Shown here: positions 1-44,123 of the stretch, one piece after another
Numbering within the stretch: the first letter of the stretch is position 1
Layout of the letters: every line of letters begins with the position of its first letter
Source of the DNA: Thermoleophilaceae bacterium
Lineage (GTDB): Bacteria; Actinomycetota; Thermoleophilia; Solirubrobacterales; Thermoleophilaceae
Reading direction: 5' to 3'
Assembly (NCBI GenBank): GCA_040901445.1
Contig: JBBDYQ010000008.1
Span: forward strand, 1 to 44,123
DNA length: 44,123 bases
Made by a program: the position numbers and the translations under genes
The notes under the pieces: generated by a model
Told to the model about the DNA's origin: nothing
The model's database searches: none
Seen by the model: the letters and a program-made list of their open reading frames with translations, nothing else

Positions 1-65
1 CCCCGGCCGCCGCCCGCAGAGGCGCCGGGGTGAGGGCCGCGGCCACGATCACGAGTTTGATCACA

Positions 66-84
66 CGCGCCGTCACACGGCGCG
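66..84. repeat. GC hairpin upstream of the tautomerase gene
   Basis: CGCGCCG and CGGCGCG form a 7-bp inverted repeat around a 5-nt loop, 46 nt before the tautomerase start codon. It has no T-run, so it is not an obvious terminator for a gene to the left. It could lie in the 5' leader of the tautomerase mRNA or be an operator. Bases 1-33 read in one frame end in TGA and might be the tail of a gene outside the window, but too little is visible to call it. Confidence 0.35.
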
Positions 85-130
85 CTGATGGAGTCCGGGC
101 ATCGGTTTCACCACTACGAAGGAGCGACGC

Positions 131-355
131 ATGCCACTCATCAACGTCAAGGTCATCGACGGCGTCTTTACGCCCGAGCAGAAGACCCAGATCGCCGAGC
201 GGCTCACCGACGCGATGGTCAGCGTCGAGGGCGAGAACATGCGCGGCGTCACCTGGTGCGTCATCGACGAGGTCAAGAGCGGCGACTGGGCGATCGGCGG
301 GCAGTGCCTGACCACCGAGGCCGTGCACGCCCTGGCCGCCGGCCAGCCCGCCTGA
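131..355 (+). CDS. 4-oxalocrotonate tautomerase family protein
   Basis: This is a 74-residue protein, the usual size for the small 4-oxalocrotonate tautomerase subfamily. These enzymes use an amino-terminal proline, exposed after removal of Met, as the general base for keto-enol tautomerisation. Here Pro2 follows Met1 directly (MPLINVKVIDGVFT), and a conserved glycine-rich turn (WAIGGQ) lies near residues 57-62. A strong ribosome-binding site, GAAGGAG at 118-124, sits 6 nt before the ATG and fixes the start. The gene stands alone, with no same-strand neighbour nearby. The substrate cannot be read from the sequence. Family members act on 2-hydroxymuconate-type dienols or on unrelated substrates. 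Confidence 0.9.
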   Translation: MPLINVKVIDGVFTPEQKTQIAERLTDAMVSVEGENMRGVTWCVIDEVKSGDWAIGGQCLTTEAVHALAAGQPA

Positions 356-624
356 GTCGGCAGAGCGGCCGGCCGGCGAGGGGCATTCCGGGCGGCCGCT
401 CCCGGCAACCATCGGGACGACCGTCCGTGTCCTCCGTCGGCGTCGCCCTGGCGTCGCGGCCTCCCGGCCGGGAGGCGTTGCGGCTGGCCGGCTCTATCGC
501 GTGCGCATGCAAAGAACCCCGTCCTAGCGACTCTCAGCCGAACCTACCCAGTGCGGGAGCAAGTACAACCGCTCGCAGCCGGCGCCGGACCCCGCCGAGA
601 GGAAACCCCTGGGGGGGCCGTTTT

Positions 625-713
625 CGGACGACGGGCTTCGAACCCGCGACCTTCGGCTTGGGAACGGCTCTTGGAGCGGCGGATTTCGCTCCGTTAGCTG
701 ACTCTAGCGGCTG
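625..713. repeat. att-like repeat copy A: displaced tRNA-Gly 3' half
   Basis: The first 40 nt (625-664) are identical to 4803-4842, the 3' half of the intact tRNA-Gly(CCC) gene. The following 49 nt match a second copy at 3267-3355 but not the tRNA. Copies A and B align over 89 nt with only a few mismatches, and weaker similarity continues to about 760. This is the pattern left when integrative elements insert at a tRNA 3' end and displace a tRNA fragment. Apart from this repeat, the gene-free stretch 356-782 holds nothing I can identify. Translations across the repeat give spurious short ORFs. Confidence 0.75.
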
Positions 714-782
714 ATTATGGCGGCTTCGTTCTGACGATTCGGGGACACGGCACGGGACATGAGCGCGCGGCTCATCGTCAGG

Positions 783-1463
783 TCAGGGCGGAGGCGCCGT
801 TTCGGCGTCGCCGGGCTGCACGAGGCCGACCTCGTAGGCGAAGATGACGGCCTGGACGCGGTCACGCAGCGCGAGCTTCGTCAGCACGTTGCGCACGTGC
901 GTCTTGGCGGTGGCGCCGCTGACGACCAGCTCCGCTGCGATTTCTGCGTTCGCGAGCCCCCTCGCGAGCAGCTTCAGGACCTCCCGCTCTCGGGTGGTGA
1001 GCGTCGCGAGGGCCGTTGACGACTCGTCGCGACGGGCGGGGAGCTGCGCGAATCTCTCCACCACCCGGCGGGTCACCGACGGGGCCAATACGGCTTCGCC
1101 CTCGGCGATCACATGGATCGCCGCTATGAGCTGCTCCGGGGAGGCGTCCTTGAGCAGAAAGCCGCTCGCTCCCACCTGAAGCCCCTCGTAGACGTACTCG
1201 TCGAGGTCGAAGGTCGTGAGGATGAGGACACGGGCCTCGGATCCGCCTTCGATGAGCCGGCGGGTCGCCTCGAGCCCGTCGACATTCGGCATGCGGATGT
1301 CCATCAGCGCGACATCGGGCTTGAAGCGCCGAACCGCCGCCACCGCCTGCTCCCCGTCTGCCGCCTCGCCCACCACTTCGATGTCCGGCTCGTCATTCAG
1401 CAGCGAGCGGAACCCGGCACGGACCATGCTCTGGTCGTCGGCTATGACGACGCGGATGGTCAT
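783..1463 (-). CDS. NarL/LuxR-family response regulator
   Basis: This 226-residue DNA-binding response regulator has an N-terminal receiver domain (about 1-120) with the acidic pair Asp9/Asp10, phospho-acceptor Asp55 in LMDIRMP, conserved Thr83 and Lys105. A LuxR-type helix-turn-helix (about 150-215) starts at LTTREREVLKLLARG. The start codon lies inside the stop region of the histidine kinase gene (4-nt ATGA overlap), so the two form a translationally coupled two-component pair. The target genes are unknown. The divergent lipoprotein gene at 2812 is a natural candidate. The pair lies between two tRNA-derived repeats, which suggests it may have been cargo of an integrated element. Confidence 0.95.
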   Translation of the reverse strand: MTIRVVIADDQSMVRAGFRSLLNDEPDIEVVGEAADGEQAVAAVRRFKPDVALMDIRMPNVDGLEATRRLIEGGSEARVLILTTFDLDEYVYEGLQVGASGFLLKDASPEQLIAAIHVIAEGEAVLAPSVTRRVVERFAQLPARRDESSTALATLTTREREVLKLLARGLANAEIAAELVVSGATAKTHVRNVLTKLALRDRVQAVIFAYEVGLVQPGDAETAPPP

Positions 1464-2638
1464 CCGGCCGCGACGGGCAGCGTGGCTTGCACAGTGAAAC
1501 CGCCCTCCCGCCCCGGGCCGGCATCCAGAGACCCGCCGTACAGGGCAACACGTTCACGCATTCCTACGAGGCCGTGGCCATCTACCGGGGCAGTATCGCT
1601 CGGGCCGCGTCCGTCGTCTGTGATCTCCAACTCCAAGCCGCGCCGCGTGTGACGCACGACCACTGCAGCACGTCCGGCGTGCGCGTGCTTGAGCACGTTC
1701 GTCAGCGCCTCCTGCACGATCCGGTAGGCGGCCAGGTCGACGCCCGGCGGAAGCACCCTCGGCTCGCCCTGCACGACGAGCTCTACGGGCAGGCCCGCCG
1801 CGCGGACCTGCCCGACGAGCCGTTCCAGCTGCCCCATGCCGGGCTGAGGAGCGAGGGAGTGACCGTCATCGTCCGAGCGCAGCAACCCGAGTAGGCGTCG
1901 CATCTCGGCGAGCGCCTCGCGGGCGGTGCGCTCGACCGCCGACAACTCCTCGGCGTCGCTCGGTCGCTCGCGGGTGAGCCGCCGGCGCATCGAGCCCGTC
2001 TGCACGGCGATCACGCTCACGGAATGGGCCACCACGTCGTGTAGCTCCCGGGCGATGCGGGCGCGCTCCTCCTCGACCGCTGCACGCGCGCGCTCGTCAC
2101 GTTCGCGCTCGAGCCGATCCGCCCGCTGCTCGAGCTCGCCGGTGCGCAACGACCGCTCGCGAAGCGCCACGGATCCCGCCCAGACGACACCGAGGATCCC
2201 GCCCAAGAAGATGAAGTCGCCTGCCGCGGGCGTCTCGCCGGAGCCGGACGACACCAGATTCTCGAAGACCAGCAGGACCGCCAGCAGCAAGAGCCCCATC
2301 CCCAGCCCCACGATCGCCCGCCGCCGCTCGCAGTACGCCCCCACCGCGTTGAAGGCCAGGATCAGGGCAACCATGATGTACAGGGAGTCGAGCTCCTGGC
2401 CGGCGGCGCGCATCGCGAACAGGGGCGCGAAGATCGCAGCCAGCACGGGAAGGGGAGCGAGCCGGCGCCAGACGAGCGGTGCAGTCATCGCGACCGCCGC
2501 CGCCGCGTAGGCCGGCATCGGGTCGTACGCCTGCGTCGACCAGGTCTCGGCCTGGGCGAGCAACGCGACCGCCGCGGCGATCAACAGATCGGCGCGCCCC
2601 GGGCGGAGGAGAGCGGCAGAAGCGGGGGCAAGCTGCAT
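1460..2638 (-). CDS. NarL-associated sensor histidine kinase (HisKA_3)
   Basis: This is a 392-residue membrane sensor kinase. The N-terminal half (about 15-160) has roughly six hydrophobic segments and no large periplasmic loop. A short coiled coil (about 165-190) leads to the HisKA_3 dimerisation domain, with phospho-acceptor His200 in RARIARELHDVVAHS. The HATPase domain (about 300-390) shows the N box with Asn314 (QEALTNVLKHA), a G1 box ITDDGRG near 340 and a G2 box GHGLVGMRER near 354. I start it at the ATG at 2638, because the longer reading frame upstream is Arg/Ser-rich and not membrane-like. It overlaps the response regulator gene by 4 nt. The stimulus is unknown. The membrane-only sensor suggests a signal within or at the membrane. 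Confidence 0.92.
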   Translation of the reverse strand: MQLAPASAALLRPGRADLLIAAAVALLAQAETWSTQAYDPMPAYAAAAVAMTAPLVWRRLAPLPVLAAIFAPLFAMRAAGQELDSLYIMVALILAFNAVGAYCERRRAIVGLGMGLLLLAVLLVFENLVSSGSGETPAAGDFIFLGGILGVVWAGSVALRERSLRTGELEQRADRLERERDERARAAVEEERARIARELHDVVAHSVSVIAVQTGSMRRRLTRERPSDAEELSAVERTAREALAEMRRLLGLLRSDDDGHSLAPQPGMGQLERLVGQVRAAGLPVELVVQGEPRVLPPGVDLAAYRIVQEALTNVLKHAHAGRAAVVVRHTRRGLELEITDDGRGPSDTAPVDGHGLVGMRERVALYGGSLDAGPGREGGFTVQATLPVAAG

Positions 2639-2811
2639 GGCGCGACAACGGTAGCCCCGCGACGGCGACCGCGCCTCGCCTAACCGGACGATCCGGCCCG
2701 GCCCAGATCTACCTCTCCCGGACGAGGCGCAGATCGTCCGCCCGCCCGACGACGAACGGTCCGCTCTCACGCAGGGTTCGGCGAGTGACCCGAACCAGGA
2801 GGAACGAAACC

Positions 2812-3234
2812 ATGCTGCGCCTACCCATCGTCCTTGCCGCGCTCATAGCGCTGCTGGGACTTGCCGCCTGCGGCGGCGACGACAACGGCGAGACGACCAG
2901 CCGGGCTGATGCTGCCGCCACCCCGGATGTCGGCCGCTACTGCCAGCTCGTGAAGGAGCTCGACGCGAGGGGCGAGGAGCACTTCGCGAGCCTCGGCGAG
3001 GATGCGTCAGCCGAGGACTTCGAGGCGGCGGAACGCGGGTTCGTCGAGCGCTACGAGGCCGAGCTCGACGAGCTGCAGCGGGTCGCCCCGACGGAGATCA
3101 AGGCCGACGCGGAGAAGCTCCTCGCCGCGATGCGGCAGCGCGCCGGGCTGACGACCACGACCGAAGTCGACGAGGCCGAGGCGGCCGCAGCCGAGGAGCG
3201 AATCCAGGTTTTCGAGAAGCGCGAGTGCGACTGA
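2812..3234 (+). CDS. Small secreted lipoprotein of unknown function
   Basis: This 140-residue protein has a classic lipoprotein signal: basic start MLRLP, a hydrophobic core, then a lipobox LAAC with the lipidated Cys near residue 19, followed by Gly/Asp/Asn-rich residues. The mature part is acidic and mostly helical, with many Glu and Ala. It carries one further Cys early (YCQLV) and one at the end (KRECD), which could form a disulfide. AGGAGG at 2797-2802, 9 nt before the ATG, supports the start. It is transcribed away from the kinase/regulator pair across a 173-nt intergenic region and may be sensed or controlled by that system. I do not recognise a named family. Confidence 0.85.
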   Translation: MLRLPIVLAALIALLGLAACGGDDNGETTSRADAAATPDVGRYCQLVKELDARGEEHFASLGEDASAEDFEAAERGFVERYEAELDELQRVAPTEIKADAEKLLAAMRQRAGLTTTTEVDEAEAAAAEERIQVFEKRECD

Positions 3235-3266
3235 TGGAGCCCTCGGGAGTCGTCAGGCCTGCGAAG

Positions 3267-3355
3267 CGGATGACGGGCTTCGAACCCGCGACCTTCGGCT
3301 TGGGAACGGCTCTGAGAGCGGCGGATTTCGCTCTGTTAGCGGAATCTAGCGGCTG
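3267..3355. repeat. att-like repeat copy B: displaced tRNA-Gly 3' half
   Basis: This is the second displaced copy of the tRNA-Gly 3' half, near-identical to copy A at 625-713 and in the same orientation. The tRNA-matching part is 3267-3306, with one mismatch in the acceptor stem. The rest is shared only with copy A. A motif of the form TCGGGGAC-CGG-CGGGACA occurs downstream of both copies (about 748-758 and 3392-3412), so the shared arm may be longer than 89 nt. With the intact tRNA at 4801, this gives three direct repeats enclosing two segments of about 2.6 and 1.5 kb. Confidence 0.75.
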
Positions 3356-3447
3356 GTTCGGCTGGTTGCGAGGGGTTGGTTCTGGTGGGTCGGGGACGCG
3401 GTTCGGGACACGGCGTCACTTCCTGAGGTTCGCGCCGGTCAACCGCC

Positions 3448-3497
3448 TAAGGTTGGGCATGGACTCCGTCGTCCAACATTGATGACGTAAGGTTGGG
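3448..3497. promoter_or_regulatory. Repeated TAAGGTTGGG motifs upstream of the fic gene
   Basis: TAAGGTTGGG occurs at 3448-3457 and again at 3488-3497, exactly 40 nt apart. Related CCTGAGG sequences lie at 3422 and 3504. The second copy together with CCAAC at 3473-3477 makes a partial inverted repeat. The 40-nt spacing is close to four helical turns, which fits cooperative binding by a regulator. All lie within 100 nt upstream of the fic ATG. A regulatory function is inferred only from position and repetition. Confidence 0.35.
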
Positions 3498-3521
3498 TAA
3501 ACGCCTGAGGAACCCCCACTT

Positions 3522-4718
3522 ATGGACTATGTCGAGATAGAGCGCACCTGGGAGCCGACCACTGGGCTCGGGGGACGGCGTGCACGCAAGCCCGGACGCT
3601 ACCTCGCTTACGTGCCAACCGAGATCGCGGATCGTGACTGGAACCTCGACAGCGCGACGGCGGAGGCACTCGGTGAGGCCGAGCGGCGGTGCCGCGAGCT
3701 GGAGGCCCATGCCGGTGCAGTCGGTCTGGACACCGTTGCCCGCCAGCTCCTTCGTTCCGAAGCGGTCGCCTCGTCGAAAATCGAGGGCCTCGTCCTGTCG
3801 CACCGGCGTCTCGCGAAGGCGTCCGCGGTTCCGGCGAGCGACGTCAACGCGCAGTCCGTCCTCGGCAACGTCGCAGCGATCGAAGCGGCGTACGACTTCG
3901 CTCGATCAGATGGGACCTTCTCGCTCGAGGGTCTGCGACGGATCCACGCGCGGTTGTTCCAGGGCACCCCGGATGAACGGCTGGGCGGCGTGATCCGCCA
4001 GCTGCAGAACTGGATCGGCGGAGATGCGACATCGCCGCTCAACGCGGACTTCGTCCCTCCACCAGAAGGGGACGTCGAGCGGCTCCTCGCGGACCTGGCC
4101 GCGTTCTGCGACCGCACCGACATGCCCGCCGTCCTTCAGGCGGCGATTGCGCACGCGCAGTACGAAACGATTCACCCGTTCATGGACGGAAACGGCCGCG
4201 CGGGCCGGGCCCTCATCGGCATGGTCCTGATCCGCCGCCGCGTCTCCGACCACGTGCTGCCACCGGTCAGCCTCGTGCTCGCCGGCAACACCGACGCGTA
4301 TGTGCAAGGGCTCACGTCGTACCGCTACGGCGACGAGCGTGACTGGTTCGACCTGTTCGCCGGGGTGACCGCCCGCGCGGCCGACGTCTCCGAGCTCCTG
4401 GCGAAGCGCGTCGTCGAGTTACAAGGGCAATGGCTGGAGGGTGCGGGGAGGCCGCGAGCGGGCTCGGCCCCGCGGAAGCTCATCGACGCGCTGCCTACGC
4501 ACCCTGTACTCACGCTCAGGACCACCAAGGTCATCACAGGGTTGAGCGATGAGGCATGCCGGCGTGCCTTGAACCGGCTGGAGACAGCCGGCGTCCTAAA
4601 CGAGACGACAGCCGGCAAGCGCAACCGCGTCTGGGAGAGCGTCGGCCTGTTCGAGCTTCTAGACCAGGTCGAGCGCGAAGCCGGCGATCTGCGAAGGTCC
4701 CCGGCGCCGACGCGGTAG
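3522..4718 (+). CDS. Fic-domain protein (AMP-transferase fold), class II type
   Basis: This 398-residue Fic protein is likely to transfer AMP or a related nucleotide group onto a hydroxyl side chain of a target protein. The catalytic motif HPFMDGNGRAGR is complete at residues 219-230: His219 is the base, Asp223 binds metal, and Asn225/Arg227/Arg230 are the phosphate-binding residues. An N-terminal inhibitory motif of the form S-x3-E-G is present (Ser84 to Gly89, SSKIEG), so Glu88 is expected to block ATP binding until relieved. The C-terminal part (about 325-390) looks like a winged helix. No separate antitoxin gene is visible. The gene sits between tRNA-derived repeats, so it may be mobile cargo. 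The target is unknown. Confidence 0.95.
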   Translation: MDYVEIERTWEPTTGLGGRRARKPGRYLAYVPTEIADRDWNLDSATAEALGEAERRCRELEAHAGAVGLDTVARQLLRSEAVASSKIEGLVLSHRRLAKASAVPASDVNAQSVLGNVAAIEAAYDFARSDGTFSLEGLRRIHARLFQGTPDERLGGVIRQLQNWIGGDATSPLNADFVPPPEGDVERLLADLAAFCDRTDMPAVLQAAIAHAQYETIHPFMDGNGRAGRALIGMVLIRRRVSDHVLPPVSLVLAGNTDAYVQGLTSYRYGDERDWFDLFAGVTARAADVSELLAKRVVELQGQWLEGAGRPRAGSAPRKLIDALPTHPVLTLRTTKVITGLSDEACRRALNRLETAGVLNETTAGKRNRVWESVGLFELLDQVEREAGDLRRSPAPTR

Positions 4719-4800
4719 GCGGCCGACCTATCTGGGACATATCCGCCGTCCCAGAGGGCGCGACCAAACCGGAATCCCGGCAACACCAGGGGATTCTCGA

Positions 4801-4873
4801 AGCGGACGACGGGCTTCGAACCCGCGACCTTCGGCTTGGGAAGCCGACGCTCTACCAACTGAGCTACGTCCGC
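4801..4873 (-). tRNA. tRNA-Gly (anticodon CCC)
   Basis: The reverse complement folds as a complete 73-nt cloverleaf. Acceptor strands GCGGACG and CGTCCGC pair fully. The D-arm contains AGCTCAGTTGGTAGAGC, the anticodon loop is TTCCCAA (anticodon CCC, reading GGG), and the T-arm contains GGTTCGAAGCC. The discriminator is T, as expected for bacterial tRNA-Gly. CCA is not encoded. Its 3' half is duplicated at 625-664 and 3267-3306, marking it as a past integration target. Confidence 0.95.
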
Positions 4874-4952
4874 GTGGCGGGCGCCGGGCCCGCGCGCAAC
4901 GCGATGGTAGCGGCAGGCCGGGGGCGGGTCAGGTCTACCCTTGGCCGGTCTC

Positions 4953-5435
4953 ATGAAGCGGCTGCTCACCCTCCTCCTGGCCGCGGCGGCGCTGCTCGCG
5001 CTGCCGGCGGCTGCGCTTGCGCAGTGCCCCAAGACCACGCTCGGCGACGTCGAGGACGAGGTGATGTGCCCGCAGTGCGGGATCCCGCTCGAGCTGGCCA
5101 CGGAGGCGCCCCAGGCGCAGGCCGAGCGGCGCTTCATCGAGGAGCAGGTGGCCGCCTGCCGGTCGAAGGAGGAGATCAAGGACGCGCTCGTGGCGCAGTT
5201 CGGGCCGAGCGTCCTCGCCCTCCCCGAGGACGACGGCTTCAACCTCGCCGTGTATCTGGTCCCGATCCTCGTGGTGCTCTTCGCGTCGGGAGCGATCGCC
5301 CTCGCGGTGACCCGCTGGCGCCGCGCCCGGCCAGAGGAAGCAGGTGCGGCGCAACCGGCAGGACCTGACACCGGTGTGGCGGACCCCGAGGACCAGGCCC
5401 GGCTCGAGGCCGACATGAAGAAGTCCGGCATCTGA
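4953..5435 (+). CDS. CcmH/CycL-like cytochrome c maturation protein
   Basis: This protein of about 160 residues has an N-terminal signal peptide (MKRLLTLLL... to about residue 24). A small helical domain carries the redox pair VMCPQCG, corresponding to the CxxC of CcmH/NrfF proteins that handle apocytochrome c thiols. A transmembrane helix (about 95-118, LAVYLVPILVVLFASGAIAL) and a short charged cytoplasmic tail follow. I use ATG 4953, where a signal peptide would begin. A TTG four codons earlier (4941) is an alternative, and neither start has a strong ribosome-binding site. The gene is followed after 10 nt by ccdA, the thiol-reductant membrane protein, supporting a shared role in cytochrome c thiol chemistry outside the membrane. 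Confidence 0.85.
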   Translation: MKRLLTLLLAAAALLALPAAALAQCPKTTLGDVEDEVMCPQCGIPLELATEAPQAQAERRFIEEQVAACRSKEEIKDALVAQFGPSVLALPEDDGFNLAVYLVPILVVLFASGAIALAVTRWRRARPEEAGAAQPAGPDTGVADPEDQARLEADMKKSGI

Positions 5436-5445
5436 GGACGGCGGC

Positions 5446-6189
5446 GTGGACGGCGGCGTCGACACCACGGTCATCGCCGCGTTCGCGGTGGGCTTCGTCT
5501 CCTTCATCTCCCCCTGCGTGCTGCCGCTCGTGCCCGGCTACCTGAGCGCGATCTCCGGAGTGTCCTTCGCGGACCTCCAGGAGGGGAAGGGCCGCGACAA
5601 GGTGCTGGGGCCGGCGGTTCTCTTCTGCCTCTCCTTCACCGTCATGTTCATGGCGCTGGGCATGACCGCCACGAGCCTCGGCAGCGCCCTCCAGGACAAC
5701 CGGCGCCTCCTGCAGCAGATCGCGGGCGTGGTGATCATCGCGATGGGCGTGCTCTTCATCGCCACCCTGTTCGTGAGCCGCCTCAACAGGGAGTGGCGCC
5801 CCGAGCAGCTGCTGCGGCGCGCGCACACCGGGGGGCCGGTGGTGGCCGGCCTGGCGTTCGCCATCGCCTGGCTGCCGTGCACGGGTCCCACGCTGGGCGC
5901 CATCCTGACGGCGGCCAGCACGGAGTCGCAGATCTCGGAGGGCGCCGTGCTGCTGGCCTTCTACGCACTCGGCCTCGCGGTACCGTTCATCCTCAGCGCG
6001 GTCGCGTTCTCGTCCGTCACTGGCGTGTTCCGGTTCTTTCGCGACCACTTCGCCGCGATCACGGTCGTCTCGGGAGTCATCCTCATCGCCATGGGCGTGC
6101 TGCTGTACACCAACGAGCTCACCCGCCTCAACTCCGAGGCGCTGTCGCTGATGGAGGACCTCGGGATCAACTTCTTCAGCGAGATCTAG
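5446..6189 (+). CDS. ccdA: CcdA/DsbD-like thiol-disulfide transport protein
   Basis: This is a 247-residue polytopic membrane protein of the CcdA family, which carries reducing equivalents from cytoplasmic thioredoxin across the membrane for cytochrome c maturation. The two conserved Cys-Pro elements are present: ISPCVLPLVPGY near residues 24-35 in the first helix, and WLPCTGPTLG near 143-152 in the fourth. About six hydrophobic helices are visible, the normal size for the family. It begins at GTG 5446, with GAGGACGG just upstream acting as ribosome-binding site. It lies 10 nt after the ccmH-like stop and its own stop overlaps the next start by one base. Confidence 0.93.
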   Translation: MDGGVDTTVIAAFAVGFVSFISPCVLPLVPGYLSAISGVSFADLQEGKGRDKVLGPAVLFCLSFTVMFMALGMTATSLGSALQDNRRLLQQIAGVVIIAMGVLFIATLFVSRLNREWRPEQLLRRAHTGGPVVAGLAFAIAWLPCTGPTLGAILTAASTESQISEGAVLLAFYALGLAVPFILSAVAFSSVTGVFRFFRDHFAAITVVSGVILIAMGVLLYTNELTRLNSEALSLMEDLGINFFSEI

Positions 6190-7220
6190 TGCCGCTCCCC
6201 CTGGCCCAGTCGGAAGCCCAGTTCGAGGACGCCTGCGGCGAGGACCCGGGCTGGTTCTGCGAGCGCGTGCTCGACTGGACCGGCAACACCGACGTGGCAG
6301 ACGTCGCGGACGCGCTCATCGGCAAGCCGCTCACGATCCTCCTGATCCTCTTGGTGGCAGCGATCGTGAACCGGCTCATGCGCCGGGCGATCAAGCGGGG
6401 CCTGCGCAGGCTGAGCCAGGGCGGCGTGCAGGAGCGCTTCGACGCGGTGCGGCGCCGCACGCCGTCGGCGCTGCTGGAGACCGAGCAACTGAGCTTCCGT
6501 TCCACCCAGCGCGTGGAGGCGCTGGCCATGGTGCTGCGCAGCGTCGCCAGCTTCGTGATCTGGACGATCGCCGCCTTCATGATCCTCGGCGAGCTCGGCG
6601 TGGAGCTCGGGCCGCTGATCGCGGGCGCGGGCATCATCGGCGTGGCGCTGGGCTTCGGCTCGCAGTCGCTCGTGCGCGACTTCCTCTCCGGCATCTTCAT
6701 CCTGATCGAGGACCAGTTCGGGGTGGGCGACATCGTGGACGTGGGCGAGGCCAGCGGCGTGGTCGAGGCCGTGAGCCTGCGCACGACGCGGCTGCGCGCG
6801 GTGGACGGGACGGTCTGGCACGTGCCCAACGGCGAGATTCGCCGCGTGGGCAACATGTCGCAGCATTGGGCGCGCGCTCTGCTCGACATCGAGGTGGCCT
6901 ACTCGACCGACGTCGAGCACGCCAAGGACGTGATCAAGCGGGCGGCCGACGCTGTCTGGAAGGAGCACTCGGAGGTGCTCGAGGAGCCGGAGGTGTGGGG
7001 TGTGGAGAACCTCGGGCCCTCCGGCGTGGTCATCCGCCTGGTGGTCAAGACCCGCCCGTCCGAGCAGTGGGACGTGAGCCGCAACCTGCGCCAGCGGATC
7101 AAGGCCGCCTTCGACGAGGAGGGGATCGAGATCCCGTTCCCGCAGCAGACCGTGTGGAATCGTGACGCCGACGCGGCACGCGGCGAGGAAGCGGAGCGCG
7201 ACCCCGAGCAGCGCGCTTGA
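6189..7220 (+). CDS. Small-conductance mechanosensitive channel family (MscS)
   Basis: This 343-residue inner-membrane channel of the MscS family releases osmolytes under hypo-osmotic stress. The start is GTG 6189, whose G is also the last base of the ccdA TAG. A first helix lies near residues 35-58 and a second near 115-135. The glycine/alanine-rich pore helix (about 139-175) includes GAGIIGVALGFGSQSLVRDF, the family hallmark. The cytoplasmic beta domain then follows (GDIVDVGEASGVVEAVSLR, HVPNGEIRRVGN) and ends near PFPQQTVW, as is usual. The C-terminal tail is charged. Its place between cytochrome maturation genes and an ABC exporter is unusual, and I see no obvious functional link. Confidence 0.93.
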   Translation: MPLPLAQSEAQFEDACGEDPGWFCERVLDWTGNTDVADVADALIGKPLTILLILLVAAIVNRLMRRAIKRGLRRLSQGGVQERFDAVRRRTPSALLETEQLSFRSTQRVEALAMVLRSVASFVIWTIAAFMILGELGVELGPLIAGAGIIGVALGFGSQSLVRDFLSGIFILIEDQFGVGDIVDVGEASGVVEAVSLRTTRLRAVDGTVWHVPNGEIRRVGNMSQHWARALLDIEVAYSTDVEHAKDVIKRAADAVWKEHSEVLEEPEVWGVENLGPSGVVIRLVVKTRPSEQWDVSRNLRQRIKAAFDEEGIEIPFPQQTVWNRDADAARGEEAERDPEQRA

Positions 7221-8056
7221 GCGCGCTCGACACCAGCGACCTGCGCAAGCGCTACGGGCGCACCGTCGCGCTCGACGGGGTGTCGGTGCGCGTGGAGGAG
7301 GGCGAGCTCGTGGGCCTGCTCGGCCCCAACGGCGCGGGCAAGTCCACGCTCGTGAAGATCGCCTGCGGGCTGGTGCGCGCCAGCGGCGGCGCGGCGCGGG
7401 TGTGCGGCGCGCCGGCGGGCTCGCTGGAGGCCCGGCGCGCGATGGGCTACCTGGCCGAGATGTTCCGCTTCCCCGAGTGGCTGAGCGCGGACGAGCTGCT
7501 GGCGCTGCATCAACGCCTCGCGGGCTCCGACGGCGGCGCGGGAGAGCGTAACGAGCTGCTCGCGCTGGTCGGCCTGGCGGATGCCGCTCGCACGCGCGTG
7601 GGCGCGATGTCGAAGGGCATGCAGCAGCGCCTGGGCATCGCGCAGGCGCTGGTGGGCTCCCCGCGGCTGCTGTTCCTCGACGAGCCCACGAGCGCGCTCG
7701 ACCCTGTGGGCCGCCGCATCGTGCGCGACATGCTGCGCGAGCTGAGCTCCCGCAACACCGCCGTGCTGCTCAACTCGCACCTGCTGAGCGAGATCGAGCT
7801 GGTGTGCGACCGCGTGGTGATCCTCGACGGCGGCCGCGTGGTGACCGAGGGCACCCCCGCCGAGCTGTCACGCCCGCGCGGCGTGGAAATCGAGACGGCC
7901 GCCGGCGTGCGCCGCTACGACGCCGCGGGCCGCGACGAGGTGCCCGGCATCGTGGCCGAGCTGGTGGCCGCCGGTGAGGAGATCTACGGCGTGCGCACGC
8001 TGGCCTCCACGCTCGAGGACGTCTACCTGGAGGCCGTGGACGGGAGGCCGGACTGA
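7217..8056 (+). CDS. ABC transporter ATP-binding protein
   Basis: This 279-residue ATPase subunit has Walker A GPNGAGKST (about residues 36-44), a signature variant MSKGMQQRLGIAQAL (about 131-145), Walker B LLFLDEPTSALDP (about 152-164) and the switch histidine in NSHLLSE (about 191). Length and the C-terminal extension after residue 220 fit the drug/NatA-type exporters. The start is TTG 7217, overlapping the mscS stop by TTGA. The next gene, 8 nt downstream, encodes the matching membrane subunit. Together they probably form an exporter or a membrane-complex assembly transporter. The substrate is not visible. The position after ccmH/ccdA recalls haem-export ABC systems, but the sequence is not specifically CcmA. 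Confidence 0.93.
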   Translation: MSALDTSDLRKRYGRTVALDGVSVRVEEGELVGLLGPNGAGKSTLVKIACGLVRASGGAARVCGAPAGSLEARRAMGYLAEMFRFPEWLSADELLALHQRLAGSDGGAGERNELLALVGLADAARTRVGAMSKGMQQRLGIAQALVGSPRLLFLDEPTSALDPVGRRIVRDMLRELSSRNTAVLLNSHLLSEIELVCDRVVILDGGRVVTEGTPAELSRPRGVEIETAAGVRRYDAAGRDEVPGIVAELVAAGEEIYGVRTLASTLEDVYLEAVDGRPD

Positions 8057-8064
8057 ATCCCGGC

Positions 8065-8907
8065 ATGCGCACCATCGCGGCCTACGCGCTGCGCGAGAGC
8101 CTGCGCCGTCGGGTCTTCCTCGTCGTGGTCGTGCTCACCGCGGTCTTCCTCGCGCTCTACGGCCTGGGCGTGCGCGTGGCCTTCGACCAGACGGGCCTGC
8201 TCGACGACTCCGTGCCCCTCGACGACCAGGCCATCACCGGCGGCACCCTGCTCGGCCTGGCCATGTTCGCCACGCTCTTCCTGGGCACGGTGCTGGCCGT
8301 CTTCCTCACCTTCGGGACGGTGTCCGGCGACGCCGAGCGCGGGCTGCTCCAGACGCTGGTGGTGCGGCCCGTCGGCCGCCCCAGCCTGCTGCTCGCGCGC
8401 TACCTCGCCGCCGCCGCCGTGGCCGGCGGCTACGCGCTGGCGGTCTACCTGGCCGCCGTGGGGCTGACGGGCGCCGCCGGCGGCTGGTGGCCCGACCGCA
8501 TCCTCGCCCCCGGCCTGCTCCTGGCCGGCGGCGTGGCGGTGGTTGCCGCGCTGTCGCTGCTGGCCTCCGTGTATCTCTCCACCACCGCGAGCGGCATCGC
8601 GGTGTTCATGGCGTTCGGCGCCGGGCTCACCGGCGGGCTGCTTCACCAGGTCGGCGACGCCCTGGACGTGGACTCGCTCGAGAACGTGGGCCGCATCGCC
8701 TCGCTGGCGCTGCCGTTCGAGGCACTCTACCAGTGGGGGCTCCAGCTGCTCACCGCCGACACCGGGGGGTTCACGAGCGTGGTGATCAACCTCGGCCCGT
8801 TCGGCGGCGCGCAGGACGGCGGCCCGGGGCTGGTGGCGTGGTCGCTGGGCTACGTGGCGCTGGCGGGCGCGCTGGCGCTGCTGGGCTTCATGCGGCGCGA
8901 CCTGTAG
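8065..8907 (+). CDS. ABC-2-type transporter permease
   Basis: This 280-residue membrane protein has about six hydrophobic segments: near residues 15-38, 63-88, a pair between about 115 and 185, 187-200 and 255-275. Between the first two is an external loop containing a short acidic stretch (LDDSVPLDDQ). The layout matches ABC-2 permeases that pair with NatA-type ATPases. It starts at ATG 8065, 8 nt after the ATPase stop, and closes the plus-strand operon that begins at 4953. The IS21-family element begins about 30 nt after its stop. Confidence 0.88.
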   Translation: MRTIAAYALRESLRRRVFLVVVVLTAVFLALYGLGVRVAFDQTGLLDDSVPLDDQAITGGTLLGLAMFATLFLGTVLAVFLTFGTVSGDAERGLLQTLVVRPVGRPSLLLARYLAAAAVAGGYALAVYLAAVGLTGAAGGWWPDRILAPGLLLAGGVAVVAALSLLASVYLSTTASGIAVFMAFGAGLTGGLLHQVGDALDVDSLENVGRIASLALPFEALYQWGLQLLTADTGGFTSVVINLGPFGGAQDGGPGLVAWSLGYVALAGALALLGFMRRDL

Positions 8908-8939
8908 CCGGTCTGCCGAACGCGCGAAGCGGTAGACTC

Positions 8940-8987
8940 GGCGCGACGGCTTGCAGTGGCCCCGGCGCGACGGCCTGAAGTGGCCCC
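8940..8987. repeat. IS21 left-end tandem repeats (2 x 24 nt)
   Basis: Two adjacent 24-nt units, 8940-8963 and 8964-8987, both start GGCGCGACGGC and end GTGGCCCC, differing at two positions. They are inverted relative to the right-end pair at 11512-11559. They are likely binding sites of the IstA transposase. Confidence 0.85.
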
Positions 8988-9111
8988 AGCTCGCGTCGGT
9001 TGATCTGCTGTTGTGATGTTGTCTGATGTTGGTGTGGTGGTGCGGTGCGCCCGTCGTCGCGGAGCCTGAGGCCGTAGGCCGAGGGCGAGGCGGCGAGGGG
9101 CGCGGGCGCGT

Positions 9112-9912
9112 TCATGTGGTGGGGGGTCGGCGTCGCTTCTTCGCCGTTTGGGTGAGGCCGTGGCGGAAGCGCCAGGACTCGTTGCCGGTGTCGATGATGT
9201 GGGCGCGGTGGGTGAGGCGGTCGACGACGGCCTTGGCGAGGCGGGGGTCGGGGAAGACCTTGGTCCACTCGCCGAAGGGCAGGTTGGTGGTGACGATCAG
9301 CGAGCCGCGTTCGTGGCGCTCGGAGAGGACTTGGAAGACGAGCTCGGCGGCGCCGTCGGGGAGCGCGAGGTAGCCGAGCTCGTCGAGCACGACGAGCTCG
9401 GTGCGGGCGTAGCGGCCGACCACTCTGGCCAGCTCGCGGCGGCCCTCGGCCTCTTGGAGCTCGTTCGCGAGCGCGGCGAGCGTGGTGAAGCGGACGCGGC
9501 GGCCCTGGTGGCAGGCGCAGACGGCGAGCGCGGTGGCGAGCATCGTCTTGCCGGTGCCGGAGTCGCCGATGAAGATGATGCTCTCGCGGTCGTCGATCCA
9601 GGAGCCCTCGGCGAGCGCGGCGAGCGTGGCCTGGGGGACCTTCGGGTTGTCGGCGAAGCGGAAGTCCTCGAGGCGCTTGATCTGCGGGAAGCGCGCGTCG
9701 ATCAGGCGGCGCTCGCGGCGCTCGGCGCGCTCGGCCATCTCGGCCTCCAAGAGCGCGGCGAGGTAGGCGACCGGCGTCTGCTGCTCGCGCGTCGCCTCGG
9801 CGGCGAGCTGGCGGAAGCGGCGGCGGACGGTCGGGAGCTTGAGCTCGACCGCGTGCGCGTCGATCAACGCCTCCAGCGCCGCGGTCTTCGCGTTCTTGGG
9901 CGTGGTGGTCAT
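9112..9912 (-). CDS. istB: IS21-family helper ATPase IstB
   Basis: This 266-residue AAA+ ATPase assists IstA in target selection. Walker A is GDSGTGKT (about residues 116-123) and Walker B is LVVLDELGYLAL (about 173-184). The sensor region SLIVTTNLPFGEW (about 204-216) is also present, all in the usual order and at full length. The ATG at 9912 overlaps the istA stop by 4 nt (ATGA). The gene looks intact. A second, different and truncated istB lies at 43645-44100. Confidence 0.93.
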   Translation of the reverse strand: MTTTPKNAKTAALEALIDAHAVELKLPTVRRRFRQLAAEATREQQTPVAYLAALLEAEMAERAERRERRLIDARFPQIKRLEDFRFADNPKVPQATLAALAEGSWIDDRESIIFIGDSGTGKTMLATALAVCACHQGRRVRFTTLAALANELQEAEGRRELARVVGRYARTELVVLDELGYLALPDGAAELVFQVLSERHERGSLIVTTNLPFGEWTKVFPDPRLAKAVVDRLTHRAHIIDTGNESWRFRHGLTQTAKKRRRPPTT

Positions 9913-11445
9913 CGGGATCCTCCGAGCAGCTGGTCGTAGTCGGTCAGGTCGGGCGCCGGCCGCCCGTGGGCGGCGAGGCGCGGCTGCAGATCGCTCAGCG
10001 GCGCCGGGGCGGTCTGCGCCGTCTTCGCGCGGCGGGCCAGCACCGCGACGGCGCGGCCGTCATGAGCGCCGGCCGCCAGCGCGCCGCGGACCGCCAGCGC
10101 GACGCGGTCGGGCCCGTGGTCGCGGCAGAGCATCAAGACGTCGACCATCTGCCTGGCCGCCTCCGAGCGCCCATAGCGTCCAGTGAGCGCCGCCCACAGC
10201 TCGTCGAACGCCTGCGGCCAGGCGCCGCGCTCGCGCTCTTGGGCCAGCGGCAGCGAGTGCTCGAGGTCGCCGGGCTTGCGCTGAAGCAGCTCGAGGTAGT
10301 GATCGAGCTGCGCGCTGGTGCCGAAGCGCCCATGCAGCCGCTCGTGGCGCGCGACCATCTGGCCGCCGTGGCTGATCGTGATCTCACGCGCGCCGACCCT
10401 CGCGCCGACGCGCAGCCCGGCCAGCGCGACCGGCACCGAGTAGCGGTTCTGGCGGACCGTGACCAGCGACTTCGCATCAACGCGCGGAGTCGCCGTCTCT
10501 GAGGCGTCGAACGGCTCGCCGGGCAGCGCCCGCAGCAGCGGCCGCTCGCGCGTCCACGCCTCGCCGACCGTCTCGGTCCGCCCGACGATCCGCCGACCCA
10601 AGTCTGCTTCGCAGCCGGCGAGGATCATCGCGTTGAGCTCCGCGAGGCTCGCGACCGCCGGGACGGGGACCAAGTGGTTGCGCCGGAAGCGGCCGACCTC
10701 GCCCTCGACGCCGCCCTTCTCGTGCGCGCCCTGGATGCCCGGCGTCGTGAACTCAGAGGCGAACAGGTAGTGCGAGCGCAACGCGACGAAGCGGTCGGTC
10801 TCCACCCGCCGGCGGCCCTTGAGGACCGTCTTGACCGCCGAAGTCAGGTTGTCGAAGCGGACACGCTCGAACGTCCCGCCGAACCAGTCGAACGCCTCGA
10901 CATGCAACTCGAGGAACGCCTGCTGCGTCTGCACCAGCGACGCCTGACAGAACGCCGCGCCCGAGAACGAGGCGCGCATGAAGAACAAGTGGACCCGCGT
11001 GCGCACCCCCGCCAGATCCACCTGCGCCTCACCCCAGTCGACCTCGGCCCCGATGCCCGGCGCGTGCGCCTGCGGGACGGACACCTCCGCGACCGCCCAG
11101 CCCAGCTGGCGCTTGCGCTGACGCACGTAATCCCGCACCGTCGTCTCCGCGACCTCAGCGCCGTGCTCGTCGACCAGCCGCCCAGATCCGCTTGGCCGTG
11201 TGGCGCTGCTTGCGCGGCGCCTCCCGATCCCCCTCAAGCCACGCGTCGATCAGCGGCCGATACGCACCCAGCTTCGGCGCCGGCCTGCTCGCCGGCGAGC
11301 GCTTGGCCGGCGGCACCGCCGAAGCCAACGCCCGCCTGACCGCCCGCCGATGCACCCCATGGCGCTCCGCCAACGCCCGGATCGAGAGCCCCTCCCGATC
11401 GCGATCCCTCCTGATCTGCTCGAACAGCTCCACCCTGGATCCCAT
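9909..11445 (-). pseudogene. istA: IS21-family transposase IstA, frameshifted
   Basis: The N-terminal part (from ATG 11445) has the helix-turn-helix expected of IstA (IRALAERHGVHRRAVRRAL). It then runs out of frame just after TAKRIW near 11178. The rest resumes in another frame at RLVDEHGAEVAETTVRDYV and continues to 9909. It carries the DDE-type integrase core with EVDWGEAQVDL, FDNLTSAVK and a later Glu region (GAHEKGGVEGEVGRFRRN). One extra base, or two missing bases, explains the shift. Programmed frameshifting is not typical of this family, so I call it inactivated, unless it is a sequencing error. Confidence 0.85.
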
Positions 11446-11511
11446 CCCCTCCGGCGCCTCCCGCTCGAGCTCGACAAAGCTCGAACCGTCGGCCGCCCAT
11501 CGGACGGAGGT

Positions 11512-11559
11512 GGGGCCAGTTGAAGCCGTCGCAGTGGGGCCACTTCAGCCCGTCGCGCC
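11512..11559. repeat. IS21 right-end tandem repeats (2 x 24 nt)
   Basis: Two adjacent 24-nt units (11512-11535 and 11536-11559) are the reverse complement of the left-end type. The outer unit matches the left units at all but two or three positions. The inner one is more divergent at its outer edge. Confidence 0.85.
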
Positions 11560-11561
11560 CA

Positions 11562-12325
11562 ACTGTGGCCGCATGAGCTCTTTTCACGCCGTCGCCCGCG
11601 CCCAACCGAACGATCCCACACGAGGTCGCGCCCGATCAAGCGCCCTTGACTTTCATCCGTCGCGCGAAGCAGCCGGCGGGTGGCGCAAGAGCGGTCCTAG
11701 CACTTCTTGTCGAATCCCAGCGTTCGGTGCAGGCTGGAAGGGCGGCCTTTGACCTCGCGGTCGTGAAGCCAGGCTAGAAGCGAACCCGCGTTCGGGTTCG
11801 AGTTAGGACCCATCGGGGACCTTCATGCTTGCCTGCGTACGCGCGATCTACCTGGTTGAGCTCTTGCCTGCTGCCGGCCCTCGAACCAGGCGCGGACCGC
11901 CTCTTCGTTTCCCCCCGCCATCGCAGCAAGTATCACCGCAGCAGGGGCGGCGCCGGTGCCGACGCACCCGACCGGCAGGGCACCATCTGGGCGGATACCG
12001 AGCGAGACCCGGCAGTCGGTGAGTAGGGAGGTCCGGCAGCGTTCGCGTGGCTGCTGCGCGATTACCCCGGTAATCGGCCCTCGTCCGCAACTACACCGGC
12101 TTCCGCGATTCAGCGCACGACGGGCTGATTCGCTTTCACTATTCATCTCGCACGACCGGCTGATCCAACAAGGCGGCCTTCATCTCGGTCGGCGAAACCG
12201 TCGTGCCACTGCCGCCGCCGCCGGTCTAGCCTCTGCGCAAGCCCGCGGGAGGCGATGCCCGCAAGCCGAGACTTGTTCGTCGGGGCCGCGGCCCGGGTTG
12301 CTCGGAGATCGCGAGTCCCGCTCTT
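11562..12325. other. Gene-poor stretch between the IS and the catabolic island
   Basis: About 760 nt hold no gene I can support. A perfect 8-bp hairpin (CGAACCCG, loop CGTT, CGGGTTCG) lies at 11781-11800 without a T-run. A minus-strand frame 11823-12146 ends in a protein-like stretch (ILAAMAGGNEEAVRAWFEGR), but its N-terminal half looks random, so it may be a remnant. A short plus-strand stretch ending near 12228 (KAAFISVGETVVPLPPPPV then stop) also looks protein-like and may be gene debris. The region reads like decayed DNA next to a mobile element. Confidence 0.5.
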
Positions 12326-13177
12326 TCACATCTCCTCGGAGCTCGTGTCGGCGATGCGCGCGTGCCAGCCAGGGCCCGACATCGCCTCTCCGCGCAGCAT
12401 CCGATCGACCGCCTCGAGCACGATTCGCCCGAGGTTCGCATACGTCTCCTCGCCCTCGGCCGCGCTTGCGTCGGCCGGGAAGCCGATATACGCGCGGTCC
12501 GCGCCGATGTCGTCGATGCTCGTCTGCCCCGTCCGGATCTTTTCGATCAGGTCGATCGGAAGCGGCGGCAGACTGCGCCGCACCTCTTCGTCGACGAGGG
12601 TTGGATCCGTCGCGAGCATCAGCGACGTCTCGTACCGGCCCGCGTGGAGGTCGTTCTTCCGATAAGCCTGTGGAACCTGCGCCCGCCGTTCGCGCGCGGG
12701 ATGCGTAACGTCCATGTAGTGGAGCGAGAACGGGTCGGGAGCGTCCGCGATCGCGCCGTAGATCGCGGCGACGTGCTCAGGCTGATGATTGTTGTTCACG
12801 ACCATGAGGTGACGAATCCCCTGTCGCATCAGCTCGGTGACGATGTCGAGGAGAACCTCCTTCATGAGGCCCCTGCCGATGCCGAGACCGCCCGGCAGCT
12901 CGTTGAAGTAGGTCGTGGCGCCGATCGGGATCGGCGGCAGCGTCAACGCGCTGACTTCGCGATTGGCCAGCGCGGCACATGCGTCTCTGCATATCCGAAG
13001 CGAGAACAAGAGGTCCGTGCCGGTCGGAAGATGCGGACCGTGAGGCATCAGCGCGCCAAGCGGCAGGAATAGAGCTGCCTTTCGTTCGCGCTCGAGCTCG
13101 ATAAACTCTGCGATTGCGGGGTACGGGAGCAGTTCGAAGCGATAGTCGATCGCCTCGAGGTCGTATCCGATCAGCAT
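12326..13177 (-). CDS. Creatininase-fold protein with substituted metal ligands
   Basis: This 283-residue protein of the creatininase family contains amidohydrolases with a two-metal site, such as creatininase, FAPy deformylase and MftE. The first metal motif reads LPLGALMPHGPHLPTGTD. His46 and Asp55 are kept, but the family Glu is Met44. The second motif, normally N-G-H-x-E-N or similar, reads VNNNHQPEH, so Asn130 and Gln132 replace the His and Glu ligands. The later HAGRYETSLML segment is conserved. The paralogue at 30883 keeps all five ligands. I start at ATG 13177, with AAAGGTGA upstream, rather than at a longer frame. It is the last gene of the hyuA-hyuB-ligase operon, 7 nt after the ligase stop. 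It may be a non-catalytic or repurposed member. Confidence 0.88.
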   Translation of the reverse strand: MLIGYDLEAIDYRFELLPYPAIAEFIELERERKAALFLPLGALMPHGPHLPTGTDLLFSLRICRDACAALANREVSALTLPPIPIGATTYFNELPGGLGIGRGLMKEVLLDIVTELMRQGIRHLMVVNNNHQPEHVAAIYGAIADAPDPFSLHYMDVTHPARERRAQVPQAYRKNDLHAGRYETSLMLATDPTLVDEEVRRSLPPLPIDLIEKIRTGQTSIDDIGADRAYIGFPADASAAEGEETYANLGRIVLEAVDRMLRGEAMSGPGWHARIADTSSEEM

Positions 13178-13184
13178 CGCTAGG

Positions 13185-14789
13185 TCACCTTTCGTCTGCG
13201 GCGTCGGCCTCTGCGCGCACCCGGCGCCGGTCAACCTTGCCCTGCCCGGTCGCCGGCAGCTCGGCCATTACGTATACCTGCTGCGGATACTTGTACGGAG
13301 CAAGTTCCGCCTTCGCGAATCGACGCAGCTCGTCCGCGAGATCGTCGGACCTGCGCGACGACGCTGGCGCCGCGACGACATACGCGACGATCTCCCGCAG
13401 CCCGTCTTCGTGCTCGTGCGCGAAGACCGCGCACTCCGCGACGTCGGGGTGACCCTCGAGACAGCCCTGGACCTCGTGGGGAGAGACGAATCGACCCGCG
13501 ACCTTCACGAGGTCGTCTGCGCGGCCGCAGAACCAGAAATTCCCGTCCTCGTCCTCCCGGAAGAGGTCGCTCGTCCGTATCCAGCCGTCGCCGACGAACG
13601 TCGCGCGGCTGGCGTCGTAGTTCTTCCAGTAGAGCAGTCCGGACCCCTCGCTGCAGATTCGCAGCAAGCCGATCTCGCCGGGCGCGACGTCCCGCCCGGT
13701 CCCGGAATCCACGAGTCGCGTCTTGACACCGACGTTCGGCCGTACGCTCCCGGGCGCCTGTGCACCTCCGACGTTCCCAAAGAGCACTACGCCGCCGGTC
13801 TCGGTCGACCCGAGCAGGTTCAACACTTCGACGCCGAACCTCTCGACCCAGCGGACATGGAGCTCGGCCGAGAGGTGCTCCCCCGACGACGTGCAGATGC
13901 GCAGCGACGAGAGGTCCTCGTCCCCGACCTCGTCGAGCATCCGCCGCATCATGGTCGGGACATTGACGAGCACGCTGGGCCGGTAGCGCGTCGTCAAGTC
14001 CAGGATCCTCCGTACACTCGGCCGTTCGGGATAGAGGACGACCGAGGCGCCGACGCGGAACGCAAGCACCACGCCCCATAGGCGGGCATAGCCGAAGAAC
14101 AGCTTCGGGACGGGAAGGATGACATCGCTCGCCGTGTAGTTCGCGAAGCGCTGCAGGCTGTCGAAGGCGGCGACGGCGGTCCCGTGTCGGTGCGGCACGA
14201 TCTTCGGCGCGCCGGTCGTCCCGGCGGAGAACAACAGGTACGCGAAGTCGTCCCTGGTCGTGGGCCAGGGCGACGCCGTCGCGCTGCTCTGCTCGAGGAG
14301 GTCGTTGTACGAGTGCTCCCGACCGCGGAGCCGTGAACGCTGGGCGTCCAGAACGAGGATCGCGCTCGGGTACTCGAGACCCTCGGCTGCGGTCCGAATC
14401 TTCTCGACGGTATCGTCGTCGGCGACGACGACCTTCGGCCGCAGCGTTACCAGCAGGTCCCTGACCTCGCGCGCGCCGATGTACGTATACGCCTCGGAGG
14501 TGATCGCACCCTTCTTCACCGTTGCGAACCAGGTGGCGATGAAGTGAGGAGAGTCGCGGAGGAACATGAACACGCGATCCTCCGGCCGCACGCCCGCCTC
14601 CTCGAGGACGTTCGCGGCGCGGTTGACGAGGCCGACGAGACGCTCGAACGTGTAGACCTCGTCGCCGTAGCGGATCGCTATCGCGCCGCCGCGGCCCGCA
14701 AGGACGTTCTGCTCGAGGAAGTACTCACTGATATTAAGGGGAGCACGGGGCTCAGGGAACTCCGACAGCAGGGATGGCGCCGCCGTCAC
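13185..14789 (-). CDS. Benzoate-CoA-ligase-like AMP-dependent acyl-CoA synthetase
   Basis: This 534-residue acyl/aryl-CoA ligase activates a carboxylate through an acyl-AMP to its CoA thioester. The ATP-loop motif LLFSAGTTGAPKIVPH lies near residues 187-202. The adenine/substrate segment NLLGSTETGGV is near 327, the hinge region TSDLFREDEDGNFWFCGR near 410, and the catalytic Lys in TGQGKVDRRR near the C-terminus. The overall pattern (LPVPKLFFGYAR, NVPTMM) resembles benzoate-CoA ligases. It overlaps the hyuB stop by 4 nt (ATGA), so it is co-translated with a ketone-carboxylase-like pair. In acetophenone degradation, a carboxylase is followed by a benzoylacetate-CoA ligase in the same way. The substrate is inferred only from context. 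Confidence 0.92.
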   Translation of the reverse strand: MTAAPSLLSEFPEPRAPLNISEYFLEQNVLAGRGGAIAIRYGDEVYTFERLVGLVNRAANVLEEAGVRPEDRVFMFLRDSPHFIATWFATVKKGAITSEAYTYIGAREVRDLLVTLRPKVVVADDDTVEKIRTAAEGLEYPSAILVLDAQRSRLRGREHSYNDLLEQSSATASPWPTTRDDFAYLLFSAGTTGAPKIVPHRHGTAVAAFDSLQRFANYTASDVILPVPKLFFGYARLWGVVLAFRVGASVVLYPERPSVRRILDLTTRYRPSVLVNVPTMMRRMLDEVGDEDLSSLRICTSSGEHLSAELHVRWVERFGVEVLNLLGSTETGGVVLFGNVGGAQAPGSVRPNVGVKTRLVDSGTGRDVAPGEIGLLRICSEGSGLLYWKNYDASRATFVGDGWIRTSDLFREDEDGNFWFCGRADDLVKVAGRFVSPHEVQGCLEGHPDVAECAVFAHEHEDGLREIVAYVVAAPASSRRSDDLADELRRFAKAELAPYKYPQQVYVMAELPATGQGKVDRRRVRAEADAADER

Positions 14790-16975
14790 GCACGTCCCCC
14801 GCGGTCCGCGGGCAGCGACCAGCGCACGATCCGGTCATGCAGCACCGGGTCGTCGACGCGGGCGACCTCGACGTCGAGCGAGGTTGCGCACGAGGGGCAG
14901 AAGAACTCCCGCAGCTCGTACTCGCTGCTCTGGACGGACGGCGGGCCGACAACCGTCACCGGCGCCTTCCGCAGAGCAGCGTGTTCCTTCCACGCCTCGG
15001 ACCCGCGACAGATCTCGTCGCCGCACCACGTGCACTCGACGACTGCGTCGTTCGCGCCGTCCGCCAGCTGCAGGTACTCACTGATCCTGCGGTCGCTCCG
15101 CGGCACGTCGGCCCGGAAGCCGGCCGCGTAGCGCGGCTCCCGGCCTAGACGCTCAGTGCGGAGCGTTAGCCGCCGCGCCTGCGTGGCTGCCGCATCGACA
15201 CCGCCCGCGTCCGCGATGACGACTCCGTAGACAGCCTCTGCCGCCTCGGGGCTGACGAGCCCGGAGCGAACGTCGTCACAGACGAGCTGCGGGTTTCGAT
15301 CGAGCGGGTCGCCGTAGCCCCCGCCGCCGTCGGCACGGAGGTAGAGCACGTCTTCGGCTCGCACGGTCACCGACTGCGCGCGAACATCCTCCACGCCGGG
15401 CGTCTCGCCAGGCGGCCGGTCGAGAGCGGCATCCCTGCCGTCGCGGAAAAGCCGGTGCGCGGTCGTCGCGCCCGGATATCCGCCGCAGACGCCGCTGGCG
15501 GCCGGGAAGGCCTCGCCGCTTCCTGGCGTGACCACCGCCGTGACGCTGTCCGTCCCGCCGCCCTGCGGGACGACCGCGTACTCGTGAGCATGCCCGCCGC
15601 GATACATCCCCGCGCCAGCGGAGTCAGGGACCACTCGCCGGTAGAGGAACAGCTTCGGGAACGCCTGCTCCTCGAATTCGACGTTCGACATCTTCTGCGC
15701 GACGTTGACGATGTGCCCGCCCGGTCCCGAGCCATCCGCGAATGCCCGCGCGCCCTCGGGCATGCCGAACACATCGCCGCCTACCTGCGCTACATACTCG
15801 CCGTGTCGGTCGATGCCGCCGAGGATGCTGAGGACTACCGAGCCCATCCAGCAGCCCACGGCGCGCTCGTGGTAGCTCGACGCCGCAAGCATCTTCGAGA
15901 GGACGGCGTTCGACAGGATGTTCACCGCGTGGATGGTCGAGACCGTGTTGAGCGACAACGGCGCCGGCCGGGCCCCATTCAGGAGCGTTCCCTCCGGCGC
16001 GATGACGTCGATGCAGCGTGCGATGCCCTCGTTCCACGTGAGGTCCCAGGCGAGGAGCGGGAAGACCGGCGCAAGCGCTGCACCCTTCGTCGCCCAGTAC
16101 TGGCAGTTGATCGGGAAGTCGGCCTGAGGATCGGTGCCCGTGAAATCGTAGGTCAGCGCGTCGGCCTCTTTTGTTGCCGCCAGTTCTAGCCGGTAGCTCC
16201 TGCCCGCGAGGTCGAGGTGCCGCCGTGCGGTCCAGACCCCGTCGGGCAGCTCGCGAAGCCGCGCCCGCAGGCGGTCCTCCGACTGTTCGATTAGCCGCGC
16301 GGCGACCTCGTCGACGGTGTCGGGCCCGTACTCCCCATAGATGCCCTGCATCCGCTCTTTCACGACGTGGTTTGCGGACATCTGCGACTTCAGATCCAGC
16401 CCCGTCATGCCGGGATCACGAATCATGTTGAGAAATGTCTCGAACACGTCGCGCCTCAGCTTCCCGGCTTCGACGATCTTCAGGCCCTTCGTGCTGAACC
16501 CTTCCTGGTAGCACTCCCGCGCACTCGGGCAGAGACCGCCGACTTCCATGCCACCGACATCTGTCACGTGGACGAAGTTGACGACCCAGCTGACAAGCTC
16601 TCCCTCGAAGTGGATCGGCGAGATCATGAAGACATCGGGGTTGTGCATCGCCATCGTGTACGGGTCGTTGGCGAAGAACGTGTCGTTCTCGGAGATCCCG
16701 GGGTCCTCGCCGAAGTTCCGTACGATCTCCTTGACCGCCTGCGATGCCGCGAGCAGGTGGTGGAGGAAGCCGACCCCCGCGAGCATCACGCTTCCGTCGG
16801 CGCGGTAGAGCGCGACCAGGACGTCGTGTCCTTCGGCCGTGGACGGGGTTCCGGAGATCTTTCCCAGGGTGATCGTCCCTTCGTCGATCACTCGGAACAG
16901 CTTGTGCCGAATGATCTCGAACGTGAACGGGTCGAGGCCGCCGGTCGAGCCTTTGGTAGCCGTGCGGGTCGACAT
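14786..16975 (-). CDS. Hydantoinase B/ketone carboxylase alpha-like with fused gamma-like zinc tail
   Basis: This protein of about 729 residues is in the HyuB/acetone carboxylase alpha family. The N-terminal core shows the family pattern NDPYTMAMHNPDVFMISP and HVTDVGG, and later GADGGGGYGDP-like glycine turns (YLRADGGGGYGDPLDRN). Past about residue 610 it carries an extra 110-120 residue domain with CTWCGDEIC and FFCPSCATSL, resembling the separate zinc-binding gamma subunit of acetone carboxylase. Stand-alone HyuB proteins usually end before this. I use ATG 16975, 2 nt after the hyuA stop. Earlier in-frame ATGs at 16990 and 17020 are possible. With HyuA it should form an ATP-dependent carboxylase or hydantoin-type hydrolase. 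Confidence 0.87.
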   Translation of the reverse strand: MSTRTATKGSTGGLDPFTFEIIRHKLFRVIDEGTITLGKISGTPSTAEGHDVLVALYRADGSVMLAGVGFLHHLLAASQAVKEIVRNFGEDPGISENDTFFANDPYTMAMHNPDVFMISPIHFEGELVSWVVNFVHVTDVGGMEVGGLCPSARECYQEGFSTKGLKIVEAGKLRRDVFETFLNMIRDPGMTGLDLKSQMSANHVVKERMQGIYGEYGPDTVDEVAARLIEQSEDRLRARLRELPDGVWTARRHLDLAGRSYRLELAATKEADALTYDFTGTDPQADFPINCQYWATKGAALAPVFPLLAWDLTWNEGIARCIDVIAPEGTLLNGARPAPLSLNTVSTIHAVNILSNAVLSKMLAASSYHERAVGCWMGSVVLSILGGIDRHGEYVAQVGGDVFGMPEGARAFADGSGPGGHIVNVAQKMSNVEFEEQAFPKLFLYRRVVPDSAGAGMYRGGHAHEYAVVPQGGGTDSVTAVVTPGSGEAFPAASGVCGGYPGATTAHRLFRDGRDAALDRPPGETPGVEDVRAQSVTVRAEDVLYLRADGGGGYGDPLDRNPQLVCDDVRSGLVSPEAAEAVYGVVIADAGGVDAAATQARRLTLRTERLGREPRYAAGFRADVPRSDRRISEYLQLADGANDAVVECTWCGDEICRGSEAWKEHAALRKAPVTVVGPPSVQSSEYELREFFCPSCATSLDVEVARVDDPVLHDRIVRWSLPADRGGRA

Positions 16976-16977
16976 CG

Positions 16978-19089
16978 CTACGGCGTCCATGTCAGCTGCA
17001 GGCTTTTGTACTCGTCGCATGTCGCTGTCTGTCCTTCGTTGATGACGACCGTAGTGGTGGGTGTCCAGATCAGTGCAGGTCCGTCGATTGCGTCTGCCGG
17101 CGCCATCCGCTCGAAGTCGAAGCACTGCACGGTCAACACCGCTCGAGCGCTGCCGATATACGCCTCCCGCTCCTCGACGAAGGCGCGCGTCGCCGTCCCA
17201 TCCCCGCGTGGTTCGGGTTGCAGCTCCGGCTTCGCCAGCACGCCGGTGCCACGAACCCGGAAGTTGACGAGCTCCACGCCGGCTTCTTGGTAACCGGAGC
17301 CCGGCCCGAACCGCTGCTCGTACAGCCGCTCAAAACGGTGAAGGACATCCTCGACATCGGCAGCGTCAAGCGGCTGTGCGTCGACTGGAGTCGTCACAAC
17401 GTGGACCTGACGCCGGTATCGCATGTCCAGCGCCAGTGAGAAGACGATCTCGTCGGCGCTGAACCCGTCGAGCAAGAGCCGCTCCTGGCCCTGCTGCATC
17501 AGCCGCTCCAGAATCGTATTGATGTCGTCTGGGGCGACCGGCATCCGCAGCGGCCGACTGAGCTGTTCCTCGTACACGACATCGGATGTCACGAGACCGA
17601 GTGCGCCGTGAACCGACGCTGAGCTGGGAACGACGACGCGCTTGACGCCGAGCGGCGGCGCGAACGCGCCCACGTGCATTCCGGCCGTCCCGCCGTACGA
17701 GAAGATGACGTACTCGCGCGGATCCAACCCGCGCTCGACCGTCAGCTTGTGCAGCATGTCGTAGATCAGGCTGTTCGTCAGCCGGTATACCTCGCCCGCC
17801 GCGTCGATGACGTCCATCCCGAGCGGGTCGGCGATCTCGCGGGCGAAAGCGGCCTCGGCCTTCGCTCGGTTCAACCGCGCGCGCCCGCCGAGGAAGAACC
17901 TCTCGTCGAGGTATCCCAAGAGCAGGTCGACGTCGGTCACGGTCGGCCGGTCCCCGCCGCGGTCGTAGCAGACGGGGCCGGGGTCGGCGCCTGCGCTGCT
18001 CGGGCCGACCATCGGTACAAGGGTCGCCTCCTCCAGCGCGACGATGCTCCCGCCCGCGACGCCGATCGATTCCACGTTCATCTTCGGCGATGCATAGTGG
18101 TATCGCGCGACCATCGGCTCACGTGCGTAATCGATCGTGCCGTCGCTTATGACGCCGGCCTTGAACGTCGTCCCGCCCATGTCGACGCCGATGATGTCTC
18201 GGAAGCCGAGCGCGTTTCCGAGCGCCTTGCAGCCGACGAGTCCGCTCACCGGACCTGACTCGATCAGGCCGATCGCTGTCTTGGCGGCCGCGTCCGGATG
18301 CAGCAAGCCGCCGTAGGCTTGCATGATCAACGGCTTCCCGGCGAACCCCTCGTCCGCGACCCGCTTCTCCAATTCGGCCAGGTACCTCGCGACAGCGGGA
18401 CCAATTCTGCTGTTCAGTCCAACGCTTTGCGTTCGCTCGAACTCCCCTATCACGGGGGCGACCTCGTGCGACAACGTCATGAAGATGTCCGGTGCGGCGT
18501 CCTTGATCACGGTCGCGCACGCGTTCTCGTTCTCGGGGTTCAGGAATGACCATAGGAACGAGACGCCGATCGCCTCGACTCCCTGTGCCCGGAGGTCTAC
18601 GACCGCCGCCCGCACCTCGGCTTCGTCCAGGCCGACGAGAGTCGTCCCCGAGGCATCGACACGCTCGCGGACGCCGCGCACCAGCTCGCGCGGGATGATC
18701 GGCTCCGGCTTCTTGACGAACGGGATGTTCTTGATCTCATGCTCAGGCAGGCCGGACCACTCCGCGTACCCACCTCGCATCATCCTGAGCGTGTCTTCGA
18801 AGCCGTGGGTGACGAGGATGCCAGCACGAGTCAGGTTGCCGGTAATGACCGCGTTGTCGGCGATGGTGGTCGCGTGCAGGAACAGCCGGGCCTCGGCGAG
18901 AAGCGTTTTCAGATCCATTTGCAGGTCTCCGGCGGCCAGCCGCACGGCGTCGATGACGCCGGTCGTGAAATCGCCGGGCGTGGAGAACGTCTTGGCCACC
19001 GTGACTGTTCCGCCGGGATCCATGACGACGCAGTCCGTGCACGTCCCACCCACGTCGACCCCGACGACGTATCGACCGCGATCAGCCAT
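16978..19089 (-). CDS. Hydantoinase A/acetone carboxylase beta-like subunit
   Basis: This 703-residue protein of the HyuA/5-oxoprolinase family is an ATP-using subunit that phosphorylates its substrate before ring opening or carboxylation. The N-terminal nucleotide-binding element VVGVDVGGTCTD (about residues 7-18) and the second, actin-like element IIGVDMGGTTFKAG (about 300-313) are clear. GGGSIVAL-type and SYGGTAGMHVGAFA segments follow at the usual positions. I start at ATG 19089, since the longer frame adds 15 non-conserved residues. It is the first gene of a four-gene operon ending at 12326. A candidate promoter lies about 280 nt upstream. Acetone carboxylase, acetophenone carboxylase or N-methylhydantoinase activity cannot be separated by reading alone. 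Confidence 0.92.
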   Translation of the reverse strand: MADRGRYVVGVDVGGTCTDCVVMDPGGTVTVAKTFSTPGDFTTGVIDAVRLAAGDLQMDLKTLLAEARLFLHATTIADNAVITGNLTRAGILVTHGFEDTLRMMRGGYAEWSGLPEHEIKNIPFVKKPEPIIPRELVRGVRERVDASGTTLVGLDEAEVRAAVVDLRAQGVEAIGVSFLWSFLNPENENACATVIKDAAPDIFMTLSHEVAPVIGEFERTQSVGLNSRIGPAVARYLAELEKRVADEGFAGKPLIMQAYGGLLHPDAAAKTAIGLIESGPVSGLVGCKALGNALGFRDIIGVDMGGTTFKAGVISDGTIDYAREPMVARYHYASPKMNVESIGVAGGSIVALEEATLVPMVGPSSAGADPGPVCYDRGGDRPTVTDVDLLLGYLDERFFLGGRARLNRAKAEAAFAREIADPLGMDVIDAAGEVYRLTNSLIYDMLHKLTVERGLDPREYVIFSYGGTAGMHVGAFAPPLGVKRVVVPSSASVHGALGLVTSDVVYEEQLSRPLRMPVAPDDINTILERLMQQGQERLLLDGFSADEIVFSLALDMRYRRQVHVVTTPVDAQPLDAADVEDVLHRFERLYEQRFGPGSGYQEAGVELVNFRVRGTGVLAKPELQPEPRGDGTATRAFVEEREAYIGSARAVLTVQCFDFERMAPADAIDGPALIWTPTTTVVINEGQTATCDEYKSLQLTWTP

Positions 19090-19364
19090 TCGCCGCGGAG
19101 TTAACGATGGCTGCGTAGAGGCCGCGGCCAACACGACTGGCGCCGTGCGCCGCAGGCGGCCGTATCTCGGCGGCTGCCCGACCGCCCCGGGGCATCCGGA
19201 ACTTGTCTGCCAGCCGCGGTGCTCGGTGGCGACGCGTCAGGTGCACGGACCAGATCCCGGCGCGGCACTTCGTCGTGACCGATGCTGTGGTTGCGCAATC
19301 CTGATCAGAGGAATCGAATCCGGCAATACGAGCTACCGCCCAACGATTTGACGGGAGGGGTCAT

Positions 19365-19394
19365 AGTATCATGGAAACCGCGGAGCACTGTGAA
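19365..19394 (-). promoter_or_regulatory. Candidate promoter for the hyuA operon
   Basis: On the minus strand, TTCACA (19394-19389) and GATACT (19370-19365) are separated by 18 nt and resemble sigma-70-type -35 and -10 boxes. Transcription from here would give a leader of about 270 nt before hyuA. The 19090-19422 gap otherwise shows no gene and no strong terminator. The ABC ATPase gene ends just upstream, so read-through from it is also possible. Confidence 0.4.
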
Positions 19395-19422
19395 GTATTT
19401 TCCTCGGCAGAGAAGAAGGCGC

Positions 19423-20949
19423 TCATCGGGAGCTCTGGTAGCAGTTCTTGACGAGCTGATCTTCCGTCAGCAGGTCTCCCGACAGGTGGGCGATCACGCG
19501 GCCGTTCCGAAAGACGAGGACACGATCGCACAGCTCTGCGAGGGCGCCGTACTCGACCGAGGCGTAGAGAACGGATGTCCCCCTGAGGGCGGTCTCCCGC
19601 AGGATTCCGAAGATCCGATTTCGTGACGCGACGTCGACACCCTGCGTCGGTTCGTGGAGGAGAAGGATCCGCGGGTCGAGCCGAAGCCACCGGCCCAGGA
19701 GAGCCTTCTGCTGGTTGCCTCCGCTCAGACTGCGGAACGCCCGCTCAGGCGCGAGTGGTACGACATCGAATCGCGTCAGCGTCTCGGCGACGTCCGCCCG
19801 CTCGCGGGCGTGCAGGAAGCCGCGGTAGCTCCGGTAGTCGCGCAGGGCGGGAAGCGTGACGTTCTCACGAACGGTGGCATGCGGGATCGCGCTGTCGCGT
19901 TCACGATCCGCCGGTAATAGGACCACGCCCGCCGCCTTCGAACGGGCGGGCGCCGGATGCGTCCACTCTACGCCGCCGACGGCGATAAGTCCGCCTCGAG
20001 GTGGTTGCGCGCCGTAGATCAGGTAGGGGATCTCTTCGTGACCTGCTCCGACGAGGCCGGTTACGCCGAGGATCTCGCCGGTGTGCAGGGACAGGGACAC
20101 ATCGGACGCGACCCGGCCGCTGAGGTTCCGCACCTCCATCACCACGTCGGCGTTATGGTGACCCGGCTCGGACTGGTGCTCGGTGAACTCGTGGCCGAGC
20201 ATCAGCGCGATGAGGCCGCGCTCGTCAACGGACGCTGTCGGCTTCGTCGCCACGAGCTGACCGTCACGCAGAACGGAGACACGGTCAGCTACCGCCAGGA
20301 CCTCGTCCAGCTTGTGCGTCACGAACAAGATCGATGAGCCGGCCTCCGCGACCCTGCGTATGGCGCCGAACAGCCGCTCGACCTCGTGCGCCGGGAGAGC
20401 GGTTGTCGGCTCGTCCAGAACGAGTACGCCGCTGCCGCGCGTCTGCTCGACGTCATGGAGGGCACGGACGATTGCCAGAATCGCCCGTTCTGTCCGGGGG
20501 AGGCGGTTGGCGGGGATGTCCGGGTCGACGTCCAGTTCGAACCGCTTGAGCAGCATACGCGCGAGCTCCCGCTCGCGCCGCCACCGGATCCAGCCACCGG
20601 CGCCGACGGCGTACCTGCCCACGCGGAGGTTGTCGAGCACCGACATCGTCCCCACGAGCCCGAGGTCCTGGTGTACGAAGGCGATCCCGTGTTGGCGAAG
20701 CTGCTTCGTCGTCAGCGGCGGCCGCAGCTCCTGGCCGTGCAACACGACGGCGCCGTCGTCCGGCTCGTGGACGCCCGCGATGATCTTGATGAGGGTCGAC
20801 TTCCCGGATCCGTTTTGGCCGACCAGCGCGTGGATGTGACCGGTCTGGATCTCCAGCGAGACCCGGTCGAGCGCGACCGTCGCCCCGAACGACTTCGAGA
20901 CCCCGGAGACCGAGAGGATCCGGGATTCAGGCACGTGACGCAGGTTCAT
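19423..20949 (-). CDS. Sugar-type ABC transporter ATPase (RbsA/MglA family)
   Basis: This 508-residue double-ATPase protein is typical of ribose/galactose-class importers. The first domain has Walker A GQNGSGKST (about 43-51) and Walker B VLVLDEPTTAL (about 175), but a weak signature (LPRTERAILAIVRAL). The second has the usual degenerate Walker A (GLVGAGHEE), a full signature LSGGNQQKALLGRWL (about 407) and LLLHEPTQGVD. This asymmetry is normal for the family. The partner permease and binding protein lie 3.3 kb away on the other strand (24276-26545), past the acyl-CoA dehydrogenase and crotonase genes. The ATG at 20949 is 91 nt after the upstream dehydrogenase stop. It probably energises uptake of the pathway substrate. 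Confidence 0.93.
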   Translation of the reverse strand: MNLRHVPESRILSVSGVSKSFGATVALDRVSLEIQTGHIHALVGQNGSGKSTLIKIIAGVHEPDDGAVVLHGQELRPPLTTKQLRQHGIAFVHQDLGLVGTMSVLDNLRVGRYAVGAGGWIRWRRERELARMLLKRFELDVDPDIPANRLPRTERAILAIVRALHDVEQTRGSGVLVLDEPTTALPAHEVERLFGAIRRVAEAGSSILFVTHKLDEVLAVADRVSVLRDGQLVATKPTASVDERGLIALMLGHEFTEHQSEPGHHNADVVMEVRNLSGRVASDVSLSLHTGEILGVTGLVGAGHEEIPYLIYGAQPPRGGLIAVGGVEWTHPAPARSKAAGVVLLPADRERDSAIPHATVRENVTLPALRDYRSYRGFLHARERADVAETLTRFDVVPLAPERAFRSLSGGNQQKALLGRWLRLDPRILLLHEPTQGVDVASRNRIFGILRETALRGTSVLYASVEYGALAELCDRVLVFRNGRVIAHLSGDLLTEDQLVKNCYQSSR

Positions 20950-21040
20950 GCTCGCAAAAGTCTACTGCTGGGTCAACGTCAGCGTTTACCATCCTCCGGC
21001 AGCGCGCCGACAGCCTCTCTTTCGGCCGCAGCACCTGCCG

Positions 21041-22103
21041 TCAGCGCGCGGTGCCGAGTGTCGTCAGCAGAGGCCAGACGCCTGCTTCACCGGCGCCCAT
21101 GAGCCGCTCGCCGAGCAGCCGTCCCCAGTGGACCTCCGATCCGTATTCGTCGCGCCACGACCACAGCCGGCGCGTCAGGTGGTGCAGATCGTGCTCTTGC
21201 GTCAGGCCGATGGCGCCGTGGAGCTGGTGCGCGATACCGGCCGCGACGCCGGCGGCCTCGCTCGCGCGAACCTTCGCAGCCGCGACCGCATGCGGTGCGG
21301 GTGCCAGCTGCTCGGCGTTTGCCGCCGCGTCGGTGGACGCGACCGTTGCGGCCACTTCGCCTGCGAGTTGCGCGACTTGCTGCTGGACCGCCTGGAACCG
21401 GCCGATCGGAGATCCGAACTGCTCCCGCTGCCGTAACCACCAGCTCGACGCCTCCAGCACCCGCTCGAGCGCGCCGGCCATCATGCATGCCCGTGCAAGC
21501 GCCCCGCGCCGTCGGAGCTCGCTCGCATCGATCTCCGCCGGTCCGACGACCGCATCCGCGGGGACGATTCCGTCCACGATCAGGTCGTCGCGCGGCTCGT
21601 TGGCGAGGTTGCGGCCTTCAACTACTTTCCAAGCCACCGGCTCGAGCGCCACGACGACCGGCGCGCGATCGGTGTGCGACCGCGACGGCACTGCCTCCGA
21701 AGCGGCCGAACGGAACCCTCGCCAGGCGCCCGCGAAGTCGCCACCCACGCCCGGTCCGCTCGATCTTGAGCGACGAGGACGGTGCCGCGACTGCGGGCCG
21801 CTCCTCCGGGATCTCTAGCCCGGCGCGCTTCAACGCCCATGCCGCTACAAGCGTGCCGTCCGCGAGCGGCACCGGAGCCGCGAAGCGACCGGCTACCTTT
21901 GCCACTGCCGCGACGTCGGCCAATGTGCCGCCAGCGCCCCCGTCGTCCTCCGGAATCCCGAGCAGCGGAAACCCCAGCTCCGCGAGCTGCGCCCATAGTT
22001 CCTCGTTCCACCCGTCTTCGCTCCGTGCAAGCGCCTCCGCATCGCAGTGCGCGCCGAAGATGTCGGTCGCGGTCGAGACGAGGAGGTCGCCTTCGGCCGT
22101 CAT
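21041..22103 (-). pseudogene. Acyl-CoA dehydrogenase A, one frameshift
   Basis: The N-terminal half (from ATG 22103) reads as an acyl-CoA dehydrogenase (ELWAQLAELGFPLLGIPEDDGG) until about VPFGRFGGSAVAVAH. The conserved continuation, TDRAPVVVALEPVAW through the C-terminal helical domain (REQFGSPIGRFQAVQQQVAQLAGEV and QLHGAIGLTQEHDLHHLTRRL), lies in another frame. A single-base shift near 21672 joins them. The joined protein would be about 350 residues, on the short side, as in the alpha2beta2 dehydrogenases with paired subunits. It overlaps gene B by 4 nt, which fits a heteromeric partner. It may be a true pseudogene or a sequencing error. Confidence 0.8.
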
Positions 22104-23271
22104 CGCACACCGAGTCCGCGGGCGACGATGCCGCGCAGGATCTCGTTCGTCCCGCCGCGCAGTGTGAAGCCGGGCGCATGCAGGATCGACTGCGCGAGCA
22201 GGGCCGAGAACGCGTCCCGTGCGCCGATCTCCGACTCGGTCGGGACGAGCGCACGCGCGACGTCGGCTACTTCACGTTCGAAGCGGGTGCCGAGATCCTT
22301 CACGAGGGCCGCCTTCGGCGACGGGGTCGCGGCCGCCGTCGATTGTCGACGCAACGGACAGCGTCAGTTGTCGGAGCGCCCAGAGGTGCGCGGCCAGCCT
22401 GCCCACGGCGACGTGTCCTCGCTCGGTCGTCTGTGGTCCCAGCGCGCCGACCAGCGCCGCGAAGAGTGGAAAGGTGCTGAGGAACCGCTCCGGGCCGCTG
22501 CGCTCCAGGGAGAGCTCCGACGTGATGAGCTGCCAGCCGCTACCGCACTCGCCGAGCAGCATTTCGTCGCCCACCTCGACCTCGTCCAGGATCACCTCGT
22601 TGAAGTGATGCTCGTCGGTCAGAAGCCGGATCGGCCGCACGGTAACCCCGGGCGCTTTGAGGTCTATGACGAGCACGCTCATCCCGGCATGACGGTCGGA
22701 GCTGGCTGGGGACGTCCGGCATGAGGACGGTGATGAAGTGAGCGCGATGCGCGTGGCTGGTCCATACCTTTCGTCCGGTCACGCGCCATCTTCCGCGGAC
22801 TTTCCTGGCCGACGTCCGGATCGACGCGAGATCGGATCCGGCGTCCGGTTCGCTCATTCCAAGCGAGCAGTAGCATTCGCCGCGCGCGATCTCCGGCAGG
22901 ATCCGTTCACGCAGCTCGTCGCTCCCATGCAGATAGATCTGCGGCCCCGACTGCCTGTCGGCTATCCAATGGGCGGCGACCGGTGCACACGCGGCTAGCA
23001 GCTCCTCGGCCACGACGATACGCTCGACAGCCGAACGCTCGCTTCCTCCGTAGCGCGCGGGCCACGTCGTTCCGATCCAACCGCGGGAACCGACCTCACG
23101 GCTGAAATCCGGTGAGAATCCGCCGTGCCAAGCGTCGCATCTGGGTTCGAATGCACCCGCAGCACGCGCGTCATCGAGGAACGCTCGAACCGACCCGCGC
23201 AACTGCTCGGTCTCCGGTGACGGCGTGACCGCGGGCAACCGGATGGCGCCGGTTGCGGCACGCACGCTCAC
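22100..23271 (-). pseudogene. Acyl-CoA dehydrogenase B, two frameshifts
   Basis: The gene starts at GTG 23271, overlapping the crotonase stop by 4 nt. The first frame covers the N-terminal domain and the FAD/substrate segment (YCSLGMSEPDAGSDLASIRT). It leaves frame near 22710, just after FITVLMPD. The middle frame (MSVLVIDLKAPGVTVRPIR to SVASTIDGG) shifts again near 22340 into the last frame. That frame ends with the conserved GGTNEILRGIVARGLG. Joined, it would be a protein of about 390 residues of normal acyl-CoA dehydrogenase layout. Two shifts here and one in gene A, with intact genes on both sides, point to local decay or a low-quality stretch. Confidence 0.8.
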
Positions 23272-24038
23272 GGCTTTGCGCCCTTATGGCGGCCGGCGAT
23301 CTGCGTGCGCAGGGCGGCGAGCCGCGCGCGGAAGAACTCCTGCTGGGCTGACCACACCTGCACCTCGAGCTCCAGTGCAGCGGCGTCCTCGTGACGGTCG
23401 ACCAGCTCGGCTGCACGCAGGCTCTCCTTCGCGCGTAGGAGGAGCGGACGCGGGACGGTCGCAGCGCCGGCGGCGATGGCGATCGCGCGTTCGACGAGCA
23501 CGTCGTCTTCCACGCACTCGATCGCTAGCCCCGCCGCGACCGCCTCCTGCCCGCCCAGCTCTCGCCCCAGCAGCACCATCGCGGCGGCCATCTCGGGGCC
23601 GACGGCACGGGTGAGCATCCATCCGTGGCCGCCGCCCGGGTGTAAACCGATCTCGAGAAAGCGTGTGACGAAGCGTGATGCCCGGGCTGCGAGTCGCAGG
23701 TCGCAGGCAAGCGCGAGGTTCATCCCGGCTCCGACCGCCGCGCCGTTGACGGCGGCGATCGTCGGCAGAGTCGATCGCGCGACACGGAGGAAGACCTCGT
23801 AGATGCGACCGAACGCCTCGTGGTCGGCGGTCCCTAGGCTCCCGAGGTCGGCACCCGCGCAGAAGGCGCGGCCAGCGCCGGTGACGACGACGGCGGCAAC
23901 GTCCTCACGCGCCTCAAGCTCGTCGAACGCGGCACCGATCTCGTCGACCATCGGCAGCGTCACCGCGTTCCGCCGCTCCGCGTCCTCCAGCGTCACGAGC
24001 GCGACGGCGCCCCGGACATCAACCGAGACGAGGGTCAC
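23268..24038 (-). CDS. Enoyl-CoA hydratase/isomerase (crotonase) family protein
   Basis: This crotonase-fold protein of about 256 residues, using GTG 24038, would act on an acyl-CoA in the cytoplasm. The oxyanion-hole elements are present: RAFCAGADLGSL (about residues 58-69) and AAVNGAAVGAGMNLALACD (about 95-113). Both glutamates that activate water in true hydratases are missing: the first position is Asn in GAGMNLALA, and the second is not Glu in FLEIGLHPGGG. An isomerase, thioesterase or other crotonase reaction is therefore more likely than hydration. It heads the minus-strand run with two dehydrogenases and the ABC ATPase, diverging from the permease gene. A longer frame to 24128 is possible but looks non-coding. 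Confidence 0.85.
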   Translation of the reverse strand: MTLVSVDVRGAVALVTLEDAERRNAVTLPMVDEIGAAFDELEAREDVAAVVVTGAGRAFCAGADLGSLGTADHEAFGRIYEVFLRVARSTLPTIAAVNGAAVGAGMNLALACDLRLAARASRFVTRFLEIGLHPGGGHGWMLTRAVGPEMAAAMVLLGRELGGQEAVAAGLAIECVEDDVLVERAIAIAAGAATVPRPLLLRAKESLRAAELVDRHEDAAALELEVQVWSAQQEFFRARLAALRTQIAGRHKGAKP

Positions 24039-24236
24039 TGTGCGCCTGCGGATGGGCAGATGAAGAGACGCGTCATCGCCGCTTGGCCGCCAACGCCGTG
24101 TGACTCTCAAAGCGGAGCGGCGAACCACGAAGGCCTGCGGGGCGGTCCGGAAGACCGTTAGGCCTATGCGGAATGGGCTCTAGGGGGACGGACACCCGGC
24201 AGGAGCGCTCCGGTCGATCTCGGACTTGCATAACAG

Positions 24237-24266
24237 TCGACACGTCACCCAGATACAAGGTATAGT
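24237..24266 (+). promoter_or_regulatory. Candidate promoter for the permease/binding-protein genes
   Basis: TCGACA (24237-24242) and TATAGT (24261-24266) are spaced by 18 nt. The -10 box ends only 9 nt before GTG 24276, so the transcript would start almost at the start codon. This would be a leaderless mRNA, which is common in actinobacteria. It fits the absence of a ribosome-binding site. The 24039-24275 intergenic region must also hold the promoter of the divergent crotonase operon, which I cannot place. Confidence 0.5.
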
Positions 24267-24275
24267 AGCGGAACC

Positions 24276-25322
24276 GTGAGAGCTCTTGTTCAGCGGGCTT
24301 CTCGTGCCGCGTCGCCCACGCGCGAGGTGGCAGCGCCTCAGCTCTCGCAATCCGCGCCCGGGCCGGCCGGCCGGGCCCGGCGGGTACGCGCCCAGGCTTT
24401 ACTCGGACGCTACGCCGTGGTGTGCGTCCTTCTCGCAATGGTGGCGGGCTTCTCGCTGTTGCGGCCGGATACGTTCTTCACTCAGGCGACGTTCGAGTCG
24501 ATCCTCGTCACCCAGGCAGTCCTCGTCGTGGTCGCTCTAGGAGTCACGGTCGCGCTCGCCGCCGGCGAGTTTGACCTCTCCGTCGCCGCAATGCTCGGGT
24601 TATCCGCCGGTCTCACCGCCCACCTAACCGCCAACCTCGGATGGCCCGTAGCCGCTGCCCTTGCAGGCAGCTTCGTCGTCGCGACCGTCGTCGGCATTAC
24701 CAACGGGATCTTTGTCGTCTACTTCGGCGTCAGCTCCTTCATCACGACGATCGGCACGAGCGCAGTCATCGGCGGGCTCGGCGTGGCGGTCTTTGGACCG
24801 GAGACGATCGGAGGCATTCCCGCGTCGCTGACGGACCCGGTCCGCCAGGAAGTGTTCGGGATCGGCATATCGGCGCTGTTCGCGCTCGTGCTCGCCGGGG
24901 TTCTCTGGTACTTCTTGGAGCAGACCCCTTCCGGGCGGCACCTGTTCTTCACCGGCGAGGGTCGCGAGGCGGCGCGTCTCGCCGGTGTGCCCGTCGCTCG
25001 GATCCGCTTCGGTGCGCTGGTGATCTCAGCGCTCTTCGCCTGGTTGGCGGGCGTCGTGCTGGTGGGCCAGGCGGGGGCGGCGCAGGTCAGCTTCGGGCAG
25101 CCGTTTCTGCTGCCCGCGTTCGCGGCCGCCTTCCTCGGGGCCACCACCATCAAGGTCGGCCGCTACAACGCGTGGGGCACCGTCGTCGGCGTCTACCTGC
25201 TGGCAGTAGGGACTGTAGGGCTGCAATTGCTCGGCGCGGCGACGTGGGTCGAAGACGTCTTCAACGGGGCGACCCTGGTCCTGGCCGTAACCCTGGCCAG
25301 GCTCGTGTCCCGGCGGGAGTGA
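24276..25322 (+). CDS. Sugar-type ABC transporter permease (RbsC-like)
   Basis: This 348-residue polytopic protein is of the branched-chain/ribose permease family. A charged N-terminal tail of about 45 residues precedes roughly 8-10 hydrophobic helices. Family marks are LAAGEFDLSVAAMLGLSAG (about 89-107), the GITNGIFVVYFGVSSFITTIG segment near 149, a TGEGREAARLAGVPV coupling loop near 229, and FLGATTIKVGRYNAWGTVVG near 287. The start is GTG 24276, probably leaderless. The binding protein follows 44 nt downstream. The ATPase partner is at 19423-20949 on the opposite strand. The transporter should import a small organic molecule, not necessarily a sugar in this setting. Confidence 0.92.
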   Translation: MRALVQRASRAASPTREVAAPQLSQSAPGPAGRARRVRAQALLGRYAVVCVLLAMVAGFSLLRPDTFFTQATFESILVTQAVLVVVALGVTVALAAGEFDLSVAAMLGLSAGLTAHLTANLGWPVAAALAGSFVVATVVGITNGIFVVYFGVSSFITTIGTSAVIGGLGVAVFGPETIGGIPASLTDPVRQEVFGIGISALFALVLAGVLWYFLEQTPSGRHLFFTGEGREAARLAGVPVARIRFGALVISALFAWLAGVVLVGQAGAAQVSFGQPFLLPAFAAAFLGATTIKVGRYNAWGTVVGVYLLAVGTVGLQLLGAATWVEDVFNGATLVLAVTLARLVSRRE

Positions 25323-25366
25323 TCAACCAGCAAAAGCGCTCACGGGCGAGGATGAGGAGGAAGATG

Positions 25367-26545
25367 ATGTTGACCGTAATGCGAAATTGCTTGTCGGCGC
25401 GTCGGCTCCGCCGGATCGCGGCTATCTGTGTGGCCGCTGCGTTTGCGACGGTCGCGGCCGGTTGCGGCGGGGATGACGAAGACACTGCGGACAGTCCGAC
25501 TAGCGCCGCGGTCGTCAGCGACGCTCAGCGGATGATCGACGAGGCGAGGCAGCCTGTCACGTTCACACCGCCCGGAGACCCGATTGACATGTCGGAGCTC
25601 CGCGGCAAGACGATCGCGATCGTCGTCGTGACGATGCAGACCCCCACTCTCGCGGCCGTCGCGGGGGCGGCTCAGGAAGCCGCAGAGGTTGCCGGGCTGG
25701 AGACGACGCTCTTCGATGCAAAAGCCGACGTGCCTCGCATGATTCAGGGGGTCGAGGACGCGATCCGGCGGGCGGATGCGATGCTGCTCATCGGTATCCC
25801 GATCGCCGTCGTCCAAGACCAACTCGAGCAGGCGAAGGACGCCGGGATCCCCGCGGTTAGCGTCCTCAACAACCAGCCGGCTGCGAACGAGCCGGGGCAA
25901 GGCGCAGGACCCCTCGTGTACGCGAGCTCTGCACCGGACTTCCGCAAGGCCGGCCAGCTCGTGGCTTCCCAGGCGATAGTTGACACGGACGGAGAGGCAA
26001 ATGTCGAGATTTTCACGGCCAACGAGATCCAGCCGTCGGCGGACACGATCGTGGGCGGGATGATGAGCATGCTCGAGCGCTGCGAGGGCTGCGAGGTGTC
26101 GCAGAACAGCACGCCGCTGGATCAGTGGTTCACGCGACTCGCCCCGAAGGCGGAATCGATCATCCGTCGGAATCCCGAATTGAACTACATGCTGCCGATC
26201 TTCGACATCGCATCAGTGTTGATCACTCCAGCCATCGAGCGCTCCGGCGTGGCCGACAGGGTGAAGACCGCCAGCATCAACGGGACACCCGCCGCACTGC
26301 AGCTGATCCAGAGCGGAGATGTGGTCTCTGCCGACGTGGGGGCCTCGTCCAACCTGGTCGGCTGGCACTCCGTAGATCAGGCCGCGCGCGGCCTGCTCGG
26401 GCACGAACCGGGCGAGCCGACGATCCCGAGCCGGCTCCTCGATGACTCCACCCTCGAGGGCGAGGAGGTCGATGACTTCGACGCTCCCTACGGGGACGAC
26501 CTCGGATACCGCGAGGGGTTCCAGGAGCTTTGGGGTGTTCGGTGA
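25367..26545 (+). CDS. Periplasmic-binding-protein-type substrate-binding lipoprotein
   Basis: This 392-residue type I binding lipoprotein belongs to the ribose/galactose-binding class. The signal region has several Arg residues, then AAICVAAAFATVAAGC, with lipidation at the Cys near residue 32. The two-lobed fold begins at KTIAIVVVTMQTPTLAAVAGAA. DAMLLIGIPIAVVQDQ and AGIPAVSVLNNQP match the inter-lobe pattern. GAGGAGG at 25354-25360, 6 nt before ATG 25367, fixes the start; ATG 25364 is less well spaced. The C-terminal lobe has a Cys pair (ERCEGCEV) that may form a disulfide. It delivers substrate to the permease at 24276. The next 250 nt, up to the convergent MaoC-like gene, show no gene or clear terminator. 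Confidence 0.9.
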   Translation: MLTVMRNCLSARRLRRIAAICVAAAFATVAAGCGGDDEDTADSPTSAAVVSDAQRMIDEARQPVTFTPPGDPIDMSELRGKTIAIVVVTMQTPTLAAVAGAAQEAAEVAGLETTLFDAKADVPRMIQGVEDAIRRADAMLLIGIPIAVVQDQLEQAKDAGIPAVSVLNNQPAANEPGQGAGPLVYASSAPDFRKAGQLVASQAIVDTDGEANVEIFTANEIQPSADTIVGGMMSMLERCEGCEVSQNSTPLDQWFTRLAPKAESIIRRNPELNYMLPIFDIASVLITPAIERSGVADRVKTASINGTPAALQLIQSGDVVSADVGASSNLVGWHSVDQAARGLLGHEPGEPTIPSRLLDDSTLEGEEVDDFDAPYGDDLGYREGFQELWGVR

Positions 26546-26798
26546 GCCGCCAGCGACCCGCGCCCATGCGGGGCGGGATGTCCGGGACGGAGATGACGCG
26601 GTGAGCGGCAGCCGACGGGGCGATGCCGCGCGCCTCCTCTCAGGTCTGATAACCGCTCACGAACCCGCCGCGCCCAGCCGCCGCTGTACCCCGACGCTCG
26701 GCGGGGAAGGTGCCAGCGCAGCCGCCGCCAGCGCAGCCGTGGTTCGGGTGAGCGCCGGCGAGGTGCGGCGGCTGTCGTCGCACGAGGCGGGCGTCACC

Positions 26799-27296
26799 TC
26801 ACGGGGCAGAGGAGCTTCCGGCGGGGGTCGCAGGTGAGTAGATCGGGAACGGGTCGTGGCCGACAAGCAGATCCGTCGTTCCAAGGGCGACGATGGCACC
26901 GTCCTGCTTGAAGGTCCGGAGCATGAAGCTGACAAGCCCGCGCTTGCCTGAACGTGTGACGCGCTTTCCCTTGAGCGTGATCTCGGTGTAGATCGTGTCG
27001 CCGACGAAAACCGGCGCCTCCAGCGTGTAGCTACCGGCGACCTGACCGTGGCTCGTGCTCCGGAGGACATGTGCCAAGCCGCTCACCATCAGCGCGTGGA
27101 CTAGCTCGCCGTGAGCGACGCGCTGCCGGAACGGCCCAGCTCGCGTCGAGTACTCGTCGTTGAGGTGTGACGGGTGCAGGTTGCCGATCAGACCGCCGAG
27201 CAACACGAGGTGCGCCTCGGTCAGGGTGATCGGCTCGCTGAGATAGAGGAAGGAGTCGTTGATGTCGCTGTACGTCAGCCCTACGTCGGTGCTCAT
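26799..27296 (-). CDS. MaoC-like hotdog protein, copy 1
   Basis: This 165-residue single-hotdog protein of the MaoC/R-hydratase family acts on acyl-CoA thioesters. The hydratase motif, normally G-D-x-N-P-x-H, reads GNLHPSH. The catalytic Asp is thus Asn, while the His is kept. The following VAHGELVHALM and YTLEAPVFVGDTIYTEI segments fit the family well. AAGGAGG ends 7 nt before ATG 27296, fixing the start and excluding a longer frame. A close paralogue lies at 31725-32246 and shares the odd tail IYSPATPAG. It may be an inactive partner of another MaoC protein, or catalyse a reaction that does not need the Asp. A -10 box lies 64 nt upstream of the start. Confidence 0.9.
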   Translation of the reverse strand: MSTDVGLTYSDINDSFLYLSEPITLTEAHLVLLGGLIGNLHPSHLNDEYSTRAGPFRQRVAHGELVHALMVSGLAHVLRSTSHGQVAGSYTLEAPVFVGDTIYTEITLKGKRVTRSGKRGLVSFMLRTFKQDGAIVALGTTDLLVGHDPFPIYSPATPAGSSSAP

Positions 27297-27359
27297 TCGA
27301 GGCCTCCTTCGCTCACTAGCGAAACCTGCTGTGTGCTCAGACTCCGCGCCAACAGCGAA

Positions 27360-27365
27360 AGTATA
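27360..27365 (-). promoter_or_regulatory. -10 box (TATACT) upstream of MaoC-like copy 1
   Basis: TATACT on the minus strand, in the context CGTATACT, lies 64 nt before ATG 27296. No good -35 hexamer is found 16-18 nt further upstream (ACACAG or CACACA). The same CGTATACT core is used by the better promoter at 33312-33341, which drives the operon containing MaoC-like copy 2. This suggests related control of the two paralogues. Confidence 0.4.
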
Positions 27366-27474
27366 CGACGGTGCGCGCTTTACTGTGTGCGTTTCAGCGC
27401 TGCGCACATCGAGGATAGGGGGCCGCCATCCTGCCCGTCACGCGCTCCGGCGACAGAGGGAAGCGCGTGGCCAG

Positions 27475-28359
27475 TCAGGTGCCTTCGACGCGTGCGCGAG
27501 AAGGTCCTTGGGCCCCGAGGTCAAGGAGCCGCTCTGCGTTCTTCCAAAACACCTTCTCGATGATCTCGTCGGAATATCCGAGCGACTCCCAGCCCCGGAA
27601 GAGCCTCTCATAGGACAAGCTCGGATAGTCGCTACCGAACATCACCTTGTCCTGAAGACGCGTTCTGATCTCTCGCTTGAGCGCGTCGGGGAAGTACTCG
27701 GGACCCCATCCCGACAGCTCCCAGAAGACGTTGCTCTTGTGCAGGGTAATCGCGATCATCTCGTCGGTCCATGGCCAAGCCGGGTGCGCTGCGACGATCG
27801 TGAGGCTCGGAAAATCTGCAGCGAGATCATCGAGGGCGGGGAACGGCCGAGCATGCTTCAGACGCCGGCCCAGCCCACCGGGAAGGCCTGCTCCCATGCC
27901 GCTGAATCCGGCATCGACCATGATCGGCACGCCGTGGCCGCTGATTGTCTCCCACAGCGGGTACAAGCGTCGGTCGGCGACACTGAAGCCGCCGCAAATC
28001 GGGTGGAAATGGAACCCAAGCACGCCGAGCTCGGAGACCGCCCGCTCGGCCTCGACGATCGCCGCGTCGCCCTTCCAAGGGTCGACGGCGCCCCACACCT
28101 GCAGGATCACGTCCGAGTGCTTGTGCCTCAGGCCGGCGACGTAGTCATTGCCGCAGGGCGGCAGACCCGTGACCGTCTCGGTGTCGTGCGCGACGACAAT
28201 CGCTTCGACGCCTGCGCCTTCCAGCTCGGCAGTGAACTCCTCTTCGCTCTGCGGTTGCCAGGGCCGGCGCCAGTACTCGCGAAGAGCCTCGATGTACGGC
28301 TGCGTCGCGCGATACCACGGCTCCGTGTTCGGATGACAGTGGACGTCGATTCGCCTCAT
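27475..28359 (-). CDS. Amidohydrolase family 2 (ACMSD/resorcylate decarboxylase type)
   Basis: This 294-residue TIM-barrel metal enzyme has N-terminal metal motif DVHCHP (about residues 5-10), a mid-barrel VAAHPAW histidine (about 193) and the C-terminal FGSDYPSL aspartate (about 249). It belongs with 2-amino-3-carboxymuconate-semialdehyde decarboxylase, resorcylate decarboxylase and related hydrolases. The reaction could be decarboxylation or hydrolysis of a cyclic or aromatic acid. It starts at ATG 28359. Its stop is 179 nt upstream of the MaoC-like start, so they may or may not share an mRNA. It diverges from the Crp-type regulator gene across 234 nt (28360-28593), which probably holds the operator. 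Confidence 0.9.
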   Translation of the reverse strand: MRRIDVHCHPNTEPWYRATQPYIEALREYWRRPWQPQSEEEFTAELEGAGVEAIVVAHDTETVTGLPPCGNDYVAGLRHKHSDVILQVWGAVDPWKGDAAIVEAERAVSELGVLGFHFHPICGGFSVADRRLYPLWETISGHGVPIMVDAGFSGMGAGLPGGLGRRLKHARPFPALDDLAADFPSLTIVAAHPAWPWTDEMIAITLHKSNVFWELSGWGPEYFPDALKREIRTRLQDKVMFGSDYPSLSYERLFRGWESLGYSDEIIEKVFWKNAERLLDLGAQGPSRARVEGT

Positions 28360-28593
28360 CGTCGACCACCGCGGTCAGTCGGAGCGCGAGACTCGGCGCC
28401 AAACGAGAGGCGCAACCAAGTCGTAAGCGCCGGCGACGTCATAGGTGATCGCGAGGCTCAGGCCCGCCGGCAGCCATGCGATCCGCACAAAGCACCTCAT
28501 GATCATAGGCAAAACCGCTCCGCACGTCTGCGCGCAGCCATGGCGACTGTTTCACTGTGCCATGGGTTCGGCTTGTATCCTTAGGGGAAGACC

Positions 28594-29325
28594 GTGACGA
28601 GCTTCCCCGATCAAACGGTTGAGAAGGCGTGGACGAGCAGCTTCCTCTCGGAGCTGCCGTCCGCCTCTGCGCGGGATCTCCTCGCGCGCGTCTACCGGAT
28701 GGACGTCGCCGCCGGCCACGTTATCTACCCGGAGCTTCCAAAGCCCGAGCGCGGCTTCACCGCGCTCGTCCTGAGCGGCTTGGTGCGCGTGTACGTGACG
28801 TCGCCGAAGGGGCGCCGAATGACTACGCGCTACGCGCGCACGGGCGAAGTAATCGGGCTCCCTTCGCTGCTGCTCGGCGGCGCCCCGGTCGGGGTCGACG
28901 CGATAACGCCGGCGTCGCTGCTCCAGCTCGATGTCCCGACGGTGGTGCGGATGACGTCGACCAACGCGTCCTTCGCGGCCGCCGTGGCGCGCGAGCTCGC
29001 ACGACAGCTGATACGTGTCGAAGCGCTTCTCGCAGGCAACGTCTTCGGCACCGTGCGGGAGCGCGTTGCCCGGCATCTGCTTGCCCTGGCGGCGCCACAA
29101 GGCGAGCTCCAGGTGGCGGTCGTGAGCCAGCAGGAGCTGGCCGACTCGATCGGCTCCGTCCGCGAGGTCATCGGGCGGGTGCTGATTCAGTTCCGCGACG
29201 AAGGTCACGTGCGGCGCGACCGAACACAGATCGTCATCCTCGATCCGGAGGCGCTGGCGCGCGTCGCCGAGGGACGCGGATCAGACGTGGTCACCGGGCC
29301 CGATCCGTCGCGGGCGGGGGACTGA
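28594..29325 (+). CDS. Crp/Fnr-family transcriptional regulator
   Basis: This 243-residue regulator has an N-terminal cyclic-nucleotide-type sensor barrel (about 15-130: GFTALVLSGLVRVYV, TRYARTGEVIGLPSLLLGG). A dimer helix (about 125-160) leads to a winged helix-turn-helix with QQELADSIGSVREVIGRVL (about 180-198) as the DNA-reading part. There is no Cys cluster of the FNR type. GTG 28594 is preceded by AGGGGAAG, 3-5 nt upstream. It diverges from the amidohydrolase gene and likely controls it and perhaps neighbouring units. Its 3' end overlaps the convergent ligase gene by 35 nt, so the two transcripts are complementary there. The effector is unknown. Confidence 0.93.
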   Translation: MTSFPDQTVEKAWTSSFLSELPSASARDLLARVYRMDVAAGHVIYPELPKPERGFTALVLSGLVRVYVTSPKGRRMTTRYARTGEVIGLPSLLLGGAPVGVDAITPASLLQLDVPTVVRMTSTNASFAAAVARELARQLIRVEALLAGNVFGTVRERVARHLLALAAPQGELQVAVVSQQELADSIGSVREVIGRVLIQFRDEGHVRRDRTQIVILDPEALARVAEGRGSDVVTGPDPSRAGD

Positions 29326-30886
29326 GCGCGCGCCGGTTGATCTTCCCCGACGGGGTCTTCGGCAGCTCGTCGACGAACTGCACGTCGCGTGGATACTTGT
29401 GGGGTGAGAGCCGCGCGCGGACGAACTGCTTGAGGAGGTCCGCGAGCTCGGCGGACGGATCGCCACTCGCCACGACGTAAGCGCGCGGAAGCTGAAGCCC
29501 GGAGGCTTCGTAGCCTACGACGGCGCAGTCGGAGACATCGGGGTGCTCCCTCAGACAGGCCTCGATCTCGAGCGGCGCGACGAAGATGCCACCTACCTTG
29601 AGCAGCTCGTCAGCTCGTCCGCGGTACCAGAAGTAGCCGTCGGTGTCCCGCACGAAGACGTCGCCGGTGCGGATGTCGTCACCGAAGAACGTGCGCTTCG
29701 TCCTCTGGTGGTCTGCCCAGTAGAGGAGCCCGGTGCTCTCGCCGGAGACCCACAGCTCACCCTCCTCGCCGGCCGCCGCCTCCGTCCCATCCGGCCCGAC
29801 GATCCGCGCGCGGTAGCCGGGGACGACCTTGCCGACGCTCCCTGGACGGGCCTCTCCGGGTCGGTTCGAGATGTAGATGTGGTAGGCCTCGGAGGAGCCG
29901 ATTCCCTCGAGTACCTCGACGCCGAACGTCCGCAGCCACCGCTCGTGCACCTCCACGGGAAGCGCTTCGCCGGATGAGATGACGAGGCGGATGGACGACA
30001 GGTCCTGCTCTTCCGCGTCGCGGCTGTTCGCCATCGCGTTCATCATCGTTGGCACCTGGACCAGGATCGTCGGCCGGTGCCGTCGGATCAGCTCGAAGAG
30101 CACATCGGGCGTCGAACGCTCTGGGAAGATCACACCGGCCGCACCGACCCCGAAGGTGAAGAGGACCGTGGCGTCGCGCGCGTACCCGAAGAACAGCTTC
30201 GGCACCGGCATGACGATGTCGGATTCGCAGTAGCCGATGACGGCCTTCGCATAGCTCGCGAACGAGATCAGTGGGTCGTGGTGGCAGTGCACGGCGGCCT
30301 TCGGAGCCCCGGTGCTACCGGTCGTGAACTTCCAAAGCGCGATGTCGTCCTTCGACGTGTCGGCCGCGTCGAGCTCGTCCGCCACCGCCTGCGAGATCTC
30401 CGCGAGCGCCACCTCACCGGGTGCCAGGCCGGCGGGGCTGACCTCGCCAGCGACCACCCGGTAGCGGAGATGTGGGCACTCGTCGGCGATCGCGGCCACC
30501 TTTGCGCGCGTGGTCTCATCGACGATCACCACCCCCGCGCGCGTGTAGTTCAGGTAGTAGGCGTAGTCCTTCGGCTGGAGGAAGGTGTAGGTCTCGGCGA
30601 CGACCGCGCCGATCTTCAGCGTTCCATACCAGGCTGCCACGAAGTCGAGGCCGTCGGAAAGCGCGAGCAGGACGCGCTCGTCCGCCCTGACCTCCAGCGC
30701 CTGCAGGACGTTCCCGATCCGATTCGTCGCCCGCGCGACCTCGGCATACGTGTGCTTCCGGTCATCGACGTAGAGCGCGACCCGGCTCCCGCGACCCTCC
30801 TCGAGATGGCGGTCGACGAAGTAGGTGGCGAGGTTGAAGCGCTCTGGGATATCCTCGTAGGAGAGCAGTGTCCGCCCGCCGCTCAT
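29291..30886 (-). CDS. Benzoate-CoA-ligase-like AMP-dependent synthetase, copy 2
   Basis: This 531-residue CoA ligase is paralogous to the one at 13185-14789, sharing the opening (NLATYFVDRHLEEGRG against NISEYFLEQNVLAGRG) and the PVPKLFFGYAR segment. ATP-loop KFTTGSTGAPKAAVH lies near residues 190-204, GIGSSEAYHIYIS near 334, and the catalytic Lys in TPSGKINRRAL near the end. It is the last gene of a four-gene operon and overlaps the creatininase gene by 4 nt. The substrate should be a carboxylate similar to benzoate or phenylacetate. This suits the PaaX-type repressor upstream, because PaaX responds to an aryl-CoA. Confidence 0.92.
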   Translation of the reverse strand: MSGGRTLLSYEDIPERFNLATYFVDRHLEEGRGSRVALYVDDRKHTYAEVARATNRIGNVLQALEVRADERVLLALSDGLDFVAAWYGTLKIGAVVAETYTFLQPKDYAYYLNYTRAGVVIVDETTRAKVAAIADECPHLRYRVVAGEVSPAGLAPGEVALAEISQAVADELDAADTSKDDIALWKFTTGSTGAPKAAVHCHHDPLISFASYAKAVIGYCESDIVMPVPKLFFGYARDATVLFTFGVGAAGVIFPERSTPDVLFELIRRHRPTILVQVPTMMNAMANSRDAEEQDLSSIRLVISSGEALPVEVHERWLRTFGVEVLEGIGSSEAYHIYISNRPGEARPGSVGKVVPGYRARIVGPDGTEAAAGEEGELWVSGESTGLLYWADHQRTKRTFFGDDIRTGDVFVRDTDGYFWYRGRADELLKVGGIFVAPLEIEACLREHPDVSDCAVVGYEASGLQLPRAYVVASGDPSAELADLLKQFVRARLSPHKYPRDVQFVDELPKTPSGKINRRALSPPPATDRAR

Positions 30887-31728
30887 GCCGCCGATGGAGG
30901 CTCATTTGTCGCACCATCAGCAGCCGCGCGGGCGAAGCGGCCCGGAAGGTCGCGGCCTCCGTCGCCGCGGACGAGGTCGAGGATCACCTCGCCGAGCATC
31001 GCGACCAGCGTCTCGAACGATTGCTCGCCCTCAGTAGGGGTCGCGTCGGCCGGGCTGCCGTTGTAGGCCAGTGGGAGCCCCATCCGCTCGAAGTCGGCGA
31101 TCCCGGCACCGCCTGTCATCGCACCGAGATTGACCCGGTTCGGTGCGAGCCTTGGCAGGAGGTCGACCTTGACGAGATCGTCGCGCTCGGCCAGGATCAG
31201 AGACGTCTCGTACTGGCCGGCGTGGCTGCCTAGTTCCCGGAACTCGCGCGAAAGCCTCTCGGCACGGTAGCGGCGGGTGAGGTCGAGGAACCCTGGTATC
31301 GAGCCCGTGCGGCGCGCGATCTCGTCGATCGCGCCATGCAGCGTCCGCACGTGCTCGGGCTCGAAGTGGTTGTTCACGATGACGATGTAGCGGAATCCCT
31401 GCGAGATCAGGGATTCGCACAGCTCGACGAGGAGCGCGCGAAGCGTGCTCTCCTCGATATGGATCGTGCCCTTGAATCGCCCCGCGTACCTGGTGACCGC
31501 ATATGGCACGGTGGGGAGGATTCGCAGGTCGACGGGGTCCGCGAAGGTCTCGCTGACCCGAGTGGACATCCCAAGCGAGATCAGCGTGTCGGTGCCGAGT
31601 GGGAGGTGGGGCCCATGCGCCTCGACGGACCCAACGGGCAGCAGGAGCACGGGCCGCGCATCAGCGCTGAGTAGGGCCTCGACTTCCGGCGACGTAAGCT
31701 CCGCGAAGTAGCGCGAGTCTCCGCTCAA
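30883..31728 (-). CDS. Creatininase-family amidohydrolase with intact metal site
   Basis: This 281-residue creatininase-fold enzyme is a cytoplasmic metal-dependent hydrolase of amide or cyclic amidine bonds. All five ligands known for Pseudomonas creatininase are present at matching spacing: Glu36 and His38 in PVGSVEAHGPHLPLGTD, Asp47, then His121 and Glu123 in VNNHFEPEH. The downstream SHAGQYETSLILA segment is also conserved. It is a paralogue of the protein at 12326-13177, which has lost three of these ligands. ATG 31728 overlaps the MaoC-like stop by 4 nt, and its stop overlaps the ligase start by 4 nt. A role directly before CoA activation, for example releasing the acid to be ligated, is inferred from this order. 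Confidence 0.92.
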   Translation of the reverse strand: MSGDSRYFAELTSPEVEALLSADARPVLLLPVGSVEAHGPHLPLGTDTLISLGMSTRVSETFADPVDLRILPTVPYAVTRYAGRFKGTIHIEESTLRALLVELCESLISQGFRYIVIVNNHFEPEHVRTLHGAIDEIARRTGSIPGFLDLTRRYRAERLSREFRELGSHAGQYETSLILAERDDLVKVDLLPRLAPNRVNLGAMTGGAGIADFERMGLPLAYNGSPADATPTEGEQSFETLVAMLGEVILDLVRGDGGRDLPGRFARAAADGATNEPPSAA

Positions 31729-32246
31729 CTGACGGCGCGGCGCTTGGGCGTGGCCGCCGCGCCATCTGTCGAGCCGTGGGCGCCTCCGGCCGGGGTCGCT
31801 GGCGAGTAGATTTCGAGCGGCTCCCTTGCTACGAGAAAGTCCGCCGTGCCGTGCGCTACGCGCACGCCGTCTTGGTTGAACGTGCCCATCGCGAAGCGCG
31901 CGAAGCCGCGCTTGTCCGACTTCGTAAGCCGCTTGGTCTCCAAGGTGATCTCGGTGTAGATCGTGTCGCCCACGAACACCGGCGCCTCAAGCGTATAGCT
32001 GCCGCCCAGCTGGCCCTGGCTGGTCGCGCGGAGCACATCCGCGAACCCCGTGACCATCAGCGCATGCACGAGCTCTCCGTGCGCGACGCGGCGCTTGAAC
32101 GGGCCGACCCGCGTGGAGTACTCGTCGCTAAGGTGCGAGGGGTGGAGGTTCCCGATCAGGCCTCCGAGCAGCACGACATGTGCGTCCGTGACGGTGAGGG
32201 GGGCGCCCGCGAAGTGGAACCCGGAATCGAGCTCGTCGTAGGTCAC
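31725..32246 (-). CDS. MaoC-like hotdog protein, copy 2
   Basis: This 173-residue paralogue of the protein at 26799-27296 shares long identical runs such as VLLGGLIGNLHPSHL and YTLEAPVFVGDTIYTEI. Again the hydratase Asp is Asn (GNLHPSH), while the His is kept. Both copies end in IYSPATPAG, and here about 15 extra residues follow. I use GTG 32246, which overlaps the LLM oxidoreductase stop as GTGA. The frame continues upstream without a better start. It is the second gene of the operon 33271-29291. Since both copies share the substitution, it is likely to be functional rather than decay. Confidence 0.9.
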   Translation of the reverse strand: MTYDELDSGFHFAGAPLTVTDAHVVLLGGLIGNLHPSHLSDEYSTRVGPFKRRVAHGELVHALMVTGFADVLRATSQGQLGGSYTLEAPVFVGDTIYTEITLETKRLTKSDKRGFARFAMGTFNQDGVRVAHGTADFLVAREPLEIYSPATPAGGAHGSTDGAAATPKRRAVS

Positions 32247-33271
32247 GGCTTCCCCAGCCCGGCGGCGCTGGCGCACTCGGCGACCCTCGTGATCGCGGAG
32301 CGGAAGTCGGCTGTCATCTGATCCTTACGCGGAACCGGGTAGATGACCGGATAGATCCCGGCGGCGTCGTAGGCGGCGAGGTGCCGGCTCAGCTTGTCGT
32401 CATCGCCTGCCAGTGTGAGGTCCTCCGCCATCTGGGTCGAGACGAGCTCGACAGCGCCGGCCTGGTCGCCGCGGAGCCAAGCCTCGCGGATGGCGTCCGC
32501 CTCTTCGCCGTAGCCGGCGTCCGCGAGCACCCCGCGGTAGTGCGGGCTCGCCCCGTAGAACGCAACCCGCCGACGCAGCGGCGCGACCGCCTCCGGCGCC
32601 TTCGAATCGGCGGGCGGCGCAAGCGCCAGCGTCGCGACCAGTGGCTCGGCATCTTGTCGCTCGCCAGCGCTCCTCCCTTCCGCGAGCCAGGGCCGGACCT
32701 TGTCCTCAAGCCGGTTGACGGTTAGGAAGTTCGCCAGCACCCCGTCGGCGATCTCGCCCGCGAGCCGGGTCATCTTGGGATTCAGAGCGCCGATGTACAC
32801 CGACACCTCTTCTGCGGCCGGCTCTCGGATGTGGAAGCTGTCGATGGTGAAGAAGTCGCCGTCGTAGGAGACCCGCTCGCCGCGTATCAGCAGACGGACG
32901 ATCTCGACCGCCTCGCGCATACGCACGACGGGGCGCTCCACCGTGACTCCGTGACCCCGAGTCACGAAGCCGGTGCCGCCGAGGCCGACCGTGAGGAAGA
33001 AGCGGCCGCCGGAATAGTTCTGAAGCGTCGCCGAGCTCATCGCGAGCGTCGCCGGTGTGCGCGCGTAGATGCTCGTCAGCCCGGTCCCGATTCGGATCCG
33101 CTCGGTCGCTTGGCCGATGCGGTCGAGCGTCACGAACACGTCCCGGATGTTGTCCTCGGTGAGCCAGAACGCCTCGAATCCGAGGCTTTCGGCCAACTGT
33201 GCGTACTCGACGATGTCGTCCGGGCTCATCCCCGGATTGTTCGCCATGGTCACGCCCATGCGAAAGCTCAT
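32243..33271 (-). CDS. LLM-class F420-dependent oxidoreductase
   Basis: This 342-residue protein has the luciferase-like monooxygenase TIM barrel, of the subgroup resembling methylene-tetrahydromethanopterin reductase and other F420-dependent enzymes. Recognisable segments are the N-terminal strand and YAQLAESLGFEAFWLTED (about 22-39), RIRIGTGLTSIYARTP (about 68-83), SGGRFFLTVGLGGTGFV (about 96-112) and SVYIGALNPKMTRLAGEIADGV near 167. GAGGGC lies 7 nt before ATG 33271. It is the first gene of a four-gene operon with a clear promoter at 33312-33341. F420 supply is plausible because FO synthase is encoded at 40026. FMN use cannot be excluded by reading alone. Confidence 0.88.
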   Translation of the reverse strand: MSFRMGVTMANNPGMSPDDIVEYAQLAESLGFEAFWLTEDNIRDVFVTLDRIGQATERIRIGTGLTSIYARTPATLAMSSATLQNYSGGRFFLTVGLGGTGFVTRGHGVTVERPVVRMREAVEIVRLLIRGERVSYDGDFFTIDSFHIREPAAEEVSVYIGALNPKMTRLAGEIADGVLANFLTVNRLEDKVRPWLAEGRSAGERQDAEPLVATLALAPPADSKAPEAVAPLRRRVAFYGASPHYRGVLADAGYGEEADAIREAWLRGDQAGAVELVSTQMAEDLTLAGDDDKLSRHLAAYDAAGIYPVIYPVPRKDQMTADFRSAITRVAECASAAGLGKP

Positions 33272-33311
33272 AGTGATGCCCTCGTTGCTCGTTCCTGCAT
33301 GCCCGCAGAAT

Positions 33312-33341
33312 AGTATACGTGCCGCTGAAGTTCGTCGTCAA
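33312..33341 (-). promoter_or_regulatory. Promoter of the LLM-MaoC-creatininase-ligase operon
   Basis: On the minus strand, TTGACG (33341-33336) and TATACT (33317-33312) are 18 nt apart, each one base from consensus. Transcription would start near 33305, giving a leader of about 35 nt before ATG 33271. The -35 box overlaps the last codons of the PaaX-type gene. It is the best sigma-70-like promoter I see in the window. Confidence 0.65.
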
Positions 33342-34271
33342 CTATGAACGGCTGCGCCTCGGCCGCGCGACGGCCACGGAGCTTACGGCTACCGCGTCGA
33401 AATGCCGCTGGGCCGGTTCTGCCAGGGCCTCGTAGACGCCGTGGAAGGTCTCGACCGCGTTGCTCCGGGAGGCCCCATGCATCACGTCCGGCGAAAACTC
33501 GGGGTCCGTCGAGGGAAAGCCCTTGAAGACGTCGCTGATGAGCGTCAGCACGCGGAAGGCGTCACGGTCGTCGAGCCGGCGCTGCACGGCGGGCTCGGCG
33601 TAACGTCCGAAGCTGGATATGAATGCGCGGTAGCGGTCCTCGATCTGCTCGAGATCCCATGCACGCGAGATCAACGATCCGAAATCCAGCGTCTTCGCCG
33701 GCCGGCCGAGGAGGACGCCGGCGTAGTCGGTCGCGCCGAGGTCGATCAGAAGCTGGACCACTTCGCGCTCGCGATCGTGCGGAGAGACCCACGTACCGTC
33801 CTGTACCGGGCCGAAGCCCAAAAAGCGCAGCCGGCGCGCGAGCGCGGCACGCTTCATCCGCTCCTCGTCGGGCATCGAGTGCCATACGACCGTCCAGGTG
33901 TCGCCGGTCGCGCTCTCGGTCCCGAACGAGAAGATCCGCCTGTCACCCTCCGTCATGAGGTGCTCGCCGTCGTTGGTAAGCCGGTAGTGCACGCGCCTAC
34001 CCTCCTTGACCCGTGCCAGGTAGCCGCGCTGGACGAGTCGCCCGAGTGCTACTCGCGCGGCGCCGGATGAGAAGCCGAAGTCAGCCAGCAGCTCGACGAG
34101 GCCGCCGGACCAGACCAGCCTGAAGCCGCGGGCATGGTTTCCGAGGATCGTCAGGACCAGACGCTGCGGCTGAAGAGGGCCCACCGCCTCCAGCAGCTGC
34201 GCGACGCCGGAGTGGCTCGACCGCTCAGTCCGTGGACGCGCCACAGCGGCCTCCCGTCGAAACGGCAACAT
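33342..34271 (-). CDS. PaaX-type transcriptional repressor
   Basis: This 309-residue regulator has an N-terminal winged helix (about 35-100: GGLVELLADFGFSSGAARVALGRLVQRGYL), then GRRVHYRLTNDGEHLMTEG. A central PaaX domain follows (TWTVVWHSMPDEERMKRAALARRL, FLGFGPVQDGTWVSP, about 128-170) and then a C-terminal helical domain. The family prototype represses phenylacetate genes and is released by phenylacetyl-CoA. It lies directly upstream of, and in line with, the operon containing an aryl-CoA ligase. It diverges from the hydrolase/monooxygenase run to the right, so it may control both. Its stop abuts the -35 box of the downstream promoter. The 222-nt divergent spacer contains the palindrome TCAATTGA at 34460-34467. 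Confidence 0.9.
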   Translation of the reverse strand: MLPFRREAAVARPRTERSSHSGVAQLLEAVGPLQPQRLVLTILGNHARGFRLVWSGGLVELLADFGFSSGAARVALGRLVQRGYLARVKEGRRVHYRLTNDGEHLMTEGDRRIFSFGTESATGDTWTVVWHSMPDEERMKRAALARRLRFLGFGPVQDGTWVSPHDREREVVQLLIDLGATDYAGVLLGRPAKTLDFGSLISRAWDLEQIEDRYRAFISSFGRYAEPAVQRRLDDRDAFRVLTLISDVFKGFPSTDPEFSPDVMHGASRSNAVETFHGVYEALAEPAQRHFDAVAVSSVAVARPRRSRS

Positions 34272-34459
34272 CCTCGCGCGCGACGATTCTTGATCGCAAG
34301 GCCCACAGCGTAGTCAAACGCGAGCCTCCACTTTTCGCCCCTCGAGGCCGAGCGCGTGCGGCACTCTGACTGAAGGCTTCTCGGGTACTCGCCCCTCCAG
34401 GTTTCGTGAAGGCCGAAAGCCGGGGTGAGGCTGAGCGTCGCCAGAGGTAGGGTTACAGT

Positions 34460-34488
34460 TCAATTGACTCATATGTCGCCTTTATAGA
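34460..34488 (+). promoter_or_regulatory. Palindrome and -10-like site upstream of alpha/beta hydrolase 1
   Basis: An 8-bp palindrome TCAATTGA (34460-34467) overlaps a TTGACT hexamer (34464-34469). TATAGA at 34483-34488 ends 5 nt before ATG 34494, so a near-leaderless start is possible. The spacing of TTGACT to TATAGA (13 nt) is too short for a standard pair, so I treat this as a tentative operator/promoter region. The hydrolase gene has no ribosome-binding site. Confidence 0.3.
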
Positions 34489-34493
34489 CCGCC

Positions 34494-35342
34494 ATGCCGA
34501 AACCGATTGACCGCACGATCGAAGCCGGCGGAATCGGCACGCACTACCTTGAGGCGGGTAGCGGCCGGCCCGTCGTGCTGCTCCACTCCGGCGAGTTCGG
34601 TGGCTCCGCGCGGCTGAGCTGGGAGCTGGTGATCCGCGGGTTCGCGGTGCACTACCGAGTGCTGGCGCCCGACTGGCTCGGCTACGGGGAGACCGAGAAG
34701 CTCTACGACTTCTCCCGCCGCGGAGCCCGCCGGATCGACCACATCGGTGACTTCCTGGCCGCGCTCGGGATCGAGGAGGCGGCTTTCGTCGGGAACTCGA
34801 TGGGGGGCTCGATCCTCGCCCGCGTCGCGGCCTCCAATTCCCCCGTCTGGCCGATCTCGGCGATCGTGCTCATCTCCGGGGGCGGCTTCGTCCCCGACAA
34901 CCCGGAGCGTCAGACGCTGCTCGACTACGACTGCACCGTCGACGGGATGCGGCGGATGCTGGAGGTCCTGTTCCGCGACCCGCGCTGGGCGGCGGACGAA
35001 GAGTACGTGCGGCGCCGCTACGAGTCGAGCATCGTCCCCGGAGCCTGGGAGTGTGCCGCCGCCGCGCGACTGAGATCTCCATTCCTCGGTCCGCAGCGCG
35101 AGTTCGGCCAGCCGGACACGACGGAGTACGAGTTGATCTCCGTGCCGACGCTGCTGGTCGCTGGCGCCAACGACGTGCTGAGGCTGCCCGGATACGCGGA
35201 TGAGCTCCAGGCGCGGATCCGCGGCTCGCGCCTGCACACGTACGAGGACTGCGGTCACATGCCGAACATCGAGCAGGCACCGCGGCTCGAGACCGATGTC
35301 CTCGACTTCCTGCTTGAGGTCTATCCGCCCACATCGGCTTGA
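34494..35342 (+). CDS. Alpha/beta hydrolase (C-C bond hydrolase-like)
   Basis: This 282-residue alpha/beta hydrolase resembles meta-cleavage product hydrolases and related esterases. An oxyanion-loop LLHSGEFGG follows the first strands (about 29-37). The nucleophile elbow GNSMGGS carries Ser102. The acid is probably Asp227 (AGANDVLRLPGY) and the base His255 (CGHMPNIEQAP). It is the first gene of the plus-strand run and is followed after 76 nt by an FMN-type monooxygenase gene. A hydrolase next to a ring-attacking monooxygenase suggests hydrolysis of a cleavage product or ester. The substrate is unknown. Confidence 0.92.
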   Translation: MPKPIDRTIEAGGIGTHYLEAGSGRPVVLLHSGEFGGSARLSWELVIRGFAVHYRVLAPDWLGYGETEKLYDFSRRGARRIDHIGDFLAALGIEEAAFVGNSMGGSILARVAASNSPVWPISAIVLISGGGFVPDNPERQTLLDYDCTVDGMRRMLEVLFRDPRWAADEEYVRRRYESSIVPGAWECAAAARLRSPFLGPQREFGQPDTTEYELISVPTLLVAGANDVLRLPGYADELQARIRGSRLHTYEDCGHMPNIEQAPRLETDVLDFLLEVYPPTSA

Positions 35343-35418
35343 GGCGGCAGACAAAAGTCACACCGGCTCAGACGAGAGTCACTGCGCACGCCCCAGGTAA
35401 CTGGTGGAGTGCATGCCG

Positions 35419-36597
35419 ATGCGGGCCTGGCACTTCAGCGAGACGGCATATCCCCACCTGCCGGACGAGAGCACATTCGAATCGATACGAGTCACGCTCC
35501 CGAACCAGCTGATGGATCCCGAGCGGGCCGCGGACCTCTGGGACCGCTACCTGCTCGAGTGGCAGGTCGCCGACGAGCTCGGTCTGGGGGTGATGATCAA
35601 CGAGCATCACTCGACGGCGACGTGCATGGACCCGGCCGCGCCGATCGTCGCCGGAGCACTGGCGCGCGAGACCCGTCAGGCGCAGATCCTCATCTTGGGC
35701 AACCCGATCGCGAACCGGCCCGACCCGGTCCGGGTCGCGGAGGAGATGGCGCTCGTGGACGTGCTGTCGCGCGGACGGCTCGAGGTGGGCCTGGTGCGCG
35801 GGGTCCCATTCGAGGTCTCCGCCACCAACAGCGCGCCGGTCCTGATGAACGAGCGCTTCTGGGAGGCACACGACCTGATCAGGAAGGCGTGGACCACGCA
35901 TGACGGCCCGTTCAACTGGCAGGGCCGGTTCTTCGAGCACCGCCAGGTCAACATCTGGCCGCGCCCGTATCAGCAGCCGCACCCCCCGATCTGGATCACC
36001 TCGCTCAGCCCGGGCAGCGCGCGGAAGGTCGCACAGCACGGCTACGTCCTGGCGTCTTTCCTGACTGGATTCGACGGCACGAGGGCGATCTTCGACGCCT
36101 ACCGAGACGAACGAGAACGGCTCGGCCTGGCACCGCCCGCACGCGACCGCTTCGCCTACGCGGCGCTCGTATACACCGGGCGCACCGACGAGGAGGGCAT
36201 CGCCGGCGCACGCAAGCTGATGTGGTACATCAGCGCGAACAAGGTCCCGCCGCAGTTCAAGGATCCCCCGGGCTACATACCCGCCGCCCGGCGCGCGATG
36301 GGCAAGCGCACCGGCCAAGCCCCGCACAGCTTCGAGCAGCTCTCATTCGACGAACTGATAGAGCGCGGGATCGTCTTCGCGGGAAGCCCCACGACGGTCT
36401 ATGACCAGGTGACGCGCTTCTCAGACCACGTCGGAGGGCTCGGCCATCTGCTGATCATGGGCCAGGCCGGGTTCCTCGAGCACGACGAGACCGTCCGCGG
36501 ACTGACGCTCTTCGCAGAGCAGGTGCACCCGCGTCTGCAACAGGCACTCGGCGATGCGGAGACCACGAGTCCTCCGCCGGCCTCGCTGACGACATGA
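35419..36597 (+). CDS. FMN-dependent luciferase-like monooxygenase
   Basis: This protein of about 392 residues is of the bacterial luciferase type and begins MRAWHFSETAYP. GGTGGAG at 35403-35409 is well spaced for ATG 35419; GTG 35404 and ATG 35413 are alternatives. Family marks are LGLGVMINEHHSTA (about 55-68), ILILGNPIANRPDPVRVAEE (about 93-112), SRGRLEVGLVRG (about 118-129), and PPIWITSLSPGSARKVAQHG. A matching flavin reductase is encoded at 38586 in the same run, giving a two-component monooxygenase. It would insert oxygen into an organic substrate using reduced FMN. It differs clearly from the LLM protein at 32243. Confidence 0.9.
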   Translation: MRAWHFSETAYPHLPDESTFESIRVTLPNQLMDPERAADLWDRYLLEWQVADELGLGVMINEHHSTATCMDPAAPIVAGALARETRQAQILILGNPIANRPDPVRVAEEMALVDVLSRGRLEVGLVRGVPFEVSATNSAPVLMNERFWEAHDLIRKAWTTHDGPFNWQGRFFEHRQVNIWPRPYQQPHPPIWITSLSPGSARKVAQHGYVLASFLTGFDGTRAIFDAYRDERERLGLAPPARDRFAYAALVYTGRTDEEGIAGARKLMWYISANKVPPQFKDPPGYIPAARRAMGKRTGQAPHSFEQLSFDELIERGIVFAGSPTTVYDQVTRFSDHVGGLGHLLIMGQAGFLEHDETVRGLTLFAEQVHPRLQQALGDAETTSPPPASLTT

Positions 36598-36691
36598 GGA
36601 CCCCCGTCCGCCGCGGCCGTTCAGGGACCTCGGGTAGCCGAACCTGACCCGCTCACGATCGCCGGCCGCGGCGCTGGTCGGGGCCGGGCTG

Positions 36692-37927
36692 GTGGCCGCC
36701 GTCGTGCTGCCCGCGTTCCTCACAGCGAGCCTCGCCGTCCAAATCCGGCGCGACTTCGAGTTCAGCGACGCCGAGGTCGGGCTCGCGGTCGCCGGCTCCT
36801 ACATCACCGCGGCGGCGGCGTCCTCGCTCGCCGGGCGGCTGGTCGACGGGCGCGGCGCCAGGTCGGCGATTCGTGCCGCAAGTGCCCTCGCCGCGCTCTG
36901 CGCGCTCCTGGTTGCGGGCGTGGTCGACTCGGCGGAGGCGCTGATCTTCGTCCTGCTCCTGGCCGGGCTCGCGAATGCGCTGGCCGCTCCCGGCGTAAGC
37001 GCCTTGATCGGCAACAGCCCGCAGACCGGGCGCCGAGGCATCACACTCGGCATGCAGCAGGCCGGAGCACCCGCGGGCGCACTGCTGGCGGGGCTCGCCT
37101 TGCCGCTGATCGCACTGCCATTCGGGTGGCGCTGGGCATTCGCGGGAGCCGCCGCCCTGTCGCTGGCGGCCGGCGTCGCCGTCCGCAGCGTCCCGAGGGT
37201 GGCAGCGCGCGCTCCGGACGCGTGTGCGGTTCAGCCCCGTCCGCCGCGCCTGGAAGCGGTCCGTCTGCTCGCCTTGGCGGCATGCCTGGCAAACCTCGCC
37301 GCGGCCGGAATGCTGTCGTTTCTCGTCATCTACGCGGTTCAGGGAGGGCTGTCCGAATGGGTGGCCGGGCTGCTCCTCGCCGGATGCAGTCTGGCCGCTG
37401 CGCTGGCGCGCATCTGCTTTGGCGCGCTTGCGGACGCGCGCCCCGGCAGTGCCCTCACGATCGTCTCCTGGCTGCTCGCGCTTGGGGCGATCGGCTACCT
37501 GCTCCTGGCAGCGGGGCAGCCCGCGGCCATCGCCGCCGGCGCGGTCGTGGCCGGTGGCATCGGCTGGGGCTGGCCAGGCCTGATGGTCCTGGCGATCATG
37601 GAGCGCAACCGCGACGCGACCGGCGCGGCCGTCGGAGTCGGGATGACCGGCGTCTACGCCGGCGCCGCCGGCGGGCCGCTCGTCGCCGGGCTCATATCGG
37701 AAGCCGCCTCCTTCAGGACGGCATGGCTCGTGACCGCCGGGCTCGCCCTTTCGGCCGCGGCGCTCGCGGTAACCACGATCAGGATCGACCGAGCGGTAGG
37801 CGCGGAGGGGGGCGACAAAGCTCACAGCGCGACGGACCACGGTCACTGCACCGGCGTTGGAACCCTGGTTGCCTTCGATCCGGAGTCCGGCAGAAGATGC
37901 TCAGATCAAGCGCGACACGAGCGGTAG
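36692..37927 (+). CDS. MFS transporter
   Basis: This major facilitator protein of about 411 residues has some 12 hydrophobic helices in two halves, with a longer polar link near residues 170-190 (VPRVAARAPDACAVQPRPPR). The loop SLAGRLVDGRGARSAIRAAS (about 49-68) is the conserved loop 2-3 motif. The first canonical start is GTG 36692, inside what looks like the first helix. In-frame sequence upstream (AALVGAGLVAAVVLP) is also helix-like, but has only CTG codons before a stop. The C-terminal tail of about 45 residues is unusually long and overlaps the next gene by 31 nt. It probably moves the pathway substrate or a product across the membrane. Confidence 0.85.
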   Translation: MAAVVLPAFLTASLAVQIRRDFEFSDAEVGLAVAGSYITAAAASSLAGRLVDGRGARSAIRAASALAALCALLVAGVVDSAEALIFVLLLAGLANALAAPGVSALIGNSPQTGRRGITLGMQQAGAPAGALLAGLALPLIALPFGWRWAFAGAAALSLAAGVAVRSVPRVAARAPDACAVQPRPPRLEAVRLLALAACLANLAAAGMLSFLVIYAVQGGLSEWVAGLLLAGCSLAAALARICFGALADARPGSALTIVSWLLALGAIGYLLLAAGQPAAIAAGAVVAGGIGWGWPGLMVLAIMERNRDATGAAVGVGMTGVYAGAAGGPLVAGLISEAASFRTAWLVTAGLALSAAALAVTTIRIDRAVGAEGGDKAHSATDHGHCTGVGTLVAFDPESGRRCSDQARHER

Positions 37928-38589
37928 AGACGGCGGCGACTGCGCTGGCGGATGAGCGCATGGTCGTCGTTCTCACCGACCACGCGGGCCAAACGAAGGG
38001 GACGCTGGTGCTAGCGGCCGAACGAGCGCGCCCCGAAGCCATCAACTTCATGGTCACCCACGGCCGCGGAGTGGTCTGCGTGGCGATGGCGGACGCGCGC
38101 CTGGCGGCGCTCGAGCTACCGGCACTGCCGCGCACCGGCCCGGCCCGGTTAGACAGCGCGTTCACCGTCTCGGTCGACCTCCGTGTCGGCACCACGAGCG
38201 GAGTCTCGGCCGCCGACCGCGCGCTGACGGCGCGAGCCCTGGCTGACCCCGCGGGCGTCGCGGCAGACTTCGCGCGGCCCGGGCATGTCTTCCCCTTGCG
38301 AGCCGCCCCCGGTGGCGTTCTCGAGCGCCGCGGATGCGTGGAGGCGGCTGTCGACCTCGCAACGCTGTCGGCGGTGCAGCCGGCCGCCGTCAGCTGCGCG
38401 ATCCTCGCTGACGACGGATCGCTGGCGCAGCTGCCCGACCTGCGGGCGCTGGCGGGCCGCCACCGCTTCCCGGTCGTCAGCGTCGACGACCTCGTCACCC
38501 ACCGGCGGCGGCTCGACGCGCACGCCGCTAGAAGGGGCGCAACGGGGTTCCCGCGCAGCTCGGGGGCGCCCCTCCTGGCGAGGCGATGA
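37897..38589 (+). CDS. RibB-like protein lacking DHBP synthase catalytic residues
   Basis: This 230-residue protein clearly aligns with 3,4-dihydroxy-2-butanone-4-phosphate synthase. INFMVTHGRGVVCVAM, the FTVSVD strand, TTSGVSAADRALTARALAD, RPGHVFPLRA and ILADDGSLAQLPDL are all in order. The catalytic acidic loop (family D-D-x-x-R-E-N-E-G-D) reads LTDHAGQTKGT, so the Arg, both Glu and the last Asp are gone. The metal-binding His in G-H-T-E-A is Cys (RGCVEAAVDL). It should not make the riboflavin precursor in the known way. It starts at ATG 37897 inside the MFS tail and overlaps the flavin reductase by 4 nt. A sugar-phosphate-like or flavin-related role is speculation. Confidence 0.85.
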   Translation: MLRSSATRAVETAATALADERMVVVLTDHAGQTKGTLVLAAERARPEAINFMVTHGRGVVCVAMADARLAALELPALPRTGPARLDSAFTVSVDLRVGTTSGVSAADRALTARALADPAGVAADFARPGHVFPLRAAPGGVLERRGCVEAAVDLATLSAVQPAAVSCAILADDGSLAQLPDLRALAGRHRFPVVSVDDLVTHRRRLDAHAARRGATGFPRSSGAPLLARR

Positions 38590-39098
38590 CCGCTCTCTCC
38601 TACGAGGTCGACGCGACCAGCCTCCGTGCGGCCTGCGCGCGCTTCCCGACCGGAGTGATCGTCGTGACGGCGTGCGACGCCGACGGAGATCCCATCGGGA
38701 TGGCCGTCAACTCGTTCACCTCGGTGTCGCTCGACCCGCCGCTCGTCCTGGTCTGCGCGGGGCGCACATCGGAGACGTGGCCCGCCATCCGTGCCGCCGG
38801 CGACTGCGTCTTGAACGTGCTCGCCGAAGGCCAGGCGAAGTTGGCGCTTCGCTTCGCCTGCAAGGATGATGACCGCTTCGCGTCTGTCACCTACAGCACC
38901 GCCCCGTCGGGGGCTCCGCTGCTCGAGGGCGCGATCGCATGGCTGGAGTGCTCACTCGAGCTCGAGGTGCCCGCGGGAGACCACGTGGTCGCGCTTGCGG
39001 CGGTGCGCAGGACGACCGTCGGGACCGAGTGCGAGCCGTTGGTCTTCCACGATCGCCGCTATGGAGGCTTTCGAGCGCATGAAGGAGCCCTTCGTTGA
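38586..39098 (+). CDS. NAD(P)H:flavin reductase domain protein
   Basis: This 170-residue flavin reductase supplies reduced flavin to a partner monooxygenase. The family core is clear: ACARFPTGVIVVTACDADG (about 15-33), GMAVNSFTSVSLDPPLVLVC (about 38-57), FVLNVLAEGQ-like CVLNVLAEGQAKLALRFA (about 75-92), and DHVVALAAVRRT near 136. ATG 38586 overlaps the RibB-like stop by 4 nt, and its stop overlaps the next start as TTGA. The luciferase-like monooxygenase at 35419 is its most likely partner. Confidence 0.93.
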   Translation: MTALSYEVDATSLRAACARFPTGVIVVTACDADGDPIGMAVNSFTSVSLDPPLVLVCAGRTSETWPAIRAAGDCVLNVLAEGQAKLALRFACKDDDRFASVTYSTAPSGAPLLEGAIAWLECSLELEVPAGDHVVALAAVRRTTVGTECEPLVFHDRRYGGFRAHEGALR

Positions 39099-39871
39099 CC
39101 ACGGTCGAACTGCAGGAGGAGACACCGCTTGAGGTAACCGAGGTCGGGGACGGCAATCCGCTGCTCGTGCTCCACGGCGGCGGAGGCCCTCAGTCGTGCG
39201 CGGCGATTGTAGAGCGGCTCGCCGCCGGCCACCGCGTCCTCGCGCCCACCCACCCCGGCTTCGCGGGGACCGCGCGACCCGACTGGATAGATACCGTCGA
39301 CGACCTCGCCTACCTGTACCTCGATCTGCTCGACCACCACGGTCTCGAGGACGTCACGCTTGTCGGCTGCTCGCTCGGAGGCTGGATCGCAGCCGAAATG
39401 GCGGTGCGCGATCGGGCGAGAATCGGCCGCCTTGTGCTCGTCGATGCTGTCGGAATTCGCGTCGGCGCACGGGACGAACGCGATGTCGTCGACATCTTCG
39501 CGACATCCGCCGAGGAGGTGCGCGAGCTCGCATTTCACGATCCGGCGGCGGGCGAGGTGGATTACGCGTCCATGGACCAGGCCGATGTCGAGGCGCTTCT
39601 CGCCAACGAGGAGGCGCTCGCGCTCTACGCGTGGAGGCCTTATATGCACAACCCGAAGCTTCGCCGCCGTCTTGCGCGCGTAAAGATGCCGACACTTATC
39701 GTATGGGGCGAGAGCGACCGCATCGTCTCTCCTGACTACGGGCGCGCCTTCGCCGCCGCGATCCCGGACGCTCGCTTCGAGCTGCTCGCAGGGGCCGGTC
39801 ATGCGCCGCAGGTAGAGCAACCGGAGGGCCTATGCGAGCTCATCGCGCAATTCGCCTCCCGCGCGGCCTAG
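39095..39871 (+). CDS. Alpha/beta hydrolase, copy 2
   Basis: This 258-residue alpha/beta hydrolase has oxyanion loop VLHGGGGPQS (about 25-34), nucleophile elbow VGCSLGGW with Ser93, an acidic residue in WGESDRIVSP near 208 and a base in GAGHAPQVEQP near 236. It starts at TTG 39095, overlapping the flavin reductase stop, so translation is coupled. It is only distantly similar to the hydrolase at 34494. In two-component monooxygenase operons a small hydrolase often follows the reductase and opens the oxidised product, and this order fits that. The exact substrate is unknown. Confidence 0.92.
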   Translation: MTTVELQEETPLEVTEVGDGNPLLVLHGGGGPQSCAAIVERLAAGHRVLAPTHPGFAGTARPDWIDTVDDLAYLYLDLLDHHGLEDVTLVGCSLGGWIAAEMAVRDRARIGRLVLVDAVGIRVGARDERDVVDIFATSAEEVRELAFHDPAAGEVDYASMDQADVEALLANEEALALYAWRPYMHNPKLRRRLARVKMPTLIVWGESDRIVSPDYGRAFAAAIPDARFELLAGAGHAPQVEQPEGLCELIAQFASRAA

Positions 39872-39976
39872 CTGTGGCCGCCAGACAGCGACGTCCGCGA
39901 GCTGACCGAGGTCGCGCGCACGGCCCGCCAGGTTCTCGCCGCCAGCGGCGTGACGCTCGAGTATCCCGTCAGGTGA
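39872..39976 (+). other. Short protein-like frame after hydrolase 2
   Basis: Directly after the hydrolase stop, an open stretch of 34 codons ends in TGA at 39974-39976. It contains DVRELTEVARTARQVLA followed by ASGVTLEYPVR. It has no canonical start (it begins with CTG) but looks like the C-terminal end of a real protein. It may be the remnant of a deleted gene between hydrolase 2 and fbiC, or chance. Bases 39977-40025 show nothing. Confidence 0.25.
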
Positions 39977-40025
39977 ACCGTCGCGCGACGAGTAGGCCGA
40001 AAGCTCGCCGCGGCCTGGGCGCGAG

Positions 40026-42452
40026 GTGGGCGTGCAACTGACGCCGACTGAGGCCCGTGGCCTCGCCTCGGACCCCCTCCCGCAGGTGCTGGCGGCGGCG
40101 CGGGAGCGGAGGGCGCGCGCGTCGGGCCTGGTCGTAACGTACTCGCCGAAGGTCTTCATCCCGCTGACGCAGCTCTGCCGCGACGTGTGCCATTACTGCA
40201 CCTTCGCCGCGGCGCCCCGGCGCGGGCAGCGCGCTTACATGGATCGAGAAGCCATCCTCTCGATTGCGCGGGCGGGCGCCGAGAGCGGATGCCACGAGGC
40301 GCTTTTCACGCTCGGCGACAAGCCGGAGCTGCGATATAAGGTGGCCCGAGAGGAGCTTGCTGAGCTGGGCTGCGCGAGCACCGTCGAGTACCTCGCGCGG
40401 ATGGCCGAGCTCGTCCTCGAGGAGACCGGGCTGCTTCCGCATGCGAACGCGGGCGCTCTCACCGCGGAGGAGCTGGCGCTGCTGCGCCGGGTCTGCCCCT
40501 CCCAGGGGATCATGCTGGAGAGCTCGGCCGCGCGCTTGGCTTGGCGCGGGGGACCCCACTTCGGCTCACCCGACAAGCGGCCCACGGTGCGGCTGGCGAC
40601 GATCGACGCCGCCGGTGAGCTCGCGATTCCGCTGACGACCGGCATCCTCGTGGGGATCGGTGAGACGCGGGCGGAGCGCATCGACGCCCTGCTGGCGATC
40701 CGCTCGCTGCACGCGCGCCACGGGCACATCCAGGAGGTGCTGGTCCAGAACTTCCGCGCGAAGTCGTCGACGAAGATGGCGGGGTTTCCGGAGCCGTCGC
40801 TGGACGAGCTGCTCTGGACAGCGGCGGTGGCGCGACTCGTGCTGCCGCCCGGCGTCTCGATCCAGGTACCGCCGAATCTCTCGTACGACGAGTTCCCACG
40901 GCTGCTCGATGCCGGCATCGACGACTGGGGCGGGATCTCGCCGGTCACGATCGACCACGTCAACCCCGAGGCGGGCTGGCCGCACGTCGACCGTCTGAGG
41001 GAGGCGACGCGAGCGGCGGGGCTCGAGCTGGTGCCGCGGCTCACGGTACATCCGCGCTATGCGCGCGATCCGGAGCGGTGGCTCGACAAGCGGCTCGTCC
41101 CGCAGGTGCTTCGGTTGACCGATGCCGACGGGCTCGCCCGCAGCGACGGCTGGATCGCCGGCCACAGCGCGAGTCCCCCTGCGGCCGATGGCTCGCCGGC
41201 GCCAGCTGCGACGCGTCGGGACGCGACCTCTCCGGTACGAAGCGCCCTCGACAGCGTCCGCCGAGGCGACCAGCTGGGCGAGGAGGAGCTGTGTGCGCTG
41301 TTCGGCGCTCGAGGGAGCGACCTGGCGGCGGTCGTGGGGGCTGCGGACCGGCTACGACGGGAAGTCTGCGGCGAAGAGGTGACCTACGTCGTCACGCGCA
41401 ACATCAACTACACGAACGTCTGCTACTTCCGATGTGGGTTCTGCGCGTTTTCCAAGGGCAAGCTCGCCCGCAACCTCCGTGGGCAGCCTTACGTGGTGCC
41501 GGTGGAGGAGATAGTGCGCCGCTCGCGTGAAGCCTGGGAGCGCGGCGCGGTCGAGCTGTGCCTGCAGGGAGGCATCCACCCCGGGTTCACCGGCGACTTC
41601 TACCTCGAGGTGCTCGAGGCGGTGAAGAGCGAGCTGCCCGAGCTCCACCTCCATGCGTTTTCGGCGCTGGAGGTCTGGCAGGGAGCTCAGACGCTGAACC
41701 TGTCCCTGGAGGAGTATCAGCGGCGGCTCTTGAGCGCCGGCCTGTCGTCGTTGCCGGGCACGGCGGCCGAGATCCTGGACGACGAGGTGCGCCGGGTGCT
41801 GTGCCCGGACAAGATTCCCACCGACGTCTGGCTGCGCGTGCATGACAGCGCCCACCGACTCGGCCTCAAGTCGACGACGACGGTGATGTTCGGACACATA
41901 GACGGACCGCGCAACTGGGCCCGGCACCTGATCGCGCTGCGCGAGCAGCAGAAGCTCACGGGCGGGTTCACGGAGTTCGTCCCCCTTCCGTTCGTGCACA
42001 TGGAGGCGCCGCTCTACCTGAGGGGCCAGGCGCGCCGCGGACCGACCTTCCGCGAGGCGATCCTGATGCACGCGGTGGGCCGGCTTGCGCTTCATCCGTG
42101 GATCACGAACGTCCAGGCCTCGTGGACAAAGCTGGGCGTCGAAGGGGCCCAGGTGGCCCTGAGGAGTGGCGCCAACGACTTCGGCGGCACCTTGATGAAC
42201 GAGTCGATCTCACGCGCCGCGGGGGCCCGTCACGGGCAGGAGATGCCGCCTGAGCGGATCGAGGCCGCAGTGCGCTCGATTGGGCGGCGTCCACGCCAGC
42301 GGACGACCCTGTACGCGACCCCAGATCCGGAGCGCGTACGCCTCTCACATGGGGCGCCGCCGCTGCGCGAGCCGGTGCAGCTGCGCGCCGAGGAGGCGGG
42401 GCTGCGCCGCCCGGCGAAGCTCCTCAGGTCGGCCGTGCCTGCAGGCGGCTGA
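40026..42452 (+). CDS. fbiC: FO synthase, fused CofG-CofH (F420 biosynthesis)
   Basis: This 808-residue bifunctional radical SAM enzyme makes 7,8-didemethyl-8-hydroxy-5-deazariboflavin (FO) from tyrosine and 5-amino-6-ribitylaminouracil, the chromophore step of F420 biosynthesis. The CofG half carries CRDVCHYC (Cys51, Cys55, Cys58). The CofH half carries CYFRCGFC (Cys466, Cys470, Cys473). The linker near 385-420 is Ala/Pro-rich. Both halves look complete (ETGLLPHANAG; LCLQGGIHPGF; LPGTAAEILDDEVR). The start is probably GTG 40026, with weak signals. It is unusual here, between catabolic genes, and may support F420-dependent enzymes of this island such as the LLM protein at 32243. Confidence 0.95.
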   Translation: MGVQLTPTEARGLASDPLPQVLAAARERRARASGLVVTYSPKVFIPLTQLCRDVCHYCTFAAAPRRGQRAYMDREAILSIARAGAESGCHEALFTLGDKPELRYKVAREELAELGCASTVEYLARMAELVLEETGLLPHANAGALTAEELALLRRVCPSQGIMLESSAARLAWRGGPHFGSPDKRPTVRLATIDAAGELAIPLTTGILVGIGETRAERIDALLAIRSLHARHGHIQEVLVQNFRAKSSTKMAGFPEPSLDELLWTAAVARLVLPPGVSIQVPPNLSYDEFPRLLDAGIDDWGGISPVTIDHVNPEAGWPHVDRLREATRAAGLELVPRLTVHPRYARDPERWLDKRLVPQVLRLTDADGLARSDGWIAGHSASPPAADGSPAPAATRRDATSPVRSALDSVRRGDQLGEEELCALFGARGSDLAAVVGAADRLRREVCGEEVTYVVTRNINYTNVCYFRCGFCAFSKGKLARNLRGQPYVVPVEEIVRRSREAWERGAVELCLQGGIHPGFTGDFYLEVLEAVKSELPELHLHAFSALEVWQGAQTLNLSLEEYQRRLLSAGLSSLPGTAAEILDDEVRRVLCPDKIPTDVWLRVHDSAHRLGLKSTTTVMFGHIDGPRNWARHLIALREQQKLTGGFTEFVPLPFVHMEAPLYLRGQARRGPTFREAILMHAVGRLALHPWITNVQASWTKLGVEGAQVALRSGANDFGGTLMNESISRAAGARHGQEMPPERIEAAVRSIGRRPRQRTTLYATPDPERVRLSHGAPPLREPVQLRAEEAGLRRPAKLLRSAVPAGG

Positions 42453-42455
42453 CGC

Positions 42456-43079
42456 ATGCTGCTCGAGGCTGAGCGTCACCTCGTTGCCCGCTACGGCGCG
42501 CGCATGTGGCGCGAGGGCCTCGTCACGGGTACCTACGGGAACATCAGCGTCTGCACCGGTGGCCGCATAGCGATCACTCCTACCGACATGCGGTACGGTG
42601 GGATGAAGCCCGCCGACGTCTGCGTCGTCGACCTGGCCGGCACTCAGATGGACGGTGGCGCGCGGCCCTCTTCGGAGCTTCGGATGCACGTGCTGCTGCA
42701 CGGCAGAGAGGGCGACGGCGCCATCGTCCATACGCATTCCCACTACGCGACGGCACTCGGCTGCGTGGTCGACGAGATCCCCGCGCTGCACTACGCGGTC
42801 GCCGAGTTCGGCGGGCCGATCCCGACGGTCCCCTACGAGCCTGCGGGGTCGGCCGACCTGGCCGAGCGGGTGCACGCAGCACTGGCGGACCGGGCTGGCG
42901 TGCTGTTGCAGAGTCATGGCGCGGTCACGATCGGCGCCTCTCTGCGGCAGGCCTACGCGCGGGCCGTGACGCTCGAATGGGTCGCGCGGATCTATCACCA
43001 CGCGCGGATGATCGGAGAGCCCCGGCGGTTGGAGGAGGCGCGCTTCGCGCAGCTCCCGCGGCGGAGTGCTACACCTTGA
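42456..43079 (+). CDS. Class II aldolase/adducin family protein
   Basis: This 207-residue zinc-dependent aldolase is of the fuculose-phosphate/ribulose-phosphate epimerase class. The phosphate-binding TGTYGNIS (about 24-31), acidic catalytic SSELRMH (about 72-78), zinc ligands HTHSHYATAL (about 92-101) and the third His in LQSHGAVTIG (about 150-159) are all present, so it should be active. It begins 3 nt after the fbiC stop and is surely co-transcribed. It could split an aldol product of the pathway. A link to F420 side-chain supply, as proposed for the fuculose-1-phosphate aldolase in methanogens, is possible but unproven in actinobacteria. Confidence 0.93.
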   Translation: MLLEAERHLVARYGARMWREGLVTGTYGNISVCTGGRIAITPTDMRYGGMKPADVCVVDLAGTQMDGGARPSSELRMHVLLHGREGDGAIVHTHSHYATALGCVVDEIPALHYAVAEFGGPIPTVPYEPAGSADLAERVHAALADRAGVLLQSHGAVTIGASLRQAYARAVTLEWVARIYHHARMIGEPRRLEEARFAQLPRRSATP

Positions 43080-43132
43080 GCCCGCGGGGGCCCCGTCCAG
43101 CCGCTCTCAGCGAGATGCGCTCGCGAGGCCTG

Positions 43133-43150
43133 CCACACCAACCGGTGTGG
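43133..43150. repeat. Small inverted repeat after the aldolase gene
   Basis: CCACACC and GGTGTGG pair as a 7-bp stem around a 4-nt loop, 54 nt after the aldolase stop. No T-run follows. It may help stabilise or end the operon mRNA. Confidence 0.35.
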
Positions 43151-43258
43151 ACCGACCGAACAGCACTCCACCGACCTTGGCGACCGGCGCAGCGGCCGCC
43201 ACCCCGACGGTGCTAGCGGCATCCGCTCGTGGTAGTAGACGCCCACGACGTCGCTAGC

Positions 43259-43298
43259 GGCAGGGCCAAGGCTTGTCCCTCCTCGCCTTGGCCCTGCC
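43259..43298. terminator. Perfect 14-bp stem hairpin, probable operon end
   Basis: GGCAGGGCCAAGGC (43259-43272) and GCCTTGGCCCTGCC (43285-43298) are exact reverse complements with a 12-nt loop. It is the longest perfect stem noticed in the window. It lies 180 nt after the aldolase stop. No U-tract follows, so it would be a non-canonical terminator as seen in high-GC genomes, or a protein-binding palindrome. The rest of 43080-43376 has no gene. A 10-nt direct repeat, GCTAGCGGCA, occurs at 43212 and 43253. Confidence 0.55.
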
Positions 43299-43376
43299 AT
43301 CGCCGACCTGCGGCGAGTCCGCGGAACGCAGGGGCGCGACTCGTTCGAGCTTTCCGTGTGTCGGAGGCGACCACCC

Positions 43377-43429
43377 TGTCAGGGCCGGTTGAAAACTGAA
43401 CCCCTTTGCGCCGGTTGAATGTTGACCCC
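43377..43429. repeat. Terminal tandem repeats of the second IS21-type element
   Basis: Two units of about 24 nt share the pattern CCGGTTGAA-x-x-TGA/TTGA-CCCC. They are likely IstA-binding sites at the end of the element. Confidence 0.7.
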
Positions 43430-43644
43430 GCGGTGAGAGCGACCGCTTGCGGAGCCGAGCCGTAGGCGAGGCGTAGCAGGCGGTCGGCGCGGCGCTGAGC
43501 GGGCATCTGAAGGCGGGGGAGTGGAACCGGGCGGCGGTTGGCGGCGAGATCGAGACCGTGGCGGCGGTATTTGAGCGATCTGGCCGTCGGCGAGGCTCTC
43601 AGCGCCGCTCTGCGGGCCTGGGCGGAGGCGCCGCGGGTGAGTTG

Positions 43645-44100
43645 TCAGCCGATCTCAGCGGGCGGCGCGGTGCCGAGGTCCTTGTCGCGCAGTCGGTAGG
43701 AGTCGCCCTTGAGGCTGAGGATCTCGGCGTGGTGGACGAGGCGGTCGATCATCGCGGCGGCGGTGGCGTCGTCGCCGAAGATCTCGCCCCAGGCCGAGAA
43801 CGGCTTGTTGCTGGTGGCGATCAGCGAGGCGCGCTCGTAGCGGCGGCTGACGAGCATGAACATCAGGTTCGCGGCCTGGGGGTCGAACGGGATGTAGCCG
43901 ACCTCGTCGCAGACGAGCAGCGGGTAGCGCTCGAGCCTGCGCAGCTCGTCGTCGAGGCGGCCCTGGCGCTGCGCGTCGGCGAGCAGCGCGACCCATTCGG
44001 TTGCGGTGTGGAAGATGACGCGCTGGCCGGCGAGGCAGGCGCGGATCGAGAGCGCGATCGCGAGGTGTGTCTTGCCGGTGCCGGGCGAGTAGGTGTCGCA
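43645..44100 (-). pseudogene. istB: IstB helper ATPase, N-terminally truncated
   Basis: About 151 codons of an IstB-type AAA+ ATPase remain. They begin just before Walker A (SPGTGKTHLAIAL) and continue through Walker B (LLVCDEVGYIPF) and SLIATSNKPFSAWGEIFGDD to the natural C-terminus. About 90 N-terminal residues are missing. An in-frame TAG lies at 44103-44101 and the sequence beyond does not look like IstB. The normal glycine loop start (G-P-P-G-T-G-K-T) has become YSPGTGKT, which places the junction close to here. It is clearly different from the complete istB at 9112. Confidence 0.85.
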
Positions 44101-44123
44101 CTACTCATTGTGTTGATCCGTTG

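Follow-up and report, generated by a model that had tools for sequence, protein, structure and literature searches.

The RibB-like gene at 37897-38589 (+) of a contig from a Thermoleophilaceae bacterium (JBBDYQ010000008.1) encodes a protein that has the predicted fold of DHBP synthase and appears to have lost the active site of that enzyme. The protein could well be a RibB pseudoenzyme that descended from an accessory RibBA and was kept as a non-catalytic structural partner of the flavin reductase encoded next to it; we infer both the partnership and its exact role, and give this reading about an even chance of being right. The stretch of DNA analysed, 44,123 nucleotides in its whole length, is referred to as the window, and copies of RibB that have lost the catalytic set are referred to as dead.

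Fold and active-site residues of the RibB-like protein

The ORF is translated without interruption into 230 aa, and the PF00926 (DHBP_synthase) profile matches the product over 190/191 positions (210 bits, E = 2.7e-62). PF00926 is the sole domain detected and the protein stops without a C-terminal GTP cyclohydrolase II domain, so that by domain content it is not a bifunctional RibBA. Its score against TIGR00506 (ribB equivalog), 170.9 bits, falls just below the cut-off of 177.45 bits. Solved RibB proteins match it down to E = 3e-48, and the AlphaFold model, with 37 homologues in the alignment, has a mean pLDDT of 87. All of the significant PDB matches to this model (47/47) are RibB/DHBPS structures, with query TM-scores of 0.70-0.85 against RibB structures; with the profile match, the model allows a predicted RibB fold to be assigned with confidence.

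The residues were compared with solved RibBs and 204 intact homologues, and are numbered by alignment according to E. coli RibB. Near-invariant across the 204 intact homologues are R37, E38, E40, D42, T154, and E174, positions with catalytic roles in RibB. In the RibB-like protein, the acidic loop RENEGD has become GQTKGT, RxGHTEA has become RRGCVEA, and ICEI has become SCAI. The replacements claimed in the earlier note (R37G, E38Q, E40K, D42T, and H153C) were borne out by this alignment, which adds T154V, E174A, D33T, M182L, and R184Q. The last three are losses at near-invariant sites that were not used to define the dead class, and are therefore a separate pointer to the same active-site loss. 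Gln occupies the H153 position in many otherwise intact Thermoleophilia RibBAs (canonical examples L004-L030), which means that the diagnosis has to rest on the combined loss of the catalytic residues rather than on this site by itself. Judged from its sequence, the protein lacks the set expected of a DHBP synthase (acidic loop R-E-x-E-x-D, metal His/Gln, T154, and E174). The motif RPGHVFPL, including H136, is present as had been claimed; the ribulose-phosphate-binding part, also said to be kept, is so in the GVSAADR segment and H136 and not at T154. An intact RibBA with all catalytic residues is encoded elsewhere in the same genome (G000:C25:360836), and hence DHBP synthase activity is not required from the RibB-like copy.

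Operon and gene neighbourhood

The stop of the RibB-like gene and the start of the flavin reductase gene share the ATGA at 38586-38589, a 4-nt overlap, and the start of the RibB-like gene overlaps the upstream MFS gene [Table 1]. The intact frame, the 4-nt coupling, and more generally a RibB-fold protein that lacks the DHBP synthase active site and shares its operon with flavin-dependent enzymes, all described in the earlier note, are supported by our analysis.

Table 1. Features located in the window
Feature	Coordinates	Strand	Basis
IS21-like transposase/ATP-binding helper pair, near left part of catabolic region	9112..11237	-	judged from ORF sequences
F420-type LLM oxidoreductase, divergent operon	32243..33271	-	profile match
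PaaX-family regulator between divergent operons	33342..34271	-	profile match
Alpha/beta hydrolase	34494..35342	+	profile match
Luciferase-like monooxygenase (LLM, PF00296)	35404..36597	+	profile match
MFS transporter, overlaps RibB-like gene start by 31 nt	36692..37927	+	profile match
Putative RibB-like pseudoenzyme, 230 aa, DHBP synthase fold	37897..38589	+	translation, PF00926, alignments, AlphaFold model
Flavin reductase, PF01613, best NCBIfam match HsaB/FerA type	38586..39098	+	profile matches; ATGA overlap with RibB-like gene
Alpha/beta hydrolase, PcaD/HsaD-like, overlaps flavin reductase end	39095..39871	+	profile match
Second FO synthase CofGH (FbiC)	40026..42452	+	profile match
Class II aldolase family, fuculose/ribulose-1-phosphate aldolase-like	42456..43079	+	profile match

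An LLM monooxygenase, a flavin reductase, and a RibB(A)-like gene are clustered in the window as in lux and mel2, and the same content was found in L240, L251, L253, and L255. No acyl reductase/synthetase genes (LuxC/LuxE, MelK) were found in the scan of the genes flanking the RibB-like gene; AMP-ligases are encoded at 13185 and 29291, on the strand opposite to the RibB-like gene. The divergent operon also encodes a MaoC-like protein, a creatininase-family protein, and an AMP-ligase. A cluster on a plasmid of Azospirillum oryzae (L253, 123-10240) carries creatininase, LLM, enoyl-CoA hydratase, AMP-ligase, RibB, flavin reductase, and MFS genes, almost the gene content of the window, and the two likely share a catabolic pathway. 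Gene sets much like that of the window are also present on a plasmid of M. branderi (LLM, hydrolases, flavin reductase, and RibBA) and on plasmid pRHL3 of R. jostii RHA1, which carries CofGH, LLM, and flavin reductase genes together with a RibBA that has Leu at H153 (missing from the gene table). The other CofGH copy of the genome under study lies at G000:C25:182993, and the presence of CofGH in both the window operon and pRHL3 suggests that cofactor-supply genes travel with such operons.

Dead RibB copies and their link to flavin reductases

No ortholog of the RibB-like protein with more than 52% identity was found in 232 genomes of the order, 31 of the family, 299 of the class, and 396 of the phylum, nor, among the matches listed, in a scan of genome contigs; the closest matches listed (up to 52% identity) are canonical RibBs. 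A clade of true orthologs sharing the substitutions was rejected on these grounds. We then considered degenerate paralogs from 31 Thermoleophilia genomes with more than one RibB copy, from fusion-based searches, and from plasmids. There were 17 degenerate copies in the 31 multi-copy genomes and 26 in total including that of the window, i.e., 25 others. The majority are RibBA-like, with a second domain that is also degenerate in many, and stand-alone dead RibB domains resembling the window protein are L069, L237, L238, L239, and L245. In the RibBA-like copies L064-L068, L071-L073, L092, L093, L244, and L246, the GTP cyclohydrolase II half is truncated or without the Cys-rich zinc motif. The distinct clade sharing the substitutions, for which the earlier note had proposed to look, is not supported: degenerate homologues with a flavin reductase neighbour do occur in several bacterial groups, but the same substitutions do not recur. 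The exact set is unique to the window and each catalytic position varies among the other dead copies, so that the substitutions are not conserved among homologues.

In five Thermoleophilia genomes (L207, L208, L209, L210, and L211), a single reading frame encodes a dead RibB at the N-terminus followed by a flavin reductase domain; PF01613 was confirmed by profile for two of the five. The dead stand-alone RibB of L069 adjoins a flavin reductase with a 4-nt overlap as in the window, and that of Thioclava (L238) has a 4-nt overlap with the reductase gene coming first. A flavin reductase likewise adjoins the dead stand-alone RibBs of R. ruber (L237), R. pyridinivorans (L239), and Rhodococcus L245. 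The window gene, with its catalytic set lost and a flavin reductase adjacent, belongs to this group. In the 31 multi-copy genomes, a flavin reductase was fused or within 300 bp on the same strand in 10/17 dead vs. 3/49 intact copies (odds ratio 22, Fisher p = 1.8e-5, copies from related genomes being not fully independent), and 7/17 dead copies had no same-strand flavin reductase within 300 bp. As the intact side of this comparison pooled housekeeping with accessory copies, while the dead copies were accessory, the test cannot say that dead copies adjoin reductases more than intact accessory copies do. Intact accessory RibBAs adjoining flavin reductases are common on catabolic plasmids. The plasmid examples came from a RibB-flavin reductase query, so that their adjacency gives no independent statistic. 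Outside Thermoleophilia, no RibB-flavin reductase fusion was found in 396 evenly drawn genomes of the phylum at E <= 1e-62, an insensitive cut-off.

Selection and phylogeny of the dead copies

We estimated dN/dS (NG86) of the dead RibB domain in close pairs of relatives, the window gene being without a close relative for such a test and the L209/L210 pair being left out as saturated. The values were 0.14 (L207/L208), 0.38 (L209/L211), 0.07 (L071/L073), and 0.30 (L066/L067), none with a bootstrap upper limit above 0.56; the rest of each protein had a dN/dS similar to that of its dead domain. The dead domain is under purifying selection in all four pairs. In L071/L073 and L066/L067, the RibB and GTP cyclohydrolase II halves are both under purifying selection. 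As a group, the dead copies lose window positions 27, 45, 61, 87-90, 148, 176, and 178 (not used to classify) and keep G58, L72, TGxSAxDRAxT, and PGH, a pattern which is indicative of selective retention rather than uniform decay.

In the trees (FastTree, and IQ-TREE in fast mode with SH-aLRT), dead copies nest among intact RibBAs at five or more separate points, and several of these intact RibBAs are flavin-reductase-adjacent. L102 groups with L087 (SH-aLRT 98), L093 with L247 (90), and the Rhodococcus dead group lies inside flavin-reductase-adjacent RibBAs (97). The window protein, on a long branch, falls with L065, L068, and L086 inside a clade holding intact copies (92), and two fused pairs form one clade with L069 and L238 (98). 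Going by these trees, catalytic loss would have arisen at least five times, with the exact deep placements uncertain because of long branches.

Alternative explanations

Conceivably, an accessory RibBA or RibB once taken on to supply flavin became redundant and now persists as a decaying relic through translational coupling to the downstream flavin reductase. The window protein is indeed a singleton on a long branch without orthologs in the order, both of its neighbours overlap the gene, which makes deletion costly, the catalytic residues vary among dead copies, and the dN/dS of one pair (L209/L211) is fairly high. We nevertheless consider decay rather unlikely, as the RibB-like frame is intact, retention recurs after at least five losses, the fusions keep the dead domain at their N-terminus, and purifying selection on that domain in the four pairs of relatives is as strong as in the rest of the protein.

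The earlier note proposed a neofunctionalised enzyme or a flavin/sugar-phosphate-binding protein, and took the Cys at the metal position as a hint of different chemistry. In the case of an enzyme, the old pocket would hold a newly formed active site, perhaps one that uses this Cys, and would act on a sugar phosphate or a pathway intermediate. This is in keeping with the retention of SAADR and of RPGHVFPL with H136, and with an operon that encodes several enzymes of an unassigned pathway. Yet among the compared copies Cys at the H153 position was found in the window protein alone, for which it was rejected as a conserved new catalytic residue; in the other dead copies this position is taken by H, R, L, P, A, or a different residue and no new motif is shared, and Thr154 and the acidic residues are also gone. 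Dead copies moreover stem from several independent losses, and substitutions that differ between lineages speak for a structural role and against one new chemistry common to all of them. We regard such an enzyme as quite unlikely, and a non-catalytic partner of flavin reductase is the better supported of the two. Improbable to a like degree is a ligand-binding protein, in which the former ribulose-phosphate pocket would bind FMN/FAD by its ribityl-phosphate part, or else a flavin precursor, and so serve the reductase as flavin carrier or sensor. The association with flavin reductases speaks for it, as does the fact that most dead copies keep H136 and the GISAxDR segment (77-100% per site), whereas the remaining former substrate- and metal-site positions are without conservation among them. 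That the protein still works as a DHBP synthase despite its unusual residues, raising flavin supply as intact accessory copies in the same kind of neighbourhood probably do (L061, L251, L253, and L255), is very hard to credit even with Gln at the His site of otherwise canonical copies, since H153, all four acidic-loop residues, T154, and E174 are replaced, the last six being essentially invariant in the intact homologues.

A non-catalytic role is the best explanation of the repeated catalytic loss, the kept fold, the coupling or fusion to the reductase, and the purifying selection taken together. The ancestor of the putative structural partner would have been an accessory RibBA of the kind that accompanies flavin reductases and monooxygenases of the luciferase-like or HsaA type, and it probably provided flavin precursor for the operon. 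Catalysis would then have been lost and the folded domain retained for a structural service to the co-translated flavin reductase; as candidate roles, it might dock, stabilise, or oligomerise the reductase, or hold flavin between the latter and the monooxygenase. For dead RibB domains at large, we suggest tentatively, giving it rather less than an even chance, that they are a recurrent, selected, non-catalytic subunit of two-component flavin monooxygenases, docking the reductase or holding flavin, which evolved repeatedly from accessory RibBAs and was sometimes fused.

Comparison with known systems

The nearest described system is the mel2 locus of Mycobacterium marinum, with FMN reductase-like and DHBPS/GTP cyclohydrolase II genes, the LLM MelF, and the hydrolase MelH (PMC1793995). 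Like the window, it has an LLM monooxygenase, an alpha/beta hydrolase, a flavin reductase, and a RibB(A)-like gene in one cluster. MelJ has DHBPS and GTP cyclohydrolase II domains (PMC1793995), whereas the window protein is a RibB domain alone, with its active site apparently lost. Mel2 also differs in its acyl-protein synthetase-like MelK, as none was identified beside the RibB-like gene of the window. The lux operon differs from the window in having a reductase, LuxG, of a type other than PF01613, a LuxH that is regarded as a working DHBP synthase, and fatty-acid reductase genes, which the window operon lacks. Compared with mel2 in the literature, lux resembles the window in combining a RibB homologue (LuxH) with a flavin reductase (LuxG) and a luciferase-family oxygenase (LuxAB) (PMC1793995).

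In the ipp cluster of Rhodococcus sp. D-6, the 214-aa RibB-like orf2560 lies between the monooxygenase IppA1 and the reductase IppA2 and is induced 4.46 log2-fold along with the ipp pathway (PMC12442392). As in the window, a stand-alone RibB-like gene adjoins the reductase of a two-component flavin monooxygenase; the ipp oxygenase belongs to group D, in contrast to the LLM of the window. Plant RIBA3 is a DHBPS-dead RIBA (PMC3509567) and mycobacterial RibA1 is unable to replace RibA2 (PMC11302143); both, like the window protein, are RibBA-family paralogs kept after loss of an activity; RIBA3 keeps GTP cyclohydrolase II activity, unlike the window protein, which is without a RibA domain. RibBA paralogs with lost activity (RIBA3, RibA1) and RibB(A) beside flavin reductases (mel2, ipp) are thus already known. 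The recurring combination, a dead RibB adjoining or fused to a flavin reductase, turned up nowhere in the open literature searched, which excludes most subscription journals.

Implications

Several of the dead proteins carry the annotation DHBP synthase, and a pathway reconstruction that relied on it would be led astray. For accessory ribB/ribBA genes beside flavin reductases, extra flavin supply is the natural explanation, and dead copies that are under selection and fused to reductases indicate that flavin supply is not the whole story. If dead domains are a selected monooxygenase component, the intact accessory RibB(A) proteins in lux, mel2, and catabolic operons may also have a non-enzymatic role. 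In essence, a dead RibB and a flavin reductase point to a testable protein partnership, which could bear on the delivery of reduced flavin to monooxygenases in pollutant degradation, in bioluminescence-like systems, and in mycobacterial mel2.
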